Positions 1 to 64,000 of a stretch of DNA of 64,000 nt are shown in pieces (the first letter of the stretch is position 1; every line of letters begins with the position of its first letter). A model generated the notes under the pieces. That model was given only the letters and a program-made list of their open reading frames with translations, was not told the origin of the DNA and did not search any database. Made by a program: the position numbers and the translations under genes. Origin of the DNA: Mucilaginibacter gossypii (GTDB lineage: Bacteria > Bacteroidota > Bacteroidia > Sphingobacteriales > Sphingobacteriaceae); assembly GCF_900100945.1 (NCBI RefSeq), contig NZ_FNCG01000005.1, positions 248,001 through 312,000 of the forward strand, given 5' to 3'.

Positions 1-792
1 AATATAAAACCTGTCGCTTTTTACTGCTTTGAGTGATGCAAAACCCGGGCGGTCCAAAAGGAGGTTTATCTCACGCATGGTGCGTTCAATACTGAAGCCG
101 CAAGGCATCACCACAATAATTTCCGGGTCCTGCTGCAGGATCTCATCCCACTCAATATAAGGTGAGTGCTTGCCGTCCTGTGCCAAAACAGGCGTTCCGC
201 CGGCTATGTTTACCAGGCCTGGTACCCAGTTGCCGGATATCATTACTGGCTCCAGCCATTCAATACACGCAACGGTGGGTTTGCTGTCTATAAATTTCAG
301 TTTATGCTTAATAATGTCAACCCGTTCCTGCAGGCTTTCAAGCAGTTCGGCACCGGCCGCGGGCACGTTCAGTGCATTGGCAACGGTAACAATGTCCTCA
401 AAAATATCATCGAGACTGTTAGGCTGCAGGGATATAATTTGTGCCTGTTTATCCAGGTAGTTTTCAAGCGCTTCTTCAACATCTTTTAACGATACGGCGC
501 AAACCTCGCACTGGGCTTGTGTTATCACTACATCAGGTGAAAGTGCTTTAATTTGTTCCCGTTTTACGGTATAAACCGAGAGCGCATCGGCCAGGATCTC
601 TTTCACTTTTATATCAATATCGGCGCTGCTCAAACCATCCGGAAAATTAGCTTCAGTACATATGGGTAATTCTTTAACAGATGCCGGAAAATCGCATTCG
701 TGCGAACGCCCCACCAGGTTTTTCTCTAATCCTAAAGCACAAATTATTTCGGTAGCGGCCGGTAGTAACGAAACTATTTTTTTTGTTGGCAT
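1..792 (-). CDS. Cobalamin-binding-type periplasmic-binding protein, 3' end outside window
   Basis: The frame is open from the ATG at 792 to the window edge (264 codons, no stop), so the C-terminus is missing. The N-terminus reads VSLLPAATEI followed by LVGRSHECDFP, which is typical of the BtuF/FepB-like helical-backbone binding fold (Peripla_BP_2). A QCEVCA motif around residue 105 is seen in the subgroup usually annotated as cobalamin-binding protein. Known family members deliver corrinoids or ferric chelates to ABC importers. This protein starts directly at the fold and shows no signal peptide or lipobox, so a periplasmic location is not supported. No transporter genes are visible in the window. 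The family call is firm; the ligand is inferred. Confidence 0.8.
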   Translation of the reverse strand, partial: MPTKKIVSLLPAATEIICALGLEKNLVGRSHECDFPASVKELPICTEANFPDGLSSADIDIKVKEILADALSVYTVKREQIKALSPDVVITQAQCEVCAVSLKDVEEALENYLDKQAQIISLQPNSLDDIFEDIVTVANALNVPAAGAELLESLQERVDIIKHKLKFIDSKPTVACIEWLEPVMISGNWVPGLVNIAGGTPVLAQDGKHSPYIEWDEILQQDPEIIVVMPCGFSIERTMREINLLLDRPGFASLKAVKSDRFYI

Positions 793-826
793 GTTAACAA
801 GTTAAAGTTTGCAAATGTAAGGAAGA

Positions 827-919
827 TTCTGAACCGGGATTAAACGGATTTGTCAGATTATTGGATTCTAATGCCGACATCGGACAATACTCAAATCCTA
901 TAAATCGTGGCTCAGACAA
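827..919. repeat. Dispersed inverted repeat of the TTGTCTGAACC family
   Basis: The left arm starts with TTCTGAACCGGGATT at 827. The right arm ends with GGCTCAGACAA at 919 and is an imperfect reverse complement. The same arm motif recurs near 5950, 47904-48001, 48020 and 63230. The element sits in the upstream gap of the LysE gene, ending just before its promoter. Confidence 0.55.
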
Positions 920-923
920 TAAT

Positions 924-953
924 TTGCCAACTCCAATTAACAACCTATCTTTG
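924..953 (+). promoter_or_regulatory. Bacteroidota-type promoter of the LysE-family gene
   Basis: TTG at 924-926, a 19-nt spacer and TATCTTTG at 946-953 match the Bacteroidota consensus TTG-N19-21-TAnnTTTG completely. Transcription should begin a few bases downstream, essentially at the ATG at 959, which implies a leaderless or nearly leaderless mRNA. Confidence 0.7.
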
Positions 954-958
954 CTGCA

Positions 959-1582
959 ATGATATTTTTGACTTTTTTCATCGGGCTTATAGCTAATTTC
1001 ATAGGCTATATACCACCCGGCAATATAAACCTAACTTTAGTACAGATCACTATAAACCGTGGCATAAAAGAGGCTGTACGTTTTATTACAGCTTTTTCGG
1101 CAGTTGAATTTTTCTTTACCTATTTTATTATGCATGCTGCCCGCTGGCTTTCGGGACAATTGAAACTGGGCACCATCATCGACTGGATCATGGTGGTTTT
1201 GTTTGGTGTAATGGGTTATATCACTTGGATTCATCGCAATGCCCCACCTAAAGCCAATTACTCTGAACACGCCAGTATTAAATACGGTATTTTATTAGGC
1301 TTTCTAAACCCCATGCAGGTACCCTTCTGGATGGTTACAGGCACATACCTCATTACGCATGAATGGATCCTTGATGGCCGCGTAGCTCTTGTTATTTTTA
1401 GTCTGGGTTCGGCAGCAGGTGCTTTTTTATGCCTGTTTATCTATGCCAAATTCGCTAAATACATACAGGAAAGATTTGCGTTAAGCACCAGGCTTATCAA
1501 TACCAGCATAGCTATATTATTTTTCGCATTTGCAGTGTATCACGTTGTAAAGCAGATTTATCTGTCGTTTTTCAAACACTAA
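959..1582 (+). CDS. LysE/RhtB-family exporter
   Basis: This is a 207-aa integral membrane protein with about six hydrophobic segments. The first transmembrane helix ends in IPPGNINLT, matching the proline-rich PGP/PGN motif at the start of LysE/RhtB exporters, followed by the usual basic ITINRGIKEA stretch. Family members export amino acids or related metabolites using the proton gradient. The substrate here cannot be read from sequence. The gene stands alone, convergent with ribF. The ATG at 959 must be the true start because the first helix begins immediately, yet the promoter places transcription at that same base. Confidence 0.8.
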   Translation: MIFLTFFIGLIANFIGYIPPGNINLTLVQITINRGIKEAVRFITAFSAVEFFFTYFIMHAARWLSGQLKLGTIIDWIMVVLFGVMGYITWIHRNAPPKANYSEHASIKYGILLGFLNPMQVPFWMVTGTYLITHEWILDGRVALVIFSLGSAAGAFLCLFIYAKFAKYIQERFALSTRLINTSIAILFFAFAVYHVVKQIYLSFFKH

Positions 1583-1595
1583 AAATCTTGATTTT

Positions 1596-1655
1596 CTTGA
1601 CTTAAGGATTGCCTGATACGATTAATGCCAAATTCAAGGTAATCCTTAAATCAAG
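1596..1655. terminator. Hairpin between convergent LysE and ribF genes
   Basis: Arms at 1596-1614 and 1637-1655 pair at 17 of 19 positions with a 22-nt loop. It lies between two converging stop codons (1582 and 1667), so a bidirectional terminator or 3'-end protecting hairpin is likely. Flanking bases also resemble the TTGTCTGAACC repeat family, so it may be a repeat relic. Confidence 0.5.
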
Positions 1656-1666
1656 CAAATCATGGT

Positions 1667-2593
1667 TCAATTCATGACTTTCAACACATCAACCTTATCC
1701 TGGGCCAGCTGAACTTTCAACTCGTCGAGCGATGAAAACTTAACATCGCTCCGGATGTAGTGGTGAAATTCCATACGGATAGTCTGATTATAGATCTCTT
1801 CGTTAAAGTCAAAGATGTTTACTTCGATATTGCGGCTAAGGCCATTGACCGTTGGGCGACTGCCGATGTAGGCCATCCCTTTATATTTCTGATCAGCTAT
1901 AATTACTGTTACCGCAAAAATACCATCGCATGGAATAAGCTTATATTTTTCTTCAACCACGATATTGGCTGTCGGATAACCAAGCTGACGGCCGATCTGA
2001 TCGCCGCGGACAACCTTTCCGGTAATAAAGAAAGGATAGCCTAAAAAGGCATTAGCCAAATGAATATCGCCGCTTAACAGGGCGTTGCGGATACGGGTTG
2101 AGCTGATGGCCACCTCGTTGATGTCCTGTTCGGGAATTTCTACCACATCAAAACCATACACAGGGCCAAGGCGCTGCAGGTCTTCAAAGCCGCCCTGCCT
2201 GTCTTTCCCGAAGCGATGGTCATAGCCTATTACTATTTTTTTTGTACCAATTTTGTTAACCAGCACATCACGGATATAGCTTTCGGCGGATTGATTGGAG
2301 AAATCTCTTGAAAAAGGGGTTATAATGAGATGGTCAACCCCGATACGTTCCATTAGGTCGGCCTTTTCGGCAATGGTGGTTATCAGTTTCAGGCTTTCAT
2401 CTTCCGGGTGCAGGATCATACGCGGGTGCGGAAAAAAAGTAAGGATTACCGTTTCGCCTCCTGTGCTTTCAGCCAGCTCCTTAATGCCTGAGATAATTTT
2501 ACGGTGCCCTAAGTGTACCCCATCAAATGTACCGATGGTGACTACTGCATTGTTTACCGCTGTAAATTCGTCGATATTATTGTAAACCCTCAT
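1667..2593 (-). CDS. ribF: Bifunctional riboflavin kinase/FAD synthetase
   Basis: This 308-aa cytosolic enzyme phosphorylates riboflavin to FMN and adenylates FMN to FAD. The N-terminal nucleotidyltransferase domain shows TIGTFDGVHLGHRKII (about residues 19-34) and ISSTRIRNALLSGD (about 164-177). The C-terminal flavokinase domain shows GRQLGYPTAN near residue 205 and DGIFAVTV. Length is normal for the family. It is the last gene of the minus-strand cluster ftsX-DUF3098-uppP-truB-ribF, 75 nt after truB. This truB-ribF adjacency is common in bacteria. Confidence 0.96.
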   Translation of the reverse strand: MRVYNNIDEFTAVNNAVVTIGTFDGVHLGHRKIISGIKELAESTGGETVILTFFPHPRMILHPEDESLKLITTIAEKADLMERIGVDHLIITPFSRDFSNQSAESYIRDVLVNKIGTKKIVIGYDHRFGKDRQGGFEDLQRLGPVYGFDVVEIPEQDINEVAISSTRIRNALLSGDIHLANAFLGYPFFITGKVVRGDQIGRQLGYPTANIVVEEKYKLIPCDGIFAVTVIIADQKYKGMAYIGSRPTVNGLSRNIEVNIFDFNEEIYNQTIRMEFHHYIRSDVKFSSLDELKVQLAQDKVDVLKVMN

Positions 2594-2668
2594 TTATGAG
2601 TAAAACACAAAGTTAATTTTTAGTTGATGGGATTAAAAACCGGAGTGTTTGAGCTTTGTAAATTTCCT

Positions 2669-3391
2669 TTACCGCGCTGTATGTACATCTGATACTTTTA
2701 ATTCCCTCACAGTATTTACCAGTTCCATCACTTCCCAGGCATCCTCAATTCTGAAGTTACCGCTGCGTGTACGTCGTAGTTTTGAAAGATAAGCCCCGTT
2801 GCCTAAAGCCGCGCCAAAATCATTCACCAGCGAACGGATGTAAGTGCCCTTACTGCACACCACCCTGAAATCAACCTCGGGCAGCTCAATGCGGGTTAGT
2901 TCAAACTTAGTTATAGTGACGTTACGGAGCTTCAGTTCCACATCCTCGCCCCGGCGTGCTTTTTCATATAAACGCTCGCCATCAACTTTTATGGCCGAGT
3001 GCGCCGGCGGATATTGCTGGATATCGCCAATGAACTGTCTGCAGTTGTTACGCAGCATTTCTTCGGTGAGTTGGCTGATGTCGAAACTTTTGTCTGGCTC
3101 CGTTTCCATATCGTACGAGGGGGTAGTAGCACCCAATACCATGGTCCCGGTATATTCCTTTTCTTCGGCCTGGAAAGTATCAATCTGCTTGGTCATTTTA
3201 CCGGTGCAAATGATTAACAGGCCTGTAGCCAGCGGATCAAGCGTGCCTGCATGGCCAACCTTTAGTTTAAGCGGCTTAAATGAATTGCGGAGTTTGCCAA
3301 CCACATCAAAGCTTGTCCATTGGTACGGTTTATTAACCAGCAGTAGCTGACCCTCGGCAAATTCCTCTATTTTGGTGTACGTGTTCTTCAA
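2669..3391 (-). CDS. truB: tRNA pseudouridine(55) synthase
   Basis: This 240-aa enzyme isomerises U55 in the T-loop of tRNAs. The catalytic motif KVGHAGTLDPLATG is present, with nucleophile Asp52. YPPAHSAIKVDGERLYEKAR and KGTYIRSLVNDFG are the other conserved family motifs. The protein lacks a C-terminal PUA domain, as is usual in short Bacteroidota forms. It sits between uppP (156 nt upstream) and ribF (75 nt downstream) on the same strand. Confidence 0.96.
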   Translation of the reverse strand: MKNTYTKIEEFAEGQLLLVNKPYQWTSFDVVGKLRNSFKPLKLKVGHAGTLDPLATGLLIICTGKMTKQIDTFQAEEKEYTGTMVLGATTPSYDMETEPDKSFDISQLTEEMLRNNCRQFIGDIQQYPPAHSAIKVDGERLYEKARRGEDVELKLRNVTITKFELTRIELPEVDFRVVCSKGTYIRSLVNDFGAALGNGAYLSKLRRTRSGNFRIEDAWEVMELVNTVRELKVSDVHTAR

Positions 3392-3478
3392 ATCTTTTAT
3401 TTACACCGGATCAATTTATCCGATTTTTCGCAAAGGTACGATTTTCGGCCCTATTGCCGGACAAGCTATAAATTACTA

Positions 3479-3517
3479 CGCCGGATCAATCTCTTTTGAT
3501 ATGAGAATGATCCGGCG
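3479..3517. other. Perfect 10-bp hairpin between uppP and truB
   Basis: CGCCGGATCA at 3479-3488 is exactly complementary to 3508-3517, with a 19-nt loop. A related CCGGATCAA occurs at 3407-3415. No U-tract follows on the minus strand, so it is more likely an RNA-processing or attenuation structure, or a repeat relic, than a factor-independent terminator. Confidence 0.4.
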
Positions 3518-3547
3518 CGGCAAAATTAATGTGATATACTTAAATGC

Positions 3548-4342
3548 TTAAATCGTTTGTAATTGGTGCCCGCTCAAAATTAATCCTATGATAACAGCTC
3601 CAATCACAATACGGTACCAGCCGAAAATCTGGAAACCACGGCGCTCAAGAAAAGTAATGAATGTTTTAATAGCCAGCATGGCAACAATAAAAGCAATGAT
3701 ATTACCTATGGCCAGTAATTTAATTTCTTCGCCGGTAAATACGTGCCCTTCTTTATGGAAGTCGTATAGTTTTTTTGCAGTCGCGGCAAACATAGTGGGC
3801 ACCGCCAAAAAGAATGAAAACTCGGCAGCTGCAGTTCGGTTTAGCTTTTGCGCCATGCCACCAACAATAGTAGCAGCCGAACGCGATGTACCGGGGATCA
3901 TGGCTAAACACTGAAAAAAACCTATTTTAAATGCAGTTAAATTGCTGATTTCTTTTTCTTCTTTAATCATAGGCTTGTTGAACCATTTATCAACAAACAA
4001 TAAAATAATACCGCCAACAAAAAGGGTAATACCAACGGTAAGCGCGCTCTCCAATAAAGCATCTATCTTTTTGCTAAACAATACGCCAAATACCGCTGCA
4101 GGTATAAAAGCGATAAACAGTTTTAAATAAAAATTAACCGATTGGAGGAACCTTCTCCAGTACAGGAACACTACCGATAAGATGGCACCCAGTTGTATGG
4201 CAATAGTAAAAAGCTTTACAAAAGGATCGGCTGCTATGCCCATTACTGATGAAGCAATGATCATGTGCCCGGTTGATGATACGGGCAAAAATTCAGTTAT
4301 CCCTTCAATAATTGCAAGGATAATAACATGGATTAAATTCAT
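3548..4342 (-). CDS. uppP: Undecaprenyl-diphosphatase
   Basis: This 264-aa polytopic inner-membrane enzyme (BacA/UppP family) dephosphorylates undecaprenyl pyrophosphate to recycle the lipid carrier for peptidoglycan and O-antigen synthesis. The first signature [14 protein letters not shown] contains Glu13, Glu17 and His26. The second signature [10 protein letters not shown] lies near residue 150. Both are the known active-site motifs, and length matches the family. Its position after ftsX and DUF3098 is a common Bacteroidota arrangement linking envelope and division functions. Confidence 0.96.
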
Positions 4343-4378
4343 TGGGGTTTTAAGGGGTTGAGGTAGAGATATACGTTA

Positions 4379-4417
4379 TTACAGTAGATATCTTTCACTA
4401 AAACATATCTACTGTAA
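4379..4417. other. Perfect 13-bp hairpin in the DUF3098-uppP gap
   Basis: TTACAGTAGATAT at 4379-4391 is exactly complementary to 4405-4417, with a 13-nt loop. It lies in the 95-nt gap between DUF3098 and uppP. It could be an attenuator, processing site or regulator-binding dyad. No U-run follows in the uppP direction. Confidence 0.45.
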
Positions 4418-4437
4418 AATTCAGCATGGTTACTGTA

Positions 4438-4722
4438 TTAATTAGCCGAAGGCTTTTTAAGGATAGCGAAGAAACCCAAAGCAAAACCGCCCAAAACTAC
4501 TATTGGGGCGATAACTATTTTGGTAGTGCTGTAAATGTCAGTTGTGCCCGACATCAGCACAAAACCGAAGGCAACAACCGCCACGCTGATAATTAGCATA
4601 CGGTAATTGCTTTTATCAAATATAAATTGTACCGGCGCAGTAGCTTTTGCGGCACCGGTAGCTGCCGGCGATGTTGCAGCAGTTGTTTTTACAGGAGCCG
4701 CTGGTTTAAATTTTTGTGCCAT
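4438..4722 (-). CDS. DUF3098 small membrane protein
   Basis: This 94-aa protein has an Ala/Thr/Pro-rich N-terminus of about 30 residues followed by two hydrophobic helices (about residues 42-60 and 72-88). It matches DUF3098 proteins of Bacteroidota, which are typically encoded between ftsX and uppP as here. The function is unknown; the conserved neighbourhood suggests a division or envelope role. The gap to ftsX is 85 nt and is filled by a heptamer-like array. Confidence 0.8.
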   Translation of the reverse strand: MAQKFKPAAPVKTTAATSPAATGAAKATAPVQFIFDKSNYRMLIISVAVVAFGFVLMSGTTDIYSTTKIVIAPIVVLGGFALGFFAILKKPSAN

Positions 4723-4734
4723 ATATCTTTTTAA

Positions 4735-4807
4735 TGAGTGAATTATTGATTTAGTGAATTAGTGATTGAAAGTTCAGATCAAGCATTTCAGCTTTAACCT
4801 TTAACCT
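4735..4807. repeat. Heptamer-like array H1 in the ftsX-DUF3098 gap
   Basis: This is a run of degenerate 7-nt words, from units like TAGTGAA to units like TTTCAGC and TTAACCT, ending at the ftsX stop codon. The words TTTCAGC and TTTAACC also occur in the array at 55850-55919. The periodicity is less regular than in the other arrays. Confidence 0.45.
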
Positions 4808-5686
4808 CTATCTGTACAGATCGTATATTTTTAAACGTAAAAACTTGTTAACTGCTAAAAAGGTACTGAAGCCTGATATAAAAATACCCAGCCCAACTAC
4901 AACTAAAAACACGATGCCAAACTCGGTGTAGTTTTGCAAAAATACAAGGTCGGGTACGTTGTCATAAGCAACATATAAAGTACCTATCAGCAGGATAATA
5001 GCAATCAGGCCGCCTAATAAGCCATGCCAGATCCCGTACAGTAAAAAAGGCTTGCGGATAAACCCTTTTGTAGCCCCAACCAGTTGCATTGACTTGATCA
5101 GGAAACGCTGCGAATAAATCGCCAGCCTGATGGTATTATTAATCAACGCTACCGAAAGCACTACAAAGATTCCGGCGAAGGTAAGGATGATTAAACTGAT
5201 GGTCGTTACGTTCTGGTTCATCTGGTCAACCAGTGACTGCTGATATTTAACCTCTTTTATTAAGGGGTTTTTCAGCAACTCGGCTTTAAACTTTTCGATA
5301 TCCTTGTTGTTGGCATAATCCGCTTTCAGGTAAACATCAACTGACTGCGATAGCGGGTTATAACCTAAAAACTTTACAAAGTCTTCGCCAAGATCTTTTT
5401 GCAGGTTGCGGGCGGCAAGCTCTTTACTTACGTATTGGGTTTGTTTTACCATTACGTTGCCATCCAACTGTTTTTGAAGTTGCAATACATCGCTTTCGTG
5501 GGCGGCATCATCAACAAAAATATTAAGCACGATGTTTTCTTTAACATAGCTCGAAATATTTTTAGCGTATACCAGTATTAAACCCAGCAGCCCTACCATT
5601 AACAGCACCATGGCAATACCAAATACAGTTGAAATGTAGATGGTTTTTGTCTTTTTAGAGGATGCGCTTGCTTCAAATTCTTCCAT
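4808..5686 (-). CDS. ftsX: Cell-division ABC transporter permease FtsX
   Basis: This 292-aa permease has one N-terminal transmembrane helix (about residues 20-40), an extracytoplasmic domain of roughly 120 residues, and three C-terminal helices, the standard FtsX topology. With the ATPase FtsE, FtsX couples cytoplasmic signals to peptidoglycan hydrolases at the septum. No ftsE lies next to it, as is usual in Bacteroidota. It is the first gene of the cluster running to ribF. An array of five perfect-period heptamers begins 10 nt upstream of its start. Confidence 0.92.
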   Translation of the reverse strand: MEEFEASASSKKTKTIYISTVFGIAMVLLMVGLLGLILVYAKNISSYVKENIVLNIFVDDAAHESDVLQLQKQLDGNVMVKQTQYVSKELAARNLQKDLGEDFVKFLGYNPLSQSVDVYLKADYANNKDIEKFKAELLKNPLIKEVKYQQSLVDQMNQNVTTISLIILTFAGIFVVLSVALINNTIRLAIYSQRFLIKSMQLVGATKGFIRKPFLLYGIWHGLLGGLIAIILLIGTLYVAYDNVPDLVFLQNYTEFGIVFLVVVGLGIFISGFSTFLAVNKFLRLKIYDLYR

Positions 5687-5695
5687 TTACTTTTG

Positions 5696-5730
5696 TTAGA
5701 TGTTAGATATTAGACGTGAGATTTGAGATC
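5696..5730. repeat. Heptamer array H2 upstream of ftsX
   Basis: Five consecutive 7-nt units fit exactly. The first two are TTAGATG and TTAGATA, and the later ones drift to TGAGATT and TGAGATC. There are no indels in the 35 nt. The array lies in the presumed 5' leader of ftsX. Confidence 0.65.
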
Positions 5731-5858
5731 ACTATCCCCCTCAAGTTAACATCATATTTCTGCGAAAATAAGAAACCCTCCCTAAAGGTAAAAGTTTATT
5801 GCTTATAAATATGTTTAATAACGCTTTAGCTTAACAGATTTAACATTTATTAACAGCA

Positions 5859-5959
5859 GAACCGGTATTTGGGGGGATTTTTCGGATTACGCAGATTTCG
5901 ACAAATTCCGATCAAACAAACATCCGAAAAAACAGAAAAATCCCCCCAAATCCCGGTTC
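5859..5959. repeat. 101-bp inverted-repeat element with 25-nt arms
   Basis: Arms 5859-5883 and 5935-5959 are reverse complements at 24 of 25 positions, each carrying a run of six G or C. The arm ends read GAACCGG and CCCGGTTC followed by AGACAA, which places it in the TTGTCTGAACC repeat family. It occupies the 344-nt gap between ftsX and the 66-aa gene, in which no other gene is visible. Confidence 0.75.
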
Positions 5960-6030
5960 AGACAAATTAAACATCAATTCTGATCTAAACCTGGAGTTAA
6001 ACAAAGCGCTACCGCTATTGTTATCAATAC

Positions 6031-6231
6031 ATGACAAAGCCAGCAAACGAAAAAGATAAACCCTCGCCATCAGATACCCCGACCCACAGGCCAAATGACA
6101 ACGGGCATAAAAGCAAGGTGCGTAAAGAAGATAAACAATATCACGCCGATAATCCGCATGGAGGCGATATTGCCAAAAAGCATGAGAAAGAAGAACAACC
6201 GGTTCATTCGGTGAAGAGTGTACCGAAATAA
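6031..6231 (+). CDS. Small hydrophilic protein of unknown function
   Basis: This 66-aa, highly charged protein is rich in Lys, Asp, His and Pro, with no membrane segment and no recognised domain. It looks intrinsically disordered. The stop codon lies exactly against a repeat element (6232-6310), and the converging ABC transporter gene ends exactly on the other side of it. Coding status rests on the clean frame and ATG; no homologue is recognised from memory. Confidence 0.5.
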   Translation: MTKPANEKDKPSPSDTPTHRPNDNGHKSKVRKEDKQYHADNPHGGDIAKKHEKEEQPVHSVKSVPK

Positions 6232-6310
6232 GCCCCCTCTAAATCTCCCCCGGAAGGGGAGACTTAATTAAGATCTTTAAGCCCTCCCTGCTGGGGAGGG
6301 TTGGGTGGGG
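6232..6310. repeat. REP-like double hairpin between convergent genes (copy 1)
   Basis: Two hairpins (CTCCCCCGG-AAGGGGAG and CCCTCCCTGC-TGGGGAGGG) are separated by an AT-rich link, ending in TTGGGTGGGG. The same layout occurs inverted at 55324-55410. It fills the space between the stop of the 66-aa gene (6231) and the stop of the ABC transporter (6311) with no spare base, so it probably serves as a bidirectional terminator. Confidence 0.75.
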
Positions 6311-8191
6311 TTATCTCGCAATCCCCGCCGAGTTAAACTGAAGGTCGTACAATTTCCGGTAGTGGCCGTTTTCAATTTTAAGCAACTCCTGGTGGGTACC
6401 CATTTCCATAATCTCGCCATGGTCAAGTACGATGATCCTGTCGGCGTTTTGAATGGTGGAAAGCCTGTGGGCTATCACTATAGCCGTGCGGCCTTCCATT
6501 AATTTATTGATGGCATTCTGGATCAGGATCTCGGTTTCTGTATCAACAGATGACGTGGCTTCGTCCAAAACCAGGATTGCGGGATTATAAACCAGTGCCC
6601 TGATAAACGAGATTAGTTGCGATTGCCCGGCCGAAAGTGTTGAGCCGCGTTCCATCACATTATAATCGTAGCCACCGGGCAAGCGTTCGATAAAATCATG
6701 CGCGCCAACATCTTTGGCTGCAGCTATGATCTGATCGCGGGTTATAGTAGGATTATTGAGGCTGACATTATTGGCAATGGTATCACTAAATAAAAACACA
6801 TCCTGTATCACAGTTGCTATCTGCGAACGCAGGTAGTTTACATCATAATCATGGATATCATGTCCATCAACCCTTACACAACCTTTACCAATTTCATAAA
6901 AACGGTTCAGGATATTAATGGTTGATGATTTGCCTGCGCCGGTTGCCCCTACCAAAGCCAGGGTTTCGCCGGGTTTAATGTGGAAGCTGATGTTTTTCAG
7001 CACCCAGTTTTCATCATTATAGGCAAACCATACTTTATCAAAGCTAATATCGCCCTGCAGCCTGCCTGTTGTAAGTGTGCCTTTATTTTCGGCCACCTCG
7101 TCGGTATCCAATACTTTAAAAATCCTGTCGGCACCTACCATACCCATTTGCAGGGTATTAAATTTATCGGCCAGCTGGCGGATAGGCCTGAATAACATAT
7201 TCAGCAATACTATAAAGCTGGTGATCAATCCCGGAGTAATACCCTTACCTGATGCAGAGATAGTTAGCATTTGACTATCTGACAGCATTCGTTTACAACC
7301 ATACCAAACCAACAGGCCCATGCAAATGGCAAACAGGATTTCCACTACAGGAAAGAATATCGAATAATACCAGTTTGAGCGGATATTGGCATCGCGGTAC
7401 TTCTCGTTCACGGCTTTAAATTTACGCATCTCCTGGTCTTCACGGGCAAAGATCTGGATCACACTAATCCCCGAGATATGCTCGGCCAAGAAAGTATTGA
7501 GCCGCGCCACCTGCGTACGCACCTCCTGGAATGAGGACTTAATAGCCTCTTTAAACACATAGGTTGAAGCAAACAGGAAGGGCATCGGAATGAGCGTAAT
7601 CAGGGCCAGTTTCCAGTCCTGCCAAAGCATATAGCCTATCACAGCAACCACCAGCAGCATATCGCCCATGATAGAGATCAACCCTTCCGAAAAAATATCG
7701 GCAATAGTTTCCAGGTCGGACACCGTACGGGTAATAAGCATACCGATAGGCGTACGGTCGAAGTATTTTAATCTTAAACTGGTAATGTGGTTAAAAATAT
7801 CGATCCTCAAATCGCGGATCACATATTGGCCCAACGCATTGGTTAAATAAGTTTGGTAGTACTGCGCAATAGTTTGAATGAGAAGCTGTGCTATCATGAG
7901 CTCAACCATAAAAACCAACCCATTATAATCATCGTTCAAAATATTAACATCCAATGTACGTTGGATCAGGATTGGCTGCAGCAAAGCATTGGCTGCTATA
8001 AAAATGGTTAGGAAAGTAGCTATAACAAAGGTTTTATTATACGGCTTAACGTAATGCATTACCCGGCCGAGCAGCTTCCAGTCAAGGGCCTTTCCGGTTA
8101 CGCCCCCAGAAGGGGGGGCTGCTTGCTTGGTTGCTCCCTCATTTGCTGAGGAGGGAGTTTCCTGTTTATTATCTTTTTCTTCTTTAGCCAC
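6311..8191 (-). CDS. ABC exporter, fused permease and ATPase (MsbA-like)
   Basis: This 626-aa half-transporter has a six-helix ABC_membrane domain (about residues 55-340) and an ATPase domain (about 375-610). The ATPase shows Walker A GATGAGKSS, signature LSAGQSQ (an Ala variant of LSGGQ), Walker B ILVLDEATSSVD and H-loop IAHRLST. The family exports lipids, drugs or peptides as dimers. The substrate is not deducible. An N-terminal hydrophilic extension (residues about 10-32) is encoded by a repeat-like hairpin pair at 8101-8160, so this linker was probably gained by repeat insertion. Confidence 0.92.
   Translation of the reverse strand: MAKEEKDNKQETPSSANEGATKQAAPPSGGVTGKALDWKLLGRVMHYVKPYNKTFVIATFLTIFIAANALLQPILIQRTLDVNILNDDYNGLVFMVELMIAQLLIQTIAQYYQTYLTNALGQYVIRDLRIDIFNHITSLRLKYFDRTPIGMLITRTVSDLETIADIFSEGLISIMGDMLLVVAVIGYMLWQDWKLALITLIPMPFLFASTYVFKEAIKSSFQEVRTQVARLNTFLAEHISGISVIQIFAREDQEMRKFKAVNEKYRDANIRSNWYYSIFFPVVEILFAICMGLLVWYGCKRMLSDSQMLTISASGKGITPGLITSFIVLLNMLFRPIRQLADKFNTLQMGMVGADRIFKVLDTDEVAENKGTLTTGRLQGDISFDKVWFAYNDENWVLKNISFHIKPGETLALVGATGAGKSSTINILNRFYEIGKGCVRVDGHDIHDYDVNYLRSQIATVIQDVFLFSDTIANNVSLNNPTITRDQIIAAAKDVGAHDFIERLPGGYDYNVMERGSTLSAGQSQLISFIRALVYNPAILVLDEATSSVDTETEILIQNAINKLMEGRTAIVIAHRLSTIQNADRIIVLDHGEIMEMGTHQELLKIENGHYRKLYDLQFNSAGIAR
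8101..8160. repeat. REP-like hairpins inside the ABC transporter coding sequence
   Basis: The forward strand shows two palindromes, CGCCCCCAGAAGGGGGG and CTCCCTC...GAGGGAG, of the same style as the intergenic REP-like elements at 6232 and 34141. Here they lie in-frame in the 5' part of the exporter gene, encoding a low-complexity Ser/Ala/Pro/Gly linker ahead of the first helix. Confidence 0.55.
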
Positions 8192-8251
8192 TATATCAAA
8201 GTTAAAGTATAATTATCTATCGTCAAATCTCATCCACATTATCCACCATTG

Positions 8252-8276
8252 TTCCCCCTTTAGGGGGTTAGGGGGC
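8252..8276. repeat. Stop-supplying hairpin repeat at the truA 3' end
   Basis: The palindrome CCCCCTTTAGGGGG is followed by TTAGGGGGC. Read on the minus strand it gives the last truA codons and its TAA. A near-identical sequence ends the deacetylase gene at 35282-35303, and a variant ends the TonB-domain gene at 22900-22917. Confidence 0.65.
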
Positions 8277-9086
8277 TAATGGAGCGACCAGTTGGTAAGG
8301 ATATTTAACTTCCGTCAAATACAACCCGCAGGCCGGTACGCTGGTGCCGGCATTGGAGCGGTTTTTACTTTCAATAATTTCACGGATACCTTCCGGTTGC
8401 ATTTCTTCCCGGCCAATCATCATCAAGGTACCCACAATGGCCCGTACCATGTTACGCAAAAACCTGTCGGCAGTTATATGGAAGACAATGCCGTTTTCTG
8501 TTTTCACCCACTCGGCGCGGGTTATTTTACAGTTATTGGTTTTAACCTGGGTGTTTGATTTGCTGAAACAGCTAAAATCAATATACTCCATCATAATAGC
8601 CGCGGCTTGGTTCATCAGATCGATATTGGGCACATCGCGCAGCTGCCATGAATATCCCTGCAAAAAAGGGTCTTTATTAAAGTGAATATGGTATTGATAT
8701 GAGCGCGATGTGGCATCAAAACGGGCATGCGCATCGGCATGTACCGGGACAATGTTTTTTATGGCGATATCAGGAGGGAGCAGAGCGTTGAGGCCCCTCA
8801 CTTTATGTCCATAGTCAATAGTCGATAGACCATAGCTTGAGGATTTACTATCGACCATGGACCATGGACCATGGCCTTCAATATCGAAATGCGCAAAGAA
8901 TTCTTTAGCGTGCACGCCTGTATCTGTACGGCCGCAGCCGGTAGTTTCTATCGGGTGTCGTAAAATTGTGCTTAGTGCCTTGTTCAGCAGTTCCTGTACA
9001 GTTACGGCATTTTGCTGTACCTGCCAGCCATGATAGGCAGTGCCATTGTAGGCCAGTTCAATAAAATAACGCTGATTTGTGCTCAC
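8268..9086 (-). CDS. truA: tRNA pseudouridine(38-40) synthase with in-frame repeat insertion
   Basis: This 272-aa enzyme isomerises U38-U40 in tRNA anticodon arms. The catalytic motif CGRTDTGVHA carries nucleophile Asp55. LNALLPPDIAI and FLRNMVRAIVGTLM are further family motifs. Between FAHFD (residues 64-68) and LNALLPP (99-105) there are about 30 residues where relatives have roughly a dozen. Residues 73-95 are encoded by a 70-nt array of heptamers (8803-8872), so the enzyme seems to carry a repeat-derived loop. The last codons and stop also come from a repeat. All active-site motifs are intact, so the enzyme is probably functional. Confidence 0.95.
   Translation of the reverse strand: MSTNQRYFIELAYNGTAYHGWQVQQNAVTVQELLNKALSTILRHPIETTGCGRTDTGVHAKEFFAHFDIEGHGPWSMVDSKSSSYGLSTIDYGHKVRGLNALLPPDIAIKNIVPVHADAHARFDATSRSYQYHIHFNKDPFLQGYSWQLRDVPNIDLMNQAAAIMMEYIDFSCFSKSNTQVKTNNCKITRAEWVKTENGIVFHITADRFLRNMVRAIVGTLMMIGREEMQPEGIREIIESKNRSNAGTSVPACGLYLTEVKYPYQLVAPLAP
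8803..8872. repeat. Heptamer array H3 inside truA
   Basis: Ten 7-nt units without indels: CATAGTC-like units on the left, a switch at 8838-8851, then GGACCAT-like units on the right. The right half is roughly the reverse complement of the left half, so the array is both tandem and palindromic. The open reading frame is kept through all 70 nt. Confidence 0.8.
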
Positions 9087-9141
9087 GACGGCAAAGTTAA
9101 TAATCTGCCGCCTATGCCGGGTTCATAATTTGGTCATAGTA

Positions 9142-9663
9142 TTATGCAGGTTCGGTTATATAGGCCTTATAGATTGCCTCAAACACCAGTTTATTTTTAA
9201 CCGCCAGATTAAAAGGCTTATTGATAAAGGTGTTGCTATATCCAATGGCTTTTGCCAGGTTACGCAAAACATCAAAATAGGTTATTTCAATGCCTTCGAT
9301 GATCTGCACATAAAATACAATGAACACATCACGCTCCATGGCAGTTTTCCCGGTTTTAATTGCCGATAAATAAGCTTCAAGCGTCATGGCTTTTATGCCA
9401 AGTACCGTCGTTTTTGATGGCGTTTCATTAATGGCGCTGTAAATAGAATCGAGCTGGGCAAGCTGCTTTTGGGTAGCTTCATAACATTCCTGTACGGCCT
9501 CCTTTAAATAAGCTAAGGATGCAAGCTCTTTTATCTCCTCAAAAAAATCAATCAGATGTTTTTTGCCAAAATAAATGCTGTTCAGGTGCTCAAGGAAAAT
9601 CCTTTTTAGATGGACATTCTCAAATTTAACATCTTCGGGGGTTTGTTCACTAATAGGGGGCAT
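9142..9663 (-). CDS. Ferritin-like DUF892 family protein
   Basis: This 173-aa, mainly helical protein matches the DUF892 (YciE-type) ferritin-like family. Glu/His-containing helices include HLKRIFLEHLNSIYFGKKHL and a repeated DSIYSAINETPSKTTVLGIK region. Family members are linked to stress responses; the biochemical role is not established. The ATG at 9663 was chosen because the longer frame upstream runs over the promoter and start of the divergent DUF4293 gene and encodes an unrelated hydrophobic stretch. The gene is preceded divergently by DUF4293. Confidence 0.75.
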   Translation of the reverse strand: MPPISEQTPEDVKFENVHLKRIFLEHLNSIYFGKKHLIDFFEEIKELASLAYLKEAVQECYEATQKQLAQLDSIYSAINETPSKTTVLGIKAMTLEAYLSAIKTGKTAMERDVFIVFYVQIIEGIEITYFDVLRNLAKAIGYSNTFINKPFNLAVKNKLVFEAIYKAYITEPA

Positions 9664-9764
9664 TTGACAACTGTTTAAATACAAATAAATATACATTAAA
9701 TAATTATCATTCAAAGCAAGCAATATCCTTATTAAATTAGTGCTTCTCCAATAAGCAAAACATT

Positions 9765-9772
9765 TATATTTG
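9765..9772 (+). promoter_or_regulatory. -7 element of the DUF4293 gene
   Basis: TATATTTG is a full match to TAnnTTTG, 21 nt before the ATG at 9794. No clear TTG lies at the expected -33 distance, so the assignment is moderate. Confidence 0.45.
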
Positions 9773-9793
9773 CCTTTATAATTTTTTAATATC

Positions 9794-10261
9794 ATGCTGC
9801 AACGCATCCAAAGCATTTACCTTTTGTTCGCCAGCCTTGTGCTGTTTGCCCTTTTCTTTTTTCCGCTTGCCCACAACGTCTATATTAATGATAAACCCTC
9901 AAGCATCATGGTTACCGGTATTTACCAGGATGTGAACGGCGTACAGCAGCATACCCAAACATTTGTGGCACTAACCGCTATAACAGCTATTGTTGCCCTT
10001 ATTCCGCTGGTCATCATTTTTCTATATAAAAACAGAAAACAGCAAATAGCCTTCTGCTATAGCGCTATACTTGTACTTATTGGCTACAGTTTCTGGATGG
10101 CACAAACTGTTAAAGGTGCAGCAGGCAGCATTACCCTTGATACACGCACGATGGGCATTGGCCTGTTCCTTACTTCACTAAGCATCATACTGATCATCTT
10201 TGCACAAAAGAGCATAAAAAAAGATGAGAAGCTGGTGAAATCGGCCGACAGGTTGAGGTAA
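9794..10261 (+). CDS. DUF4293 membrane protein
   Basis: This 155-aa protein has four hydrophobic segments (about residues 8-26, 55-75, 83-100 and 115-135), a short basic tail, and the start MLQRIQSIYLL found in DUF4293 proteins of Bacteroidota. The family has no known function. It is monocistronic, with its stop 9 nt before a six-unit heptamer array. Confidence 0.8.
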   Translation: MLQRIQSIYLLFASLVLFALFFFPLAHNVYINDKPSSIMVTGIYQDVNGVQQHTQTFVALTAITAIVALIPLVIIFLYKNRKQQIAFCYSAILVLIGYSFWMAQTVKGAAGSITLDTRTMGIGLFLTSLSIILIIFAQKSIKKDEKLVKSADRLR

Positions 10262-10270
10262 ACCCGTGTT

Positions 10271-10312
10271 AGTGTTAAGTCGACAGTACTAAGTCGGCAG
10301 TTATAAGTCTGG
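10271..10312. repeat. Heptamer array H4 after the DUF4293 gene
   Basis: Six exact 7-nt units each begin with AGT, for example AGTCGAC and AGTCGGC. It begins 9 nt after the stop codon. The rest of the 10262-10560 gap is AT-rich and shows no gene. Confidence 0.7.
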
Positions 10313-10561
10313 TTTCCTTTTCTATAGTTAAAACTATGACTAACCTAAGTTCATTGTTTGCAATCCCTTTGTAAAAACCAGGTAATAGATTTATGATTTT
10401 CATGCTTACTAAGACCCCTTGTTATCTGAAAATCGGGCTTTAAAAACCGGAGAAAAAGGTAATCCTTGTTATGAAATTATTAATTAACTGGTTTTTTTTC
10501 AGTTAATTAGTTGCTTATTCTCAATAATACTACCAAACTTCATTTTATCTCAACCAGCCTA

Positions 10562-10592
10562 TTGGAATTATAAAACATTAACACTATCTTTG
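10562..10592 (+). promoter_or_regulatory. Promoter of the DEAD-box helicase gene
   Basis: TTG at 10562-10564, a 20-nt spacer and TATCTTTG at 10585-10592 give a full consensus match. Transcription would start near 10599. This rules out the in-frame TTG at 10601 as a normal start and supports the ATG at 10634, giving a leader of about 35 nt. Confidence 0.75.
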
Positions 10593-10633
10593 CGCCCGAT
10601 TTGGCGATGTTGCCAGATTCGTTATTTAAATTC

Positions 10634-12496
10634 ATGAACAACCCATTTATTGAACTGGGAATCCGTCATGATATTGTTAATGCCATCTCTGAGTTAGGAT
10701 TTGAGAATCCTACACCAATCCAGGAGCAGTCAATCCCGGTATTGTTAACAGGCAGCAACGATTTTGTCGGATTAGCCCAAACCGGGACCGGAAAAACTGC
10801 TGCCTTTGGCCTACCATTGTTGGAACTGCTTGATTTCGAAGAAAATCATCCACAGGCACTTGTTTTATGCCCAACACGCGAACTTTGTTTACAAATCGCG
10901 AACGACATTAAGAACTACTCCAAAAAAATGAGCAACGTACACGTTGTTGCTGTTTATGGCGGAGCAAGCATTATGGATCAGCTACGCCAGATCAAACGCG
11001 GCGTACAGATCGTAGTTGCTACACCAGGGCGTATGCTTGATATCATTAACCGTAAGGCTATTGATTTTTCGGCTGTGAAGTATGTAGTATTGGATGAGGC
11101 TGATGAAATGCTCAATATGGGCTTTCAGGAAGACATTGATAGTATCTTATCTACCACACCCGAAGAGAAAAAAACCTGGCTATTCTCGGCCACCATGCCT
11201 GCCGAAGTTAGGCGGATCGCGAAAAAATACATGACCGATCCTTTCGAGCTTACCATGGGCGCAAAAAACACCGGCAATGCCAATATCGAGCATGAGTACT
11301 ATATAGTACGTGCACGTGACAAGTATGCCGCGTTTAAACGTATTGTTGACTTTAATCCTGATATTTTTGGTATCGTATTTTGCCGTACCAAAATTGAAAC
11401 CCAGGAAATTGCTGAATCGCTGATCAAAGACGGCTACAATGCCGATTCATTGCACGGTGACCTTTCACAGCAACAACGCGATAAAGTGATGAAACGCTAC
11501 CGTGAGCGCAGCCTGCAATTATTAATTGCAACCGACGTTGCCGCACGTGGTATCGACGTTAACGACGTAACTCACGTTATTAACTATTCATTACCCGACG
11601 AGATTGAAAACTATACTCACCGTAGCGGCCGTACAGCCCGTGCAGGTAAAACCGGTGTATCAATCTCTATCGTTAACGCCAAAGAATTAGGCAAAATTCG
11701 CCAGATTGAGCGTGTTATTGGTAAAAAATTCGTGAAAGCTGAGATCCCTACAGGTTTTGATGTTTGCGAAAAACAATTATTCTCTATCGTTCACAAGGTA
11801 CATAACGTAACTGTAAACGAAGAGCAGATTGAGCAATACCTGCCGCGTATTTATGACGAGTTTAAAGATTTCACCAAGGAAGATTTCATCAAACGATTTG
11901 CTTCAATTGAGTTTAACCGTTTCCTTGATTATTATAAAAACGCTCCTGACCTGAATGCCAGCGTTGAAGAAGGCCGTAACAGGTTTGAAGATCGCGGCGA
12001 ACGCGGCAATGGTGTACGTGGCAACTTTACCCGTTTATTTATAAATTTAGGTTCGGTTGATGAATTTAACCGCGGCGATTTGTTAGGTTACATCTGTAAC
12101 ACTACCAAAATAAGCGGCCGTACCGTAGGTAAAATCGATGTTAAAGGTGTGTACTCTTTCTTTGAAGTACAAAACGAAGATGTTGATAAAGTGATGGCCA
12201 GCTTTAAAGAAGCCGAATATAAAGGTCGCCCCGTAAGGATCGAGATCTCTGGCGAGGGCACCAGCGATAACCGTAGCGGCGGCGAACGCCGTGAAGGCGG
12301 ATACCGCGGTGGTGATCGTCGTGAAGGCGGATACCGTGGCGGAGATCGCCGTGAAGGTGGTTACCGTGGCGGCGAGCGTCGTGAAGGCGGTGGTTACCGT
12401 GGCAACGAAAGGCGCGAGCACAGCAATGGCGGTGGTTTCCGCGACTTTTCAGGCAAACCCCGTGAAGATCGCCCTGAGCGCAGAAGGAGATTTTAA
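10634..12496 (+). CDS. DEAD-box RNA helicase, DeaD/CsdA type, with RGG tail
   Basis: This 620-aa ATP-dependent RNA helicase probably acts in ribosome assembly or mRNA decay. It shows all core motifs: PTPIQEQSIPVL (Q), AQTGTGKT (I), PTRELCLQ (Ia), LDEADEML (II), SAT (III), TDVAARGIDV (V) and HRSGRTARAG (VI). A DbpA-like RNA-binding domain follows (about residues 460-535). The tail from about residue 548 consists of ERREGGYRGGD-type repeats, an RGG-box low-complexity RNA-binding region. Start choice rests on the promoter. It is monocistronic, with a terminator right after the stop. Confidence 0.93.
   Translation: MNNPFIELGIRHDIVNAISELGFENPTPIQEQSIPVLLTGSNDFVGLAQTGTGKTAAFGLPLLELLDFEENHPQALVLCPTRELCLQIANDIKNYSKKMSNVHVVAVYGGASIMDQLRQIKRGVQIVVATPGRMLDIINRKAIDFSAVKYVVLDEADEMLNMGFQEDIDSILSTTPEEKKTWLFSATMPAEVRRIAKKYMTDPFELTMGAKNTGNANIEHEYYIVRARDKYAAFKRIVDFNPDIFGIVFCRTKIETQEIAESLIKDGYNADSLHGDLSQQQRDKVMKRYRERSLQLLIATDVAARGIDVNDVTHVINYSLPDEIENYTHRSGRTARAGKTGVSISIVNAKELGKIRQIERVIGKKFVKAEIPTGFDVCEKQLFSIVHKVHNVTVNEEQIEQYLPRIYDEFKDFTKEDFIKRFASIEFNRFLDYYKNAPDLNASVEEGRNRFEDRGERGNGVRGNFTRLFINLGSVDEFNRGDLLGYICNTTKISGRTVGKIDVKGVYSFFEVQNEDVDKVMASFKEAEYKGRPVRIEISGEGTSDNRSGGERREGGYRGGDRREGGYRGGDRREGGYRGGERREGGGYRGNERREHSNGGGFRDFSGKPREDRPERRRRF
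12276..12408. repeat. Tandem 27-nt coding repeats for the RGG tail
   Basis: Units of about 27 nt encode nine-residue repeats of the form RREGGYRGG, with silent and conservative changes between copies. Such tracts can vary in copy number by slippage. Confidence 0.7.
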
Positions 12497-12510
12497 TTAT
12501 CCATCATAAA

Positions 12511-12545
12511 AAAACCACCATGTGCAAAGCATGTGGTGGTTTTCA
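12511..12545 (+). terminator. Rho-independent-type terminator of the helicase gene
   Basis: AAAACCACCATG pairs with CATGTGGTGGTTTT around a short loop, 15 nt after the stop codon, ending in a T-run. Confidence 0.75.
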
Positions 12546-12590
12546 TGAGCTTCCTTTAGTAAGAAGCATTAGTTTTAGTTTAGTTTTGTT

Positions 12591-12635
12591 AACAAAGCCT
12601 TTTTACCGCTGCATACGGGAACAAAGGCTTTTGTT
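12591..12635 (-). terminator. Hairpin downstream of the small lipoprotein gene
   Basis: AACAAAGCCTTT at 12591-12602 pairs with AAAGGCTTTTGTT at 12623-12635 (one bulge). Read on the minus strand it follows the lipoprotein gene and ends in an A/T-rich tract. Confidence 0.45.
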
Positions 12636-12695
12636 TTATATATAAGCCCGCCTTTTCTGGTCATAAGCAACCTTCAACCCATCCATAAACTGTAT

Positions 12696-12730
12696 GAGCT
12701 TTCGGCTTTGAGCATTCAGCTTTCAGCCTA
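12696..12730. repeat. Heptamer array H5 at the lipoprotein stop
   Basis: Five exact 7-nt units, such as CAGCTTT and CGGCTTT, end 2 nt before the stop codon of the minus-strand gene at 12733. The unit is the same word (TTTCAGC/GCTTTCA) as in H1, H6 and H7. Confidence 0.7.
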
Positions 12731-12732
12731 CA

Positions 12733-13053
12733 TTAACGGCTAAATTCAACAATGTCCGAATCAGGATAACAAAGCGTTAGCTTACTGTCGGTAAGTTCCT
12801 TAATAAAAAACTTGGTATAAGGCCTGCTCCCCTGGTATGAGGTATAAATGGTATCATTTTTTACAAAATAATCCTCTTTGCTGGCCTGCCCGTCGTCCAT
12901 AATAAAATCTTTATCCGTTATCGAAAGCTTGGTAGCACCATCTTTTGATTTCCAGTTACCTTCCAGCTTTTTATTGGCGGCCGGAGGCTGAGAACAAGCG
13001 TATATCAATAACATGCCTGCAACTGCAGCAAATATGGGAGCAAACTTTTTCAT
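12733..13053 (-). CDS. Small predicted lipoprotein
   Basis: This 106-aa protein has a type II signal peptide (MKKFAPIFAAVAGMLLIYAC, Cys20 as the lipidation site) and a roughly 80-residue domain beginning LEGNWKSKDGATKLSI. That start resembles small lipocalin-like (LEGNW) extracytoplasmic domains of Bacteroidota. No specific function is recognised. It is followed 47 nt downstream by no partner gene; the upstream neighbour on the same strand is the 103-aa secreted protein. Confidence 0.7.
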   Translation of the reverse strand: MKKFAPIFAAVAGMLLIYACSQPPAANKKLEGNWKSKDGATKLSITDKDFIMDDGQASKEDYFVKNDTIYTSYQGSRPYTKFFIKELTDSKLTLCYPDSDIVEFSR

Positions 13054-13100
13054 GACGGATCAGGATTTTTTAGAACGGCTTACGCCTTTGTTGAATTTAA

Positions 13101-13412
13101 TTATTGGGTAGGTTTATCTATCAATTCAGATTTTTTCAGATAAACCCGGTGACCTTTTTTATTCACATAAAAATAATGCGAATATTTATCAATGTAAATG
13201 GTTTCGCCATTAGGGCCAGCCTTGCCGGCATATTTCTTATCAGCTACCGTAGCTGCGCCTTTAGCCGCAATTTCGGATGTTTTATGGCCTATTTTTTTTG
13301 TGGTTTTGCTGATCTTACCACCGAGGGTTGAATCCTTATGTGTTTGGGCAAAGCCCGGGCTAACCATAAGTGTACCAGCAGCAAACAGGGCTATTTTAAA
13401 CAGATTTTTCAT
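13101..13412 (-). CDS. Small secreted basic protein
   Basis: This 103-aa protein has a Sec signal peptide ending near SPGFAQ (about residue 23), a Lys/Thr/Ala-rich middle, and a C-terminal motif with YAGKAGPNGETIYIDKYSHY and FYVNKKGHRVYL. The tail resembles the short PBCV-type basic adaptor repeat found in small Bacteroidota proteins; this is a tentative match. It is likely periplasmic or envelope-associated. It lies 47 nt upstream of the small lipoprotein gene and 31 nt downstream of gpsA on the same strand. Confidence 0.65.
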   Translation of the reverse strand: MKNLFKIALFAAGTLMVSPGFAQTHKDSTLGGKISKTTKKIGHKTSEIAAKGAATVADKKYAGKAGPNGETIYIDKYSHYFYVNKKGHRVYLKKSELIDKPTQ

Positions 13413-13443
13413 ATTGACAGTAATTAAGTTCCTTTAATAAAAA

Positions 13444-14451
13444 TCAACTCAATTTCTCGGCCAAATTTCTCATTTCTACTACAGGTGAGCGTTTTTGATA
13501 TAAAATAGCATAAACAGCTTCGCAAATAGGGATGCTCACGCCGTATTGCTTATTAACCTCGTGTAGGCAATTTACTGCATAGTACCCCTCGGCAATCATG
13601 TTCATTTCCAGTTGGGCCGATGTTACTGTATATCCCTTGCCTATCATGTTACCAAAGGTGCGGTTACGGCTGAATTGCGAATAAGCAGTGACAAGCAAAT
13701 CGCCCAGGTAAGCCGATTCTTTAATATCCCTGTCGATAGGATGTACAGCGGCGACAAAACGCTCTAATTCGCGAATGGCGTTTGATATCAGCACCGCCTG
13801 GAAATTATCTCCATAGCCCACACCATGGCAAATACCACTGGCAATTGCGTATACATTCTTCAAAACAGCCCCATATTCTGTACCATAGATATCATCAGAA
13901 ATGTTTGTTTTGATATACCGGGTATTGATCATTCCCGCAAACTGCGAGGCAAGTTTTGTATCTCCGGAAGCTATAGTTAAATATGATAATTTTTCGAGCG
14001 CCACTTCCTCGGCATGGCACGGCCCGCTGATCACCATAAAATCATCAAACGATATATCGTATTTTTGATGGAGGAATTCGGCAATTATCAGGTTTTCATC
14101 GGGTACAATACCTTTTATAGCCGATACTATTTTTTTACCTTTCAGATCGGCAGTAGTAATGTCTTTTAGTGCGTCTTTCAAAAAAGCAGCAGGCACATTA
14201 AGCAACACAATGTCAGCAGCCGCTATGAGTGGTTTCAGATCGGTAGATATATTTTGTTCGGGAAGTTTGATCTCCACCGAACTCAGGTAATGCGGGTTAC
14301 GCGCAAACTTTTGCAGATGTTCCACAGCTTCGGCATTACGCATCCACCAAAAAATTTCTTTTGGGGTGGTGTTGTCGATAAGCATTTTGATATTAGCCGT
14401 AGCCCAGCTCCCCCCGCCAACAACTGTGATCTTGTTTAATTTTTTATCCAT
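13444..14451 (-). CDS. gpsA: NAD(P)H-dependent glycerol-3-phosphate dehydrogenase
   Basis: This 335-aa enzyme makes sn-glycerol 3-phosphate from dihydroxyacetone phosphate for phospholipid synthesis. The N-terminus has the dinucleotide motif VVGGGSWATA. The middle has SAIKGIVPDE and ISGPCHAEEVA, and the C-terminal domain has EYGAVLKNVYAIASGICHGV with the catalytic lysine. The ATG at 14451 was preferred to the in-frame TTG one codon upstream. Length is normal. It is followed by two small secreted proteins on the same strand, possibly cotranscribed. Confidence 0.93.
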   Translation of the reverse strand: MDKKLNKITVVGGGSWATANIKMLIDNTTPKEIFWWMRNAEAVEHLQKFARNPHYLSSVEIKLPEQNISTDLKPLIAAADIVLLNVPAAFLKDALKDITTADLKGKKIVSAIKGIVPDENLIIAEFLHQKYDISFDDFMVISGPCHAEEVALEKLSYLTIASGDTKLASQFAGMINTRYIKTNISDDIYGTEYGAVLKNVYAIASGICHGVGYGDNFQAVLISNAIRELERFVAAVHPIDRDIKESAYLGDLLVTAYSQFSRNRTFGNMIGKGYTVTSAQLEMNMIAEGYYAVNCLHEVNKQYGVSIPICEAVYAILYQKRSPVVEMRNLAEKLS

Positions 14452-14645
14452 CAATAAATAATAGAAATATCGCTGCCTGGTTTTAATTGGCTAAGCAAAT
14501 TAATGAAATATTATGCAGATTGGCGAATGAGAGAAAAAGTGGGCTTAACTACTTTTTTGAGTCTTTTTGCAAGACAATAACCTGGCTCCGGGCCGATGCT
14601 TCCGTTTTTCTTTTCTAAGAAGCTGTTTAAGAATGAAGAATATTA

Positions 14646-14775
14646 ATTGCCGTTGGTTTTAACCAACGGATTAAGAGCCGAAAACTCCTGGCTTTAGCCT
14701 AATTATGCAAGCGGATTTGGGCTGAAGCCCTCTTGTTGTGAATGCTTTATTCCGTTGGTTAAAACCAACGGCAAT
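14646..14775. repeat. 130-bp palindromic element with perfect 25-bp arms
   Basis: Arms 14646-14670 and 14751-14775 are exact reverse complements, and each arm is itself a palindrome (CCGTTGGTTTTAACCAACGG). The interior has two small hairpins, GGCTTTAGCC and GGGCTGAAGCCC. It has no ORF, so it resembles a REP doublet or MITE mobilised in trans. It occupies most of the 480-nt gap between gpsA and the cytochrome gene; the rest shows no gene. Confidence 0.85.
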
Positions 14776-14931
14776 GAAGTTTTATCTACCTGTAAACGAT
14801 ATTTGTCAAAAGTAAACAGTTTCTAAGATAAAGAGTTTAAGATAGTTTGCACGCTCCCGGGTTTATTTTGTTGTCGGGATGGTAGGTTAAAGAATAGCAG
14901 GGGAGCGCAAGATGCTATTATTTATTAAGCA

Positions 14932-17088
14932 TCAATTCAAAAACACCTCATCCAAAAATACCCAGCCCGGTTTGCCTTTGGCCGGATGCCATTCCGGCAC
15001 GCTTTTAAGCGATTGGGCAACCAGTTTGATGCAGGATATCTTTTGTTCGGATTTTAACTTACATTCCAATGGGGTCAAAATAAACGGATCAGACTTTTTT
15101 GGTACCCCTGTTTTAAGTGTGCTTAATAGCCTGAGATGGTTTTGATCGGTGCCTCCCCAAACCTCAACCCCGGCGGGTAAAAAGATCTGGGAACCTGTAT
15201 TACGCATTACATTGAGACTAACCGAATGCAGATCAATCGGTTTATTAAACCACATGATCACCGCCAGATCCTTTTGCGATGCAACCCATTTTCCGTTGCC
15301 AAAATTATCGCCGCCTAATTCTTTATCGATAATTGTTTTAGCGCCATCGCCCTTGTATTTGTCGTCGGGATATTTGACAAAGCTAATGCTATCGGGTGTA
15401 TAGGCACATTTATAAACATTGAATTGTACGGTATCGCTGCCAATCCATCCGGCTTTAAATGCCCTTGTCCTGATCACGGTACTTTGGGTAAATACAATGC
15501 CTGGTTTGTAAGATGCAGCCTTGATACTATCAGGCACCGAACCATCAGTAGTGTACCGGATATCCGCACCTTTTATAGGGTTGCTAAGTTGCAAAGCATA
15601 ATTCTGCTTAAATATAACTGCCGTATTTTTTAACTGCGGACTGGTGAGCTTAAGCGCCTTACCATCATCCTTAAAGCCGGTTAACAGGCTCAGTTTGGGG
15701 TTTTGTTTTTGAAGCAGTTGCAGGTCGGCCGGATTTAGGCCGCTATCCCATACAGCGAGTTCATTGAGGCTTTTTATAGCGATGAGTTGTTTTACATCGG
15801 CTATATTAAGTTTAACACCCGTTAATGAAATACTCTTGAGATATTTTAAACCTGCTAATTCCTTTAAGCCTTTGCCCGTAACATCACTGAAGTTAAGGTT
15901 TAGCCTGCGAAGGTTTTCAAATTTGGCAATCGTTTTCAGGTCGGCATCCTTTACGGGCATCTTGTTCAGATCGAGCGATACTACCTGTTTTTTTATAGAA
16001 CTTAACTCATCCAGCACTTTTACATTATAGGTGCTTTTATTGTAAATATTAACCGCCAGCGCCGGCGACTCGCTGGCCAGCGGATAAACCACCCGGTAGT
16101 TGTTGTTCAGCTTTTGAATTTCTTTTTCATTGGCTGCCGAAAAGTCATAAACCTCTTCTTCGCTTTCGGCGGGCTTTAAACGGGTGGCGGCTATCATCCG
16201 TAATGAATCGTTAGCTGGCAGTTCGATCACTTTTTTGCCGAAGCGTGCTTTGCTTTTTACCCACAGGTAAAGCAGCATTTTTTCATCATCGGTAAGCTGC
16301 GTTTTGCCGGTAGGCGGCATGTGTTTCTTTTCGGTTTCGGGCAGGTGCACACGTTGCAGCAGCAGGCTCATGGTTGGATCGCCGGCTATGAATAGTTTGC
16401 CGGTTTTGCCGCCTTTCATGATTGCTGCCGAATCAGTAAGCATCAGGCCGCCTTTCTTTTTATCGATATTATGGCAGCTTTGGCATTTAACCTCAAATAT
16501 GGGGCGGATCACATCGTTATAAACCAGGGCCTGGTCTATCGGTACCACGTTTTTGCTCTTATCCATTACCGGGCCCAAAACAAAATCATTGCCATGGGTA
16601 AGGTTGCCGCCAAGGTGCCCGGCAACAATTAAACAGAAAACGGTTATTATAGCTCCGGCTTTAGCGAACCTTACAGTATATTTTGAGGTATGGCGGATAA
16701 GGTACACTCCATACCCGGCAAAGGCCACGCTTACGCCAAACCATTTATGCCATTGTAAAGTATCGCCTTCATAGCCCGGCTCCCTTGAAAGGAACAAGCC
16801 CATGATCACCGTTATTGATGACAGTAATGCACCCAGCAGCAGCAGGTAACTTGTAAAAGTTTGATACAGTTTTTCGTTAATAAACTCGGCCCGGTAACGG
16901 AAAAACTCCATCACCATGGCCAGCATCAGTATCACGATGGGAAAATGCAGGATAAGCGGGTGCATGCGGCCAACGGGTTGCAGCCAGCGGGGCACAACCA
17001 GGCTATCGCCGGCTATAAGCAGCACTCCAATAAAAATATTAAGGGCAAATAATGTCCCTTCCGCAAAACCTTTGTGGCTGCTTTTCAT
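14932..17088 (-). CDS. Membrane cytochrome/LRR protein (DUF2231, PSCyt1, LRR, CHB_HEX_C)
   Basis: This 718-aa multidomain protein starts with four to five transmembrane helices of DUF2231 type (about residues 10-165, HPLILHFPIVILML). A planctomycete-type cytochrome c domain with haem motif CQSCH (about 203) and distal MPPTGKTQLTDDE follows. Next come leucine-rich repeats (about 365-460) and a chitobiase/hexosaminidase C-terminal-like domain (about 475-560), then a C-terminal region with discoidin-like features. It is probably anchored in the inner membrane with the haem domain outside. It is the last gene of the operon, 25 nt after the NHL protein. Confidence 0.8.
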   Translation of the reverse strand: MKSSHKGFAEGTLFALNIFIGVLLIAGDSLVVPRWLQPVGRMHPLILHFPIVILMLAMVMEFFRYRAEFINEKLYQTFTSYLLLLGALLSSITVIMGLFLSREPGYEGDTLQWHKWFGVSVAFAGYGVYLIRHTSKYTVRFAKAGAIITVFCLIVAGHLGGNLTHGNDFVLGPVMDKSKNVVPIDQALVYNDVIRPIFEVKCQSCHNIDKKKGGLMLTDSAAIMKGGKTGKLFIAGDPTMSLLLQRVHLPETEKKHMPPTGKTQLTDDEKMLLYLWVKSKARFGKKVIELPANDSLRMIAATRLKPAESEEEVYDFSAANEKEIQKLNNNYRVVYPLASESPALAVNIYNKSTYNVKVLDELSSIKKQVVSLDLNKMPVKDADLKTIAKFENLRRLNLNFSDVTGKGLKELAGLKYLKSISLTGVKLNIADVKQLIAIKSLNELAVWDSGLNPADLQLLQKQNPKLSLLTGFKDDGKALKLTSPQLKNTAVIFKQNYALQLSNPIKGADIRYTTDGSVPDSIKAASYKPGIVFTQSTVIRTRAFKAGWIGSDTVQFNVYKCAYTPDSISFVKYPDDKYKGDGAKTIIDKELGGDNFGNGKWVASQKDLAVIMWFNKPIDLHSVSLNVMRNTGSQIFLPAGVEVWGGTDQNHLRLLSTLKTGVPKKSDPFILTPLECKLKSEQKISCIKLVAQSLKSVPEWHPAKGKPGWVFLDEVFLN

Positions 17089-17113
17089 ATACGCCGGGCT
17101 GTATGTGTATTAA

Positions 17114-18139
17114 TTAAACCCTTGTGAATTTATAAGGATATACCTTGCCCGATGCCCATTGTGCTACATACAAATTCTCGTCGTTATCCACACAAACATC
17201 GTGGGGGTTCAGGAAAATCTTTTCCGCCTGGGCCATTGGTTGCAGCACACCGTCGGTATACACTGGTTCGGTACCGCCAAGGTTGGATACTACTTTGTTG
17301 TTCTTATCTAATATGGTAGTAAAGCCGGTATTCTCCTTGCTCAGGTCGGGCGAGCGAAGTACGGCAGCGTACAAATGATCTCCCTTAATTACCGGGCGGC
17401 AAACGCATGCTCCCGGCAGTTTGATCACTTCCTGTAGTTTGCCATCCATGCTGAAGCGTTTAAAGCAATTACGGGTACGATCGGTAACCAGTAATGTCGG
17501 TGTATCATATCGCCTGTCAATCACGATACCGTGCGCATTATCCAGGTGTTCGTCGCCCTCGCCTTTACCACCGAAGAAACCTTTTAGTTTGCCATCTTTA
17601 TCATAATGGGTAACGTATTGGGCCCCGTAGCCATCGGCAATAAAAATATCGCCATTGCTGTCGATAGTAGTTTCGGTAGGAACAAATTCTTCGGCTTTTT
17701 TGTAAACGCCGGTTTCGAGCGGCACATTAATGGTCATTAAAATACGGCCATCAAGCGTGGTTTTATAAACCTGGTGTTTTACGGTATCGGTTATGAACAG
17801 CACCTCGGTACCGTTTTCATTAAACAGGGTGAGGCCATGTGCACCGGGGAAATCATGCCCCCAGGTACTTAGTAGCTTGCCCGATTTATTATAAATGAGT
17901 ACATTGTTCTTAGTCTCGTTGGTGAGCAGTAAAATGCGGCCTTTTGAATCCTGCACCATCTCGTGGCAATCATTCACCGGGTTTTTCTGCGAATCGGCCT
18001 TGCTCCAGTTTTTATCCATGCGGTAGCGCATATTTCCGTGACCGTAAATTAGCCCGTCATCTTTTGCTAACATGTCTTTAGCTATAAAAAAGCCTGCTGA
18101 TAAAACTGAAGTGTGCTTGATAAATTCTCTTCTTTCCAT
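17114..18139 (-). CDS. Exported NHL-repeat beta-propeller protein
   Basis: This 341-aa protein has a Tat-like N-terminus (MERREFIKHTSVLSAGF). Repeats such as TIDSNGDIFIADGYGAQYV, DNAHGIVIDRR and LNPHDVCVDNDENLYVAQW are typical NHL blades of a six-bladed propeller. Such domains bind sugars or proteins or act as lyases; no catalytic signature is identified here. It lies between the DUF1501 gene (204 nt upstream, gap filled by a palindrome) and the DUF2231-cytochrome gene (25 nt downstream). Confidence 0.8.
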   Translation of the reverse strand: MERREFIKHTSVLSAGFFIAKDMLAKDDGLIYGHGNMRYRMDKNWSKADSQKNPVNDCHEMVQDSKGRILLLTNETKNNVLIYNKSGKLLSTWGHDFPGAHGLTLFNENGTEVLFITDTVKHQVYKTTLDGRILMTINVPLETGVYKKAEEFVPTETTIDSNGDIFIADGYGAQYVTHYDKDGKLKGFFGGKGEGDEHLDNAHGIVIDRRYDTPTLLVTDRTRNCFKRFSMDGKLQEVIKLPGACVCRPVIKGDHLYAAVLRSPDLSKENTGFTTILDKNNKVVSNLGGTEPVYTDGVLQPMAQAEKIFLNPHDVCVDNDENLYVAQWASGKVYPYKFTRV

Positions 18140-18219
18140 ACCGTTGATTTTTATGATTGCGTTGATTTCGCTGATTATTTCTTTTGATTACACCGATTTT
18201 TTGAATCCTTGTTCATCCC

Positions 18220-18313
18220 GTCATTGCGAGGAACGAAGAAATCGCGAACTTTACAGGGGCGGACTTGCATAGCCCCTCGGCCTCCGTGCGATTGCTTCGT
18301 ACCTCGCAATGAC
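18220..18313. repeat. CATTGCGAGG inverted-repeat element, copy 1
   Basis: GTCATTGCGAGG at 18220-18231 and its exact complement at 18302-18313 bound 94 bp. The next bases inward (AACGAAGAAATCGC versus GCGATTGCTTCGTA) continue the pairing. A relative lies at 52114-52242. It sits inside the DUF1501-NHL intergenic gap, within a presumed operon. Confidence 0.75.
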
Positions 18314-18343
18314 ATAGTTGAATGGGGAGGGTTTAGGTGGGGT

Positions 18344-19801
18344 TTACGCTATGATCCCCTTCACCACATTCCCCGCTACATCCGTTAATCTATATCTTCT
18401 GCCCTGGCTTTTATAAGTTAGTTTTTTATGGTCGATACCCAATTGATTTAAGATGGTGGCATGGAAGTCATGCACGTGTACCGGATCTTTTACAATGTTG
18501 TAGCCAAACTCATCTGTTTCGCCGTAAACGATGCCGGGCTTGATACCGCCGCCGGCCATCCAGATACTGAAACAGCGCGGGTGATGGTCGCGGCCATAAT
18601 TAGCCTTTTCCAGTTTACCCTGGCTATAATTGGTTCGTCCGAATTCTCCGCCCCAGATTACCAGTGTTTCATCCAATAAACCACGTTGTTTCAAATCGGT
18701 AACCAGCGCTGCGGATGCCTGGTCTACGTCTTTAGCCTGCCCCGCCATTTCCTGCGGTAGGTTGCTGTGCTGGTCCCAGCCCTGGTGGTAAAGCTGTACA
18801 AAGCGTACGCCGTTTTCAGAAAGTTTGCGGGCCAGCAAACAGTTAGCCGCATAAGTGCCGGGAATAAGGCACTCCGGCCCGTACATCTTCACAATATCGT
18901 CCGACTCCTTGCTTACGTCCATAATTTCGGGTACCGCGGTTTGCATGCGGTAAGCCATTTCATATTGCTGTACTTTGGTGTTTATCTCCGGGTCGCCAAA
19001 CTCTTTGTAGTTCATGTCATTGAGCTCGGCCAGTTTATCCAGCATTTTACGGCGCTCGTGACGGTTCAGTCCTTCCGGATCATTCAGGTACAGGATTGGG
19101 TCTTCGCCGCTGCTGAACTGTACGCCCTGGTGAATGGAATCTAAAAAGCCATTGCTCCACAGTTTGGAATAAACTCCCTGCCCGTTTCCCTTGCCTTTAG
19201 ACAGCAATACTGTAAAGGCAGGCAGATTTTTATTCTCGCTGCCAAGACCATAACTTACCCATGAACCCATGCTGGGTCGGTTGCCCTGCTGTGCCCCGGT
19301 TTGGAAAAAGGTAAGTGCCGGATCATGATTGATGGCATCGGTGTTAAGCGATTTAATAATGCAGATATCATCGGCAATTTTACCTATATGTGGGAACATA
19401 TCGCTGATCCAGGCGCGCGACTCGCCATATTGCTTAAAATCATAAAAAGAACCTACCAGCGGGAACGAAGCCTGCTTAGCCGTCATGCCGGTAAGGATCT
19501 GGTTGCCGCGCACCGATGCCGGCAGCTCCTGCCCCATCATTTCGCGCAGCTTGGGCTTGTAATCAAATGACTCCAGTTGTGAGGGTGCCCCATCCTGGAA
19601 AAGGTAGATTACCCGCTTGGCCTTTGGCGCAAAATTGGGGATGCCGGGGATAAAATCAGCCTCGGCTTCATCTCCCTTGCCGCTAAACAGATCAGGAATG
19701 AGTAAAGAACCCAATGCTACGCTGCCAATGCCCAAACTGAGCCTGGAAAGAAACCTGCGCCGGTTGATATTAAGCCTGTTTTCTAAAAAATCTTTTTCCA
19801 T
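18344..19801 (-). CDS. DUF1501 Tat-exported protein
   Basis: This 485-aa protein has a twin-arginine signal (NRRRFLSRLSLGIGSVALG). It belongs to DUF1501, alkaline-phosphatase-superfamily-like proteins. VIWGGEFGRTNYSQ, GRDHHPRCFSIWMAGGGI and HDFHATILNQLGIDH are the characteristic C-terminal motifs with probable metal ligands. In Planctomycetes and Bacteroidota it is almost always next to a DUF1549/DUF1553 cytochrome protein, as here (4 nt gap). The reaction is not established; hydrolysis of sulfate or phosphate esters is a guess. Confidence 0.88.
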   Translation of the reverse strand: MEKDFLENRLNINRRRFLSRLSLGIGSVALGSLLIPDLFSGKGDEAEADFIPGIPNFAPKAKRVIYLFQDGAPSQLESFDYKPKLREMMGQELPASVRGNQILTGMTAKQASFPLVGSFYDFKQYGESRAWISDMFPHIGKIADDICIIKSLNTDAINHDPALTFFQTGAQQGNRPSMGSWVSYGLGSENKNLPAFTVLLSKGKGNGQGVYSKLWSNGFLDSIHQGVQFSSGEDPILYLNDPEGLNRHERRKMLDKLAELNDMNYKEFGDPEINTKVQQYEMAYRMQTAVPEIMDVSKESDDIVKMYGPECLIPGTYAANCLLARKLSENGVRFVQLYHQGWDQHSNLPQEMAGQAKDVDQASAALVTDLKQRGLLDETLVIWGGEFGRTNYSQGKLEKANYGRDHHPRCFSIWMAGGGIKPGIVYGETDEFGYNIVKDPVHVHDFHATILNQLGIDHKKLTYKSQGRRYRLTDVAGNVVKGIIA

Positions 19802-19805
19802 GTGC

Positions 19806-22124
19806 TCAGGTTTTTGTTATGGCTTCTTCCAGATTATACATGGTATCAACCACTTTCATCATAGCTGCCAGTGTTATTTTATCCAAATTGGCCGGTACTG
19901 GATATTCGCCCACGGTTAGCAGTTTTTCGGCATCCGCCTTTTTCATAGTTTTTAGTTCATCTGTATAGTATGAAGTTAAAATAGCCAGTTCTTTTTGCTC
20001 CGGATGGCGGCATAGGATCAACCGGAAAGCTTTGGTGATCTTTGCTGTCGATGTGCTTTTGTCCTGCAAAAGTTTTGCCGCTAAAACCCTCGCGCTTTCC
20101 AACACTGTTGGATCGTTCAGCATTACCAGTGCCTGCAATGGGGTATTGGTACGCAGGCGTTTTACTTCGCACTGGTCGCGGTTGCTGGCATCAAAAATAC
20201 CTAAGGATGCTGGCGGAACGGTACGTTTAATTAGGGTATACATTCCCCTGCGGTACAGGTTTGGCCCGTGCACCTGTTTGTAATTCGCCAAAATCCCCCT
20301 GCCCGAGGTGGCATTTTCCCAAAGGCCGGGCGGCTGGTAAGGGTTAACACTCGGGCCGCCAATGGTTGGATTAAGCAGCCCGCTGCTGGCCAGCACCAGG
20401 TCACGAACAAATTCGGCAGGTAAACGGCCCCTTGGGCCCCGGGCTAATAAAGTATTATCCGGATCTTCCTTCAGTTTTTCGGGTGTGGCCGCTGCCGATT
20501 GCCGATAAGTGGCCGACATTACCATCTGTTTTACCAGCCGTTTAATATTCCAGCCATGATCGCGGAAATCAACAGCCAGCCAGTCCAGCAATTCCGGGTG
20601 CGATGGCAGATCGCCCTGCATACCGAAATCGCCAGAGCTTTTTACGATGCCCTTGCCAAAAAACTCCTGCCACATCTGGTTTACAAATACACGGGCGGTA
20701 AGCGGGTTGTTTTTGTTGAACAGCCATTCGGCCAAACCCAGGCGGTTTTTTGGGTAGTTATTGGTAAATGGCAAAATGGATTTGGGCGTACCGGCCTGCA
20801 CCTCATCGCCATGGGCATCGTAGTTACCTCGTTTGAGGATGTAGGTTGGCCGCACCTTGTCACTATCCGTCATTATGGATACGATGAGCTTATCGGTATC
20901 GCGCTTATTCACAAAAGTCAGGATCTTTTTAACATCCTCATTGCTGATCTTCATCATGGGGTTTTTAGCGTAGGTTTCAGGCCCGCCCACGGTTGATTGC
21001 AAGCCCACTTCTTTCACATTGTTAAAAAAGGCATAAACCTGGTAGTACTCTTTTTGCGAAAAAGGGTCGTATTTATGATCATGACAATGAGCGCATTCCA
21101 ATGTGACGCCCAATAGTGCTTTGCCGAAGGTATTGGTTCGGTCGGTTACATAACTAACCCGGTATTCCTCATCAATTACGCCTCCTTCTTCGGTTATTTT
21201 ATGGTTGCGGTTAAAGCCTGTAGCCAGCAACTGCTCCTTAGTGGCGTTGGGTAGTTGATCGCCCGCCAGTTGCCAGGTAATAAACTTATCATAAGGCAGG
21301 TTTTCGTTATAGGCATGGATCACCCAGTCGCGCCATGGCCATTGGGTGCGGTAATTATCATCCTGATAACCGTGCGAGTCGGCATAGCGGGCAACATCCA
21401 GCCAGTGCAGCGCCATTTTTTCGCCGTATTGCGGAGTTGCCATCAGCTTGTCCACCATTTTTTCGTAAGCATTGGCGCTTTTATCGGCTAAAAACTCATC
21501 CATTAAAGCAAGAGATGGCGGCAGACCGGTCAAATCGAGTGAAATGCGTTTCAGCAGGCGTTCTTTATCCGCTTCGGGATTAGGCTCCAGGCTGGCCTGC
21601 TCCATTTTTTGCAGTACGAAGTTATCGATAGCATTTTTAGGCCATGCCGCGTTTTTTACCTGCGGAACCGGGTAATTTCGCGGAGCGACAAAAGCCCAGT
21701 GCTTTTCATATTTGGCGCCCTGTTTTATCCACTTGTGAATGAGTTGAACTTCATAGGGTGATAACCTCTTTAAATTGGATGACGCCGGCGGCATCTGCTC
21801 GGTGGTGTCTTTGGTAGAGATTCGGCGATAAACCTCCGATTGCATAGGATCTCCGGGGACGAGTGCATGCGATGATGGGTTATCTTTTAATGCCTTATAG
21901 GCGCTCTCCGGAAGATCAAGCCTAAGGTCGGCTTCACGATGAGAGGCATCAGGGCCGTGGCATTTATAGCACTTGTCTGAAAGTATTGGGCGGATATTAA
22001 AGTTGTAGCTGATGGTATCGGGCACCTGTTCTTCGGCTATCCCGCCCGATGAATGGCAGGAATAAAGCGTGTACAGCATGCAGATGGCTATTGTAAGCCA
22101 CACATAATACAACTTCCGGTACAT
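19806..22124 (-). CDS. Planctomycete-type cytochrome lipoprotein, PSCyt1-DUF1549-DUF1553
   Basis: This 772-aa protein has a lipobox at YTLYSC. A PSCyt1 cytochrome domain with CYKCHGPDASHRE follows, with distal QMPPASSNLKRL. DUF1549 (PSCyt2) contains ALHWLDVARYADSHGYQDD and a second CxxCH, CAHCHDHKYDPFSQ. DUF1553 (PSD1) contains VFVNQMWQEFFGKG and RLPAEFVRDL. It is probably surface or periplasmic, with covalent haem. The ATG at 22124 was chosen because it begins the lipoprotein signal and lies about 20 nt from the predicted transcript start. It is the first gene of the four-gene operon. Confidence 0.88.
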   Translation of the reverse strand: MYRKLYYVWLTIAICMLYTLYSCHSSGGIAEEQVPDTISYNFNIRPILSDKCYKCHGPDASHREADLRLDLPESAYKALKDNPSSHALVPGDPMQSEVYRRISTKDTTEQMPPASSNLKRLSPYEVQLIHKWIKQGAKYEKHWAFVAPRNYPVPQVKNAAWPKNAIDNFVLQKMEQASLEPNPEADKERLLKRISLDLTGLPPSLALMDEFLADKSANAYEKMVDKLMATPQYGEKMALHWLDVARYADSHGYQDDNYRTQWPWRDWVIHAYNENLPYDKFITWQLAGDQLPNATKEQLLATGFNRNHKITEEGGVIDEEYRVSYVTDRTNTFGKALLGVTLECAHCHDHKYDPFSQKEYYQVYAFFNNVKEVGLQSTVGGPETYAKNPMMKISNEDVKKILTFVNKRDTDKLIVSIMTDSDKVRPTYILKRGNYDAHGDEVQAGTPKSILPFTNNYPKNRLGLAEWLFNKNNPLTARVFVNQMWQEFFGKGIVKSSGDFGMQGDLPSHPELLDWLAVDFRDHGWNIKRLVKQMVMSATYRQSAAATPEKLKEDPDNTLLARGPRGRLPAEFVRDLVLASSGLLNPTIGGPSVNPYQPPGLWENATSGRGILANYKQVHGPNLYRRGMYTLIKRTVPPASLGIFDASNRDQCEVKRLRTNTPLQALVMLNDPTVLESARVLAAKLLQDKSTSTAKITKAFRLILCRHPEQKELAILTSYYTDELKTMKKADAEKLLTVGEYPVPANLDKITLAAMMKVVDTMYNLEEAITKT

Positions 22125-22150
22125 GGGTTTAAAATTGGTTAAACAGAAAT

Positions 22151-22182
22151 TAAAGTTATATAATTTATAGCACAATTTGCAA
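22151..22182 (-). promoter_or_regulatory. Promoter of the planctomycete-type cytochrome operon
   Basis: On the minus strand TTG (22182-22180), a 21-nt spacer and TAACTTTA (22158-22151) fit the consensus with one mismatch. Transcription would start about 20 nt before the ATG at 22124. Confidence 0.5.
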
Positions 22183-22199
22183 ATACATATTTATGTATT
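22182..22199. promoter_or_regulatory. Perfect 18-nt dyad overlapping the -33 region
   Basis: AATACATA and TATGTATT form an exact dyad with a 2-nt centre. Its edge touches the predicted -33 TTG of the operon promoter, the classic position for a repressor. The binding protein is unknown. Confidence 0.5.
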
Positions 22200-22359
22200 C
22201 AAATTGATTTAGCGGGGGCAATATAGCATGAAAAATGATATGTTCATACATTTTGTACAAATGTTTTAACATACGCGCAAAGGAGGGCATTTTTAAAAGA
22301 ATAAAAACGGAATAGCCGATGGCCAATAAATTGAATTTGACTGGCTAATATTTGTTTTT

Positions 22360-22863
22360 TTAATATAAAGGAGCAATGTTCTGATTGCTCATCTTTTCCA
22401 ACTTTTTAATATCCCGGTAAACGATATATAAGGGGATGATCCCAAAAATACCGAAGCAGCAGTCAATGAACCGCCAGTAAACGGGGATACCGCGGATTGG
22501 GCCGGCAATAAAGGCCAGCGGGAACACCATTACACAGGCAATCATGCCAAACTCAATTATCCAAATGTTTTTAACCGGGTCTTTCAGCGGGCCAACAAAT
22601 GCCATAGCAATAACAAGGTGACCGAAAGCCAGCCAGTCGGTACCATAAGCCAGGTAAGGATAGTTTTGATTGGTTGTTTTTACTGCGAGATAAACATTGG
22701 TTAGCCAGTTCTGCATAAATCCCGGAGATACGGAGGCATGATTAGCAAGCCAGGCAAGTTCAGTTTCGATAGGGAAAGCGGTTACACCACTTAGTACCAG
22801 ACCGATGATAAATACAGTTACCCAGGTTTTTATTTTTTTGCGAAGTTCAGGTTCGGTTTTCAT
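22360..22863 (-). CDS. Hypothetical integral membrane protein
   Basis: This 167-aa protein has four hydrophobic segments (about residues 13-31, 77-92, 100-122 and 130-150) separated by short loops. The first periplasmic loop contains SPGFMQNWLTNVYLAVKTT. It has no recognised domain name. It is monocistronic or weakly linked to the TonB-domain gene 47 nt upstream. Confidence 0.65.
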   Translation of the reverse strand: MKTEPELRKKIKTWVTVFIIGLVLSGVTAFPIETELAWLANHASVSPGFMQNWLTNVYLAVKTTNQNYPYLAYGTDWLAFGHLVIAMAFVGPLKDPVKNIWIIEFGMIACVMVFPLAFIAGPIRGIPVYWRFIDCCFGIFGIIPLYIVYRDIKKLEKMSNQNIAPLY

Positions 22864-22910
22864 AACAAGGGCAAGTTAGGGAATTTGGTGGTATATTCTC
22901 CCTTTAGGGG

Positions 22911-23585
22911 TTAGTGGGCGCAATACTTCTTTATAAAATTATCGGCCTTATCGCTGCCTATGTTGCGGATAAAATTCCAGTCATGACAGGCACCTTCTTT
23001 GTCGCCTTGTTTAAATTTTTCGCCGGCCTGGCTTAATACATCGTTTATAAAATCATCGTCGTAGCCAAGTTGTTTTTTTAGGTTAATAATGATAGCCTCT
23101 TTGGTGGTATCGGCCTTGCCTTTATATTTATTGCTGTAGTAATTGGTCACTGCGTTTTCCAGTTCCTGCTGAGCTTTATAGCTGGCAATGGCGCTTTGCA
23201 TATCGCGGATGCTGGCAGGCCCGCAACGTGCGGGATCAGGGTCAAAACGGATGGGTTGAACGATATTAGTTTTAAGATTATACCCCGCCGGAACCACCCA
23301 CTGGCCCGATGTAAGTTTAATAACCCTCAAAGCTTCATCGTCAAGGTCGATACCGGGGCCATCCTGTACTTTAGCATCATGTACCACACCGTCTTTATCA
23401 ACCATAAACGAAACATTGATGGTTCCCGAAATACAATTTTGCCGCGAATATTCAGGATAAATGATCTTTGTCTTCAGAAAATTGTTAAACGCCTGCTGTC
23501 CACCTTTAAACGCAGGCTGTTGGCCAAGCAAATAGCCCGCTGTAAAAATGATCAACGCGATATGGAGACAAAGGGCTTTAAGCAT
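22911..23585 (-). CDS. Secreted protein with TonB C-terminal-like domain
   Basis: This 224-aa protein has a signal peptide (cleavage near YLLGQQ, about residue 22) and a TonB_C domain (about residues 40-115), including IIYPEYSRQNCISGTINVSF and VVHDAKVQDGPGIDLDDEAL. In Bacteroidota such energy-transducer-like domains also occur in periplasmic proteins without the membrane anchor, as here. The C-terminal 100 residues are helical and charged. The stop codon lies in a CCCTAA-type repeat. Confidence 0.78.
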   Translation of the reverse strand: MLKALCLHIALIIFTAGYLLGQQPAFKGGQQAFNNFLKTKIIYPEYSRQNCISGTINVSFMVDKDGVVHDAKVQDGPGIDLDDEALRVIKLTSGQWVVPAGYNLKTNIVQPIRFDPDPARCGPASIRDMQSAIASYKAQQELENAVTNYYSNKYKGKADTTKEAIIINLKKQLGYDDDFINDVLSQAGEKFKQGDKEGACHDWNFIRNIGSDKADNFIKKYCAH

Positions 23586-23752
23586 AGTATAAATATCGAC
23601 AATAAATTGTGGATTATGTTTAGATAGCCTTAGAAAGAATTATGGTTGAATAACTAAACGGATAGTCATATTTGTTTTCAGTATCCCATTTGCAAGCGGC
23701 TTGCCAATCAACTTGCTGTAATTGGCTGACCACCTGTTTTATATGTATAACT

Positions 23753-23787
23753 AAATCTGAAATTGAAAATCCGAATTCTCAAATCAA
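23753..23787. repeat. Heptamer array H9 overlapping the VOC gene stop
   Basis: Five 7-nt units beginning AAAT or AATT (for example AAATCTG and AAATTGA) run to 23787. The stop codon of the minus-strand VOC gene (23784-23786) is inside the last unit. Confidence 0.6.
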
Positions 23788-24206
23788 AGTACCTGGTTAA
23801 ACTCCAACCGTTCGCCATCCGGCCCGGTGATGTTGAAATATTTGCAGCCATCTTTCCAGAATTGTAAAAACACGGGCTCTGGTTCGATCACGTTGAAGCC
23901 AGCTTCTTTAATAGTTTTAAAGGCGAGGTTGATATCATCAACATCAAAGGCTACGTGATCAATGTGCCCGTTTGATCTTGAACGGATCTCGGCCAGCGAA
24001 GCTTCAGGCAATTGGTAAAGCTCCATGATCATATTGCCGCGCTGCATCATAACGCAGGTGCCGGTACCGCCGTTATCGGTAAAAGGGGCTTGCATTACAT
24101 TGTTAAAGCCCAGTCTGGCGTAAAATTGTTGTGATGCTTCAATATTGGTTACCGGCACACCGATATGTTGTATTCCGTTTATTGCTAAATTTATATGGTT
24201 GCTCAT
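23784..24206 (-). CDS. VOC-superfamily (glyoxalase-like) protein
   Basis: This 140-aa single-module protein matches the vicinal-oxygen-chelate fold, with GIQHIGVPVTNIEASQQFY at the N-terminus, GHIDHVAFDVDDINLAFKTI in the middle and FNITGPDGERLEFNQV at the end. These contain the usual His and Glu metal-ligand positions. The family includes glyoxalases, dioxygenases and resistance proteins; the substrate cannot be assigned. The adjacent divergent gene is bshA, a thiol synthesis enzyme, which makes a thiol-dependent role possible but unproven. Confidence 0.82.
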   Translation of the reverse strand: MSNHINLAINGIQHIGVPVTNIEASQQFYARLGFNNVMQAPFTDNGGTGTCVMMQRGNMIMELYQLPEASLAEIRSRSNGHIDHVAFDVDDINLAFKTIKEAGFNVIEPEPVFLQFWKDGCKYFNITGPDGERLEFNQVL

Positions 24207-24383
24207 GTTGATAATCAGTTGTTTATTATGGATTTAATATATGTTTAAACACTCGGTAACAGATATGGTTGGCAACGCCGGCAAAATAAATATGCAAGTA
24301 ATTATCATCCATCCATCATTTTACACAAGCTTAACACATTTGATGTAAATTGCAGTTAAACTTGCACCAATTAAAACATATTA

Positions 24384-25538
24384 ATGAAGATCGGAATTGT
24401 TTGTTACCCAACCTTTGGCGGAAGCGGGGTTGTTGCCACTGAACTTGGTAAAGCCCTTGCAGACCGTGGTCACCAGGTTCATTTTGTGACCTATAACCAG
24501 CCGGCGCGGTTGGATCTCTTTTCCGAAAACCTGTTTTATCACGAAGTTTCGGTTTCCAACTATCCGCTGTTCGATTTTCCGCCCTACGAGCTGGCCCTGG
24601 CAAGCAGGCTGGTTGATGTGGTGCGTCATGAACAATTGGATGTACTGCATGTGCATTATGCTATACCCCATGCTTCGGCCGCGTTTATGGCCAAGCAAAT
24701 ATTAATGACCTATGGCATTTACATCCCGGTGGTAACTACGCTGCACGGTACAGATATTACGTTGGTTGGTAAAGACCGCACCTTTAAACCGGTTGTTACT
24801 TTTTCCATTAACCAAAGTGATGGTGTAACAGCCGTATCGCAAAACCTTAAAGAGGATACCTATAAGTTTTTTGATATTAAGAAGGATATCCTCGTGATCC
24901 CTAACTTTATTGACCTTAGCAGGTTTAGCCTAAAACCTAAAGATCATTTTAAGAAAGCGATTGCACCTTCGGGCGAAAAGATCCTGGTGCATACCTCCAA
25001 CTTCCGTAAGGTAAAACGTACCGAAGATGTAGTGAAGATTTTTGCTAAAGTAATTAAAAAGATCCCGTCGAAACTGCTGATGGTAGGCGACGGCCCCGAA
25101 CGTTCCATGTGCGAACAGCTTTGCCGCGATTTGGGCGTTACCGATAACGTGCGTTTTTTAGGTAAACAGGATGCTGTTGAAGAGATCCTTTCAGTATCCG
25201 ATTTGTTCCTGATGCCATCGCAATCAGAAAGTTTTGGTTTAGCAGCGCTTGAAGCTATGGCTTGTAAAGTGCCGGTGATCAGCAGTAATGCCGGTGGTTT
25301 GCCCGAATTAAATATTGATGGCGTAACAGGCTTTTTGAAAGAGCCAGGAGATGTAGAAGGTATGGCAGAAAAAGCAATATTTATTTTGGAGGATGAAGAA
25401 CGTTTAGCTAAATTTAAAGAAAATGCACTGGCACACGCCAAAGAGTTTGAATTATCTACCATTTTGCCCAAATATGAAAACTTTTACCTTGAGGTAATTG
25501 AGCAAAATAAAGCTAAGCTGTTTAACCAACAGTTGTAA
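24384..25538 (+). CDS. bshA: N-acetyl-alpha-D-glucosaminyl L-malate synthase
   Basis: This 384-aa GT4-family glycosyltransferase performs the first step of bacillithiol synthesis, joining UDP-GlcNAc to L-malate. Features are the N-terminal GGSGVVATELGKALADRGH, HVHYAIPHASAAF, TTLHGTDITLVG, and the C-terminal donor-site motif ESFGLAALEAMA followed by SSNAGGLPE. Length and all motifs match BshA closely. Many Bacteroidota make bacillithiol, with bsh genes scattered, and no bshB or bshC is in the window. Confidence 0.93.
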   Translation: MKIGIVCYPTFGGSGVVATELGKALADRGHQVHFVTYNQPARLDLFSENLFYHEVSVSNYPLFDFPPYELALASRLVDVVRHEQLDVLHVHYAIPHASAAFMAKQILMTYGIYIPVVTTLHGTDITLVGKDRTFKPVVTFSINQSDGVTAVSQNLKEDTYKFFDIKKDILVIPNFIDLSRFSLKPKDHFKKAIAPSGEKILVHTSNFRKVKRTEDVVKIFAKVIKKIPSKLLMVGDGPERSMCEQLCRDLGVTDNVRFLGKQDAVEEILSVSDLFLMPSQSESFGLAALEAMACKVPVISSNAGGLPELNIDGVTGFLKEPGDVEGMAEKAIFILEDEERLAKFKENALAHAKEFELSTILPKYENFYLEVIEQNKAKLFNQQL

Positions 25539-25632
25539 TAAACCTGATACAATTCAAAAAATATTCTTTAAAAGTTAAATTTTATCGGTTTCGTTAATTA
25601 ATTTAGTTTTTCACTCCTAAAAGTTAAAACTT

Positions 25633-25824
25633 ATGGCAAAGCACACACTAAAAAGCGGACAACTCCTTAAGTACATCGGAAAGAAATGGAAAAACCTGCA
25701 CATTGGTCATCCATTAAAATTTATGGGGTACGATGAGAATAGTTTCGCCGACATCTGGGTGGAATACCAGGGTAAATTAATGCTTCTGGCACTTAAGGAT
25801 GTGGAAACACTAAGCGTTGCTTAA
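25633..25824 (+). CDS. Small conserved-looking protein, function unknown
   Basis: This 63-aa protein has a basic N-terminal half (KSGQLLKYIGKKWKNLHIGH) and a beta-rich acidic C-terminal half ending VETLSVA. It has no signal peptide or membrane segment. The compact size suggests a small beta-barrel, but no family is recognised. It is followed by a strong terminator, which supports real expression. Confidence 0.6.
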   Translation: MAKHTLKSGQLLKYIGKKWKNLHIGHPLKFMGYDENSFADIWVEYQGKLMLLALKDVETLSVA

Positions 25825-25861
25825 GTAGATAACTTGAGCCGGTCTGTTCAAAAGACAAGGG

Positions 25862-25906
25862 AAAATAGCCTTACTCATGCATACGTGCTAAGTAAGGCTA
25901 TTTTAT
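25862..25906 (+). terminator. Terminator after the 63-aa gene
   Basis: AAAATAGCCTTACT at 25862-25875 is exactly complementary to 25891-25904 (14 bp), with a T-rich tail. The 15-nt loop contains GCATACGTGC, itself palindromic. Confidence 0.85.
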
Positions 25907-25919
25907 TTTGTAGATTTTA

Positions 25920-26194
25920 GATCCCCTCTCTTGAGAGTAATAGCCCATCAAGAGCAGATGATGAATTAGACTGGAAATTACAAGCGGTATAGTTGACTCA
26001 CCCGGTCTACGCTACGCTGGACCACCCTCTCTGCCCTTTGGGCAAAGAGGGTAAAGAAAAATAAAAGAGAAAATCTCCTCTTTACGCTTGCGTAGAGAGG
26101 GGTGACGAGTGCAGCGATGTCGGGGTGAGTCGATATGCGCGATGATTTTCATGACTATGCCTTTTTATGGGCTATTACTCTCAAGAGGGGAATC
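25920..26194. repeat. Nested palindromic element, about 275 bp
   Basis: The outer arms 25920-25948 and 26167-26194 are reverse complements apart from one indel and one or two mismatches (core TTGAGAGTAATAGCCCAT). Inside lies a second imperfect inverted repeat with arms near 25992-26032 (TTGACTCACCC) and 26095-26135 (GGGTGAGTCGA). The gap 25825-26258 holds no gene other than this element. It looks like one mobile palindrome inserted into another. Confidence 0.7.
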
Positions 26195-26218
26195 GCACAT
26201 CCCGAGCTTTTAAAACTT

Positions 26219-26248
26219 TTGTTTTAGAACAAAAGAAACCTATATTAG
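26219..26248 (+). promoter_or_regulatory. Promoter of the fluoride-riboswitch transcript
   Basis: TTG at 26219-26221, a 19-nt spacer and TATATTAG at 26241-26248 (one mismatch to TAnnTTTG). Transcription would start about 4-8 nt before the riboswitch. Confidence 0.6.
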
Positions 26249-26258
26249 CATCACAAAA

Positions 26259-26308
26259 GGAAATGGTGTCTTCCTACTTAACCGCCCTAAAAAGCTGATG
26301 GCGCCTAC
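26259..26308 (+). ncRNA. Fluoride riboswitch (crcB RNA motif)
   Basis: The conserved blocks appear in order: GGAAATGGTGTCTTCC (P1 stem and ATGG loop), AACCGCC, a short hairpin, then GCTGATGGCGCCTAC. These match the crcB-motif fluoride aptamer core (GATGG, AACNGCC, GCTGATG, CCTAC). It lies directly upstream of a CLC antiporter with fluoride-clade sequence motifs, which is one of the standard contexts. The RNA senses fluoride and raises expression of exporters. Confidence 0.9.
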
Positions 26309-26320
26309 AGACAATTAACT

Positions 26321-26350
26321 CACAGGCTTTTATCCTGTGCTAATTTTTTG
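26321..26350 (+). terminator. Expression-platform terminator of the fluoride riboswitch
   Basis: CACAGG at 26321-26326 pairs with CCTGTG at 26334-26339 and is followed by CTAATTTTTTG. A terminator between aptamer and gene implies transcriptional control. It contains the in-frame GTG at 26337, which is therefore not the start codon. Confidence 0.7.
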
Positions 26351-26372
26351 TGGGTACATAAATATCAGCAAC

Positions 26373-27761
26373 ATGCAAAATCAAAACCGACTTTTTTCTT
26401 CGCAACATTTCGCAATTCTTAAAAACGCCCTCCGGTGGACGGTCATTATCATCCCCATAGCTGTTGTTATTGGCAGCGCGGTTGCCTTATTCTTGTGGTT
26501 GTTGAGTTGGGCTATCCATTTTAGGTTTGCACATAACTGGTTATTGTATTTGCTGCCGTTGGCAGGTATCGCGATATTTTTCATTTATAAATTTTTTGGT
26601 GGTCCGGCCGAAAAGGGGAATAATTTAATTATTGATGAAATTCATAACCCCGGTGGCGGGGTCCCTAAGCGTATGGCCCCATTGGTGCTGATCACCACCA
26701 TTATCACTCATTTGTTTGGCGGCTCGGCCGGGCGCGAGGGAACGGCTGTACAAATGGGCGGCAGCTTAGCCCAAATGATAGGCAAATGGCTTAAGCTTAA
26801 CGAAGCTGATACCCAAACAGTACTTACCGCGGGCATAGCGGCGGGTTTCGGTGCGGTATTTGGTACGCCGTTAACTGGTGCTGTTTTTGCAATGGAGGTG
26901 CTGACGATAGGCCGGGTGCAATATAATGCGCTGCTGCCCTGCCTTATTGCGGGCATTGTTGGGGATGTTACTGTAGCTGCATGGGGAGTTCATCACACGC
27001 CTTATCATATCGATATTGTCCCGGTTATCCCGCATTGGTTTTCGGGTTATATTTCAACCGATCTGTTGCTTATCATTAAAACCATAGTAGCTTCAATCGC
27101 TTTCGGACTGGCCAGTTACCTTTTTGCCAAAATGGTACATGGCATCAAAAGTTTTTTTACCCAATACATTAAAACACCCTGGTTGATCCCGTTTATTGGC
27201 GGGCTGATCATTATCGCGCTTACTTTTGTTAATGGCAAACCCGATTATCTGAGTTTAGGGGTAGATGCCGAACATGTTGGCGCTGTTACAATCCCTTCGG
27301 CTTTTCATGCCGGCGGTGCCGGTACCTGGAGCTGGCTCTGGAAAACCATTTACACTACTGTAACCTTAGGTACCGGTTTTAAAGGCGGCGAGGTAACACC
27401 GCTGTTTTATATTGGCGCTACTTTGGGTAACACTTTATCTGGCTTACTTGATGCGCCAGTTAGCCTGTTTGCAGCTTTGGGCTTCATAGCCGTTTTTGCA
27501 GGCGCGACTAATACCCCGCTGGCCTGTACTTTTATGGGTATAGAGCTTTTTGGTGGCGAACACGCCCTGTTGTTTGCCGTGGCCTGTTTCACAGCCTATC
27601 TTTTCAGCGGGCATACGGGTATATATGGCTCCCAAAGAATTGGAGTTACTAAGTTAACCGGTGGGCCGGCTGATGACAAAACGCTTTCGGAAGCAATGAA
27701 AAGGCGCGGATATTTATACCATAAACTGGCGAAATATAGTTTCCTTAAAGCGAGAGAATAA
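26373..27761 (+). CDS. CLC-family fluoride/proton antiporter
   Basis: This 462-aa CLC protein probably exports fluoride in exchange for protons across the inner membrane. The selectivity region near residue 90 reads GNNLIIDEIH instead of the chloride-type GSGIP. The gating-glutamate motif is GGSAGREGTAVQMGGS, with Thr after the Glu as in the CLC-F clade. Further motifs are GTPLTGAVFAMEVL and GTGFKGGEVTPLF. The ATG at 26373 follows the terminator. The fluoride riboswitch upstream independently supports the substrate. Known CLC-F transporters lack the chloride-coordinating Ser and Tyr; this is recalled, not computed. Confidence 0.88.
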   Translation: MQNQNRLFSSQHFAILKNALRWTVIIIPIAVVIGSAVALFLWLLSWAIHFRFAHNWLLYLLPLAGIAIFFIYKFFGGPAEKGNNLIIDEIHNPGGGVPKRMAPLVLITTIITHLFGGSAGREGTAVQMGGSLAQMIGKWLKLNEADTQTVLTAGIAAGFGAVFGTPLTGAVFAMEVLTIGRVQYNALLPCLIAGIVGDVTVAAWGVHHTPYHIDIVPVIPHWFSGYISTDLLLIIKTIVASIAFGLASYLFAKMVHGIKSFFTQYIKTPWLIPFIGGLIIIALTFVNGKPDYLSLGVDAEHVGAVTIPSAFHAGGAGTWSWLWKTIYTTVTLGTGFKGGEVTPLFYIGATLGNTLSGLLDAPVSLFAALGFIAVFAGATNTPLACTFMGIELFGGEHALLFAVACFTAYLFSGHTGIYGSQRIGVTKLTGGPADDKTLSEAMKRRGYLYHKLAKYSFLKARE

Positions 27762-27764
27762 GCA

Positions 27765-28511
27765 CTATTTAGTAGCGGTAACCACAATATAAGGAGATAG
27801 CAGCTTTGATTCAACCGGTATGATTTTGGTAAAAACCTTGCCGGCTACCCACACCAGTTTGGTGATCGCTTTAGCTATGGCAGGCTTGTTAGCCTTATCC
27901 TCCAGCCAAACCGAAAATTTGCCGTAATAATATGCCTCAACATTTTTTAAGCCAAGTTCCTTGCAATAGCCGGCCAGTAATGGAGGGTTCATACTATTGA
28001 TGTTGTGTTTTTCGTAGTTATTAAGGTCGTAGTTGCGTTGTACCCATCCGTTAACACCGGTAAAGTTAGGCAGGGTAATAAACAATGTGCCTCCTGGTTT
28101 AAGGAAAGAGAGGTGTTTTTCAATAATGCCTTTGGTATCATTAAAATGCTCTATCAATCCGCATGAAAGTACCAGGTCATATTCGGTTTCGGGTTGGTAT
28201 TTGAACAGGTCGCCTTCAATAACTGCAATGTCCTGATCATTAAGCTGATTGACATCCAGTACTTCCTTTAAAACTTTTGGGTGCACATAAAAATCGAACA
28301 GTGTAGTTTTTAACCCGAAATACTTCTTCAAAAAAATGGCAAAATAACCCGGAAAACCTCCAAGCTCAATAGCCGACGCCGGTTTATGGGTATCGATAAT
28401 CTTTTTTAGCAGCTTGTGAAAAGTATAACTAGCCGGCACATTGAAAGCCAGGTCTTTTTTTGATTCCCAGTAACCAGCCCAAAATGCCTTGTCGGTGAGT
28501 TCGTTGCTCAT
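27765..28511 (-). CDS. Class I SAM-dependent methyltransferase
   Basis: This 248-aa protein has motif I AIELGGFPGYFAIFLKKYFG, the acidic motif II near VIEGDLFKY, and LSCGLIEHFNDTKGIIEKHL followed by LKPGGTLFITLPN, typical of Methyltransf_11/25 enzymes acting on small molecules. The substrate is not identifiable. The ATG at 28511 is preferred to the in-frame TTG at 28538. It converges with the CLC gene with only 3 nt between the stops. Confidence 0.85.
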   Translation of the reverse strand: MSNELTDKAFWAGYWESKKDLAFNVPASYTFHKLLKKIIDTHKPASAIELGGFPGYFAIFLKKYFGLKTTLFDFYVHPKVLKEVLDVNQLNDQDIAVIEGDLFKYQPETEYDLVLSCGLIEHFNDTKGIIEKHLSFLKPGGTLFITLPNFTGVNGWVQRNYDLNNYEKHNINSMNPPLLAGYCKELGLKNVEAYYYGKFSVWLEDKANKPAIAKAITKLVWVAGKVFTKIIPVESKLLSPYIVVTATK

Positions 28512-28705
28512 GGGTGCAAAGGAAAGATAATTCGGCAATAGTTCAAAACACTGTTATTTTGTAAAGCATGGATTTGAGATGGTAACATCAACAGGAAATA
28601 ATTACAATCATCCGGGAATTGTACATAGATATATCATGCGATGAATAAGCAACTTTGTGTAATTAATTAAACAACAGTGTAATAACTGTATTAAATTTAG
28701 CATTC

Positions 28706-29080
28706 ATGAGCAATGAACTTATTCCTACAATCAAACTTGATGAAGTAATTGAGCTTGGTTTGCAAGTGGTTGATTATAGAAAAGCGGGCGATCTTCATTT
28801 TCTTAAGAGCCCTCACCGCAACGAACATTATCTTTTTGTATTGGTAACGGACGGTAACCTGAAACTCGTAGTTGATTCGCGCGGGATGGTGATACCGGCT
28901 CAATCTGTTTATTACATTTTGCCTGGGCAGGTAATGCAGCATTTTGACACCGAAGCCGATGCTTACGTTATTGCTGTGGATGCCTTTTTGCTTAATCAAA
29001 CTTATAAGTTTATTCTTGATGAAGGTTGTATTCTAGGGCTGGAACATTTCCAAATAATATGTAAAAAACATTTTTATTAA
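28706..29080 (+). pseudogene. N-terminal half of an AraC-family regulator
   Basis: The first 110 or so residues form a cupin-like sensor domain (NEHYLFVLVTDGNLKLVV, then SVYYILPGQVMQHFDTEADA) as in Bacteroidota AraC/XylS regulators. The frame ends after about 14 atypical residues without a DNA-binding domain. A matching headless AraC C-terminal half begins near 31757. The two halves together would give about 300 residues, the normal length, so this is interpreted as a gene split by the insertion lying between them. Alternatively it might be a functional stand-alone sensor. Confidence 0.65.
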
Positions 29081-29104
29081 TAAGTCGAATTGCTATTTGG
29101 ATTT

Positions 29105-29135
29105 AATTGATATATCAATTATAATTGTATCAATT
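29105..29135. promoter_or_regulatory. Double operator in front of the MarR gene
   Basis: AATTGATATATCAATT (29105-29120) is a perfect 16-nt palindrome. AATTGTATCAATT (29123-29135) is a second, imperfect copy with AATTG/CAATT half-sites. Both lie within 40 nt upstream of the MarR start at 29143, the usual arrangement for autoregulation. Confidence 0.6.
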
Positions 29136-29142
29136 AAATAAT

Positions 29143-29574
29143 ATGGAAAAGCTAGATACCATACTTTTTTATTCTCTTGAAAAAGCTATTAAGAGTTACA
29201 GGCAATTTGCTCAACGAAACATGATGAAAAATGGCTTTGATTTAACAATAGATCAGTGGCTCGTTTTAAAAGCAGTTAGTGACAATCCAGACTGGACGCA
29301 GCAGGAAATAGCTGAGGCTGCTTTCAAAGATTTTGCATCTGTAACGCGCATTGTCGAAATACTGGTAAAGAAACAATATCTCACTAGAGCCATCCATAGT
29401 AATGACCGAAGAAGGTTTAACCTTAGTCCGACTGACAAGGCAATAGCAAATTTACAGGCTATGCAGCCTATAACTGAAAGAAACCGAAAACAAGCACTTG
29501 ATGGAATAAGTAAAGAGGAAGTAGCACATCTTGATAAATATTTAACCAAGATTATAGAAAATTGTAAATCTTAA
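29143..29574 (+). CDS. MarR-family transcriptional regulator
   Basis: This 143-aa winged-helix regulator has LTIDQWLVLKAVSDNP and WTQQEIAEAAFKDFASVTRI (recognition helix region) and the wing VKKQYLTRAIHSNDRRRFN. MarR proteins are dimeric repressors released by small molecules or oxidation. The ATG at 29143 follows two palindromic operators. The S41 peptidase gene begins 1 nt after its stop, so the two are almost certainly cotranscribed. The DNA is visibly more AT-rich than neighbouring genes, consistent with acquisition. Confidence 0.9.
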   Translation: MEKLDTILFYSLEKAIKSYRQFAQRNMMKNGFDLTIDQWLVLKAVSDNPDWTQQEIAEAAFKDFASVTRIVEILVKKQYLTRAIHSNDRRRFNLSPTDKAIANLQAMQPITERNRKQALDGISKEEVAHLDKYLTKIIENCKS

Positions 29575-29575
29575 T

Positions 29576-30547
29576 ATGAAAATCTTTAAAACAACATTGT
29601 TGCTGATCTCGATTTTTTCAACCGGAATGGTCTGTGCTCAGACAGTAAATCTGACGAAAAAAGTAAAATCCGAAACGGTTGCAAAAATATCCGCAAGCCT
29701 TAAAGCAAATTATATCTACTTGGATACAGCTATAAAGATGGGCAGTTTTATTCAGGACCAGCTTAAATCAGGCAGCTACGATACCATTCAAAACCCGGCT
29801 GCGTTTGCTGCTAGACTTACTAGTGATCTCTTGTCTGTGTATCGCGACGGCCATTTATCCATTAGTTATGATCCTCTTTTCACGTCTGCTAATGGCAAAA
29901 CTGATACAATTATGGAAAGAGAAAGAATGCTAAAGTTCAGAAAAAGGGTGAATTTCGGATTTGATAAAGCAGAGATCTTGCCCGGGAATATCGGCTATTT
30001 AAAAATTGGTGGGTTTTTTGAGCCGGATTCTACCGCTAAAATAATGACGCTTGCTGCTTTTCGTTTTGTTAGTAATAGCGAATCATTGATTATCGATTTA
30101 AGGAACAATATGGGTGGTGATCCACGGATGGTGAGTTTCATTTGTGGTTTATTGTTTAACCAAAAGACGCATTTGAATGATTTGTATTTCAGAAAAGACA
30201 AATCCACAACAGCATATTGGGCAATCCCAGATACAATTTTAAAGGGATTTCACAATATGCCTATTTATATTTTAACCAGTAAACGTACCTTTTCAGCTGG
30301 TGAAGAGCTAACCTACGACTTACAGACGCAAAAACGGGCTGTTATTATTGGTGAGACTACCGGCGGGGGCGCCCATCCGGTACAACCGTTTACCGTTGGT
30401 AACGGATTTGTAGCTAATGTGCCTTTTGCCCGCGCTATTAATCCTATCACAAAATCAGATTGGGAAACAGTGGGCGTAAAACCCGATAAGGCTGTTCCAG
30501 CGGATCAAGCACTCGATTTTGCACTTAGGATGGTGAATCATAAATAA
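29576..30547 (+). CDS. Secreted S41-family peptidase
   Basis: This 323-aa protein has a Sec signal peptide (MKIFKTTLLLISIFSTGMVC, cleavage near AQTVN). It has a tricorn/CtpA-type serine protease core, with IGYLKIGGFF, SLIIDLRNNMGGD and the catalytic-serine block TSKRTFSAGEELTYDL, then IGETTGGGAHP. There is no PDZ domain, which fits the short interphotoreceptor-retinoid-binding-protein-like subgroup. It acts in the periplasm or outside the cell on unknown peptides. It is cotranscribed with the MarR regulator, which may respond to its substrate or product. Confidence 0.87.
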   Translation: MKIFKTTLLLISIFSTGMVCAQTVNLTKKVKSETVAKISASLKANYIYLDTAIKMGSFIQDQLKSGSYDTIQNPAAFAARLTSDLLSVYRDGHLSISYDPLFTSANGKTDTIMERERMLKFRKRVNFGFDKAEILPGNIGYLKIGGFFEPDSTAKIMTLAAFRFVSNSESLIIDLRNNMGGDPRMVSFICGLLFNQKTHLNDLYFRKDKSTTAYWAIPDTILKGFHNMPIYILTSKRTFSAGEELTYDLQTQKRAVIIGETTGGGAHPVQPFTVGNGFVANVPFARAINPITKSDWETVGVKPDKAVPADQALDFALRMVNHK

Positions 30548-30573
30548 AACCGCTGTATGGCATGAAATTGATT

Positions 30574-31564
30574 TTAAGAGTCTCTTTGATAATTCTCAAC
30601 GTACATTTCGCCTCTTTTTATTAGCGAGAACATTCTGAGGATTAATTTGAATTTTACGTTGTTTAAAACAACCGGCAGCGTTTGTTTTTTAGTTTTCGAT
30701 CAGCATTGGCTCTTATTTCTGGATCATGTGTAACAGCCACCTTTGCAGCTAGATTTAATTCTTGTTTAAGATCTCTGTTCGAAAGGATACTTGTTCGCAT
30801 TTTGCCCTTTATACTAGTTCCCGAAGTATTTTCAAAGGAGCAACCCCAACATATACGGCATATTTTCTGGCATCAGTGAAAGAGTTAAAGTTCTCTGTAT
30901 ATGCAAGTGTCATGCATGCGTTTATTGGACCGATTCCTTTAATGCTTCCCAATATTCGATAGTTAAGAAACAGTGTTTCATTTGACTTTATTAAGGAAAT
31001 TATTTCGTCCTCTAACTGTTCAATATACTTAAGATTCGATTTTATCTTTTCTGTCGAAATGCGAATAACGGTATCAGACTTATTTATTTTATAATTGTGT
31101 TTGCGCTCTTTTATAGTAGCCTTTAGCCCAGCACTTTCCCTTACCAATCTTTTACGAAAGGACAAGAATTGTTTTAATAATAAGATATTAGTATCGATAG
31201 GCTGATCAGGCTTTAAACGTTTGATCTTTTCTTCGCCGTATTGACTGATCCGGAAGGAATCGACTTTATCGTTCTTTCCCCTGGTCATACCCATAGATCT
31301 TTTAATTTCTAAAGGTGAGATCCGAGAATAGGCAATTGATAATGAATCACAGAATTGAATGAACCGATATTCATAACCGCCAGTGTGTTCCATTACGATG
31401 AATGTTTTACAAAGACTAATGGCGTTTACCTTGCACCATTTTTTAAATTCAGCAAAGCCTTTGCTATCATTATTGATTTTCAAGTGCAGACGTAACTCTG
31501 CGCAACTGATGTCTAATGTCAATTTTGAAACATCAACACCCAAGATAAAACTGTAGTTTTCCAT
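30574..31564 (-). pseudogene. IS110-family transposase with two frameshifts
   Basis: The first 251 codons encode the DEDD/RuvC-like domain (GVDVSKLTLDI, VMEHTGGYE, RGKNDKVDSFRI) and the start of the Transposase_20 domain (LGSIKGIGPINACM, YVGVAPL). At 30834-30836 one T seems lost; in the next frame the protein continues with ENTSGTSIKGKMRTS, including the catalytic-serine motif. A second one-base loss in the A-run at 30685-30690 returns the tail (PVVLNNVKFKLILRMFSLIK). Restored, it is about 330 aa, full length for the family. As read, the serine motif is out of frame, so it should be inactive. Confidence 0.85.
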
Positions 31565-31735
31565 GTTTGTATTTTTTAGTTAATTGAAATTGTCTTTTGC
31601 CAAAAACCTTTGTTGATTCAAGGAAAATATTCTAGCTGGGCCTTAGACAATTATGGGCAGGGGACTTATACAACCGAAAGTTCTATAAAACTATTTTGTA
31701 CTGTAGTGCACCCCTGTCCTTAATTTAACGTTCTT
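31565..31735 (-). ncRNA. Candidate bridge-RNA region of the IS110 element
   Basis: In IS110-group elements the non-coding end upstream of the recombinase encodes a structured bridge RNA that pairs with target and donor DNA. This region is the matching noncoding flank, with hairpin-prone GC blocks (GGGCAGGGGACTT, GGGGTGCACTAC) in AT-rich DNA. The exact ends, loops and guide sequences cannot be determined by eye. Confidence 0.35.
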
Positions 31736-31756
31736 AACAAACTTCTTAGTTCTTAA

Positions 31757-32350
31757 CACCCCCTTGCAACCCCCACTTCAACAACGGTAAAAAACAACTA
31801 CGTTGCTTTCTTCAAGAACAAAGGTTTTGTACAAACGCCTGTGGCGATAAACGCAGAAAGGGGCGGGAGGCTAAAATCGGCGATTTCACTGCTGGGCGCT
31901 GAAGTGAAAGATGCAAGTGTTAATAGCTGTAAGGAACATATAAAACGGGGATTGATTGATGCTGTAGCAGGCATGTTTGCCGGAGAATACGTTGATAGTA
32001 CAATAGCTCACGGGAGGAAAGACTCAAGCGCTGTCAGGATCACTACGGCTTTTAAAAGGCTGATTTTTGCAGAATATAAAACATTGAAAAAGCCCTCTTC
32101 ATATGCTTCGGCTTTAAATATATCTACCCCATATCTTAACGAAGCGGTTAAAGAAATATCCGGACAAACGGTTAGTTACTGGATTCAGAATATGATCATG
32201 TTTGAAGCAAAGCGCCTGCTGATTTATACCGATAAAACCATTAAGGCCATTGCTTATGAATTGGGTTACGCCGATTACGTCTATTTTTCGAAGATGTTCA
32301 TTGGGATGGTAAAGATGTCGCCGGGGGCTTTCCGTAAAAAATACCGCTAA
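31757..32350 (+). pseudogene. C-terminal half of an AraC-family regulator
   Basis: The open frame from 31757 contains the C-terminal two helix-turn-helix motifs of an AraC regulator: SYASALNISTPYLNEAVKEI and KTIKAIAYELGYADYVYFSK, then FRKKYR. The first ATG-like codon is a GTG at 31841 with no sensor domain upstream. The frame before it reads as regulator-like linker (NNYVAFFKNKGFVQTPVAIN), which suggests that the reading frame once continued from the cupin domain at 28706. Confidence 0.7.
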
Positions 32351-32378
32351 TTGTACATGTACTTCCGCTATTACTGCA

Positions 32379-32409
32379 TTGTTTAAGCTTGAAACAGTTT
32401 GTTGCTTTG
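32379..32409 (+). promoter_or_regulatory. Possible promoter of the first alpha/beta hydrolase gene
   Basis: TTG at 32379-32381, a 20-nt spacer and TTGCTTTG at 32402-32409 (one mismatch to TAnnTTTG), 36 nt before the ATG. Confidence 0.4.
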
Positions 32410-32445
32410 TGATAAATCAAATCATTATAAAACAACAAATTAACC

Positions 32446-33141
32446 ATGGAAAACTTAAAAAATGTAGTGCTGGTACACGGCGCGTTTGCAGACGGATCTG
32501 GCTTTAAAGCACTCTATCAAATCCTTACTAAAAAAGGTTATAACGTATTGGTGGTGCAAAACCCGCTAAGCTCATTGGAAGATGATGTAAAAGCAACCCA
32601 TGTTGTATTAGACAAGATTAGTGGCCCCGCCATCCTTGCCGGGCACTCGTGGGGTGGCGCTGTAATTACCGAAGCCGGTAATCATCCAAATGTAGCTGCG
32701 CTGGTGTATATCGCGGCTTTTCAGCCGGATAACGGCGAATCAGCACTGCAGTGGCTGCAAACCGCACCACCTGCACCGGAAAACGGCGTGTTACCTCCCG
32801 ATGAAAAAGGCATTGTATACTATGATAAAGACAAGTTTCACGCTGGATTTTGCGCTGACATTGATGCCGATGAAGCCGCTTTTATGTATGCATCACAAGG
32901 TGCATTTTACGCAAAAGGTTTTGTTTCGCCGATAACTGACGCGGCCTGGCGTCATAAACCGGCTTATGGTTTAATTGCTACCGAGGATAAAAGTATCAAT
33001 CCGGATATTCAACATGCTATGTATAATCGATCAAACACTATTGTAACCGAGGTAAAAGGCAGCCATGTGATTTTTATGTCGCAACCAGAGATTGTTGCCG
33101 ATGTGATTATTGAAGCAGCCAGAAAAGCTTCGGAAGTGTAA
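32446..33141 (+). CDS. Cytosolic alpha/beta hydrolase (paralogue of the gene at 34410)
   Basis: This 231-aa protein is an alpha/beta-hydrolase of the small esterase/hydroxynitrile-lyase-like group. The strand-turn motif VLVHGAFADGSG opens it, GHSWGG holds the nucleophilic Ser, ATEDKSI is the probable acid region, and KGSHVIF holds the catalytic His. There is no signal peptide. It is closely similar over its whole length to the secreted hydrolase 2 kb downstream. An AraC regulator lies between the two, 105 nt after this stop. The substrate is unknown. Confidence 0.88.
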   Translation: MENLKNVVLVHGAFADGSGFKALYQILTKKGYNVLVVQNPLSSLEDDVKATHVVLDKISGPAILAGHSWGGAVITEAGNHPNVAALVYIAAFQPDNGESALQWLQTAPPAPENGVLPPDEKGIVYYDKDKFHAGFCADIDADEAAFMYASQGAFYAKGFVSPITDAAWRHKPAYGLIATEDKSINPDIQHAMYNRSNTIVTEVKGSHVIFMSQPEIVADVIIEAARKASEV

Positions 33142-33165
33142 AAAAAACAGTTTAAATACTGTATG

Positions 33166-33201
33166 AACATCCGTGTGCATTAAACCGTATGCGGATGTTT
33201 T
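33166..33201 (+). terminator. Terminator after the first hydrolase gene
   Basis: AACATCCG at 33166-33173 pairs with CGGATGTT at 33192-33199, followed by a T-rich stretch. Confidence 0.6.
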
Positions 33202-33225
33202 GTTTAAAACCTCATCAATCTGCCT

Positions 33226-33233
33226 TATCTTTA
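33226..33233 (+). promoter_or_regulatory. -7-like element of the AraC gene
   Basis: TATCTTTA lies 13 nt before the ATG at 33247, with one mismatch to TAnnTTTG. The best TTG is 23 nt upstream, slightly too far, so support is weak. Confidence 0.3.
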
Positions 33234-33246
33234 GCACCAAAAATTA

Positions 33247-34104
33247 ATGAAGTTAATTGTTTCCGACCATAAAACCGGCGGCGATCTGTTACTGATCAGC
33301 GGGGAAGAAAATTTTGACCGTTTCTTTTATACCCGTGATAAAACAAAGAAGTACTTTACCATAGCCTGGAATACCGGCGCGAGTCAAATAATCAATATAG
33401 ATGGTGCAGATCATGTATTTAACGGGAATACGCTGTTACCGCTCATGTTCGACCAAACCTTTACGTTCGAAAGGTCGGCTAATATCATCGCCTGGCAATT
33501 TAACAGGGAGTTTTATTGTTTGATAGACCATGATACCGAAGTAAGCTGCGTAGGTTTTCTTTTTGGGATGGGCGATCTGCTGTTCATTCCTCTGGATGAT
33601 CCCAGCCAATCGAAGCTTAAAGTACTGCTTGATATTTTTACGCAGGAACTGCATATTAAAGATAAAATTCAGAATGACATGCTGATCATGCTGTTAAAGC
33701 GGCTGATCATCATGGTAACTCAGATGGCCCGTACAGAATACATTCCCGCAGAAAATAACCAGGATCAAAAACTGGATATCTTCCGGAAATTTAACCTGCT
33801 GGTTGAAATGAATTTCAAAAACGAGCATTCGGTTAACTTTTATGCGGGACTGATGAATAAATCGCCCAAAACGCTCTCAAATATTTTCTCCCTTTATAAC
33901 GACAAAACGCCGCAACAGGTGATCCAGGCGCGTATTATTGTTGAGGCGAGGCGGTTGTTGAGCTACACCACAAAGTCGGTTAAGCAAATTACTTATGAAC
34001 TGGGTTTTGAAGATCCTGCCTATTTCTGTAATTTTTTCAAACGACATACCAGGCAGTCGCCCGCAGAGTTCAGAAATGGGAAAGCGCAGCCGGTGGCAGC
34101 GTAA
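33247..34104 (+). CDS. AraC-family transcriptional regulator
   Basis: This 285-aa regulator has an N-terminal cupin-like sensor (about residues 1-150) and a C-terminal double helix-turn-helix (about 185-280), with SVNFYAGLMNKSPKTLSNIF and SVKQITYELGFEDPAYFCNF followed by FKRHTRQSPAEFR. It sits between two paralogous hydrolase genes in the same direction and probably controls one or both. It is unrelated in sequence to the split AraC gene upstream. Confidence 0.88.
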   Translation: MKLIVSDHKTGGDLLLISGEENFDRFFYTRDKTKKYFTIAWNTGASQIINIDGADHVFNGNTLLPLMFDQTFTFERSANIIAWQFNREFYCLIDHDTEVSCVGFLFGMGDLLFIPLDDPSQSKLKVLLDIFTQELHIKDKIQNDMLIMLLKRLIIMVTQMARTEYIPAENNQDQKLDIFRKFNLLVEMNFKNEHSVNFYAGLMNKSPKTLSNIFSLYNDKTPQQVIQARIIVEARRLLSYTTKSVKQITYELGFEDPAYFCNFFKRHTRQSPAEFRNGKAQPVAA

Positions 34105-34140
34105 AAGGAAGCAAATGTGTTGAACTAAAAAGGTAAAAAG

Positions 34141-34275
34141 TGGGGGAGGTGCGATTCCCTCTCCTGGTAGGGTGTAGGGAGGGGTTTCATAGCCCGATAT
34201 ATCCGTTACATGGCGTACAAACCCCTCCCTGCCACCGCGCAAACCAGCCGCACCCCTCCCCAAGGGAGGGAATTG
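34141..34275. repeat. GGGAGGG-type palindromic repeat
   Basis: GTAGGGAGGGGTTT near 34173 faces AAACCCCTCCCTGC near 34218. The outer blocks GATTCCCTC and GAGGGAATTG are also complementary. It is similar in composition to the REP-like elements at 6232 and 55324. The remaining part of the 305-nt gap shows no gene. Confidence 0.6.
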
Positions 34276-34409
34276 AAGAACTTTCCCAACTCATTTAAGC
34301 CATTCGGGAAGAAATTACAATCTTTCGGGAAGCGGCGACATTTCCCACCTGCCGCATTTGGGGCACTTTTGTATTGTTAAATCAAATACAACATTTAAGA
34401 TAAAACAAT

Positions 34410-35204
34410 ATGAAAACTCCAACATTGAAAAACAGAATTAAAATAGGTCTACTTAGCCTGGCATTAACCTTTGCAGCCGTATTAGGTTTTACTATTTCAT
34501 CACAGGCCCAGGCCGTAAAAAATGTAGTGCTGGTACACGGCGCATTTGCTGATGGATCTGGCTATAAGGCATTATACAATGAACTTACCAAAAAAGGATA
34601 TAATGTTACAGTGGTGCAAAACCCACTCTCTTCTTTGGAAGACGATGTTAAAGCTGTAACAATAGCATTGGACAAACAAGACGGACCTGCGGTATTGGTA
34701 GGCCATTCATGGGGCGGTACGGTAATTACCGAAGCAGGTAACAACCCAAAAGTAGCAGCCCTTGTTTATATCGCGGCACTGCAGCCAGATAAAGGTGAAA
34801 CATCTGTTCAATGGTTGCAAACTGCTCCTCCTGCTCCTGAAAATGGTGTTCTGGCACCTGATGATAAAGGCATTGTTTATTATGACAAAGCTAAATTCCA
34901 TGCCGGTTTTTGTGCCGATATAAGCAAAGAAGATGCTGATTTCATGTATGCTTCACAAGGTGCCTTTTATGCAAAAGGATTTGGCACCCCTATCACTAAT
35001 GCAGCCTGGAAAACTAAACCTGCTTATGGCATAGTTGCCACTGAAGATAAAAGCATCAATCCTGATATAGAACGTGCTATGTACAAACGTTCAAATACAA
35101 TAATAACTGAAATAAAAGGAAGCCATGTGGTTTTCATATCGCAACCTAAAGCAGTTGCCGCTGTAATTATAAAAGCAGCCGAAAATGCTTCTGTAAAAAA
35201 ATAA
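34410..35204 (+). CDS. Secreted alpha/beta hydrolase (paralogue of the gene at 32446)
   Basis: This 264-aa protein has a Sec signal peptide of about 35 residues (cleavage near SSQAQA) followed by a mature domain nearly collinear with the cytosolic paralogue. VLVHGAFADGSG, the nucleophile motif GHSWGG, ATEDKSI and KGSHVVF (His) are all kept. By eye about three quarters of residues are identical. It follows the AraC gene by 305 nt and has its own terminator. Two compartments for one enzyme activity suggests a substrate degraded both outside and inside the cell; this is inference. Confidence 0.88.
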   Translation: MKTPTLKNRIKIGLLSLALTFAAVLGFTISSQAQAVKNVVLVHGAFADGSGYKALYNELTKKGYNVTVVQNPLSSLEDDVKAVTIALDKQDGPAVLVGHSWGGTVITEAGNNPKVAALVYIAALQPDKGETSVQWLQTAPPAPENGVLAPDDKGIVYYDKAKFHAGFCADISKEDADFMYASQGAFYAKGFGTPITNAAWKTKPAYGIVATEDKSINPDIERAMYKRSNTIITEIKGSHVVFISQPKAVAAVIIKAAENASVKK

Positions 35205-35228
35205 GCTATCGGTAGCTTTTAAAAACTC

Positions 35229-35264
35229 AAAAACCGGGTGCCGATATTGGCATCCGGTTTTTTT
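35229..35264 (+). terminator. Terminator after the secreted hydrolase gene
   Basis: AAAAACCGGGTGCC pairs with GGCATCCGGTTTTTTT (one G-T pair), 25 nt after the stop codon. Confidence 0.85.
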
Positions 35265-35281
35265 ATTGCCAACTGTTATTT

Positions 35282-35303
35282 TCCCCTTTAGGGGGTTAGG
35301 GGG
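35282..35303. repeat. Stop-supplying hairpin repeat at the deacetylase 3' end
   Basis: CCCCTTTAGGGGGTTAGGGGG matches the truA-end repeat (8252-8276) almost exactly. Here it encodes the final Ser-Pro-Leu-Thr-Pro and the TAA in a different frame from that used in truA. Confidence 0.65.
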
Positions 35304-35911
35304 CTAAAACTATACCCTTCCTTGCTCCAAGCCTCCAATGCCCTGGGCAGTACATACTCCAATCGATCAAAAGCTTTGATGCTGTCATGAAATACTACCA
35401 TCGATCCTGCTTCGGTATATTTAAGCACTCCTTTTAAGCAATCTTCAGGTTTAAGGGCCGCATCAAAATCGCCGCTGAGCACATCCCACATAAAAATATT
35501 CAGATTGGGTTTCGCTGCTTTCAGCGCGCGGGCCTGTGACCTTTTTATCCTTCCGTAAGGGGGCCGAAACAACGATGTATCCAGCAATTTATCGGCCTGT
35601 AAAAAATTATCAACATAGGTTTGGGTATCGGTTTTCCATCCTTTAAGGTGATTGAAAGTATGGTTGCCAATGGCATGGCCACCGGCTTTTACCTGTTCAA
35701 AAATATCGGGGTGCTTGCGTACATTGTCGCCAATGCAAAAAAAGGTGGCTTTGGCATTGTATTGTTTTAAAATATTTAATACAGCCGGTGTAACAATTGG
35801 TATAGGGCCGTCGTCAAAAGTGAGATAAATGCAACGGTCAGTTGATTTTATATCCCAGGTAAGTTGGGGATAAAGCTTTTTCAGCAGCCACGGGGTTTTA
35901 ACCAGGTACAT
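35288..35911 (-). CDS. Polysaccharide deacetylase (NodB/CE4 family)
   Basis: This 207-aa protein has the CE4 motifs in order: motif 1 YLTFDDGP (catalytic Asp and metal Asp), motif 2 GNHTFNH (metal His residues) and motif 3 RPPYGRIKRS. Members remove N-acetyl or O-acetyl groups from peptidoglycan, chitin or related polymers. The N-terminus is short and has no clear signal peptide. It is divergent from the TolC gene. The last five codons come from a repeat. Confidence 0.88.
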   Translation of the reverse strand: MYLVKTPWLLKKLYPQLTWDIKSTDRCIYLTFDDGPIPIVTPAVLNILKQYNAKATFFCIGDNVRKHPDIFEQVKAGGHAIGNHTFNHLKGWKTDTQTYVDNFLQADKLLDTSLFRPPYGRIKRSQARALKAAKPNLNIFMWDVLSGDFDAALKPEDCLKGVLKYTEAGSMVVFHDSIKAFDRLEYVLPRALEAWSKEGYSFSPLTP

Positions 35912-36012
35912 ACAGATGAGGTAGTTTGTGTTTTATCCCTATTAACAACATTTAACAAAAATAAACACTGCAATGTAATGAACAGTTGCTTACCATTGTA
36001 TAGAAAAACCTT

Positions 36013-37458
36013 ATGAAACTAAAATTATTACTATCAGTTAAAGCAACGCTCATTTGCACAATAATATTTTCGGTTTGCGGCATTAATGCCGGCGCGCAGG
36101 AAGTAATAGGCTTGCAAAAGGCGGTAGACCTGGCCCTTGAACGTAACCTTACCATTAAACAGGCCGAATTTACAGCTGCCATCACCAACGAAGATCTTAA
36201 ACAGTCGAAATATAATCAACTGCCAAATTTAGCCGTAAGCCCACAGGGCTCATTCAACTTTGGCCGTAATATCGACCCTTCAACCAACCAGTTCAGCAAC
36301 CAGCGCATCCTGGCGGTTAATGGTAACTTTACCTCGCAGGTAACACTGTTTCAGGGCGGGCAATTGCGTAATACAGTAATTCAGAACAAGATTTTGCTTG
36401 ATGCTGACAAAACCAACGTTGCCAAAGTAAAAAACGACCTGATATTGAACGTGGTTACTACCTACCTGCTGGTGCTAACCAACCAGGATTTGGTAAAGGC
36501 TGCGCAACAGCAAATTGATGTATCAAAAATAGCTTTGGACCGCGCCCAGAAAAGCTTTGATGTGGGTAATCAAACCCTTGCCGATCTGTCGCAAGCCAAA
36601 GCGCAGCTATCAACCAACGACCTTAACTATACCAATGCCGAAAATCAGCTGGAGCAATCCTTATTGACCCTAAAGCAATATATGGAGATGGATCCCGGCA
36701 CTGATATTAGAGTTGAAAGGCCCGACATCAGTAAGTTAAACAATGTGAAAACTGTATACGATGCCCAGGAAGTTGTAAAAACCGCTCTTGCAGTAAACCC
36801 AGATGTGTTATTGGCTGAGCAACGTCAAAAAGCTGCGGCGCAGGGTGTTAAAATAGCAAGAGGCAACTACTATCCGTCGGTAGTATTATTTGGTGCTGCC
36901 GGTTCATACTTTTCTGATGCCAAGAACACGCCATTTGGTGTTACTCCAACAGGCAGATTTGACACTATTGGTTTTGTGCAAAATTCGCAACAGGCGGTTG
37001 TAGTGCCTAACTATAAAGTTGGTTATAAAAGCAACCCATTCTTCAGGCAACTGAGCGATAATTTTAACCAATCTGTAGGGGTGAGTTTACAGATCCCGAT
37101 TTTCAACAGGTTTCTGTCACGCACAGCGGTTAGGAAAGCAAAACTGCAAAATCAAAATGCCGAGGTTACAGCGCAACTGGCCCGCAACAATTTGAGCAAG
37201 ATTATCTACCAGGCGGTATGGGATTTACAGGCGGCTGATAAGCGTTATGCATCGGCAACGCAAACTTATAACGCAAATAAAGATGCGTTTAATATTATCC
37301 AGCAACGCTATACAGTAGGTTTGGTTAACTCGCTTGATTATAATACATCGCTAACCAATCTTAACAAATCGCAGTTTGATATGATTGAGGCGCAATACCA
37401 GGTGATTTTCAGAAGCAAAGTCATTGACTATTATTTAGGTAACCCTATAACACTTTAA
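36013..37458 (+). CDS. TolC-family outer-membrane efflux protein
   Basis: This 481-aa protein has a signal peptide (cleavage near NAGAQE, about residue 29) and two OEP repeats with the typical pattern LQKAVDLALERNLTIKQAEF and long helices rich in Gln and Ala. It forms the outer-membrane channel of tripartite efflux or type I secretion systems. It is followed 36 nt downstream by a membrane-fusion protein gene, forming an operon. The inner-membrane pump is not in the window. Confidence 0.92.
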   Translation: MKLKLLLSVKATLICTIIFSVCGINAGAQEVIGLQKAVDLALERNLTIKQAEFTAAITNEDLKQSKYNQLPNLAVSPQGSFNFGRNIDPSTNQFSNQRILAVNGNFTSQVTLFQGGQLRNTVIQNKILLDADKTNVAKVKNDLILNVVTTYLLVLTNQDLVKAAQQQIDVSKIALDRAQKSFDVGNQTLADLSQAKAQLSTNDLNYTNAENQLEQSLLTLKQYMEMDPGTDIRVERPDISKLNNVKTVYDAQEVVKTALAVNPDVLLAEQRQKAAAQGVKIARGNYYPSVVLFGAAGSYFSDAKNTPFGVTPTGRFDTIGFVQNSQQAVVVPNYKVGYKSNPFFRQLSDNFNQSVGVSLQIPIFNRFLSRTAVRKAKLQNQNAEVTAQLARNNLSKIIYQAVWDLQAADKRYASATQTYNANKDAFNIIQQRYTVGLVNSLDYNTSLTNLNKSQFDMIEAQYQVIFRSKVIDYYLGNPITL

Positions 37459-37494
37459 TAAAATCTTAACCGTAAAATATCCAAATTCACCGTC

Positions 37495-38832
37495 ATGGGA
37501 AAAACTACTAAATATATTCTGATAGGTCTTGGCGCACTGATTGTCCTGCTGATCATTGCTAAGGTTACGGGCCTGATAGGCAAGCCCGCGCTAACCCAGG
37601 TAGCTACCGAAAAGGCCGAAACACGCGAAATAAATGAAACCGTATCGGCCAGCGGAAAGATCAAACCACATGTTGAGGTTAAGATAAGCCCCGAAGTATC
37701 GGGCGAGGTGGTTGAGCTGCCAATAAAAGAGGGTGATGTGGTTAAAAAAGGCCAATTGCTTTGTAAGATCAGGCCCGACATTTTAAAGTCAGGTTATGAC
37801 CGGGCTATAGCATCGTACAATACCCAAAAAGCAAGCGTAGGTAATTCAAGCCAAATGCTTAAACAAGCCGAAGCTACTTATGCTAACCAGGCCGGTATTT
37901 ACAAGCGCAGTAAAGAGCTTTATGATAAAAAAGTGTTAACGGTTTCGGAATTTGAAAATGCCAAAGCTGCATATGAAGGCGCTAAAGCATCGCTTGAAGC
38001 TGCCAAGCAAAATGTGGTAGGCTCGCAATATGGCCTGGCACAATCACAGGCATCAGTTAAGGAAGCACAGGATAACCTCGCGAAAACAACTATTTACTCG
38101 CCGGTTGACGGGGTGGTTTCAAAGCTATCTGTTGAAAAAGGTGAGCGCGTTTTGGGTACCCAGCAATTTGCCGGTACCGAGATCATGACTATCTCTGATC
38201 TAAGCAAAATGGACGTGAATGTTGATGTGAATGAAAACGACATCAACCGCATTTCCCTTGGCGATTCATCAAAAATTGAAGTAGACGCATTTTTAGGCAA
38301 GAAATTTACCGGTGTGGTAACTGAAATAGGCAGCTCGGCAAACGTGGTGGGTACATCTGCCGACCAGGTAACAAACTTTACTGTAAAAGTGAGGATCAAT
38401 GCCGATTCATATGCCGCACTGTTAAAGAAAACAGCCGATAATCCATCACCTTTCCGTCCGGGGTTAACAGCCACTGTTGATATCAGCACTAATTCGGCCA
38501 AAGCGCTGTCGGTACCAATCCAATCGGTAACCACCCGCGAGGAAAAGAAAGAAAATAACGGCCCGCCGAAAGCTGATGAGGATAAGAGTAAACCACAAAT
38601 CAGCCCGGTAGCCAAAGAATATGTATTTGTACTAAACGCGGGTAAGCTTAAACAGGTACAGGTAACTACGGGTATCCAGAACGATAGTTACATCCAGATC
38701 TTATCCGGCCTTAAAGGTGGCGAAGAAGTTGTATCAGCTCCATATTCGGCTATTTCAAAAACGCTTAGCGATGGGCAAGCTGCTCAGAAAGTAGATAAGT
38801 CAAAACTATTTAACGCCGATAATACTAAGTAA
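37495..38832 (+). CDS. Periplasmic adaptor (membrane-fusion protein), MacA-like
   Basis: This 445-aa protein has an N-terminal membrane anchor (about residues 7-25), a biotinyl-lipoyl half (VEVKISPEVSGEVVELPIKE), a coiled-coil hairpin (about 110-190), the second lipoyl half (TTIYSPVDGVVSKLSVEKGE), and beta-barrel and membrane-proximal domains to the end. It links an inner-membrane transporter to TolC. MacA-type partners are MacB ABC transporters, but no such gene follows: the next gene is a sigma factor on the other strand. Confidence 0.9.
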   Translation: MGKTTKYILIGLGALIVLLIIAKVTGLIGKPALTQVATEKAETREINETVSASGKIKPHVEVKISPEVSGEVVELPIKEGDVVKKGQLLCKIRPDILKSGYDRAIASYNTQKASVGNSSQMLKQAEATYANQAGIYKRSKELYDKKVLTVSEFENAKAAYEGAKASLEAAKQNVVGSQYGLAQSQASVKEAQDNLAKTTIYSPVDGVVSKLSVEKGERVLGTQQFAGTEIMTISDLSKMDVNVDVNENDINRISLGDSSKIEVDAFLGKKFTGVVTEIGSSANVVGTSADQVTNFTVKVRINADSYAALLKKTADNPSPFRPGLTATVDISTNSAKALSVPIQSVTTREEKKENNGPPKADEDKSKPQISPVAKEYVFVLNAGKLKQVQVTTGIQNDSYIQILSGLKGGEEVVSAPYSAISKTLSDGQAAQKVDKSKLFNADNTK

Positions 38833-38885
38833 TTGATATGCGGATGTGCAGATTTCAAATGTACAGATGAATTAGATTTTCAGAC
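38833..38885. repeat. Octamer-like array after the adaptor gene
   Basis: Units of 8 nt (occasionally 7) around GATGTGCA, such as CGGATGTG and CAGATGAA, begin directly at the stop codon and run into a terminator. A related tract (GATGTGCAAAT twice) lies at 52021-52064. This resembles the heptamer arrays with a different period. Confidence 0.45.
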
Positions 38886-38909
38886 GCCCGGCTTAGCCCG
38901 GGCTTTTTT
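38886..38909 (+). terminator. Terminator of the tolC-adaptor operon
   Basis: GCCCGG and CCGGGC form a stem around CTTAGC, followed by six T residues. Confidence 0.75.
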
Positions 38910-39114
38910 GTGAACGGAATTTCCGATGATTAAACCCATCGTTAAAAATGGGCGCGAGTTTAAGATGAACGGCGGTCATAGCCCTGCCGTCCATGCTTCG
39001 ACGGGCTCCTGCTTGATAGGCCTCTTTTTGTTATTTTACCTTCACTGTTCGCCGGTTTTCGACACCTGGGATGACCAACCTTTCGACAACTATATATAGT
39101 AACTTACCGGCAAT

Positions 39115-39675
39115 TTAAAAAAGCATATAACTCACATGCTTCAACACCTGGCGTAATTTTTCGAGGGCGATGCTCATCTGGCGCTCTACTGTTTTAGGGG
39201 AGATATTAAGCTGTACGGCAATTTCGCGATATTTCATATCGCTGAAACGGCTCAGTACAAAAATCTCGCGGCATTTTTCGGGAAGGGTAGCTATGGCAGC
39301 TTCTATCTGCAGGGCGAGTTCTTTTTCCTCCAGTCCGTTTTCGAGCGTATTGCGCAACTCATCAAACAAGTTGTTTTTTTCGAGGTAATTAACGTAAAGG
39401 TTTTCTATTTTCTGGCGCTTAAGGTAGTTAAGGCTTCGGTTTTGCACCATTTTAAAAAGATAGGAACTTACTGATGAGCAAAAATTGACCTCATGCCCGC
39501 GCTCCCACAGGTGGGTGAATACATCGGCAGTAATTTCTTCGGCAACGGTTAAATCGTTTACAAAACGATTGGAGAACAAAGTTAAGCGGGTATAGTATAG
39601 CCTGAACAGGGTTTCAAACGTTTTCGCGTCACCCTGTGTAAATGAGGTTATAGGTAGTTTGTTTTCCTGGATCAT
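39115..39675 (-). CDS. ECF RNA polymerase sigma factor (Bacteroidota type)
   Basis: This 186-aa sigma-70 family protein has region 2 (FETLFRLYYTRLTLFSNRFV, then AEEITADVFTHLWER) and region 4 (LPEKCREIFVLSRFSDMKYR followed by ISPKTVERQMSIALEKLR). Such factors are kept inactive by a FecR-type anti-sigma factor until the outer-membrane transporter signals substrate binding. The FecR and SusC genes lie just across a 241-nt divergent gap, so it probably controls the 39.9-50 kb glycan-utilisation operon. Confidence 0.92.
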   Translation of the reverse strand: MIQENKLPITSFTQGDAKTFETLFRLYYTRLTLFSNRFVNDLTVAEEITADVFTHLWERGHEVNFCSSVSSYLFKMVQNRSLNYLKRQKIENLYVNYLEKNNLFDELRNTLENGLEEKELALQIEAAIATLPEKCREIFVLSRFSDMKYREIAVQLNISPKTVERQMSIALEKLRQVLKHVSYMLF

Positions 39676-39916
39676 TAATCCCGCCTTTAATTAATCCGAA
39701 TACTTTTTAAAAAACTTTAACAAGTTACAGAGTTTTTCATTCTGTATCAAATTTAATATGGAAATAATGAAAAGCTAATCACAAACATTCTGTAAAAAAA
39801 CAGTTACGCGTAATATGAAGGGGACGTTCAGGTTACTCGCCGAATAAAATTGAAAAATATTTCTTTTCGTTTTGAGGGTATCTGTTTTTTCGATTGTCTT
39901 AACGATAATATTACAA

Positions 39917-40981
39917 ATGGATAACGAAGAAGTAAAACTGCTACTGGTAAAATACATAACCGGCGAAGCTACCCCACAGGAGCTTGAGCAGGTTAAACAA
40001 TGGATAAGTGCGCACCCCGAAAACGAGCAGTATTTTGTACAACTGTATGAAACCTGGCATAACATGCTTTACCTGCAGCCAGCGGTTGTAAATAAAGACA
40101 ATGCCTATAATAAACTTTCGACCGGTATAGAACCAGCGGAGCCGTCGCGCTATGCAAGACTGATCACCTGGGGCAAAGTGGCAGCGGCTATTGCTTTACT
40201 GGCAGCGGTTACGGCTACCTTATATAACAGGTATTCAAAAAATGCAGAAAGCGTAAGGCAAATAGCCGCTAACCCCGGCGCCATTAAAAAAATTGTTTTG
40301 AGCGATGGCACGCAGGTTTGGCTTAATGCAGGCAGCAAGCTTAATTATACGGCCGATTTTGGTAAAACAACCCGTACCGTTTACCTGGAAGGCGAAGCGT
40401 TTTTTGATATCGCTCCGGGTAAAAAAGAGGTCCCTTTTATTGTAAATACAAAAAACTATACCATAAGGGACATCGGTACAAAGTTTAATCTTAAGGCCTA
40501 TGCCTCCGACCCGTTTTTTGAAACCACAGTAGTAAAAGGCGAGGTATCTGTAGAGGGAAATGTAGATAACAACGCGCATGAAATGAGCCGCATTTATGTA
40601 AAGCCACGGCAGGTGCTCCGGATCTATTATCACCCCAAAAAAGAGAATTACAGCTACGCAACCCCCGAGCCCAAAAGCCTGAACGAGATCCAGGTATCAG
40701 AGATTGATTCGGCAAAGCTTGATCGTTATGACGGCTGGAAGGAAAACCTGCTGGTATTTGATGGCGCTACCCTTAGCGAGATAGCTAAAGTGCTTGAACG
40801 AAGATATAACGTCACTATTAACATGACCGATGCCGAACTGAGCGGCATTCGTTATTCGGGTAGTTTCAAAAACATTCAGAGCATTGAAAAAGTGCTGGCA
40901 ATTATAAAAGCTAATACCGCTATCAATTATTCGATAAATGGCAATACAGTAAACATTACGCGAAACAACAATAATGATTAA
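39917..40981 (+). CDS. FecR-family anti-sigma factor
   Basis: This 354-aa single-pass protein has a cytoplasmic N-terminal sigma-binding region (about residues 1-80), one transmembrane helix (about 85-105), a FecR domain (about 115-215, including LSDGTQVWLNAGSKLNY and YLEGEAFFDIAPGKKEVPF) and a C-terminal DUF4974/STN-interacting domain (about 280-350, VFDGATLSEIAKVLERRYNV). It transmits the signal from the SusC STN domain to the sigma factor. The ATG at 39917 was chosen; the longer frame starts in AT-rich leader. Confidence 0.92.
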   Translation: MDNEEVKLLLVKYITGEATPQELEQVKQWISAHPENEQYFVQLYETWHNMLYLQPAVVNKDNAYNKLSTGIEPAEPSRYARLITWGKVAAAIALLAAVTATLYNRYSKNAESVRQIAANPGAIKKIVLSDGTQVWLNAGSKLNYTADFGKTTRTVYLEGEAFFDIAPGKKEVPFIVNTKNYTIRDIGTKFNLKAYASDPFFETTVVKGEVSVEGNVDNNAHEMSRIYVKPRQVLRIYYHPKKENYSYATPEPKSLNEIQVSEIDSAKLDRYDGWKENLLVFDGATLSEIAKVLERRYNVTINMTDAELSGIRYSGSFKNIQSIEKVLAIIKANTAINYSINGNTVNITRNNNND

Positions 40982-41139
40982 CGACTAAAAAAACAAAAAG
41001 GAAACTATGATCAAAAACTAACATTCTCTTTTACATAAAAAAACCCGGATGTGCTACCAACACGCCCGGGCCTAAAGCAATCAAAGCTAATACCCTACGC
41101 TTGGGGAAGCATCGTATTAACTGATTAACAAACAAATTT

Positions 41140-44100
41140 ATGATTAATTTTTACAGAAAGTCCGCTCTGGCCGTCGGCCCGTGGCAAAAAACGATCAAAA
41201 TTATGAAGCTGGTAACCGTTCTGCTATTGACGGGCATTATGCAAATACACGCTGCCGCTTATTCACAAAACGTTTACAACTTTAATGTGAACAATATTTC
41301 TGTTAAGCAAATGTTTAAGCAGATTGAAAAAAGCAGTAAATACACTGTTTTTTACCGGCTTGACCAGGTTGATGTTGACAGGAAAATAAACGTGGATGTG
41401 CAGGACGCGCCTATTGAGTCGGTAATGAAACAGGTGCTTCAAAAACAGCCGCTTACTTTCCAGGTGGTTGATGATATCATCATTATAAAACCTGCCGATG
41501 CAAAACCTGTTGTCACGGTAACTGTAACAGGTGTAGTTAAAGATGTGAGCGGTCAGCCCTTACCGGGCGTTAGTGTAAAGCTCAAAGGCAGTAATTTAGG
41601 CACAGTTACCGACATTAACGGTAAATATACCCTAACCCTGCCCGACGGTAACGGCTCACTTGAATTTGGCTTTTTAGGCTTTACCACGCAGGTTATTCCG
41701 GTAAATGGACAAACCACCATCAACGTAACTTTGCTTGAAGAGTCAAAAGCGCTGAACGAGGTGGTTGTGGTTGGTTATACCACGCAGAAAAAGAAAGACC
41801 TTACCGGCGCTGTTGCGGTAGTTAACGTTAAAGACCTTAATAAACAGGCATCGTCATCAGTAAACTCGCAATTGCAAGGCCAGGCATCGGGCGTTACCGT
41901 TACCGGGTCAGGACAACCCGGCGAAGAGCCGCAGGTACACATCAGGGGTTTTAATACTTTCGGAAATAATACTCCCTTGTACGTAGTTGACGGTGTGGAA
42001 ACATATGATGTAAGTACGCTGAACCCTAATGATGTTGAGACCTTCCAGGTGTTAAAAGACGCAAGTTCGGCATCAATATATGGTGCAAGGGCGGCAAACG
42101 GCGTTATCATCATCACTACCAAACGGGGCAAGGGCAAAGTAAATATTCAATATGATGCCTACTACGGCACGCAAAGGCCCAAAGGCGGCAATGTCTGGAA
42201 TACCATTACGCCGCAGCAAATGGCCGATCTGAAACTTACCGCTAAGAAAAATTCGGGCGATAACAGCATTAAAGATGCCTTGTACAACCCAACCGGTACA
42301 GGCTCGGCTTTTACACTGCCTGATTATATTACCCCGGCAGGTGCTAAAGAAGGTGACCCATCTGTCGATCCATCAAAATACTATGTAAACCCTTTTTATA
42401 CATCAGCTGCAGACCTGGGTAATTTTTACAGGATAACAAGGGCCAACAAAGCCGGTACCGACTGGTATCATGAGTTGTTTAAATCGGCCCCGATGAATAG
42501 CCACAATATATCGTTGAGCGGCAGTACTGATAACGCCAGCTATTTATTCTCGTTAAATTATTTTAACCAGCAAGGTACACTGATTGATACTTATCTTAAA
42601 CGGTACACGCTGCGCTCAAATACCACCTATAATGTAACTAAACACATCAGAGTGGGCGAAAACCTAGCTTATTCTATAACCAGGCAGCCGCAGGTAAATG
42701 ACGGAACATCACATTCGCAGGTCAGCACTAATGACCCGGATGGCGTTATTGCACATGCCCTGCGCGAACAGCCCCTTATTCCTGTTTACGACATTAAAGG
42801 TAACTATGCGGGAAGTTACGGTACGGGCCTTGGCGATGCCAATAACCCGGTTGCTATACAGCAGCGTACAAAAAACAACCAGTCAACAAGTTATCGTTTG
42901 CTTGGTAACGTATTTGCCGAAGCCGACATTATTCCCGGCCTTACCTTACGTACCAGTTTTGGCGGCGATATCATCAACAGCAACAACCATTCGTTTTCGT
43001 TCCCTACATATGAAAACGTTGAAAACTCTTCAACCAATACTTACAGCGAAGGATCAGACAATAGCTACACTTATAACTGGACCAATACCCTTAGCTATCA
43101 AAAAGTATTTGGCAAACACAATGTTAACATAGTGGTAGGTACCGAGGCCGTTGAAGATCACGACCGTTATGTTGGCGGCAGCATTCAGGGTTTTTACACT
43201 TTTGATCCTGATTATGTAAACCTGTCTACCGGTACCACCAATAAAAACACTTACAGCGGCAAATCTAACAACTCATTATTTTCGGAGTTTGCCCGTTTAG
43301 ATTATACTTATAACGACCGCTACCTGTTTAACGCCACTATCCGTCGCGACGGCTCATCAAAATTCCCGGTTGACCAACGTTATGGCTACTTCCCGGCATT
43401 CAGCGCGGGCTGGCGTATCTCGCAGGAAAACTTTATGAAAAATATTACCTGGCTTACCGACCTGAAGCTAAGAGGCGGCTGGGGTATTATGGGTAACCAG
43501 ATCAATATGGGCAGTAAAGACGCTTACGTTACGTTCAGTAATGATATTGGCCAGTCGTATTATCCTATCGATGGCTCTCTTAACCTAACTCCGGGCTTTT
43601 ACCAGGATCAAACAGCCAACCCTCACGCGCTTTGGGAAAAAGATATTAACTCCAACTTTGGCTTTGATGCAACCTTATTTGGCGGCAAAATAGCCGTAAC
43701 TGCCGATTACTACCGCAAAGACATTAAGGATTTGTTATTTAATGCTACCCAGTTAGGTACAGCGGGCAACGGTGCTTTCCCGGCACAAAACGTTGGTAAA
43801 ATGAAAACCGATGGTCTTGACCTTTCTGTTACCGGCAATTTCAGGGCCAGCAGCGATCTGAGCTTTAATGCGACAGGTACTTTAACCACTTATAATAATA
43901 AAGTATTAAAAGTATCTGATGACAGGGACTACTTTCCTGGTTCTGCAACAAGCAGGTTTGATAACCCAATTACCCGCAGCCAGGTAGGTCATTCTTTAGG
44001 CGAGTTTTATGGCTACCAGATCGTAGGCTTCTGGAATTCGCAGGCCGAAATTGACGCAGCCGACAAAGGTGTACAAACCCGCACCGGCGATCCGAATGCT

Positions 44101-44703
44101 TACTACCAATCAGATGTAAAGGTTGGCCGTTTCAGGTATAAAGACGTAAACGGTGATGGTGTCATTACCGATGCCGACCGTACTTTTATCGGTAATCCAA
44201 ACCCGAAAGTTACTGCCGGCTTAAACCTGGGTGTAAACTATAAAAACTTTGATGCCAGCGTATTCCTTTACGGCTCATTCGGCAATAAACTATGGAACAG
44301 CGTTAAATACTGGCGGGATTTCTATGCTTCATTTGGTACAGCAAAAAGCTATACCGCACTTAATGATTCATGGACGCCAACTCATCAAAATGCAAAGGCA
44401 CCTATCCAGGAACTTGACGCATCAACCAGCAGCGGCGCTACACCAAACTCATACTTTGTTGAAAACGGCACTTACGTGCGCATGCGTAACGCGCAGGTTG
44501 GCTACACCTTTAACATTGCAGGGCTTAAAAAGGCGGGGATCCAAAAGTTAAGGATCTATGTATCGGCAACCAACCTGTTTACTTTAACAGGCTACAGCGG
44601 TGTTGATCCTGAACTGAGCGGCAACACCAAAGATTTTGGTATTGACGAGGGTAGTTACGCGAGCCCACGCACCTTTATATTCGGAGTTAATTTTTCATTA
44701 TAA
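41140..44703 (+). CDS. SusC/RagA-family TonB-dependent transporter with STN domain
   Basis: This 1187-aa outer-membrane receptor imports glycan fragments with its SusD lid. The order is signal sequence (about residues 1-45), STN signalling domain (about 55-115, VKQMFKQIEKSSKYTVFYRL), carboxypeptidase-regulatory-like domain (about 127-200, GVVKDVSGQPLPGVSVKLKG), TonB box ALNEVVVVGY, plug (about 215-325) and the 22-strand barrel. The STN domain means that it also signals to FecR and the ECF sigma factor. The gap of 158 nt from FecR holds a GC hairpin (41048-41074). Confidence 0.95.
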   Translation: MINFYRKSALAVGPWQKTIKIMKLVTVLLLTGIMQIHAAAYSQNVYNFNVNNISVKQMFKQIEKSSKYTVFYRLDQVDVDRKINVDVQDAPIESVMKQVLQKQPLTFQVVDDIIIIKPADAKPVVTVTVTGVVKDVSGQPLPGVSVKLKGSNLGTVTDINGKYTLTLPDGNGSLEFGFLGFTTQVIPVNGQTTINVTLLEESKALNEVVVVGYTTQKKKDLTGAVAVVNVKDLNKQASSSVNSQLQGQASGVTVTGSGQPGEEPQVHIRGFNTFGNNTPLYVVDGVETYDVSTLNPNDVETFQVLKDASSASIYGARAANGVIIITTKRGKGKVNIQYDAYYGTQRPKGGNVWNTITPQQMADLKLTAKKNSGDNSIKDALYNPTGTGSAFTLPDYITPAGAKEGDPSVDPSKYYVNPFYTSAADLGNFYRITRANKAGTDWYHELFKSAPMNSHNISLSGSTDNASYLFSLNYFNQQGTLIDTYLKRYTLRSNTTYNVTKHIRVGENLAYSITRQPQVNDGTSHSQVSTNDPDGVIAHALREQPLIPVYDIKGNYAGSYGTGLGDANNPVAIQQRTKNNQSTSYRLLGNVFAEADIIPGLTLRTSFGGDIINSNNHSFSFPTYENVENSSTNTYSEGSDNSYTYNWTNTLSYQKVFGKHNVNIVVGTEAVEDHDRYVGGSIQGFYTFDPDYVNLSTGTTNKNTYSGKSNNSLFSEFARLDYTYNDRYLFNATIRRDGSSKFPVDQRYGYFPAFSAGWRISQENFMKNITWLTDLKLRGGWGIMGNQINMGSKDAYVTFSNDIGQSYYPIDGSLNLTPGFYQDQTANPHALWEKDINSNFGFDATLFGGKIAVTADYYRKDIKDLLFNATQLGTAGNGAFPAQNVGKMKTDGLDLSVTGNFRASSDLSFNATGTLTTYNNKVLKVSDDRDYFPGSATSRFDNPITRSQVGHSLGEFYGYQIVGFWNSQAEIDAADKGVQTRTGDPNAYYQSDVKVGRFRYKDVNGDGVITDADRTFIGNPNPKVTAGLNLGVNYKNFDASVFLYGSFGNKLWNSVKYWRDFYASFGTAKSYTALNDSWTPTHQNAKAPIQELDASTSSGATPNSYFVENGTYVRMRNAQVGYTFNIAGLKKAGIQKLRIYVSATNLFTLTGYSGVDPELSGNTKDFGIDEGSYASPRTFIFGVNFSL

Positions 44704-44726
44704 CAGCAATATTTAAACGGATTACA

Positions 44727-46508
44727 ATGAAAGCTAAAAAACTTATTTCCATAGCGCTTTTAAGTATACTATCGCTTGGCGCGTGTAAAAAATCATATCT
44801 CGATAAACCTATTAACGGCGCCCTCGAGCCTCAATTTCTCGAAACAGAATCAGGAGCTAATGAACTGCTTGTAGGTGCTTATGCAGTGTTGGATGGCCAG
44901 CAGGGCGGCGACGCCTCGGTAGGCGGCGGCGGTGCGTGGGAAGCCTCGCCGGATAACTGGGTATATGGCGGTGTAGTAGGCGGAGATGCATCAAAAGGCA
45001 GTATAGCCGGCGATCAGCAACCGATAGAACCAATGATGAAATACAACGCCGATGCCAGCAATGGTTTTTTTGACAGCAAATGGCGGGCCGATTACGAGGG
45101 GGTATCACGCACAAACAACACCATCAAAATAACCAATAAGGTTACTTCGATATCAGCCTCAAACAAAACCAATATACTTGCACAGGCCCGTTTCTTAAGA
45201 GCGCATTATTACTTCGACCTGAAAAAGATGTTTAATAATGTGCCCTATCTTGATGAAACAACAACCGACATTAATCAACCCAACAATACAGATATCTGGC
45301 CAAAGATTGAAGCGGATTTCAAATACGCTTACGACAATCTGCCTAATATCCAAACCGAAGTTGGCCGCGCCAATAAATGGGCTGCCGGTGCATACTTAGG
45401 TAAAACATACCTGTACGAGCATAAATATGCTGAAGCAAAGGTTGTATTTGATGCGGTTATTGCGCAGGGTGTAACTTCCGACGGTAAAAAGTATGCACTT
45501 AACGCTAAATTCAACGACAATTTCAGAACGGCTACCAACAACAGCGCCGAATCTGTTTTTGCCGTTCAGGCTGCTGCCAATACCGATCCTAACGGCCCGT
45601 CGCAGGCAAATAACGGCGATATGCTTAACTTTCCGTATGGCAATAGCAGCCCGTTTAGCTGCTGTGGTTTTTACCAGCCATCAATTGACCTTGTAAATCA
45701 TTTCCGCACCAATTCAACTACCGGCTTACCATATCTTGACGATTATAACAGCCACGCTATAAAAACAGATATGGGCCTGGCATCGGCCGACGATTATACT
45801 CCTGACGCAGGTACTATTGACCCGCGCCTTGACTGGACTGCCGGTCGCCGCGGGATCCCTTATCTTGACTGGGGCTTACATCCGGGAGCCGACTGGATCC
45901 GAGATCAGCAGTACGGCGGCCCTTATTCGCCTATCAAAAACGTTTACGGCCAGGCCGAGCAGGATGTAAACGGCGATAACACCTCATGGGCGCCAGGCTC
46001 AGGCATCAATTATAACATTATTCGTTACGCCGATGTACTGTTAATGGCCGCTGAGGTTGAAGCACAGGTTGGTAGCCTTGATAAAGCCGAAAGCTATGTA
46101 AACATGGTGCGTAACCGCGCAGCTAATCCTGAAGGTTTTGTACACAAATACAAAGACAATGATGACCCTACAGCAGGTTTCACCACTCAGGCAGCAGCTA
46201 ACTATAAAGTGAGCCCTTATCCCGGCGGTGCCTTTGCCAGCAAAGATTTTGCGCTTAAAGCCATTTATTTTGAGCGTAAAATTGAGCTTGCCATGGAAGG
46301 TCATCGCTTTTTTGACCTTGTACGCTGGGGCATTGCCGATACCGAGCTTAATGCTTACATAGCATATCAAAGTACGTTGACCAGTGATGTAAAAGGCGGT
46401 AAATTTATTAAAGGTAAAAGCGAATATTTCCCGATACCGCTGGTAGAGATTGACTTAAGCGCTAAGGGCGGCACACCGCAATTGAAACAAAATCCGGGCT
46501 ATCATTAA
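44727..46508 (+). CDS. SusD/RagB-family glycan-binding lipoprotein
   Basis: This 593-aa surface lipoprotein has a type II signal (lipobox LSLGAC, Cys20) and the SusD fold with tetratricopeptide-like helices, including ARFLRAHYYFDLKKMFNNVP, KWAAGAYLGKTYLYEHKYAE and the C-terminal RKIELAMEGHRFFDLVRWG. It captures oligosaccharides and closes the SusC channel. It is 23 nt after susC. The stop is followed with no gap by a five-unit heptamer array. Confidence 0.95.
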   Translation: MKAKKLISIALLSILSLGACKKSYLDKPINGALEPQFLETESGANELLVGAYAVLDGQQGGDASVGGGGAWEASPDNWVYGGVVGGDASKGSIAGDQQPIEPMMKYNADASNGFFDSKWRADYEGVSRTNNTIKITNKVTSISASNKTNILAQARFLRAHYYFDLKKMFNNVPYLDETTTDINQPNNTDIWPKIEADFKYAYDNLPNIQTEVGRANKWAAGAYLGKTYLYEHKYAEAKVVFDAVIAQGVTSDGKKYALNAKFNDNFRTATNNSAESVFAVQAAANTDPNGPSQANNGDMLNFPYGNSSPFSCCGFYQPSIDLVNHFRTNSTTGLPYLDDYNSHAIKTDMGLASADDYTPDAGTIDPRLDWTAGRRGIPYLDWGLHPGADWIRDQQYGGPYSPIKNVYGQAEQDVNGDNTSWAPGSGINYNIIRYADVLLMAAEVEAQVGSLDKAESYVNMVRNRAANPEGFVHKYKDNDDPTAGFTTQAAANYKVSPYPGGAFASKDFALKAIYFERKIELAMEGHRFFDLVRWGIADTELNAYIAYQSTLTSDVKGGKFIKGKSEYFPIPLVEIDLSAKGGTPQLKQNPGYH

Positions 46509-46543
46509 TTAAAGCTGAAAGCAAAATGCGCAAAGCTAAAAGC
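46509..46543. repeat. Heptamer array H6 immediately after the SusD stop
   Basis: Five exact 7-nt units ending in AAAGC or a near variant, for example TTAAAGC and TGAAAGC, start at the base after the stop codon. The word GCTGAAA is the complement of TTTCAGC in H1, H5 and H7. Confidence 0.7.
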
Positions 46544-46695
46544 TAATAAACTGGTGTTCAGTTGGTAACAGGAAAATGCAAAATTATAAATAACCTGACA
46601 ACTTATCGGGAAAGCATACTTCCCGGTAAGTTTATTATCTTGCCTTAACATCCCTGCTTCTGAAAAGCTGATTATAAACATTTTTAAACCCATTT

Positions 46696-47826
46696 ATGGA
46701 CAAATCATCATCGCGGTTTTTATCGCTGGATGTATTTCGTGGCATGACTTTATGCTTCATGATCATTGTAAATACGCCGGGCAGCGGAGCAGCCCCTTTT
46801 TCGCCACTTGAACATGCCGCATGGCATGGCTTCACCCCCACCGATCTTGTGTTTCCTTCTTTTTTATTTGCAGTAGGCAACGCCATGAGCTTTTCAATGA
46901 AACGCTACCAGGAAATGGGCAACTCGGCTGTGCTAAGCAAAGTTTTCAGGCGTACCCTGCTCATATTTTTAATAGGTTACCTCATGTACTGGTTCCCTTT
47001 CTTTTCAACAAGCGGCGGGCATTTTCATCTAAAAACAATTACCCATACCCGCATTATGGGTGTTTTGCAACGCATTGCCCTGTGTTATTGCTTTGCCTCG
47101 CTCATGATCCATTTCCTGTCCAAACAAACGGTTTTCATTTTATCGGGGTTATTTCTGGTGATCTACTGGATCATCCTGCTGGTGTATGGCAACCCAGCCG
47201 ACCCTTTGAGCATGACCGGCAATGCAGGCATCTACCTTGATAAATTTTTGTTCGGGCCTGATCATTTATATCACGGCGAGGGTATTCCGTTCGATCCGGA
47301 AGGCGTATTAAGCACGTTACCGGCAATTGTTAACGTTGTAGTTGGATACTATGCAGGTAAATTTATCCAGCAAAAAGGTAAGGGATATGATACCACCACC
47401 AAATTGCTGTTAACCGGCTGCCTGTTCATCTTCCTGGCCTTATGCTGGAACATGGTTTTCCCGATCAATAAAAAACTGTGGACAAGCTCCTTTGTGCTGG
47501 TAACCACCGGGTTGGATTTAGTGATCCTCTCAGCCTTGATATATGCTTTGGAAATTAATAATTGGAATAAAGGCAATTGGGCCCGTTTTTTCACCACCAT
47601 GGGGAAAAATCCGCTGCCTATATATGTGCTATCCGAAATACTGCTGATCCCGGTAAGTATGATCATGATAAACGGCACAAACGCTGTCGATTGGATCAAC
47701 ACCGCTTTTTACCAGGCTATAGCGCCCGGCCCGATTGGATCATTGCTATTCGCTATCAGTTTTATGATGATTTGCTGGCTGGTTGCCTACATCCTCGACA
47801 AGCGGAATATCTATATCAGGGTGTGA
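46696..47826 (+). CDS. NagX-like membrane acetyltransferase (DUF5009/HGSNAT-type)
   Basis: This 376-aa protein has about ten transmembrane helices and starts with the family signature FLSLDVFRGMTLCFMIIVN, then HAAWHGFTPTDLVFPSFLF. It is related to heparan-alpha-glucosaminide N-acetyltransferase and to NagX proteins found in N-acetylglucosamine-utilisation loci. Its position between SusD and a GH20 hexosaminidase supports a role in transport or acetylation of amino sugars. The precise reaction is not proven. Confidence 0.82.
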   Translation: MDKSSSRFLSLDVFRGMTLCFMIIVNTPGSGAAPFSPLEHAAWHGFTPTDLVFPSFLFAVGNAMSFSMKRYQEMGNSAVLSKVFRRTLLIFLIGYLMYWFPFFSTSGGHFHLKTITHTRIMGVLQRIALCYCFASLMIHFLSKQTVFILSGLFLVIYWIILLVYGNPADPLSMTGNAGIYLDKFLFGPDHLYHGEGIPFDPEGVLSTLPAIVNVVVGYYAGKFIQQKGKGYDTTTKLLLTGCLFIFLALCWNMVFPINKKLWTSSFVLVTTGLDLVILSALIYALEINNWNKGNWARFFTTMGKNPLPIYVLSEILLIPVSMIMINGTNAVDWINTAFYQAIAPGPIGSLLFAISFMMICWLVAYILDKRNIYIRV

Positions 47827-47903
47827 TTGGAATTTTGGATTTCGAATGTTCGATTTCGGATTTTTTTTGGGGTTTCATCGATTGATTTTTGATTTCACCG
47901 ATT

Positions 47904-48001
47904 TTGTCTGAACAGGAATTTTAAGGAATTAAATAATTACAGAACGCTCTGCAAATTCAAAAAAGAATCTAAAAATTCTTTTAAAATTTGAGTTCAGACA
48001 A
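47904..48001. repeat. TTGTCTGAACC-family inverted repeat
   Basis: TTGTCTGAAC at 47904-47913 pairs with GTTCAGACAA at 47992-48001, with further imperfect pairing (AATTTTAAGGAATT opposite the right arm). A single half-copy (CATGGTTCAGA) follows near 48030. The 281-nt gap holds no gene. Confidence 0.6.
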
Positions 48002-48107
48002 TATACTGGTCATCCTCAAATCCTAAAAATCATGGTTCAGAAAATATACTTCTTAATATTATTTAAAAAGTTTAATTTGCGTACATCCAATTAAATAACA
48101 ATTCTTT

Positions 48108-50015
48108 ATGAAGAAATTATCCTTATTGCTTTGCGGCTGTATGGCACACCTGCTTTCTGCGGCCCAAACAACCAAACCGGCACTCGCGCTTATTCCGCAA
48201 CCGGTAAAAGTTACCCAAACTACCGGCCAGTTTGTGCTGCCCAAAACAGTAATTGTAGAAGCCGGTTCATCTGCCGATGTGGCAAATGTAACTGCCTATC
48301 TTAAAAGAAAACTGTCTACTGCTACGGGTGTATTCATCACCGTAAAAAGTGTAGCGCCGACAGCGCCCATCAGGCTGATTCTAAATAAAACAGCCGATAC
48401 AGTTCTCAAAACCGAGGGGTATAAATTATCCGTAACCTCTAAAAAAGTAGTGATCCACGCTAATGATGCCGCGGGACTATTTTATGGCGTACAGACGTTT
48501 TTCCAGCTGTTGCCTAAAGAAATTGAAGGACTGGAAGTAGCCAAGGGCGTAAAATGGACTGCACCCGCGGTTGAAATTACCGACTATCCAAGGTTTGGAT
48601 GGAGAGGGTTGATGTTTGATGTATCACGCCACTTTTTTACCAAAGCCGAGGTTAAGCAATACATCGATGCCATGGTTAAGTATAAATTTAACCTGCTGCA
48701 TTTACACCTTACCGATGATGAAGGTTGGCGCGTGGAGATCAAAAGCCTGCCAAGATTAACCGAAGTAGGATCGCACAACGTAAAAAAAGTAGGCCAGTTT
48801 GGTACGTTTACTCCACCTACACCTGATGAGCCACGTACCTACGGCGGTTTTTATACCCAGGAAGATATCAAAGAGTTGGTACAATACGCCAAAGACAGGT
48901 TTGTGAACATCCTGCCCGAAATTGACGTACCGGGCCATAGCCTCGCTGCGATAGTTGCCTACCCTGAGCTTTCATGCACTCCGGGTGCCGATAAATATGT
49001 GGTGAACTCCGGCGAGCCTTTCATGGATTGGAGCGGCCCGCATAACCGCGCTATTGTCGACAATACCCTTTGCCCTGCCAACGAAAACGTTTATACGTTT
49101 ATGGATAAAGTTATTACCGAAATTGCACAGTTGTTCCCCTTTGGCTATATCCATTTAGGGGGTGATGAGTGCGCCAAAAACTTCTGGGAGCAAAGTGATG
49201 CCATCAAAGCATTAATGGCCAAAGAAAACCTGAAAACAATGAGCGAAGTACAGGCTTATTTCGAAAAGCGACTTGAAAAGATTGTAGAATCGAAAGGCAA
49301 AAAATTCATGGGTTGGGACGAGATCATTGAGGGCGGTCTGGGCCCTAATGCAGCTGTGATGAGCTGGCGGGGTATTCAGGGAGGTATCACCGCTGCTAAA
49401 GCAGGCCATGAGGTGGTCATGAGCCCAACAACGTTCGCTTACCTTGATTACATGCAAAGCGACCGTGTAAACGAAACCAAGATCTATGCCACACTTCGCT
49501 TAAACAAAACTTACTCTTGGGAGCCTGTACCTGATAGTGTTGATGCACGCCTCATTAAAGGCGGTCAGGCCAACTTATGGACCGAGCAGGTATACAACAT
49601 CCGCCAAGCCGAATATATGACCTGGCCACGCGGCATGGCTATTGCCGAGGATGTATGGTCGCCAAAAGGAACTAAAAACTGGGACGGATTTTTTAGCCGG
49701 GTTGAGAAACATTTCCCGCGCTTTGATGAAGCCGAAACCAAGATAGCCCCAAGCGCTTACGATCCATCATTTGATGCAGTGTTGAATCCTGACAGCACGT
49801 TAAAAATCACACTAACAAATGAGGTAAACGGGCTGGACACTTATTACAGCTTCGACAACTCGTTCCCCGACAGGTTTTATCCAAAATATACAGCGCCGAT
49901 AGATGCCCCTAAAGATGCAACCACGCTAAGGGTGATCACTTATCGTGGTAAAAAGCCAATAGGCCGTATGGTTACCATGCCATTGGCTGAGTTGAAGAGC
50001 AGGATTAAGAAGTAA
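48108..50015 (+). CDS. Beta-N-acetylhexosaminidase (GH20)
   Basis: This 635-aa exported enzyme removes terminal GlcNAc or GalNAc. It has a signal peptide (cleavage near LLSAAQ), a GH20b N-terminal domain (about residues 28-150), a catalytic TIM barrel (about 155-500) with the Asp-Glu pair in HLGGDECAKNFW and substrate residues in GLMFDVSRHF and HLHLTDDEGWR, and a chitobiase C-terminal domain (about 540-610). It lies downstream of SusC/SusD/NagX and ends with a strong terminator. Confidence 0.95.
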   Translation: MKKLSLLLCGCMAHLLSAAQTTKPALALIPQPVKVTQTTGQFVLPKTVIVEAGSSADVANVTAYLKRKLSTATGVFITVKSVAPTAPIRLILNKTADTVLKTEGYKLSVTSKKVVIHANDAAGLFYGVQTFFQLLPKEIEGLEVAKGVKWTAPAVEITDYPRFGWRGLMFDVSRHFFTKAEVKQYIDAMVKYKFNLLHLHLTDDEGWRVEIKSLPRLTEVGSHNVKKVGQFGTFTPPTPDEPRTYGGFYTQEDIKELVQYAKDRFVNILPEIDVPGHSLAAIVAYPELSCTPGADKYVVNSGEPFMDWSGPHNRAIVDNTLCPANENVYTFMDKVITEIAQLFPFGYIHLGGDECAKNFWEQSDAIKALMAKENLKTMSEVQAYFEKRLEKIVESKGKKFMGWDEIIEGGLGPNAAVMSWRGIQGGITAAKAGHEVVMSPTTFAYLDYMQSDRVNETKIYATLRLNKTYSWEPVPDSVDARLIKGGQANLWTEQVYNIRQAEYMTWPRGMAIAEDVWSPKGTKNWDGFFSRVEKHFPRFDEAETKIAPSAYDPSFDAVLNPDSTLKITLTNEVNGLDTYYSFDNSFPDRFYPKYTAPIDAPKDATTLRVITYRGKKPIGRMVTMPLAELKSRIKK

Positions 50016-50031
50016 GAATAATTCATAAATA

Positions 50032-50066
50032 GAAAGCCCTCCGGATTGAATTTCGGAGGGCTTTCG
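50032..50066 (+). terminator. Terminator after the GH20 gene
   Basis: GAAAGCCCTCCG at 50032-50043 is exactly complementary to 50054-50065 (12 bp, 10-nt loop). Confidence 0.8.
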
Positions 50067-50095
50067 TGTTTAAGTACGCTTATACTATCGCCAAC

Positions 50096-50293
50096 GCCCG
50101 GCTCCAGCCGAGTGTTTACTATTAAGCGGCCTCTGGCCGCCGAAGTTCTGTTATTTTCTTGCGCTCGTTTGCAACGAGCGCTTAATATGGTTCGGCGATT
50201 GCATCGCGGATATCGCATTACAAACGAGCGCAAGGTATGTTCGCTTCGGCGGCCAGAGGCCGCTTAATAGTTGCCACTCGGCTGAAGCCGGGC
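50096..50293. repeat. 198-bp palindromic element with 50-nt arms
   Basis: Arms 50096-50145 and 50244-50293 are reverse complements at about 46 of 50 positions, with blocks GCGGCCTCTGGCCGCC and CCGGCTCCAGCCGAGT that are themselves palindromic. An inner pair TTGCGCTCGTTTG/CAAACGAGCGCAA is exact. It is much more GC-rich than the surrounding gap (50067-50323), which has no gene. Confidence 0.85.
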
Positions 50294-50323
50294 CGCGGCG
50301 GGCTTTTTCTATTGGCGTTATTT

Positions 50324-51940
50324 TTATTTCAGCTCCGGAAATTTGGTAGCCTCAAAAATACTTTTCTCAGTAGCAGCTTTTTCAACATCCTGCCATTTGC
50401 GCGGCGCATCTATCGACAGGATTGTGCCCTTGTCTTTACCAATTTGTACGTCATCTTCAATACGTACGCCAATATTCCACCATTTTTTATCGCAGGGGCT
50501 GCCGGCAGGGATATAGATCCCCGGCTCAACGGTGATCACCCAGTTCTCTTCCAAATTACCGCGACCGCCTTTGTCATGCACATCAAGCCCTAAATGGTGC
50601 GAGCAGCCATGCGGGTAATATTTACGTACTTCTGAAGCATCCTTGATAATACCAAGCTTAATTAATCCGGCCGATAATACTTCTACCGATTTTTGCTCAA
50701 GACTTGCATAGGGAACTCCCGCTTTACACAATTTAAAAATCTCTTCCTGCGCATCGTAAACTAATTGGTAAATGGCTTTTTGCTCTTCGGTAAATTTGCC
50801 GTTAGCCGGTACAGTGCGGGTAACGTCGGCAGAATAGCCATGATATTCGGCACCAACATCCATGAGTAATAACTGGTTATCAATTTTTGTGGCCGAGTTT
50901 TCTTCATAATGCAGGATACAACCATTAGCGCCTGCACCTACAATTGGTGGATAGCCCTCGTCTTCTGCTCCGTATCTTTTATGCACGTAGGTCATGATGC
51001 CTTCAACCTCGCGCTCGCTCATATTGGGTTTTACCGATTTCATTACTGCCAGATGGGCAAGGCTTGAGATCTCAACCGCTTTTTTCAATACGGCTATTTC
51101 CTCCGGTGTTTTTACGCCGCGGAGTTTTGAAGTAAATTCAGCATATCCGGTGTTACCGCCGTAAGTTGTGCCAATCTTTGCCTTAACATCGGCAAGCGTT
51201 GCAGAATCGGGCTTGGCCGCCAATTGTTGTATAAGCGGATTATTCTTGTGATCCTCATCAGCAAACTTATCTTTAAAATAAGTCATGAAACGGGCTAAAT
51301 TTTGAGGAGTAACCATCCTTGCTATCAAATTAAGATCACTCATAACCTGCCTGTTGGTTTCCGTTATGCCAGCCTTAATTTTAAAAGCTGCGATCAGTTT
51401 TTTTAGCTCGCCGGTCGATCCATCGCCGGTAACATCTTCGGGCAGTGCATCATAATACACATTGGCAAACTTTTTAAAATCAACCGGGAATTTCGCGAAA
51501 TCCTCGCTGTTGTAAACCCGCTTAAAACCAAGCTGCGATTTAGCGCCCTCAAGGCCTAAACGCCTGCCTGTCCATTGCTCACGAGCGGCATCCCGGTGAC
51601 GTACAAACAGCACCTCGTTATAGCTGCTGTCGCCCACAGCCTGCATTTCTTTAAATACCAACAACACTGAATTGGGTTCTTTATATCCTGAAAAATAATA
51701 CAGATCGGGATTAGGATGATAAACGTAGTTAACATCGTTCGAAAATACCTGTTCAGGGTACGAGAAGATCACCATCACCGAATTGGCGGGCATCAGGTTG
51801 CGCAGGGCCTGGCGTCTTCCGGCATGAAACTCTTTGCTTAAATAATCGGTGGGCAGGTTTTCGGCGGTTTGTCCGAAACAGCGGTTGCCGCCGCCCAGGG
51901 CAAGTAAAATTACTAATGCCCGAAAAAATGATCGCGTCAT
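50324..51940 (-). CDS. Xaa-Pro aminopeptidase (M24B, aminopeptidase P)
   Basis: This 538-aa protein has a signal peptide (GGGNRCFGQT region), an AMP_N domain (about residues 35-180) and a pita-bread M24 domain. Metal ligands are visible in LLMDVGAEYHGYSADVTRTV (two Asp), HGCSHHLGLDVHD (His), ITVEPGIYIP (Glu) and GVRIEDDVQIG (Glu). It releases N-terminal residues before proline, here probably in the periplasm. It is not obviously linked to glycan use. Confidence 0.9.
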   Translation of the reverse strand: MTRSFFRALVILLALGGGNRCFGQTAENLPTDYLSKEFHAGRRQALRNLMPANSVMVIFSYPEQVFSNDVNYVYHPNPDLYYFSGYKEPNSVLLVFKEMQAVGDSSYNEVLFVRHRDAAREQWTGRRLGLEGAKSQLGFKRVYNSEDFAKFPVDFKKFANVYYDALPEDVTGDGSTGELKKLIAAFKIKAGITETNRQVMSDLNLIARMVTPQNLARFMTYFKDKFADEDHKNNPLIQQLAAKPDSATLADVKAKIGTTYGGNTGYAEFTSKLRGVKTPEEIAVLKKAVEISSLAHLAVMKSVKPNMSEREVEGIMTYVHKRYGAEDEGYPPIVGAGANGCILHYEENSATKIDNQLLLMDVGAEYHGYSADVTRTVPANGKFTEEQKAIYQLVYDAQEEIFKLCKAGVPYASLEQKSVEVLSAGLIKLGIIKDASEVRKYYPHGCSHHLGLDVHDKGGRGNLEENWVITVEPGIYIPAGSPCDKKWWNIGVRIEDDVQIGKDKGTILSIDAPRKWQDVEKAATEKSIFEATKFPELK

Positions 51941-52020
51941 AATGATAAAGGAATAATGTCAGTCAAAAAAACGGTTTAAGATACTAAATATCAGGGATTA
52001 TCATGCTCACCCTTTTAGGG

Positions 52021-52064
52021 TGAAAAGATTGATGTGCAAATGAAAAGATTTCAGATGTGCAAAT
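52021..52064. repeat. Octamer-like tract upstream of the aminopeptidase gene
   Basis: TGAAAAGATT occurs at 52021 and 52041, and GATGTGCAAAT at 52031 and 52054. The related array at 38833 shares the word GATGTGCA. Confidence 0.4.
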
Positions 52065-52113
52065 TAGCAAGGACAATATCAACGCTGAAACCAATGGCTA
52101 CAAAAAAACAACT

Positions 52114-52242
52114 ATGTCATTGCGAGGAGCGGCCCGGGTTTGTGTTCCAGGGGCGACGTGGCAATCTCGTCGCATAGACAGCAAACCGGCATGGCGAATA
52201 GCATTGGCTATGAGATTGCCACGCTATCGCTCGCAATGACAT
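52114..52242. repeat. CATTGCGAGG inverted-repeat element, copy 2
   Basis: ATGTCATTGCGAG at 52114-52126 is exactly complementary to 52230-52242. An inner pair GTGGCAATCTC/GAGATTGCCAC is also exact. It shares the terminal motif with the element at 18220-18313 but has a different interior. The 318-nt gap holds no gene. Confidence 0.8.
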
Positions 52243-52258
52243 ATTAAATTTGAACGGT

Positions 52259-53254
52259 CTACTTAATCTTCCTTGCCGTTACACCTTCATTGGTGATTTT
52301 CACCGGCAGGATCTTGCCATCCTTGTCAAAGTACATTTTATCGATACAGGTAACGCGGTGGTTGCCATCAGTTTCGGTTAAGGGGCGGCGGTGGTAAACA
52401 ATATACCATTCATCCTTCCCCGGCACCTGGATCACGGAGTGGTGCCCTGCTCCTGTGGCTATGCTCGGGTCTTGTTTCAATATTGTTCCGATCCGGTTAA
52501 ACGGACCAAACGGCGAATCGCCGATTGCATACGCCACGCGGTAATCCGGACCAGTCCAGCCGCCTTCGCTCCACATAAAATAATATTTGCCTTTGCGTTT
52601 AAACATCACCGGGCCTTCAACATAATCTTTAGGGGTGATCAGTTTGTAGGTTTCACCATCTTTAAACGGTTCGATACCTGTAAAGTCGTTTTTTAGCTTT
52701 ACGATATTACATTGGCCCCAGCCACCGTAAATCATGTAGTACTGGCCGTCGTCATCTTTAAACACAAATTGATCTATAGGCTGCGCTTTATTGATGATCT
52801 GGCCAATGAGTGGTTTGCCCAAAAGGTCTTTGAATGGGCCTTCAGGTTTATCGCCAACGGCAACACCTATACCGCCAACTTCGTTATTGTTCTGAATATC
52901 GTTAGCGCCAAAAAAGATATAGTATTTACCGTCTTTTTCAGTTACTGCCGGAGCCCACATAGCACGTTTAGCCCACTTTACAGCGGCAGTATCGATAATG
53001 CGGGGATGCTTAGTCCAGTTAACCAGATCGGGCGATGAAAAGGCATCCATAAATACCTGGTCGTTATATTTAGCCGAATAGGTTGGATATACCCAGTATT
53101 GTTTATTGAAGATTTTGGCTTCCGGGTCGGCATACCAGCCTTGAACAATAGGATTACCTGATGTTTTCTTCTCCTGTGCTAATGCCTTATTTTCAGATAT
53201 GATAATTGCCGCACCAAACGTTGCCAGTAAAACCAGTTTTTTAGGAATGATCAT
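52259..53254 (-). CDS. Glycoside hydrolase family 43 enzyme
   Basis: This 331-aa exported protein has a signal peptide (cleavage near NKALAQ, about residue 26) and the five-bladed propeller of GH43. NPIVQGWYADPEAKIFN holds the catalytic base Asp. FSSPDLVNWTKHP and KRAMWAPAVTEKDGKYYIFF are typical blades, and DYVEGPVMFKRKGKYYFMWS contains the catalytic Glu. Members act on arabinan, xylan or galactan side chains; the specificity is not assigned. Confidence 0.9.
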   Translation of the reverse strand: MIIPKKLVLLATFGAAIIISENKALAQEKKTSGNPIVQGWYADPEAKIFNKQYWVYPTYSAKYNDQVFMDAFSSPDLVNWTKHPRIIDTAAVKWAKRAMWAPAVTEKDGKYYIFFGANDIQNNNEVGGIGVAVGDKPEGPFKDLLGKPLIGQIINKAQPIDQFVFKDDDGQYYMIYGGWGQCNIVKLKNDFTGIEPFKDGETYKLITPKDYVEGPVMFKRKGKYYFMWSEGGWTGPDYRVAYAIGDSPFGPFNRIGTILKQDPSIATGAGHHSVIQVPGKDEWYIVYHRRPLTETDGNHRVTCIDKMYFDKDGKILPVKITNEGVTARKIK

Positions 53255-53439
53255 TGGGAAATAGATTTTTGGTCTAAGATATTAAAATAGATAAAACGTT
53301 TTAGTAATGAGGTGCGAATTTATTCGGATTGAGACGAATTACACAAATTTTTAAATTGTTGAGCTTTAACTGCCAACGATTAATTCGTGTAATTCGATTA
53401 AATTAAATCAACACCCAAAATGGTATTCGTGAAAACTTT

Positions 53440-54669
53440 TTAATTACCCGTATTCTGCTGTTTCGGCTTCTTTTTACCCCAGCGACGGTTAGGTTTCCTT
53501 TTGGCATCTCCTTGAGGCTGTTCGGGCTTCAGGGGTTGTATTGTGGCCAGTTCATCCGGCAGTGCCATCAGCTTTATCGGCTTTTCAATCAGTTTCTCAA
53601 TATTTTTAAGCTTGCGCTCATCGCGGTGGTTAACGAAGGTTATGGCGGTACCGGTGGTAGCGGCGCGGGCCGTACGACCAATACGGTGAATATAATCTTC
53701 CGGATCGCCTGGAACATCGTAGTTGATCACCAGGTCGATGCCCTCCACATCAATGCCGCGCGAAAGGGCGTCGGTACCGATGATAACCGGTAATTGCTTG
53801 TTTTTGAACTTAAGCAGGATCTCTTCACGCTCTTTCTGCTCCAGGTCGGAGTGGAAAGACATTGCGTTGATCTTGATCGCCTTAAGTTCTTTGTATAGCG
53901 CTTTAACAATTTCCTTGCGCGATGCAAAGATGATGATACTTGTAAATGCCGAATCTTTCAGGATATGCTGTACCAACGGCGTTTTTTGTTGATCATGAAC
54001 CCGGTAAACCTGCTGATCGATACCAACGGCCGGCTGCGAAATAGCGATATTGATCTGCTCCGGATCTTTCAAAATAGCTTTGGCCAATGAACGGATACGG
54101 CCTGGCATGGTGGCCGAAAACAACAGCGTTTGCCTCTCTTTTGGCAGGTAGCTGATAATTTTCATGATATCATCAGAAAATCCCATATCCAGCATCCTGT
54201 CGGCCTCATCAAGTACCAAATGTGTAAGGTGATTAAGCTTCAGCACGCCTGATGTAAGGTGGGCGATCAGCCGGCCGGGGGTAGCTACAATAATATTTAC
54301 ATTGTTTTGAATGCCGCGGCGCTGTTGTTCGTAAACAATGCCGTCGCCGCCGCCAAAAACAGCAATAGAGCTGATACCGGTAAAATAGGCAAGGCCTTCA
54401 ACCTGCTGATCTATTTGCTGGGCAAGCTCGCGGGTTGGGGCAAGTATAAGGGCACTGGTATGGTGTTTATTTGTTTTGCTGATGCTGTTTAAAACAGGAA
54501 GCAAATAAGCGCCGGTTTTACCGGTACCGGTTTGAGCGCACGCAATCAGATCGCGCCCCTCCATAATGGCTGGGATGGCCATAGATTGTATGGGTGTGGG
54601 GTTTACGAAACCCATGCTCTCTACACCTTCAAATAATTGCTCGTTAAAATTAAAATCCTGGAAAGTCAC
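53440..54669 (-). CDS. DEAD-box RNA helicase, RhlE type
   Basis: This 409-aa helicase has all core motifs: PTPIQSMAIPAI (Q), AQTGTGKTGAY (I), PTRELAQQ (Ia), TPGRLIAHL (Ib), LDEADRMLDMGF (II), SATMPGR (III), TDALSRGIDVEGI (V) and HRIGRTARA (VI). A short Lys/Arg/Gln-rich tail ends it. It is probably involved in ribosome assembly or RNA turnover. Unlike the helicase at 10.6 kb it has neither DbpA domain nor RGG tail. Confidence 0.93.
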   Translation of the reverse strand: MTFQDFNFNEQLFEGVESMGFVNPTPIQSMAIPAIMEGRDLIACAQTGTGKTGAYLLPVLNSISKTNKHHTSALILAPTRELAQQIDQQVEGLAYFTGISSIAVFGGGDGIVYEQQRRGIQNNVNIIVATPGRLIAHLTSGVLKLNHLTHLVLDEADRMLDMGFSDDIMKIISYLPKERQTLLFSATMPGRIRSLAKAILKDPEQINIAISQPAVGIDQQVYRVHDQQKTPLVQHILKDSAFTSIIIFASRKEIVKALYKELKAIKINAMSFHSDLEQKEREEILLKFKNKQLPVIIGTDALSRGIDVEGIDLVINYDVPGDPEDYIHRIGRTARAATTGTAITFVNHRDERKLKNIEKLIEKPIKLMALPDELATIQPLKPEQPQGDAKRKPNRRWGKKKPKQQNTGN

Positions 54670-54832
54670 TATATCTTATAAGTAAATTATGCAAGGTATA
54701 AAAATTTAACGGCAAATGAGGGTTTTAGCATTAATTGGGCTTCCTTTAAAGAATCAAAATAAATCTGGTCACCTTTTATATGACACTCAACTTACCTGTA
54801 CAATCAATTCAAAAATATATTTTTGAAAACCT

Positions 54833-55363
54833 ATGAATATTATCACTCAAACACCACGCTTGCTGATCCGTGAATTTACAGCCGAAGATGAAGAACTTGT
54901 TACCACAATAGATGCCGATGACCGGCTTACACAATATGTGAAAAAACGTACTCCGCAAGAGAGTAAACAGGTTTTTAAAGATACGCTGAAGGAATACCAG
55001 AACGGTTCGGGCCTGGGCAGATGGGGGATTTTTAATATCACAGATAACGATTTTATAGGTGTTTGCGCCCTTAAACCAAGCGATTACGACAAGAGCCGCA
55101 TTGAGCTGGGCTACCGGCTGCACCTCAAACACTGGGGACAAGGTATAGCTACCGAACTTGCCGAAGCACTGATCAGTTATGGATTCAATGATATAGGGCT
55201 AAAAGAGATTTGCGCCGTTACCCATCCGCAAAACGCAGCATCACAAAGGGTGCTGATTAAAGCCGGTTTTGTACGTGAAGGGATTGTGTTTTGGTATGGG
55301 GAAGATGTGCCGTTTTTTAGGGTGAAAAACCCCACCCAACCCTCCCCGGAAGGGAGGGCTTAA
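54833..55363 (+). CDS. GNAT-family N-acetyltransferase (RimJ/RimL-like)
   Basis: This 176-aa protein is an Acetyltransf_3 GNAT protein with TPRLLIREFTAEDEELV at the start, IELGYRLHLKHWGQGIATEL (acetyl-CoA binding, Q/RxxGxG/A) and THPQNAASQRVLIKAGFVRE. It is similar to ribosomal-protein or small-molecule acetyltransferases. The C-terminal residues NPTQPSPEGRA are encoded by a repeat element, so the original end was probably shortly after the domain. A TATTTTTG -7-like element lies at 54818-54825. Confidence 0.87.
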   Translation: MNIITQTPRLLIREFTAEDEELVTTIDADDRLTQYVKKRTPQESKQVFKDTLKEYQNGSGLGRWGIFNITDNDFIGVCALKPSDYDKSRIELGYRLHLKHWGQGIATELAEALISYGFNDIGLKEICAVTHPQNAASQRVLIKAGFVREGIVFWYGEDVPFFRVKNPTQPSPEGRA

Positions 55364-55410
55364 AGACATTTATTAAAAGTCTCCCCCATCGGGCGGAGAT
55401 TTAGAGGGGG
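55324..55410. repeat. REP-like double hairpin between convergent genes (copy 2)
   Basis: This is the inverted counterpart of 6232-6310: CCCCACCCAACCCTCCCC, AAGGGAGGG, an AT-rich link, then CTCCCCC, GGCGGAGATTTAGAGGGGG. It supplies the last codons and stop of the GNAT gene on one strand (55363) and of the LMW-PTP gene on the other (55401). Confidence 0.8.
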
Positions 55411-55841
55411 TGTAACTCTTTAATAATATCCCTACATCCGTTTTCAATCAGCTCAAAAACCGGTTCAAACTGGTTATCGTCGTAATATGGATCGGGGACA
55501 ACTTTATCACCTAACAGAAGCTTTACTTTAGCAGTCTGTTTTTCGTTGCGGGCCATATCAAGCACATCGCTCAGGTTATTGTGGTCCATCACAAAAATAT
55601 GGTCAAACTCGTCAAAGTCTGTAAGCTTAAACTGACGGCAAATCTGTTTGCTGATGTCGATACCATGGTTACGGGCTGCGCGAATGGAGCGTCTGTCGGG
55701 AGCTTCGCCTATATGCCATCTTCCGGTACCCGCCGAATCAACATCCCAGCCAAGTCCATTTTCATCTGCCAGGTGCTGCATAACCCCCTCCGCCAGCGGC
55801 GAACGGCATATATTGCCCAGGCATACCATTAGTATTTTCAT
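55401..55841 (-). CDS. Low-molecular-weight protein tyrosine phosphatase
   Basis: This 146-aa enzyme has the P-loop VCLGNICRSPLAEGV (Cys7, Arg13) near the N-terminus and the general-acid motif PDPYYDD near residue 115, the two active-site elements of LMW-PTPs. It dephosphorylates protein tyrosine, often on polysaccharide-synthesis kinases; the target here is unknown. The final His-Pro-Leu and stop derive from a REP-like repeat. Confidence 0.93.
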   Translation of the reverse strand: MKILMVCLGNICRSPLAEGVMQHLADENGLGWDVDSAGTGRWHIGEAPDRRSIRAARNHGIDISKQICRQFKLTDFDEFDHIFVMDHNNLSDVLDMARNEKQTAKVKLLLGDKVVPDPYYDDNQFEPVFELIENGCRDIIKELHPL

Positions 55842-55849
55842 TTTTTTGA

Positions 55850-55919
55850 GGTAAAAGGCGAAAGGATAAAGGCGAAAGGTTTAGGCAGAAAATCTACCTT
55901 TTACCTTTCAGCTTTAACC
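55850..55919. repeat. Heptamer array H7, palindromic, ten units
   Basis: Ten exact 7-nt units: GGCGAAA-type on the left (GGTAAAA and GGCGAAA first) and TTTTACC-type on the right. The right half reverse-complements the left half, so the transcript could fold into a long imperfect hairpin. It lies between the LMW-PTP start (55841) and the nuclease stop (55927), 7 nt from the latter. Confidence 0.8.
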
Positions 55920-55926
55920 TCAAGAA

Positions 55927-56721
55927 CTATCCAAATATCTGGTTCAGCAAACCGGCCAAACGTACGCCGGCTTTAACCATTTGCTGGTTAAGGGTTGCTA
56001 TATGGCTAAAGTTGTATTTGTAACCAAGTTTATCACCGGTTTTAGTTTCGGCGTATAGCTTATCAGCCATCTGGTTGCTTTCGTATATCCACTGGCTCAT
56101 TGGCGCTTTTTGTAACTCTGTGCGTTGAGCGGCTGTGGTGTGGTTTATCATCGCGGTGTACTCGGTGTAGCTTAACTGCTGAAGGTCAATCAGCTCGCTG
56201 TCCCAAACCGAATGCAGGTTGCTCTCTTTACCAAACCATTGTACCTTTACATCGTTACCGCCCTTATCACTCAGGTGACCAGTGTGCAGCGGTTGGTGCA
56301 CATCCTCAACAATATGGATCAGCATGCGCAGGTAAAGCAACTTGTTGGTTTTGGTAGTAGTTTTCTTTTTAAGTTCGGCCACCAGGAAATTCATTTTGGT
56401 ATAGGCATCGGTAATCGTGTCGGCCTTTAAATAAGCCTGCAGGTCCGGGTAGCTGTAAGCTTTTTCCAGGTTGATAAAATGCCAGTTATACAGGTAATTG
56501 TAGGCAGGGTCTGATTTAATAAAATCGGCCCAGTTGCTGGTAATGGCAATCGACTCATTACCTAAAATGGCTTGAATAGCTTTACGGGCTTTGGCGGTTA
56601 GGTAGCTATCCGCAACCTGGCCGCAAATGCGGTGCCCATTAGTACCCCAGGCCATGCTTTGCAGGGGGATATAAAATATCGCCACCAGCAGTAAAAGTTT
56701 TTTTAAGGTTTGTGTTTTCAT
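55927..56721 (-). CDS. Secreted S1/P1-family nuclease
   Basis: This 264-aa zinc-dependent nuclease cuts single-stranded DNA and RNA and their 3'-phosphates. The signal peptide is cleaved just before the zinc-ligand Trp (SMAWGTNGHRICGQVADSYL). HIVEDVHQPLHTGH and GGNDVKVQWFG carry further zinc ligands, with NLHSVWDSELI downstream. The start codon overlaps the stop of the upstream lipoprotein gene by one base (TAATG), so the two are translationally coupled. Confidence 0.92.
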   Translation of the reverse strand: MKTQTLKKLLLLVAIFYIPLQSMAWGTNGHRICGQVADSYLTAKARKAIQAILGNESIAITSNWADFIKSDPAYNYLYNWHFINLEKAYSYPDLQAYLKADTITDAYTKMNFLVAELKKKTTTKTNKLLYLRMLIHIVEDVHQPLHTGHLSDKGGNDVKVQWFGKESNLHSVWDSELIDLQQLSYTEYTAMINHTTAAQRTELQKAPMSQWIYESNQMADKLYAETKTGDKLGYKYNFSHIATLNQQMVKAGVRLAGLLNQIFG

Positions 56722-57302
56722 TACAATGGTTTTGGAATGCAGCTTGTTCTTTTTATTAAATGCGCGTTAATAGGTATTACGTTGGATGTACTTACAAACC
56801 GGATCAGGGAGTCGCTTTGCTTATGAACCTTAAAATATTCTTCATAATCGCCAAATCTGAAACAACCCTGCTCATTTTTATACGAGCCATCAGCATTGCA
56901 AAACTGCCCTTTAATGTGGAGTGTGTCCCGCCGTTGCGAATAAGTTCCCCGTATATATTCATCCCAATGGCCTTTGCTCATACACGTATCAGCCCCGTAA
57001 TTAACCTTGCTAACGGTACTGATCTTCAAAAGAAATGAATCGCAGCTGAACTTAATATTGTATAGCGAATATGTTACCAGGCTTTTTTGCGCAGGTACCG
57101 AGTCTTGTTTCCATTCGCCCTGCAAATAACCCTCGCCGGGCGTTTGTTTATCCGGGTTCATGGTACAGGAGGTTATTATGAGGCAAAAGGCGAAAGGTAA
57201 AAGGCGAAAGGCTTTTTTTAAGCTAAAAGCCGAAAGCGGAAAGCCCAAAGCGAAAGGCTTAAAGCAGAAAGATAAAAAGTGAAAGCTATAGCGTTTTTGC
57301 AT
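56721..57302 (-). CDS. Predicted lipoprotein with a heptamer-encoded signal peptide
   Basis: This 193-aa protein has an unusually long signal peptide ending in the lipobox CLIITSC (about residue 46) and a domain of roughly 145 residues of unknown fold, including QGEWKQDSVPAQKSLVTY. The N-terminal 37 or so residues are encoded by a 112-nt, 16-unit heptamer array (57182-57293). The repeating frame (7 nt, three phases) gives a Phe/Ser/Leu/Ala/Lys-rich sequence that looks like a signal peptide. The start at 57302 avoids overlapping fumC; a later start within the array is possible. Coupled to the S1/P1 nuclease. Confidence 0.65.
   Translation of the reverse strand: MQKRYSFHFLSFCFKPFALGFPLSAFSLKKAFRLLPFAFCLIITSCTMNPDKQTPGEGYLQGEWKQDSVPAQKSLVTYSLYNIKFSCDSFLLKISTVSKVNYGADTCMSKGHWDEYIRGTYSQRRDTLHIKGQFCNADGSYKNEQGCFRFGDYEEYFKVHKQSDSLIRFVSTSNVIPINAHLIKRTSCIPKPL
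57182..57293. repeat. Heptamer array H8, 16 units
   Basis: Sixteen exact 7-nt units without indels. The left part has GGCGAAA-type units, then a switch near 57210-57223, then AAAGC-type units such as CGAAAGC and GGAAAGC. This is the longest array in the window. It covers the N-terminus of the lipoprotein gene and the region downstream of fumC. Confidence 0.85.
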
Positions 57303-57318
57303 AAGCGAAAAATAAAAA

Positions 57319-57355
57319 GGCCCCTCTCCATCCGGAGAGGGGTTTGGGGTGAGGC
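57319..57355. repeat. GGAGAGGGG hairpin repeat against the fumC stop
   Basis: CCCCTCTCC at 57321-57329 pairs exactly with 57334-57342, followed by TTTGGGGTGAGG, ending at the base next to the fumC stop codon. A terminator function is likely. Confidence 0.65.
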
Positions 57356-58753
57356 TTATTTCAAACTGCCTATCATATTTTCGGGGCGTACCCACTCGTC
57401 AAACTGTTCGTTGGTTAGTAAGCCTAAACCAATAGCAGCTTCGCGCAGTGAGCTGCCGTTTTTAAGGGCTGTTTTAGCAATTTTTGCCGCGTTTTCATAG
57501 CCGATATGCGGGTTAAGCGCAGTTACCAGCATTAATGAGTTTTCGAGGTGTTTTTTGATGCCATCATAATTAGGTTCAATGCCTACAGCGCAATGATCAT
57601 TGAACGACACGCAGGCATCACCAATTAACCTTGCCGATTGCAGGAAGTTTGCCGCCATAACCGGTTTAAATACATTCAGCTCGTAATGGCCGTTTGAGCC
57701 GCCGATGGAAATAGCCACATCATTACCCATAACCTGTGCAGCCACCATGGTAACCGCTTCGTTTTGGGTTGGATTAACTTTACCCGGCATAATTGATGAG
57801 CCCGGCTCGTTATCGGGGATATGGATCTCGCCAATACCCGAACGCGGACCAGAAGCCAGCATCCTGATATCGTTAGCAATTTTCATTAATGAAACCGCAA
57901 TTTGTTTCAGCGCGCCATGACTTTCGACAATGGCATCGTGAGCGGCAAGAGCTTCAAATTTATTTTCGGCTGTGATGAACGGAAAGCCGGTAAACTGGGC
58001 AATGTACTCAGCAACTTTTACATCATAACCTTTAGGCGTGTTGATCCCTGTACCTACAGCCGTACCACCAAGGGCCAGTTCAGAAAGGTGATCAAGCGTA
58101 TTACGCAATGCTTTTAAGCCGTGGTTCAACTGTGAAACATAACCTGAAAACTCCTGGCCTAAGGTAAGCGGGGTAGCATCCATCAAATGGGTACGACCGA
58201 TTTTTACTACGGATTTGAAAGCCTCAACCTTAGCCTGCAAGGTATCGCGCAGTTTTTCGATACCGGGAATGGTTACATCAATCAGGATCTTGTATGCCGC
58301 AATGTGCATAGCTGTTGGGTAAGTATCGTTTGATGATTGTGATTTGTTCACGTCATCATTAGGGTGAATAAAGGTTTTGCCTTCGCCCAGTTTATTGCCT
58401 TGTAATACATGTGCACGGTTAGCCACAACCTCGTTCACGTTCATGTTTGATTGCGTGCCCGAGCCTGTTTGCCAAATCACCAGCGGAAACTCCGAAGCCA
58501 GTTCGCCGGCCAGGATCTCATCGCACACCTGTGCAATCAGGTCGCGTTTTTCGGCAGGCAATACACCTAAATCGGTATTGGTATAAGCGGCTGCTTTTTT
58601 TAGATATGCAAAAGCGTCGATAATCTCCTTTGGCATTGATGCCTCCGGACCAATTTTAAAATTGTTGCGTGAGCGTTCGGTTTGCGCTCCCCAGTATTTG
58701 TCGGCAGGTACCTGTACCTCGCCCATGGTATCGTGTTCGGTTCTGAAACTCAT
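57356..58753 (-). CDS. fumC: Class II fumarate hydratase
   Basis: This 465-aa TCA-cycle enzyme interconverts fumarate and malate. It has [19 protein letters not shown], the [12 protein letters not shown] block, [14 protein letters not shown] and the superfamily signature [16 protein letters not shown] with the catalytic Ser loop. Length is standard and it is iron-independent. It stands alone on the minus strand, followed by the repeat-rich gap and the lipoprotein gene. Confidence 0.97.
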
Positions 58754-58937
58754 GGTATTAAATTTTGCAGGGGCAAAGTTATGTTTTTATATGATGCGGG
58801 GGAATGCGGGGTGTAAACTTTTTGATAGGGGGCAATTTGTTTCGAATTCTGAATCTATCGGATTGATAAATTAAGCTTGTGGATGGTGTTATAATCGCAC
58901 CACCCAGAGCTCGACAGTGGTACGGTGATACCATCCT

Positions 58938-59099
58938 CGCCGTTGTTACCAACAACTCTGCGCCCAATAATTGTTTTACCTTGTTAACAATGAATGACTT
59001 AGATCGATAACCATCTTATTCTTTCCGCAATGAAAAGCTTCAGTGATTACAATAACAAATAGTTAAAAAGAGTTGTTGGTGACAACACCAACAACGGCG
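58938..59099. repeat. Inverted-repeat element upstream of fumC
   Basis: CGCCGTTGTT plus ACCAACAACTC at 58938-58958 reappear complemented at 59070-59099, where an extra GGTGTTGTC lies between the two halves. The 369-nt gap 58754-59122 contains no gene. Similar in design to the element at 14646. Confidence 0.65.
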
Positions 59100-59122
59100 C
59101 GAATTTTATCCTACTCATACAG

Positions 59123-59782
59123 CTACCACTTCACATCCTCAATTTTCACAACCTTGTAATCAAAGCCCAATCTTTTGGCATTCTGTTCAACAGTTTGATC
59201 AAAACCAGCTTGCTTACGGCGTTCATTTACACCTGCAGCATCTTTAATAGGCCACACATAATAGCCAATTTTTTGGCCGTTGCGCAATGGCTTTGACGTA
59301 GCCTGCGAACCGTAGATTTGCTCTTTACCTTCATACATCAGCTGCCTGTCGAGCATCATGGCGTACAACCTGAAAGGTAATTCTTTGTTTTCGGCAGCCG
59401 TTTTTATCGCGGGCAGGTACTTACCTATTTTAGGGGAATGCTGCACTACCGACCACGCAGCTTCATTAGTTGGTTCGCCAACAAGCGTTTTGCCGGGGTA
59501 ACCGTACTTGTTAAACACATTCTCGATAAAAATCAAATTGGTCGAATCGGCCTGGCTCTGAAGCTTCCAGTAATGGCCTGTTGCTTCTTCCGGTTTAACC
59601 GGTAAAGTTTTCAACACCGAATCCTTTTTGCTCGGATCCATCAGATAAGTTAAGATCTCGCGATATTTCTGATCAAGTGCTAATACACTGTCAAGCTGTC
59701 TCTTCAAAACAGGGTTAAACTTTTGCTGTGCAGATGCTGTGCTTGCCGTTATCATTAACAAGGCGATGATCAGGTTTTTCAT
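59123..59782 (-). CDS. DUF6624 secreted protein
   Basis: This 219-aa protein has a signal peptide (cleavage near STASAQ, residue 19) and a domain with ALDQKYREIL, VQHSPKIGKYLP and LMYEGKEQIYGSQ, followed by WPIKDAAGVNERRKQAGFD, matching DUF6624 of Bacteroidota. No biochemical function is known. The ATG at 59782 was used; the in-frame TTG two codons upstream is less likely. Confidence 0.72.
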   Translation of the reverse strand: MKNLIIALLMITASTASAQQKFNPVLKRQLDSVLALDQKYREILTYLMDPSKKDSVLKTLPVKPEEATGHYWKLQSQADSTNLIFIENVFNKYGYPGKTLVGEPTNEAAWSVVQHSPKIGKYLPAIKTAAENKELPFRLYAMMLDRQLMYEGKEQIYGSQATSKPLRNGQKIGYYVWPIKDAAGVNERRKQAGFDQTVEQNAKRLGFDYKVVKIEDVKW

Positions 59783-59821
59783 GGTCAATAAGGTTTAAGC
59801 AAATAAACGCAAAAACCTGTA

Positions 59822-60427
59822 TCACAAGTATAAACTATCCGCCTTTTCAAACAATTTTTTATTGCATTCGGTGGCACCTAAAGAATAATTGAATCGCGAA
59901 AGCGCATACAGCAATGGCAGCTTGGCCGGCGCTATTTCATTTTGCTGCAGATCGTTGAGCCAGTCGGCCCCGCCAAACTCTGCCCTGTATTTTTTTTCGA
60001 GGCGATCATAGATCCGGTAGGCATCATCATAGCCAAGCCACTCCGGTTTGATGTACAGACCGGTGAGGTCGCCCATTTTTTTTCGTTCCTCCGCTTCTGC
60101 TGTATCGGCGCTGCCAAATACAAAATAAAAATACAACCACAGGGCCAGGCCAATTGCCCCGATTAACAAAGCGGTTGAATCCCTTTCGCTAAAAAAGAAG
60201 ATGAAAGCAATAAAGGCTATGATCACCGAAAACATGCGGGCGTAGCCTGCAATGATGCTTTGATGGTTGAGTGGAATATTAAACCCATTGCGGCTTCGCC
60301 AGGCCGACCGGGTTACCAGCATGGAGCTGGTTGGGAACAGTGGAATGCCAATAACCACAAATTTGGTCTCTATCCACTGCCCGTTAACCTCATGCACTTT
60401 GCCCAAAAACAATGATCCTATTAACAT
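59822..60427 (-). CDS. Hypothetical membrane protein
   Basis: This 201-aa protein has an N-terminal soluble part, two adjacent hydrophobic helices (about residues 62-80 and 85-105) and a helical cytosolic C-terminus with EWLGYDDAYRIYDRLEKKYR. No family is recognised. It is 39 nt upstream of the DUF6624 gene and probably cotranscribed. Confidence 0.65.
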   Translation of the reverse strand: MLIGSLFLGKVHEVNGQWIETKFVVIGIPLFPTSSMLVTRSAWRSRNGFNIPLNHQSIIAGYARMFSVIIAFIAFIFFFSERDSTALLIGAIGLALWLYFYFVFGSADTAEAEERKKMGDLTGLYIKPEWLGYDDAYRIYDRLEKKYRAEFGGADWLNDLQQNEIAPAKLPLLYALSRFNYSLGATECNKKLFEKADSLYL

Positions 60428-60624
60428 ATCAGGTATAATTTAGTCGCGTTATTATAAACCACAACTTATAAAAGTGCTTTTAAACAAATGTTAAATATTT
60501 ATTAAAAACTAAATATTAACAAACGGCACCCCAATTACCTGTTGTTTTTTATTTTACAAATAAGAAAATCAAACTTAATTAACTAAAAAATGTTAACTGT
60601 AAAAACAAATACATAAACACTACT

Positions 60625-61233
60625 ATGAAAAAGTTAAGTTTAATTGCAATGATGGCCCTGGCGGCATTATCATTCCAGGCCTGTAAAGGCGGAGCAAAAA
60701 GCGGCAGCGGCGATAGCACAGCAGCTGCAACAACTGACACTGCCGACAGTGCCAACAAAGTAAAAGACACAACTACTACCGGTGCTACAGGCATTGCAGT
60801 TACTGCCGATGATGCAAAATTTGCAACCGAAGCGGCCAATGCCGGCTTAGCCGAAGTTGCCGTTGGCCAGTTGGCCAGCGAAAAGGCAACCAATGCCAAA
60901 GTAAAAGATTTTGCTAAAATGATGGTTACTGACCACAGCAAAGCAAACGACGAACTAATGGCCATAGCCAAAACCAAAAACATTACCCTGCCATCGGCAC
61001 CTGATGATGAGCACCAGAAAATGAAAGCCGACCTGGCAGCCAAAACAGGCGCTGATTTTGACAAAGACTATGTTGATGCTATGGTTAAAGGCCATAAAAA
61101 AGTTGAATCATTGTTTGAAGATGCTTCAAAAAACTGCAAAGATGCCGACCTTAAAGCCTTTGCAGCTAAAACATTACCTGTTATCCAACACCATTTAGCC
61201 GAAATTGAAGCTATTCAAAAAGGCATGAAGTAA
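60625..61233 (+). CDS. DUF4142 lipoprotein (four-helix bundle)
   Basis: This 202-aa protein has a lipoprotein signal (LSFQAC, Cys20), a Ser/Thr/Ala-rich linker of about 35 residues, and a DUF4142 helical domain with FATEAANAGLAEVAVGQLAS, MMVTDHSKANDELMAIAKT and FDKDYVDAMVKGHKKVESLF. The family resembles ferritin-like bundles and is often stress-related. It ends with a strong terminator and is monocistronic. Confidence 0.85.
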   Translation: MKKLSLIAMMALAALSFQACKGGAKSGSGDSTAAATTDTADSANKVKDTTTTGATGIAVTADDAKFATEAANAGLAEVAVGQLASEKATNAKVKDFAKMMVTDHSKANDELMAIAKTKNITLPSAPDDEHQKMKADLAAKTGADFDKDYVDAMVKGHKKVESLFEDASKNCKDADLKAFAAKTLPVIQHHLAEIEAIQKGMK

Positions 61234-61255
61234 TCAGCTATTGATTAATTCAAGA

Positions 61256-61295
61256 CAGAAAAAGGGAGATGTAACAATCTCCCTTTTTCTGTTTA
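61256..61295 (+). terminator. Terminator after the DUF4142 gene
   Basis: CAGAAAAAGGGAGAT at 61256-61270 is exactly complementary to 61277-61291 (15 bp, 6-nt loop), followed by TTTAATT. Confidence 0.9.
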
Positions 61296-61301
61296 ATTCC
61301 C

Positions 61302-61332
61302 TTGTACAGGTGTAGCTAAAACGATACTTTTA
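61302..61332 (+). promoter_or_regulatory. Promoter of the oxidoreductase gene
   Basis: TTG at 61302-61304, a 20-nt spacer and TACTTTTA at 61325-61332 (one mismatch to TAnnTTTG), with the ATG 23 nt downstream. Confidence 0.55.
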
Positions 61333-61354
61333 ACACAGCAAAATCTATTTTAAT

Positions 61355-62371
61355 ATGTCGAAACCAATAGTAACCGGCCTCATGGCCTATGGAATGTCGG
61401 GCAGGATTTTTCATGCCCCGTTTTTAACTACCAATCCGGGCTTTACTTTTAAGGCCGTGGTTGAGCGCCATGAAAAAAAAACCGGCAAAAAATACCCTGA
61501 TGTGATCAGCTATGATAGCATCGACCAGCTGCTGAATGACGAGGAAATAGAGCTCATCATTGTTAATACCCCTAACAACACCCACTTTGATTATGCTGTA
61601 CAAGCTCTAAATGCAGGTAAACATGTACTGATTGAGAAGCCCGCAGCCGTAACTTCAAGCGAGGTAAAAGCGCTGTATGATTTGGGCAAAAAACTTGATT
61701 TGAAAGTAATGATCTACCAAAACCGCCGTTATGACAGCGGCTTCCTTTCGGTAAAGGAGGTGATTGAAAGCGGCAGGTTAGGGGAGTTGATCGAGGTTCA
61801 TTTCAGGCTGGACAGGTACCGCATGGCCATCGGTGCAAAACAATTTAAAGAAACAGCGGGCGTTCCGGGCGGCGGCCTTACCTATGACCTTGGCGCCCAT
61901 TTGGTTGATAATGCCATCAGTATCTTTGGCAGGCCATTGAGCTATGAAAAAACAACCGCTGCATTCAGGCCAAACTCGCAGGTTGATGATTATTTCAATA
62001 TCCACCTTAAATATCCTAATCAGCTTAACGTATACCTAACCTCGGGGTTGCTCATTGCCGAGCATACTTATGGCTTTGTGGTACATGGCACATTAGGCAG
62101 CTTTGTAAAAATGCGTACCGATGTACAGGAAGCACAGCTTGATGCCGACATGATGCCTACCGACGAAGGTTTTGGCATCGAGCCCGAAGGCAGCGACGGT
62201 AAACTGGTGCTTATGGGTGCCGACGGGCAGAAGACCGTGGAATGGATAAAGTCACCCAAAGGTAATTATAATGGCATATTTGATGCCGTATATCATACCG
62301 TGCGCGAAAATGCGTTATTCCCGGTAACTGAGGAGCATGTTGCCTGGCAAATTGAATTGCTTGAAAGCTAA
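61355..62371 (+). CDS. Gfo/Idh/MocA-family oxidoreductase
   Basis: This 338-aa NAD(P)-dependent dehydrogenase has a Rossmann N-terminal domain (GLMAYGMSGRIFHAPFLTTN), the conserved EKP in VLIEKPAAV with the probable catalytic Lys, and a C-terminal alpha/beta domain with GGGLTYDLGAHLVDNAISIF. It resembles the YdgJ-type subgroup acting on sugars or inositols. The substrate is unknown. The thioredoxin-like lipoprotein follows 39 nt later. Confidence 0.9.
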   Translation: MSKPIVTGLMAYGMSGRIFHAPFLTTNPGFTFKAVVERHEKKTGKKYPDVISYDSIDQLLNDEEIELIIVNTPNNTHFDYAVQALNAGKHVLIEKPAAVTSSEVKALYDLGKKLDLKVMIYQNRRYDSGFLSVKEVIESGRLGELIEVHFRLDRYRMAIGAKQFKETAGVPGGGLTYDLGAHLVDNAISIFGRPLSYEKTTAAFRPNSQVDDYFNIHLKYPNQLNVYLTSGLLIAEHTYGFVVHGTLGSFVKMRTDVQEAQLDADMMPTDEGFGIEPEGSDGKLVLMGADGQKTVEWIKSPKGNYNGIFDAVYHTVRENALFPVTEEHVAWQIELLES

Positions 62372-62410
62372 AAATGTTGTAACTATGCTTATTAAATGCT
62401 AATTAAAATA

Positions 62411-62899
62411 ATGAAGAAACTGTATTTACTGCTTTGTCTGATTATTGCCGCCGGGTGCAGCCAGGCACAAACGCCACCTGCTAATTCCGGCTTGCCGCCA
62501 TATCACATCCTCACTACAGACAGTGTTTACGTTACTCCTGCCAACCTGAAAAAAAACAAACCGGTAATGGTGATCTATTTTTCGCCCGATTGCAGCCATT
62601 GCCAGCACCTGATGTATGATCTGAAACCCGAGCTGCCCAAATTAAAAAATGTACAGATAGTGATGATCACTTTTATGCCTATGCTTAAAGGGATCCAAAC
62701 TTTTCAGCGCGATTTTGACCTGGCCAAATACCATAACATTACTATCGGCACCGAAGGTTATACCTACCTGGTACAAAAATTTTATAGTGTACAAACAACT
62801 CCATATATCGCTATTTATGATAAGTATGGTAAATTATTCCAGTCGTACCCAAAAGTGCCAAAAATTCCGGTACTGATGGAAACGCTTAAAAAAGTATAA
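62411..62899 (+). CDS. Thioredoxin-like (TlpA-type) lipoprotein
   Basis: This 162-aa protein has a lipoprotein signal (LIIAAGC) and a thioredoxin fold with the redox motif in VIYFSPDCSHCQHLMYDL (CSHC) and the cis-Pro loop QTTPYIAIYDKYGKL. It probably acts as an extracytoplasmic thiol reductase or thiol-disulfide exchanger. The ATG at 62411 begins the signal peptide; the ATG five codons upstream is an alternative. Confidence 0.85.
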   Translation: MKKLYLLLCLIIAAGCSQAQTPPANSGLPPYHILTTDSVYVTPANLKKNKPVMVIYFSPDCSHCQHLMYDLKPELPKLKNVQIVMITFMPMLKGIQTFQRDFDLAKYHNITIGTEGYTYLVQKFYSVQTTPYIAIYDKYGKLFQSYPKVPKIPVLMETLKKV

Positions 62900-62918
62900 A
62901 GTAGCTAACTTATAGCTC

Positions 62919-62951
62919 AAGCCGGTTAACGCAACGTTAACCGGCTTTTTT
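62919..62951 (+). terminator. Terminator after the thioredoxin-like gene
   Basis: AAGCCGGTTAAC and GTTAACCGGCTT form a perfect 12-bp stem around GCAAC, followed by TTTTTGTTT. Confidence 0.9.
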
Positions 62952-62955
62952 GTTT

Positions 62956-63184
62956 AACGTCCCCTCATGATCTCTCGCACCCTGAGTTACCCCACAAAAC
63001 TGTTTTGTCGTTTAATCAGCAAGGTGTGTTGTTTTGCCCGCTGGGGCAAAGGATATTTTTATAACTAACGTCCCATCAGGGTCTCTCGCAGAGGACCCTG
63101 ATGTATACGCCATGCTGGCTCGTTGTTCTGACTCTTGAACGCGGTAAGCCTCAGGGTCTCTCGCAGAGGACCCTGAGGGGACGT
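62956..63184. repeat. GGGTCTCTCGCAGAGGACCC hairpin cluster
   Basis: Two near-identical hairpins (CATCAGGGTC...GACCCTGATG at 63074-63103 and CCTCAGGGTC...GACCCTGAGG at 63149-63178) and a degraded third copy (TGATCTCTCGCACCCTGAG, 62968-62986). The outer ends AACGTCCCCTCA and TGAGGGGACGT are complementary, so the whole block looks like a composite element. The 473-nt gap contains no gene; near 63230 another TTGTCTGAACC-type half copy is seen. Confidence 0.7.
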
Positions 63185-63343
63185 GAGGAGGCTGTTTTTG
63201 TTACCTGCTACCAGGGTAATCCTTCAATCCTATAAATCACGGTTCAGAAAAAAATCAGTGTAATCGATGAAATCAAAAATCAATCGGTGTAATCCCCAAA
63301 AAATCAAACCAATCAACGGGTACCGATTACGCTTCATAATAGT

Positions 63344-63351
63344 TACCTTTG
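63344..63351 (+). promoter_or_regulatory. -7 element of gcvT
   Basis: TACCTTTG fits TAnnTTTG fully, 21 nt before the ATG at 63373. No convincing TTG lies at -33. Confidence 0.5.
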
Positions 63352-63372
63352 CGGCCAATATTTAAGTTGACG

Positions 63373-64000
63373 ATGAAGAATACCGCATTAACCGATATCC
63401 ACGTAAAAGCCGGTGCCAAAATGGTTCCATTTGCCGGTTACAACATGCCCGTTCAATACACAGGCATTAACGCCGAACACGAAACCGTGCGCAAGGCCGT
63501 TGGTGTTTTTGACGTAAGCCACATGGGCGAATTCATTTTAAAAGGAGAGAACGCGCTTGATCTGATTCAGCGGGTTACCAGTAACGACGCCTCAAAATTA
63601 TACGATGGCAAAGTGCAGTACTCATGCCTGCCGAATGAAAACGGCGGTATTGTTGACGATCTGCTGGTTTACCGGATCGACAAAAAAACCTATATGCTGG
63701 TGGTTAACGCTTCAAATATTGAAAAAGACTGGGACTGGATCTCCAAATACAATACCAAGGGTGTAGATATGAAAAACATATCCGACCGGACTTCATTGCT
63801 GGCTATCCAGGGTCCCAAAGCTGCCGAAGCTTTACAAAGCCTTACCGAGGTAGATTTGGTATCGATGGAATACTACACCTTTAAAAAAGGAACTTTTGCA
63901 GGTGTTGACAATGTATTGATATCAGCTACAGGCTATACCGGTGCAGGCGGCTTCGAGATCTATTTTGAAAACCAATATGCGGAGCAGATCTGGGATGCAA
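63373..64000 (+). CDS. gcvT: Glycine cleavage system T protein (aminomethyltransferase), 3' end outside window
   Basis: The frame is open from the ATG at 63373 to the window edge (209 codons). It encodes [55 protein letters not shown] and [16 protein letters not shown], which match GcvT closely. It transfers the methylene group from the H-protein-bound intermediate to tetrahydrofolate, releasing ammonia. No gcvH or gcvP is in the window. Length as seen is about 58 percent of the usual 360 residues. Confidence 0.95.

Follow-up and report, generated by a model that had tools for sequence, protein, structure and literature searches.

How does a core tRNA enzyme come to carry seven-base tandem repeats within its reading frame, and where do such repeats come from? 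The gene that raises this question, truA, lies on the minus strand at positions 8268–9086 of the window (the whole 64,000-nt stretch of Mucilaginibacter gossypii DNA analyzed here) and encodes tRNA pseudouridine(38-40) synthase. Family score, fold and motif all identify it as TruA: the product scored 168 bits against TIGR00071 (NCBIfam), above the cut-off of 142.85; an AlphaFold2 model built from 44 sequences (mean pLDDT 87.1) matched E. coli TruA (1dj0_A) with Z 30.1 and an rmsd of 2.1 over 250 aligned positions; and R52, T53 and D54 of the GRTD motif were invariant in all 44 aligned sequences. The TAA stop codon (8268–8270) sits inside a C/G-rich palindromic repeat (CCCCCTTTAGGGGG TTAGGGGGC) at 8254–8276, which has a decayed form at the same place in a close relative, G116. 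The adjoining ABC transporter gene (6311–8191) carries a degenerate copy of this palindrome at 8103–8116, among its N-terminal codons (AAPPSGG).

A preliminary description of the locus had placed ten consecutive heptamers between the FAHFD and LNALLPP blocks of the protein and assigned them to residues of about 73–95. Period-7 DNA is present there, arranged as an inverted pair with a spacer and not as ten units in a row, and its coordinates correspond to residues of about 70–94. Tandem Repeats Finder reported two separate period-7 arrays, at 8807–8835 and 8853–8874. The first is the + arm (8807–8835, plus strand) of about four GTCNATR heptamers, reading GTCCATA, GTCAATA, GTCGATA and GACCATA from 8807, with the general form GTC(C/G/A)AT(A/G). 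A spacer at 8836–8846 separates it from the − arm (8847–8877, minus strand) of about four inverted heptamers (ATSGACC), in which units of type GACCATG reach 8877; GCTTGAG and GATTTAC belong to the spacer and are not array units. Each array is the other's reverse complement, out of register; the paired arms of 22 nt (8807–8828 and 8848–8869) are 86% complementary and 19 nt apart, and the DNA fold of the stretch gave z = −2.45, equaled by 3 of 200 shuffles. With a heptamer score of 28.5, the insert is beyond chance: 1445 control segments taken from the remaining parts of the 142 genus truA genes peaked at 15, and their 99th percentile was 11.5.

Copies of this element are dispersed through the genome of the window (G000; 7.1 Mb in 45 contigs). 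A search with the truA element found 12 places, and GTYSATR triplets gave 24 and 25 matches on the two strands. Other than truA, the triplet places comprised 19 rows, 17 of them distinct; one lay inside an ORF (murF, L264), and the remainder lay between ORFs or at their edges (ORFs of 120 or more residues). Scanning 852 kb of G000 with a home-made gene caller (coding fraction 0.85) yielded 15 period-7 arrays, five of them in genes (three in ispG, one each in murF and truA), and 0, 0, 2, 5, 0, 0, 0, 1, 0, and 2 arrays of period 4, 5, 6, 8, 9, 10, 11, 12, 13, and 14, respectively. By family, the same 852 kb held 4 of 33 GTYSATR arrays inside genes (two in truA, one in murF, one in ispG), 2 of 19 AAAGGYR arrays (both in ispG) and 4 of 19 palindromes, one mismatch being allowed. 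GTYSATR elements numbered 19 there, three of them in genes, and every two-arm element, truA included, had the + arm first and the − arm last (12 of 12). Across the genus, GTCSATR triplets were found in 102 of 149 genomes, GTTSATR triplets in 119 and CCCCCTTCAGGGGG in 127, and reversed-pattern controls gave few matches (27 at most over all genus genomes, by our count). The truA element is one of these dispersed seven-base tandem units, and several heptamer families and C/G-rich palindromes occur across the intergenic DNA of these bacteria.

Other members of this repeat population were encountered along the way. Within the window, gaps at 5692–5731, 12693–12733, 46511–46546 and 55854–55920 contain heptamer arrays of other families (TTAGATN/TGAGATN, AGCTTTC, AAAGCTN, and an AAAGGCG hairpin). 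Arrays at 57177–57288 cross the N-terminal part of a minus-strand ORF (56721–57395) that has no Pfam match, and encode a hydrophobic stretch before LIITSC, which we take to be a possible lipobox. A presumably TrpG/PabA-like gene of G000 (C36:194175–194793) has first codons (MKENTNTTESTPFRGRGG) derived from a C/G-rich palindrome, and at L340 (741–1944) an ORF that we take to be DUF559-like reads via such a palindrome directly into what is presumably HisF-like sequence.

The reading frame is kept through the truA insert, as the preliminary description had stated. An A at the R of an in-frame T-R-G would create a stop, and all 39 such units had G; in other phases R was G in 124 and A in 84, and in the tandem units of G000 at large G in 22 and A in 18. 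Stop codons are avoided in the coding heptamers, and the frame stays open. In the structure model the pLDDT fell below 50 at residues 78–89, in the connection between strand 58–69 and helix 91–101, which by alignment is shorter in E. coli TruA 1dj0_A; the insert is accordingly predicted to be partly disordered. That such arrays occupy coding DNA as well as gaps was borne out, the truA insert having the sequence of the dispersed elements, their fixed +/− arm order and an open frame.

All 149 genus genomes gave a TruA match, and the loop could be read in 142; of the seven without a usable loop, one was cut by a contig end and six gave weak or partial matches. The notion that the insert is unique to this species was rejected, since G116, whose TruA is 92% identical to that of G000, has nearly the same insert and long loops occur across the genus; among the matches listed, the closest named TruA was that of M. 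endophyticus (88%). The short loop that had been attributed to other TruA proteins holds for 11 typical genes picked from other genera (16–22 residues) but not for much of the genus, where loops ranged from 15 to 125 residues with no stop in any of the 142. Loops were classed as H (GTYSATR heptamer score of 16 or more), P (a hand-made C/G-rich palindrome pattern, composed after inspection of the first 30 loops) or N (neither), giving 70 H, 29 P (of non-H), and 43 N. A family-blind test for period 7 exceeded the control 99th percentile in 86 of the 142 loops (68 H, 14 N, and 4 P), and other periods did so in 0–6 loops each, except for 14, a multiple of 7, with 74. Assignment to N is no proof of a bare loop, as 14 of the 43 show period 7, and at least one repeat signature is present in 113 of 142 loops (70 + 29 + 14). 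A single conserved insert written in different codons was not seen in the relatives, which often hold another repeat family at this site. Of the 70 heptamer loops, 29 contain both orientations (+− in 26, ++− in two, +−−−− in one), always in the fixed +/− order, and 41 have one arm only (− alone in 25, + alone in 16).

On a TruA tree made by a quick method with the loop excluded (142 genus and six outgroup rows), the three classes need 41 changes, a count that rests on weak topology, with 59 of 145 inner branches below 80 and two outgroup rows inside the genus. On its starred branches 11 label changes are unavoidable for H and nine for P, H and P alone require at least 12 swaps (99 rows of this weakly supported tree), and of the ten loops in the starred group to which the window belongs, six are H and four are P. 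These class changes do not count insertions, because a single loop type is inherited throughout certain clades and some of the N loops have a decayed appearance. Genome copy number was considered as a predictor of loop class and rejected, the raw link being lost after relatedness control (3.2 vs. 2.4 of 11 pairs for heptamers; 3.2 vs. 0.9 of nine for palindromes). The match of GTC/GTT type between loop and genome ran in the expected direction (2.5 vs. 0.1 of five pairs), with few pairs and no significance. With 137 GTCSATR matches and a TruA loop of 125 residues, G040 ranks first in both respects, but loop length showed no correlation with copy number across the heptamer class (70 loops, rho 0.10).

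Outside the genus, 20 TruA genes of the same family were picked (nine long, 11 typical), a selection that gives no frequency. Period 7 exceeded the control 99th percentile in eight of the nine long loops and in none of the 11 typical ones; the units differ by eye (e.g., GTCAGCN or CACAACC), and in one long loop, L356, period 8 scored above period 7. Two further core enzymes of the genus, MurF and IspG, show swapping similar to that of TruA; both were read in the best 30 of the 149 genomes, with families other than GTYSATR named by eye. GTYSATR scores of 23 or more were found in 13 of 30 murF genes, by eye in a single C-terminal loop that elsewhere holds AAAAGTC-like strings, and the palindrome pattern was found in eight of 30, by eye in a different loop where others have GGAAGTC-like strings. 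In IspG, loop 1 was readable in 24 and loop 2 in 26 of the 30, and period 7 exceeded a control inflated by loop 2 in nine of 24 copies of loop 1. The IspG proteins of G000 and G116 are 95% identical, yet in the loop that follows ELVR the former has an AAAGGCG hairpin and the latter an AAAGCRG one; in others of the best 30 genomes this loop carries another palindrome (LTPNPSPGERG), units resembling AAAAGTC, or mixtures. A heptamer hairpin is also carried by AroA of G040, a single case, and a palindrome by the TIGR02757 protein of G000.

Comparison of G000 with G116 bears on how recently the elements moved. Among 25 elements of G000, 17 were comparable, of which 15 were present in G116 and two were scored absent; in reverse, 18 of 26 G116 elements were comparable, with 16 present and two absent. 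No clean empty site was found in either direction: the sites of the two G000 elements scored absent are occupied, one by a different heptamer family and one by a decayed palindrome, and the two G116 elements absent from G000 correspond to target gaps that are larger there (1409 and 2708 nt). Fifteen of 17 comparable elements in common argue against recent activity, and this comparison gave no support for recent mobility. The intergenic site C36:174544 holds AAAGGYR in G000 and a GGAAGTC hairpin in G116. Target-site duplications were also sought, and none rose above shuffles: direct repeats of at least 5 nt were found at the ends of none of 12 two-arm elements, whose ends are fuzzy, against a shuffled mean of 1.09. 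At C36:109198–109317, G000 has a palindrome pair, and the equivalent place in G116 is taken up by about 2.3 kb that includes runs of GCAGTTT heptamers; the reverse-transcriptase-like ORF there presumably resembles that of a group II intron.

Taken together, these results make it probable, in our judgment, that small dispersed hairpin repeats colonize permissive loops of core enzymes and then replace one another there. Loops and dispersed elements share sequence and arm order, the loops contain both orientations in an open frame, and one loop accommodates several families. The truA insert would then be one copy of a small dispersed repeat with variable GTYSATR heptamer arms, built as + arm, spacer and − arm, and drawn from the dispersed pool. 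A copy within a gene may persist if it leaves the frame open and its peptide lies in a flexible loop; permissive loops would then be what selection leaves, and a few core-enzyme loops (TruA, MurF, IspG, and in a single case AroA) could serve as landing pads. Once it holds a hairpin repeat, such a pad would keep turning over, its resident being inherited, decaying or being replaced by another family, possibly when the hairpin breaks or is copied wrongly and an ectopic repeat provides the template.

Tolerance, and not selection, seems to account for the inserts, and we regard it as unlikely that they are retained for a function, with the mRNA hairpin or the encoded peptide controlling the enzyme or contributing to its work. 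Reuse of one loop time and again across the genus would fit such a function, as would the folding of palindrome loops (median z −4.9) and of heptamer loops at least 28 residues long (−2.3), both better than shuffles (control −0.5; all z values against mononucleotide shuffles). Short heptamer loops, however, barely exceed the control (−0.9), and this weak folding, with the second arm missing in 41 of 70 heptamer loops, is why an RNA-hairpin function is not favored; loops of 15–22 residues without any signature also exist, and the inserts are of unrelated sequence, in both orientations, with no common peptide. Growth of the loop in place, by local duplication of heptamers without dispersed donors, seems to us equally improbable. 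Heptamers have been proposed by others to be slippage-prone (PMC4679880, as far as its available text goes), one arm differs by 14 nt between G000 and G116, and arrays of many identical units do occur, such as 162 nt of GTCCATA units between ORFs in G040 (L289, 1496–1658), with no mismatch to the family pattern. Slippage nevertheless leaves unexplained the family sequence common to the dispersed elements, the inverted second arm of 29 of 70 loops, and the palindrome loops.

That the elements are ordinary REPs moved by RAYT (Y1) transposases is less probable still, and we give it very little credence. REPs are described in the available text of PMC3733652 as small palindromes with an intergenic bias and in-frame gene copies, and Y1_Tnp genes were present in five of the six genomes examined. 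None of the 30 Y1_Tnp loci fetched from the six genomes (98 kb), however, had a heptamer array, and one held the C/G-rich palindrome; G018 has 44 overlapping GTCSATR matches, yet no Y1_Tnp match; and GTAG or CGTC, on either strand, lay within 6 nt of an end in just two of 12 two-arm heptamer elements. RAYT mobilization of the heptamers was therefore set aside, the flanks of the Y1_Tnp loci giving it no support. At L406, L407 and L408, Y1 transposase genes are flanked by repeats of their own (such as TTGACCCGTAGGGTCTACC), unlike the heptamer elements.

Colonization of permissive loops followed by replacement leaves room for a narrower and more doubtful proposal. Unrelated repeats at one site in close relatives (in ispG and at C36:174544) suggest replacement at an existing hairpin, not repeated insertion into empty loops, and we tentatively raise the possibility that hairpin repeats target places where a hairpin repeat is already present, unrelated families exchanging in place, in intergenic DNA as much as in core enzymes, without a dedicated transposase. 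If this were true, loop shuffling would be a standing process that remodels the surface loops of three core enzymes (TruA, MurF and IspG) on a species-level time scale. Selfish DNA in frame, a known curiosity, is here available as more than 100 natural replicates at one site in one genus, which makes it testable how small repeats move without a known transposase, why unrelated families share one spot, and how far a flexible loop may expand in a core enzyme. A practical warning also follows, in that odd protein loops in these bacteria may be repeat-derived.

A literature search that covered few subscription papers returned no description of heptamer hairpins within genes of Mucilaginibacter or Pedobacter, and comparison with related systems relies on their published descriptions, as far as these were available. 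Dispersed heptamer repeats are described in Nostoc and Xanthomonas (PMC4692102) and in Beggiatoaceae, Cyanobacteria and five Bacteroidetes (TAACTGA; PMC4679880); like those reported here they are seven-base units, dispersed and mostly intergenic, but they are described as direct repeats under-represented in genes, whereas ours have inverted arms and also occur in frame within core enzymes. Nematomorpha mitochondria likewise have inverted repeats inside protein genes, these being perfect coding palindromes of up to 284 bp (PMC6649704). Intragenic GTAG/CGTC REPs are documented in several phyla, including truB genes and truA of Stenotrophomonas maltophilia, with different REPs at about the same recB site in two Xanthomonas species (PMC3733652); the repeats within ORFs, a truA among them, are alike, and the Mucilaginibacter elements differ in their heptamer arms, the lack of a constant end tag (2 of 12) and the lack of a RAYT link for the heptamers. 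Rickettsia palindromic elements (RPE; Ogata et al.) occur in frame in conserved protein genes as well as between genes, and are described as tolerated, the gmk case having been tested by others (PMC2229807). Small palindromic repeats in both settings are common to the two systems; compared by description, what distinguishes these Bacteroidota elements from RPE and intragenic REPs is the heptamer arms and the several unrelated families that exchange at a single loop.
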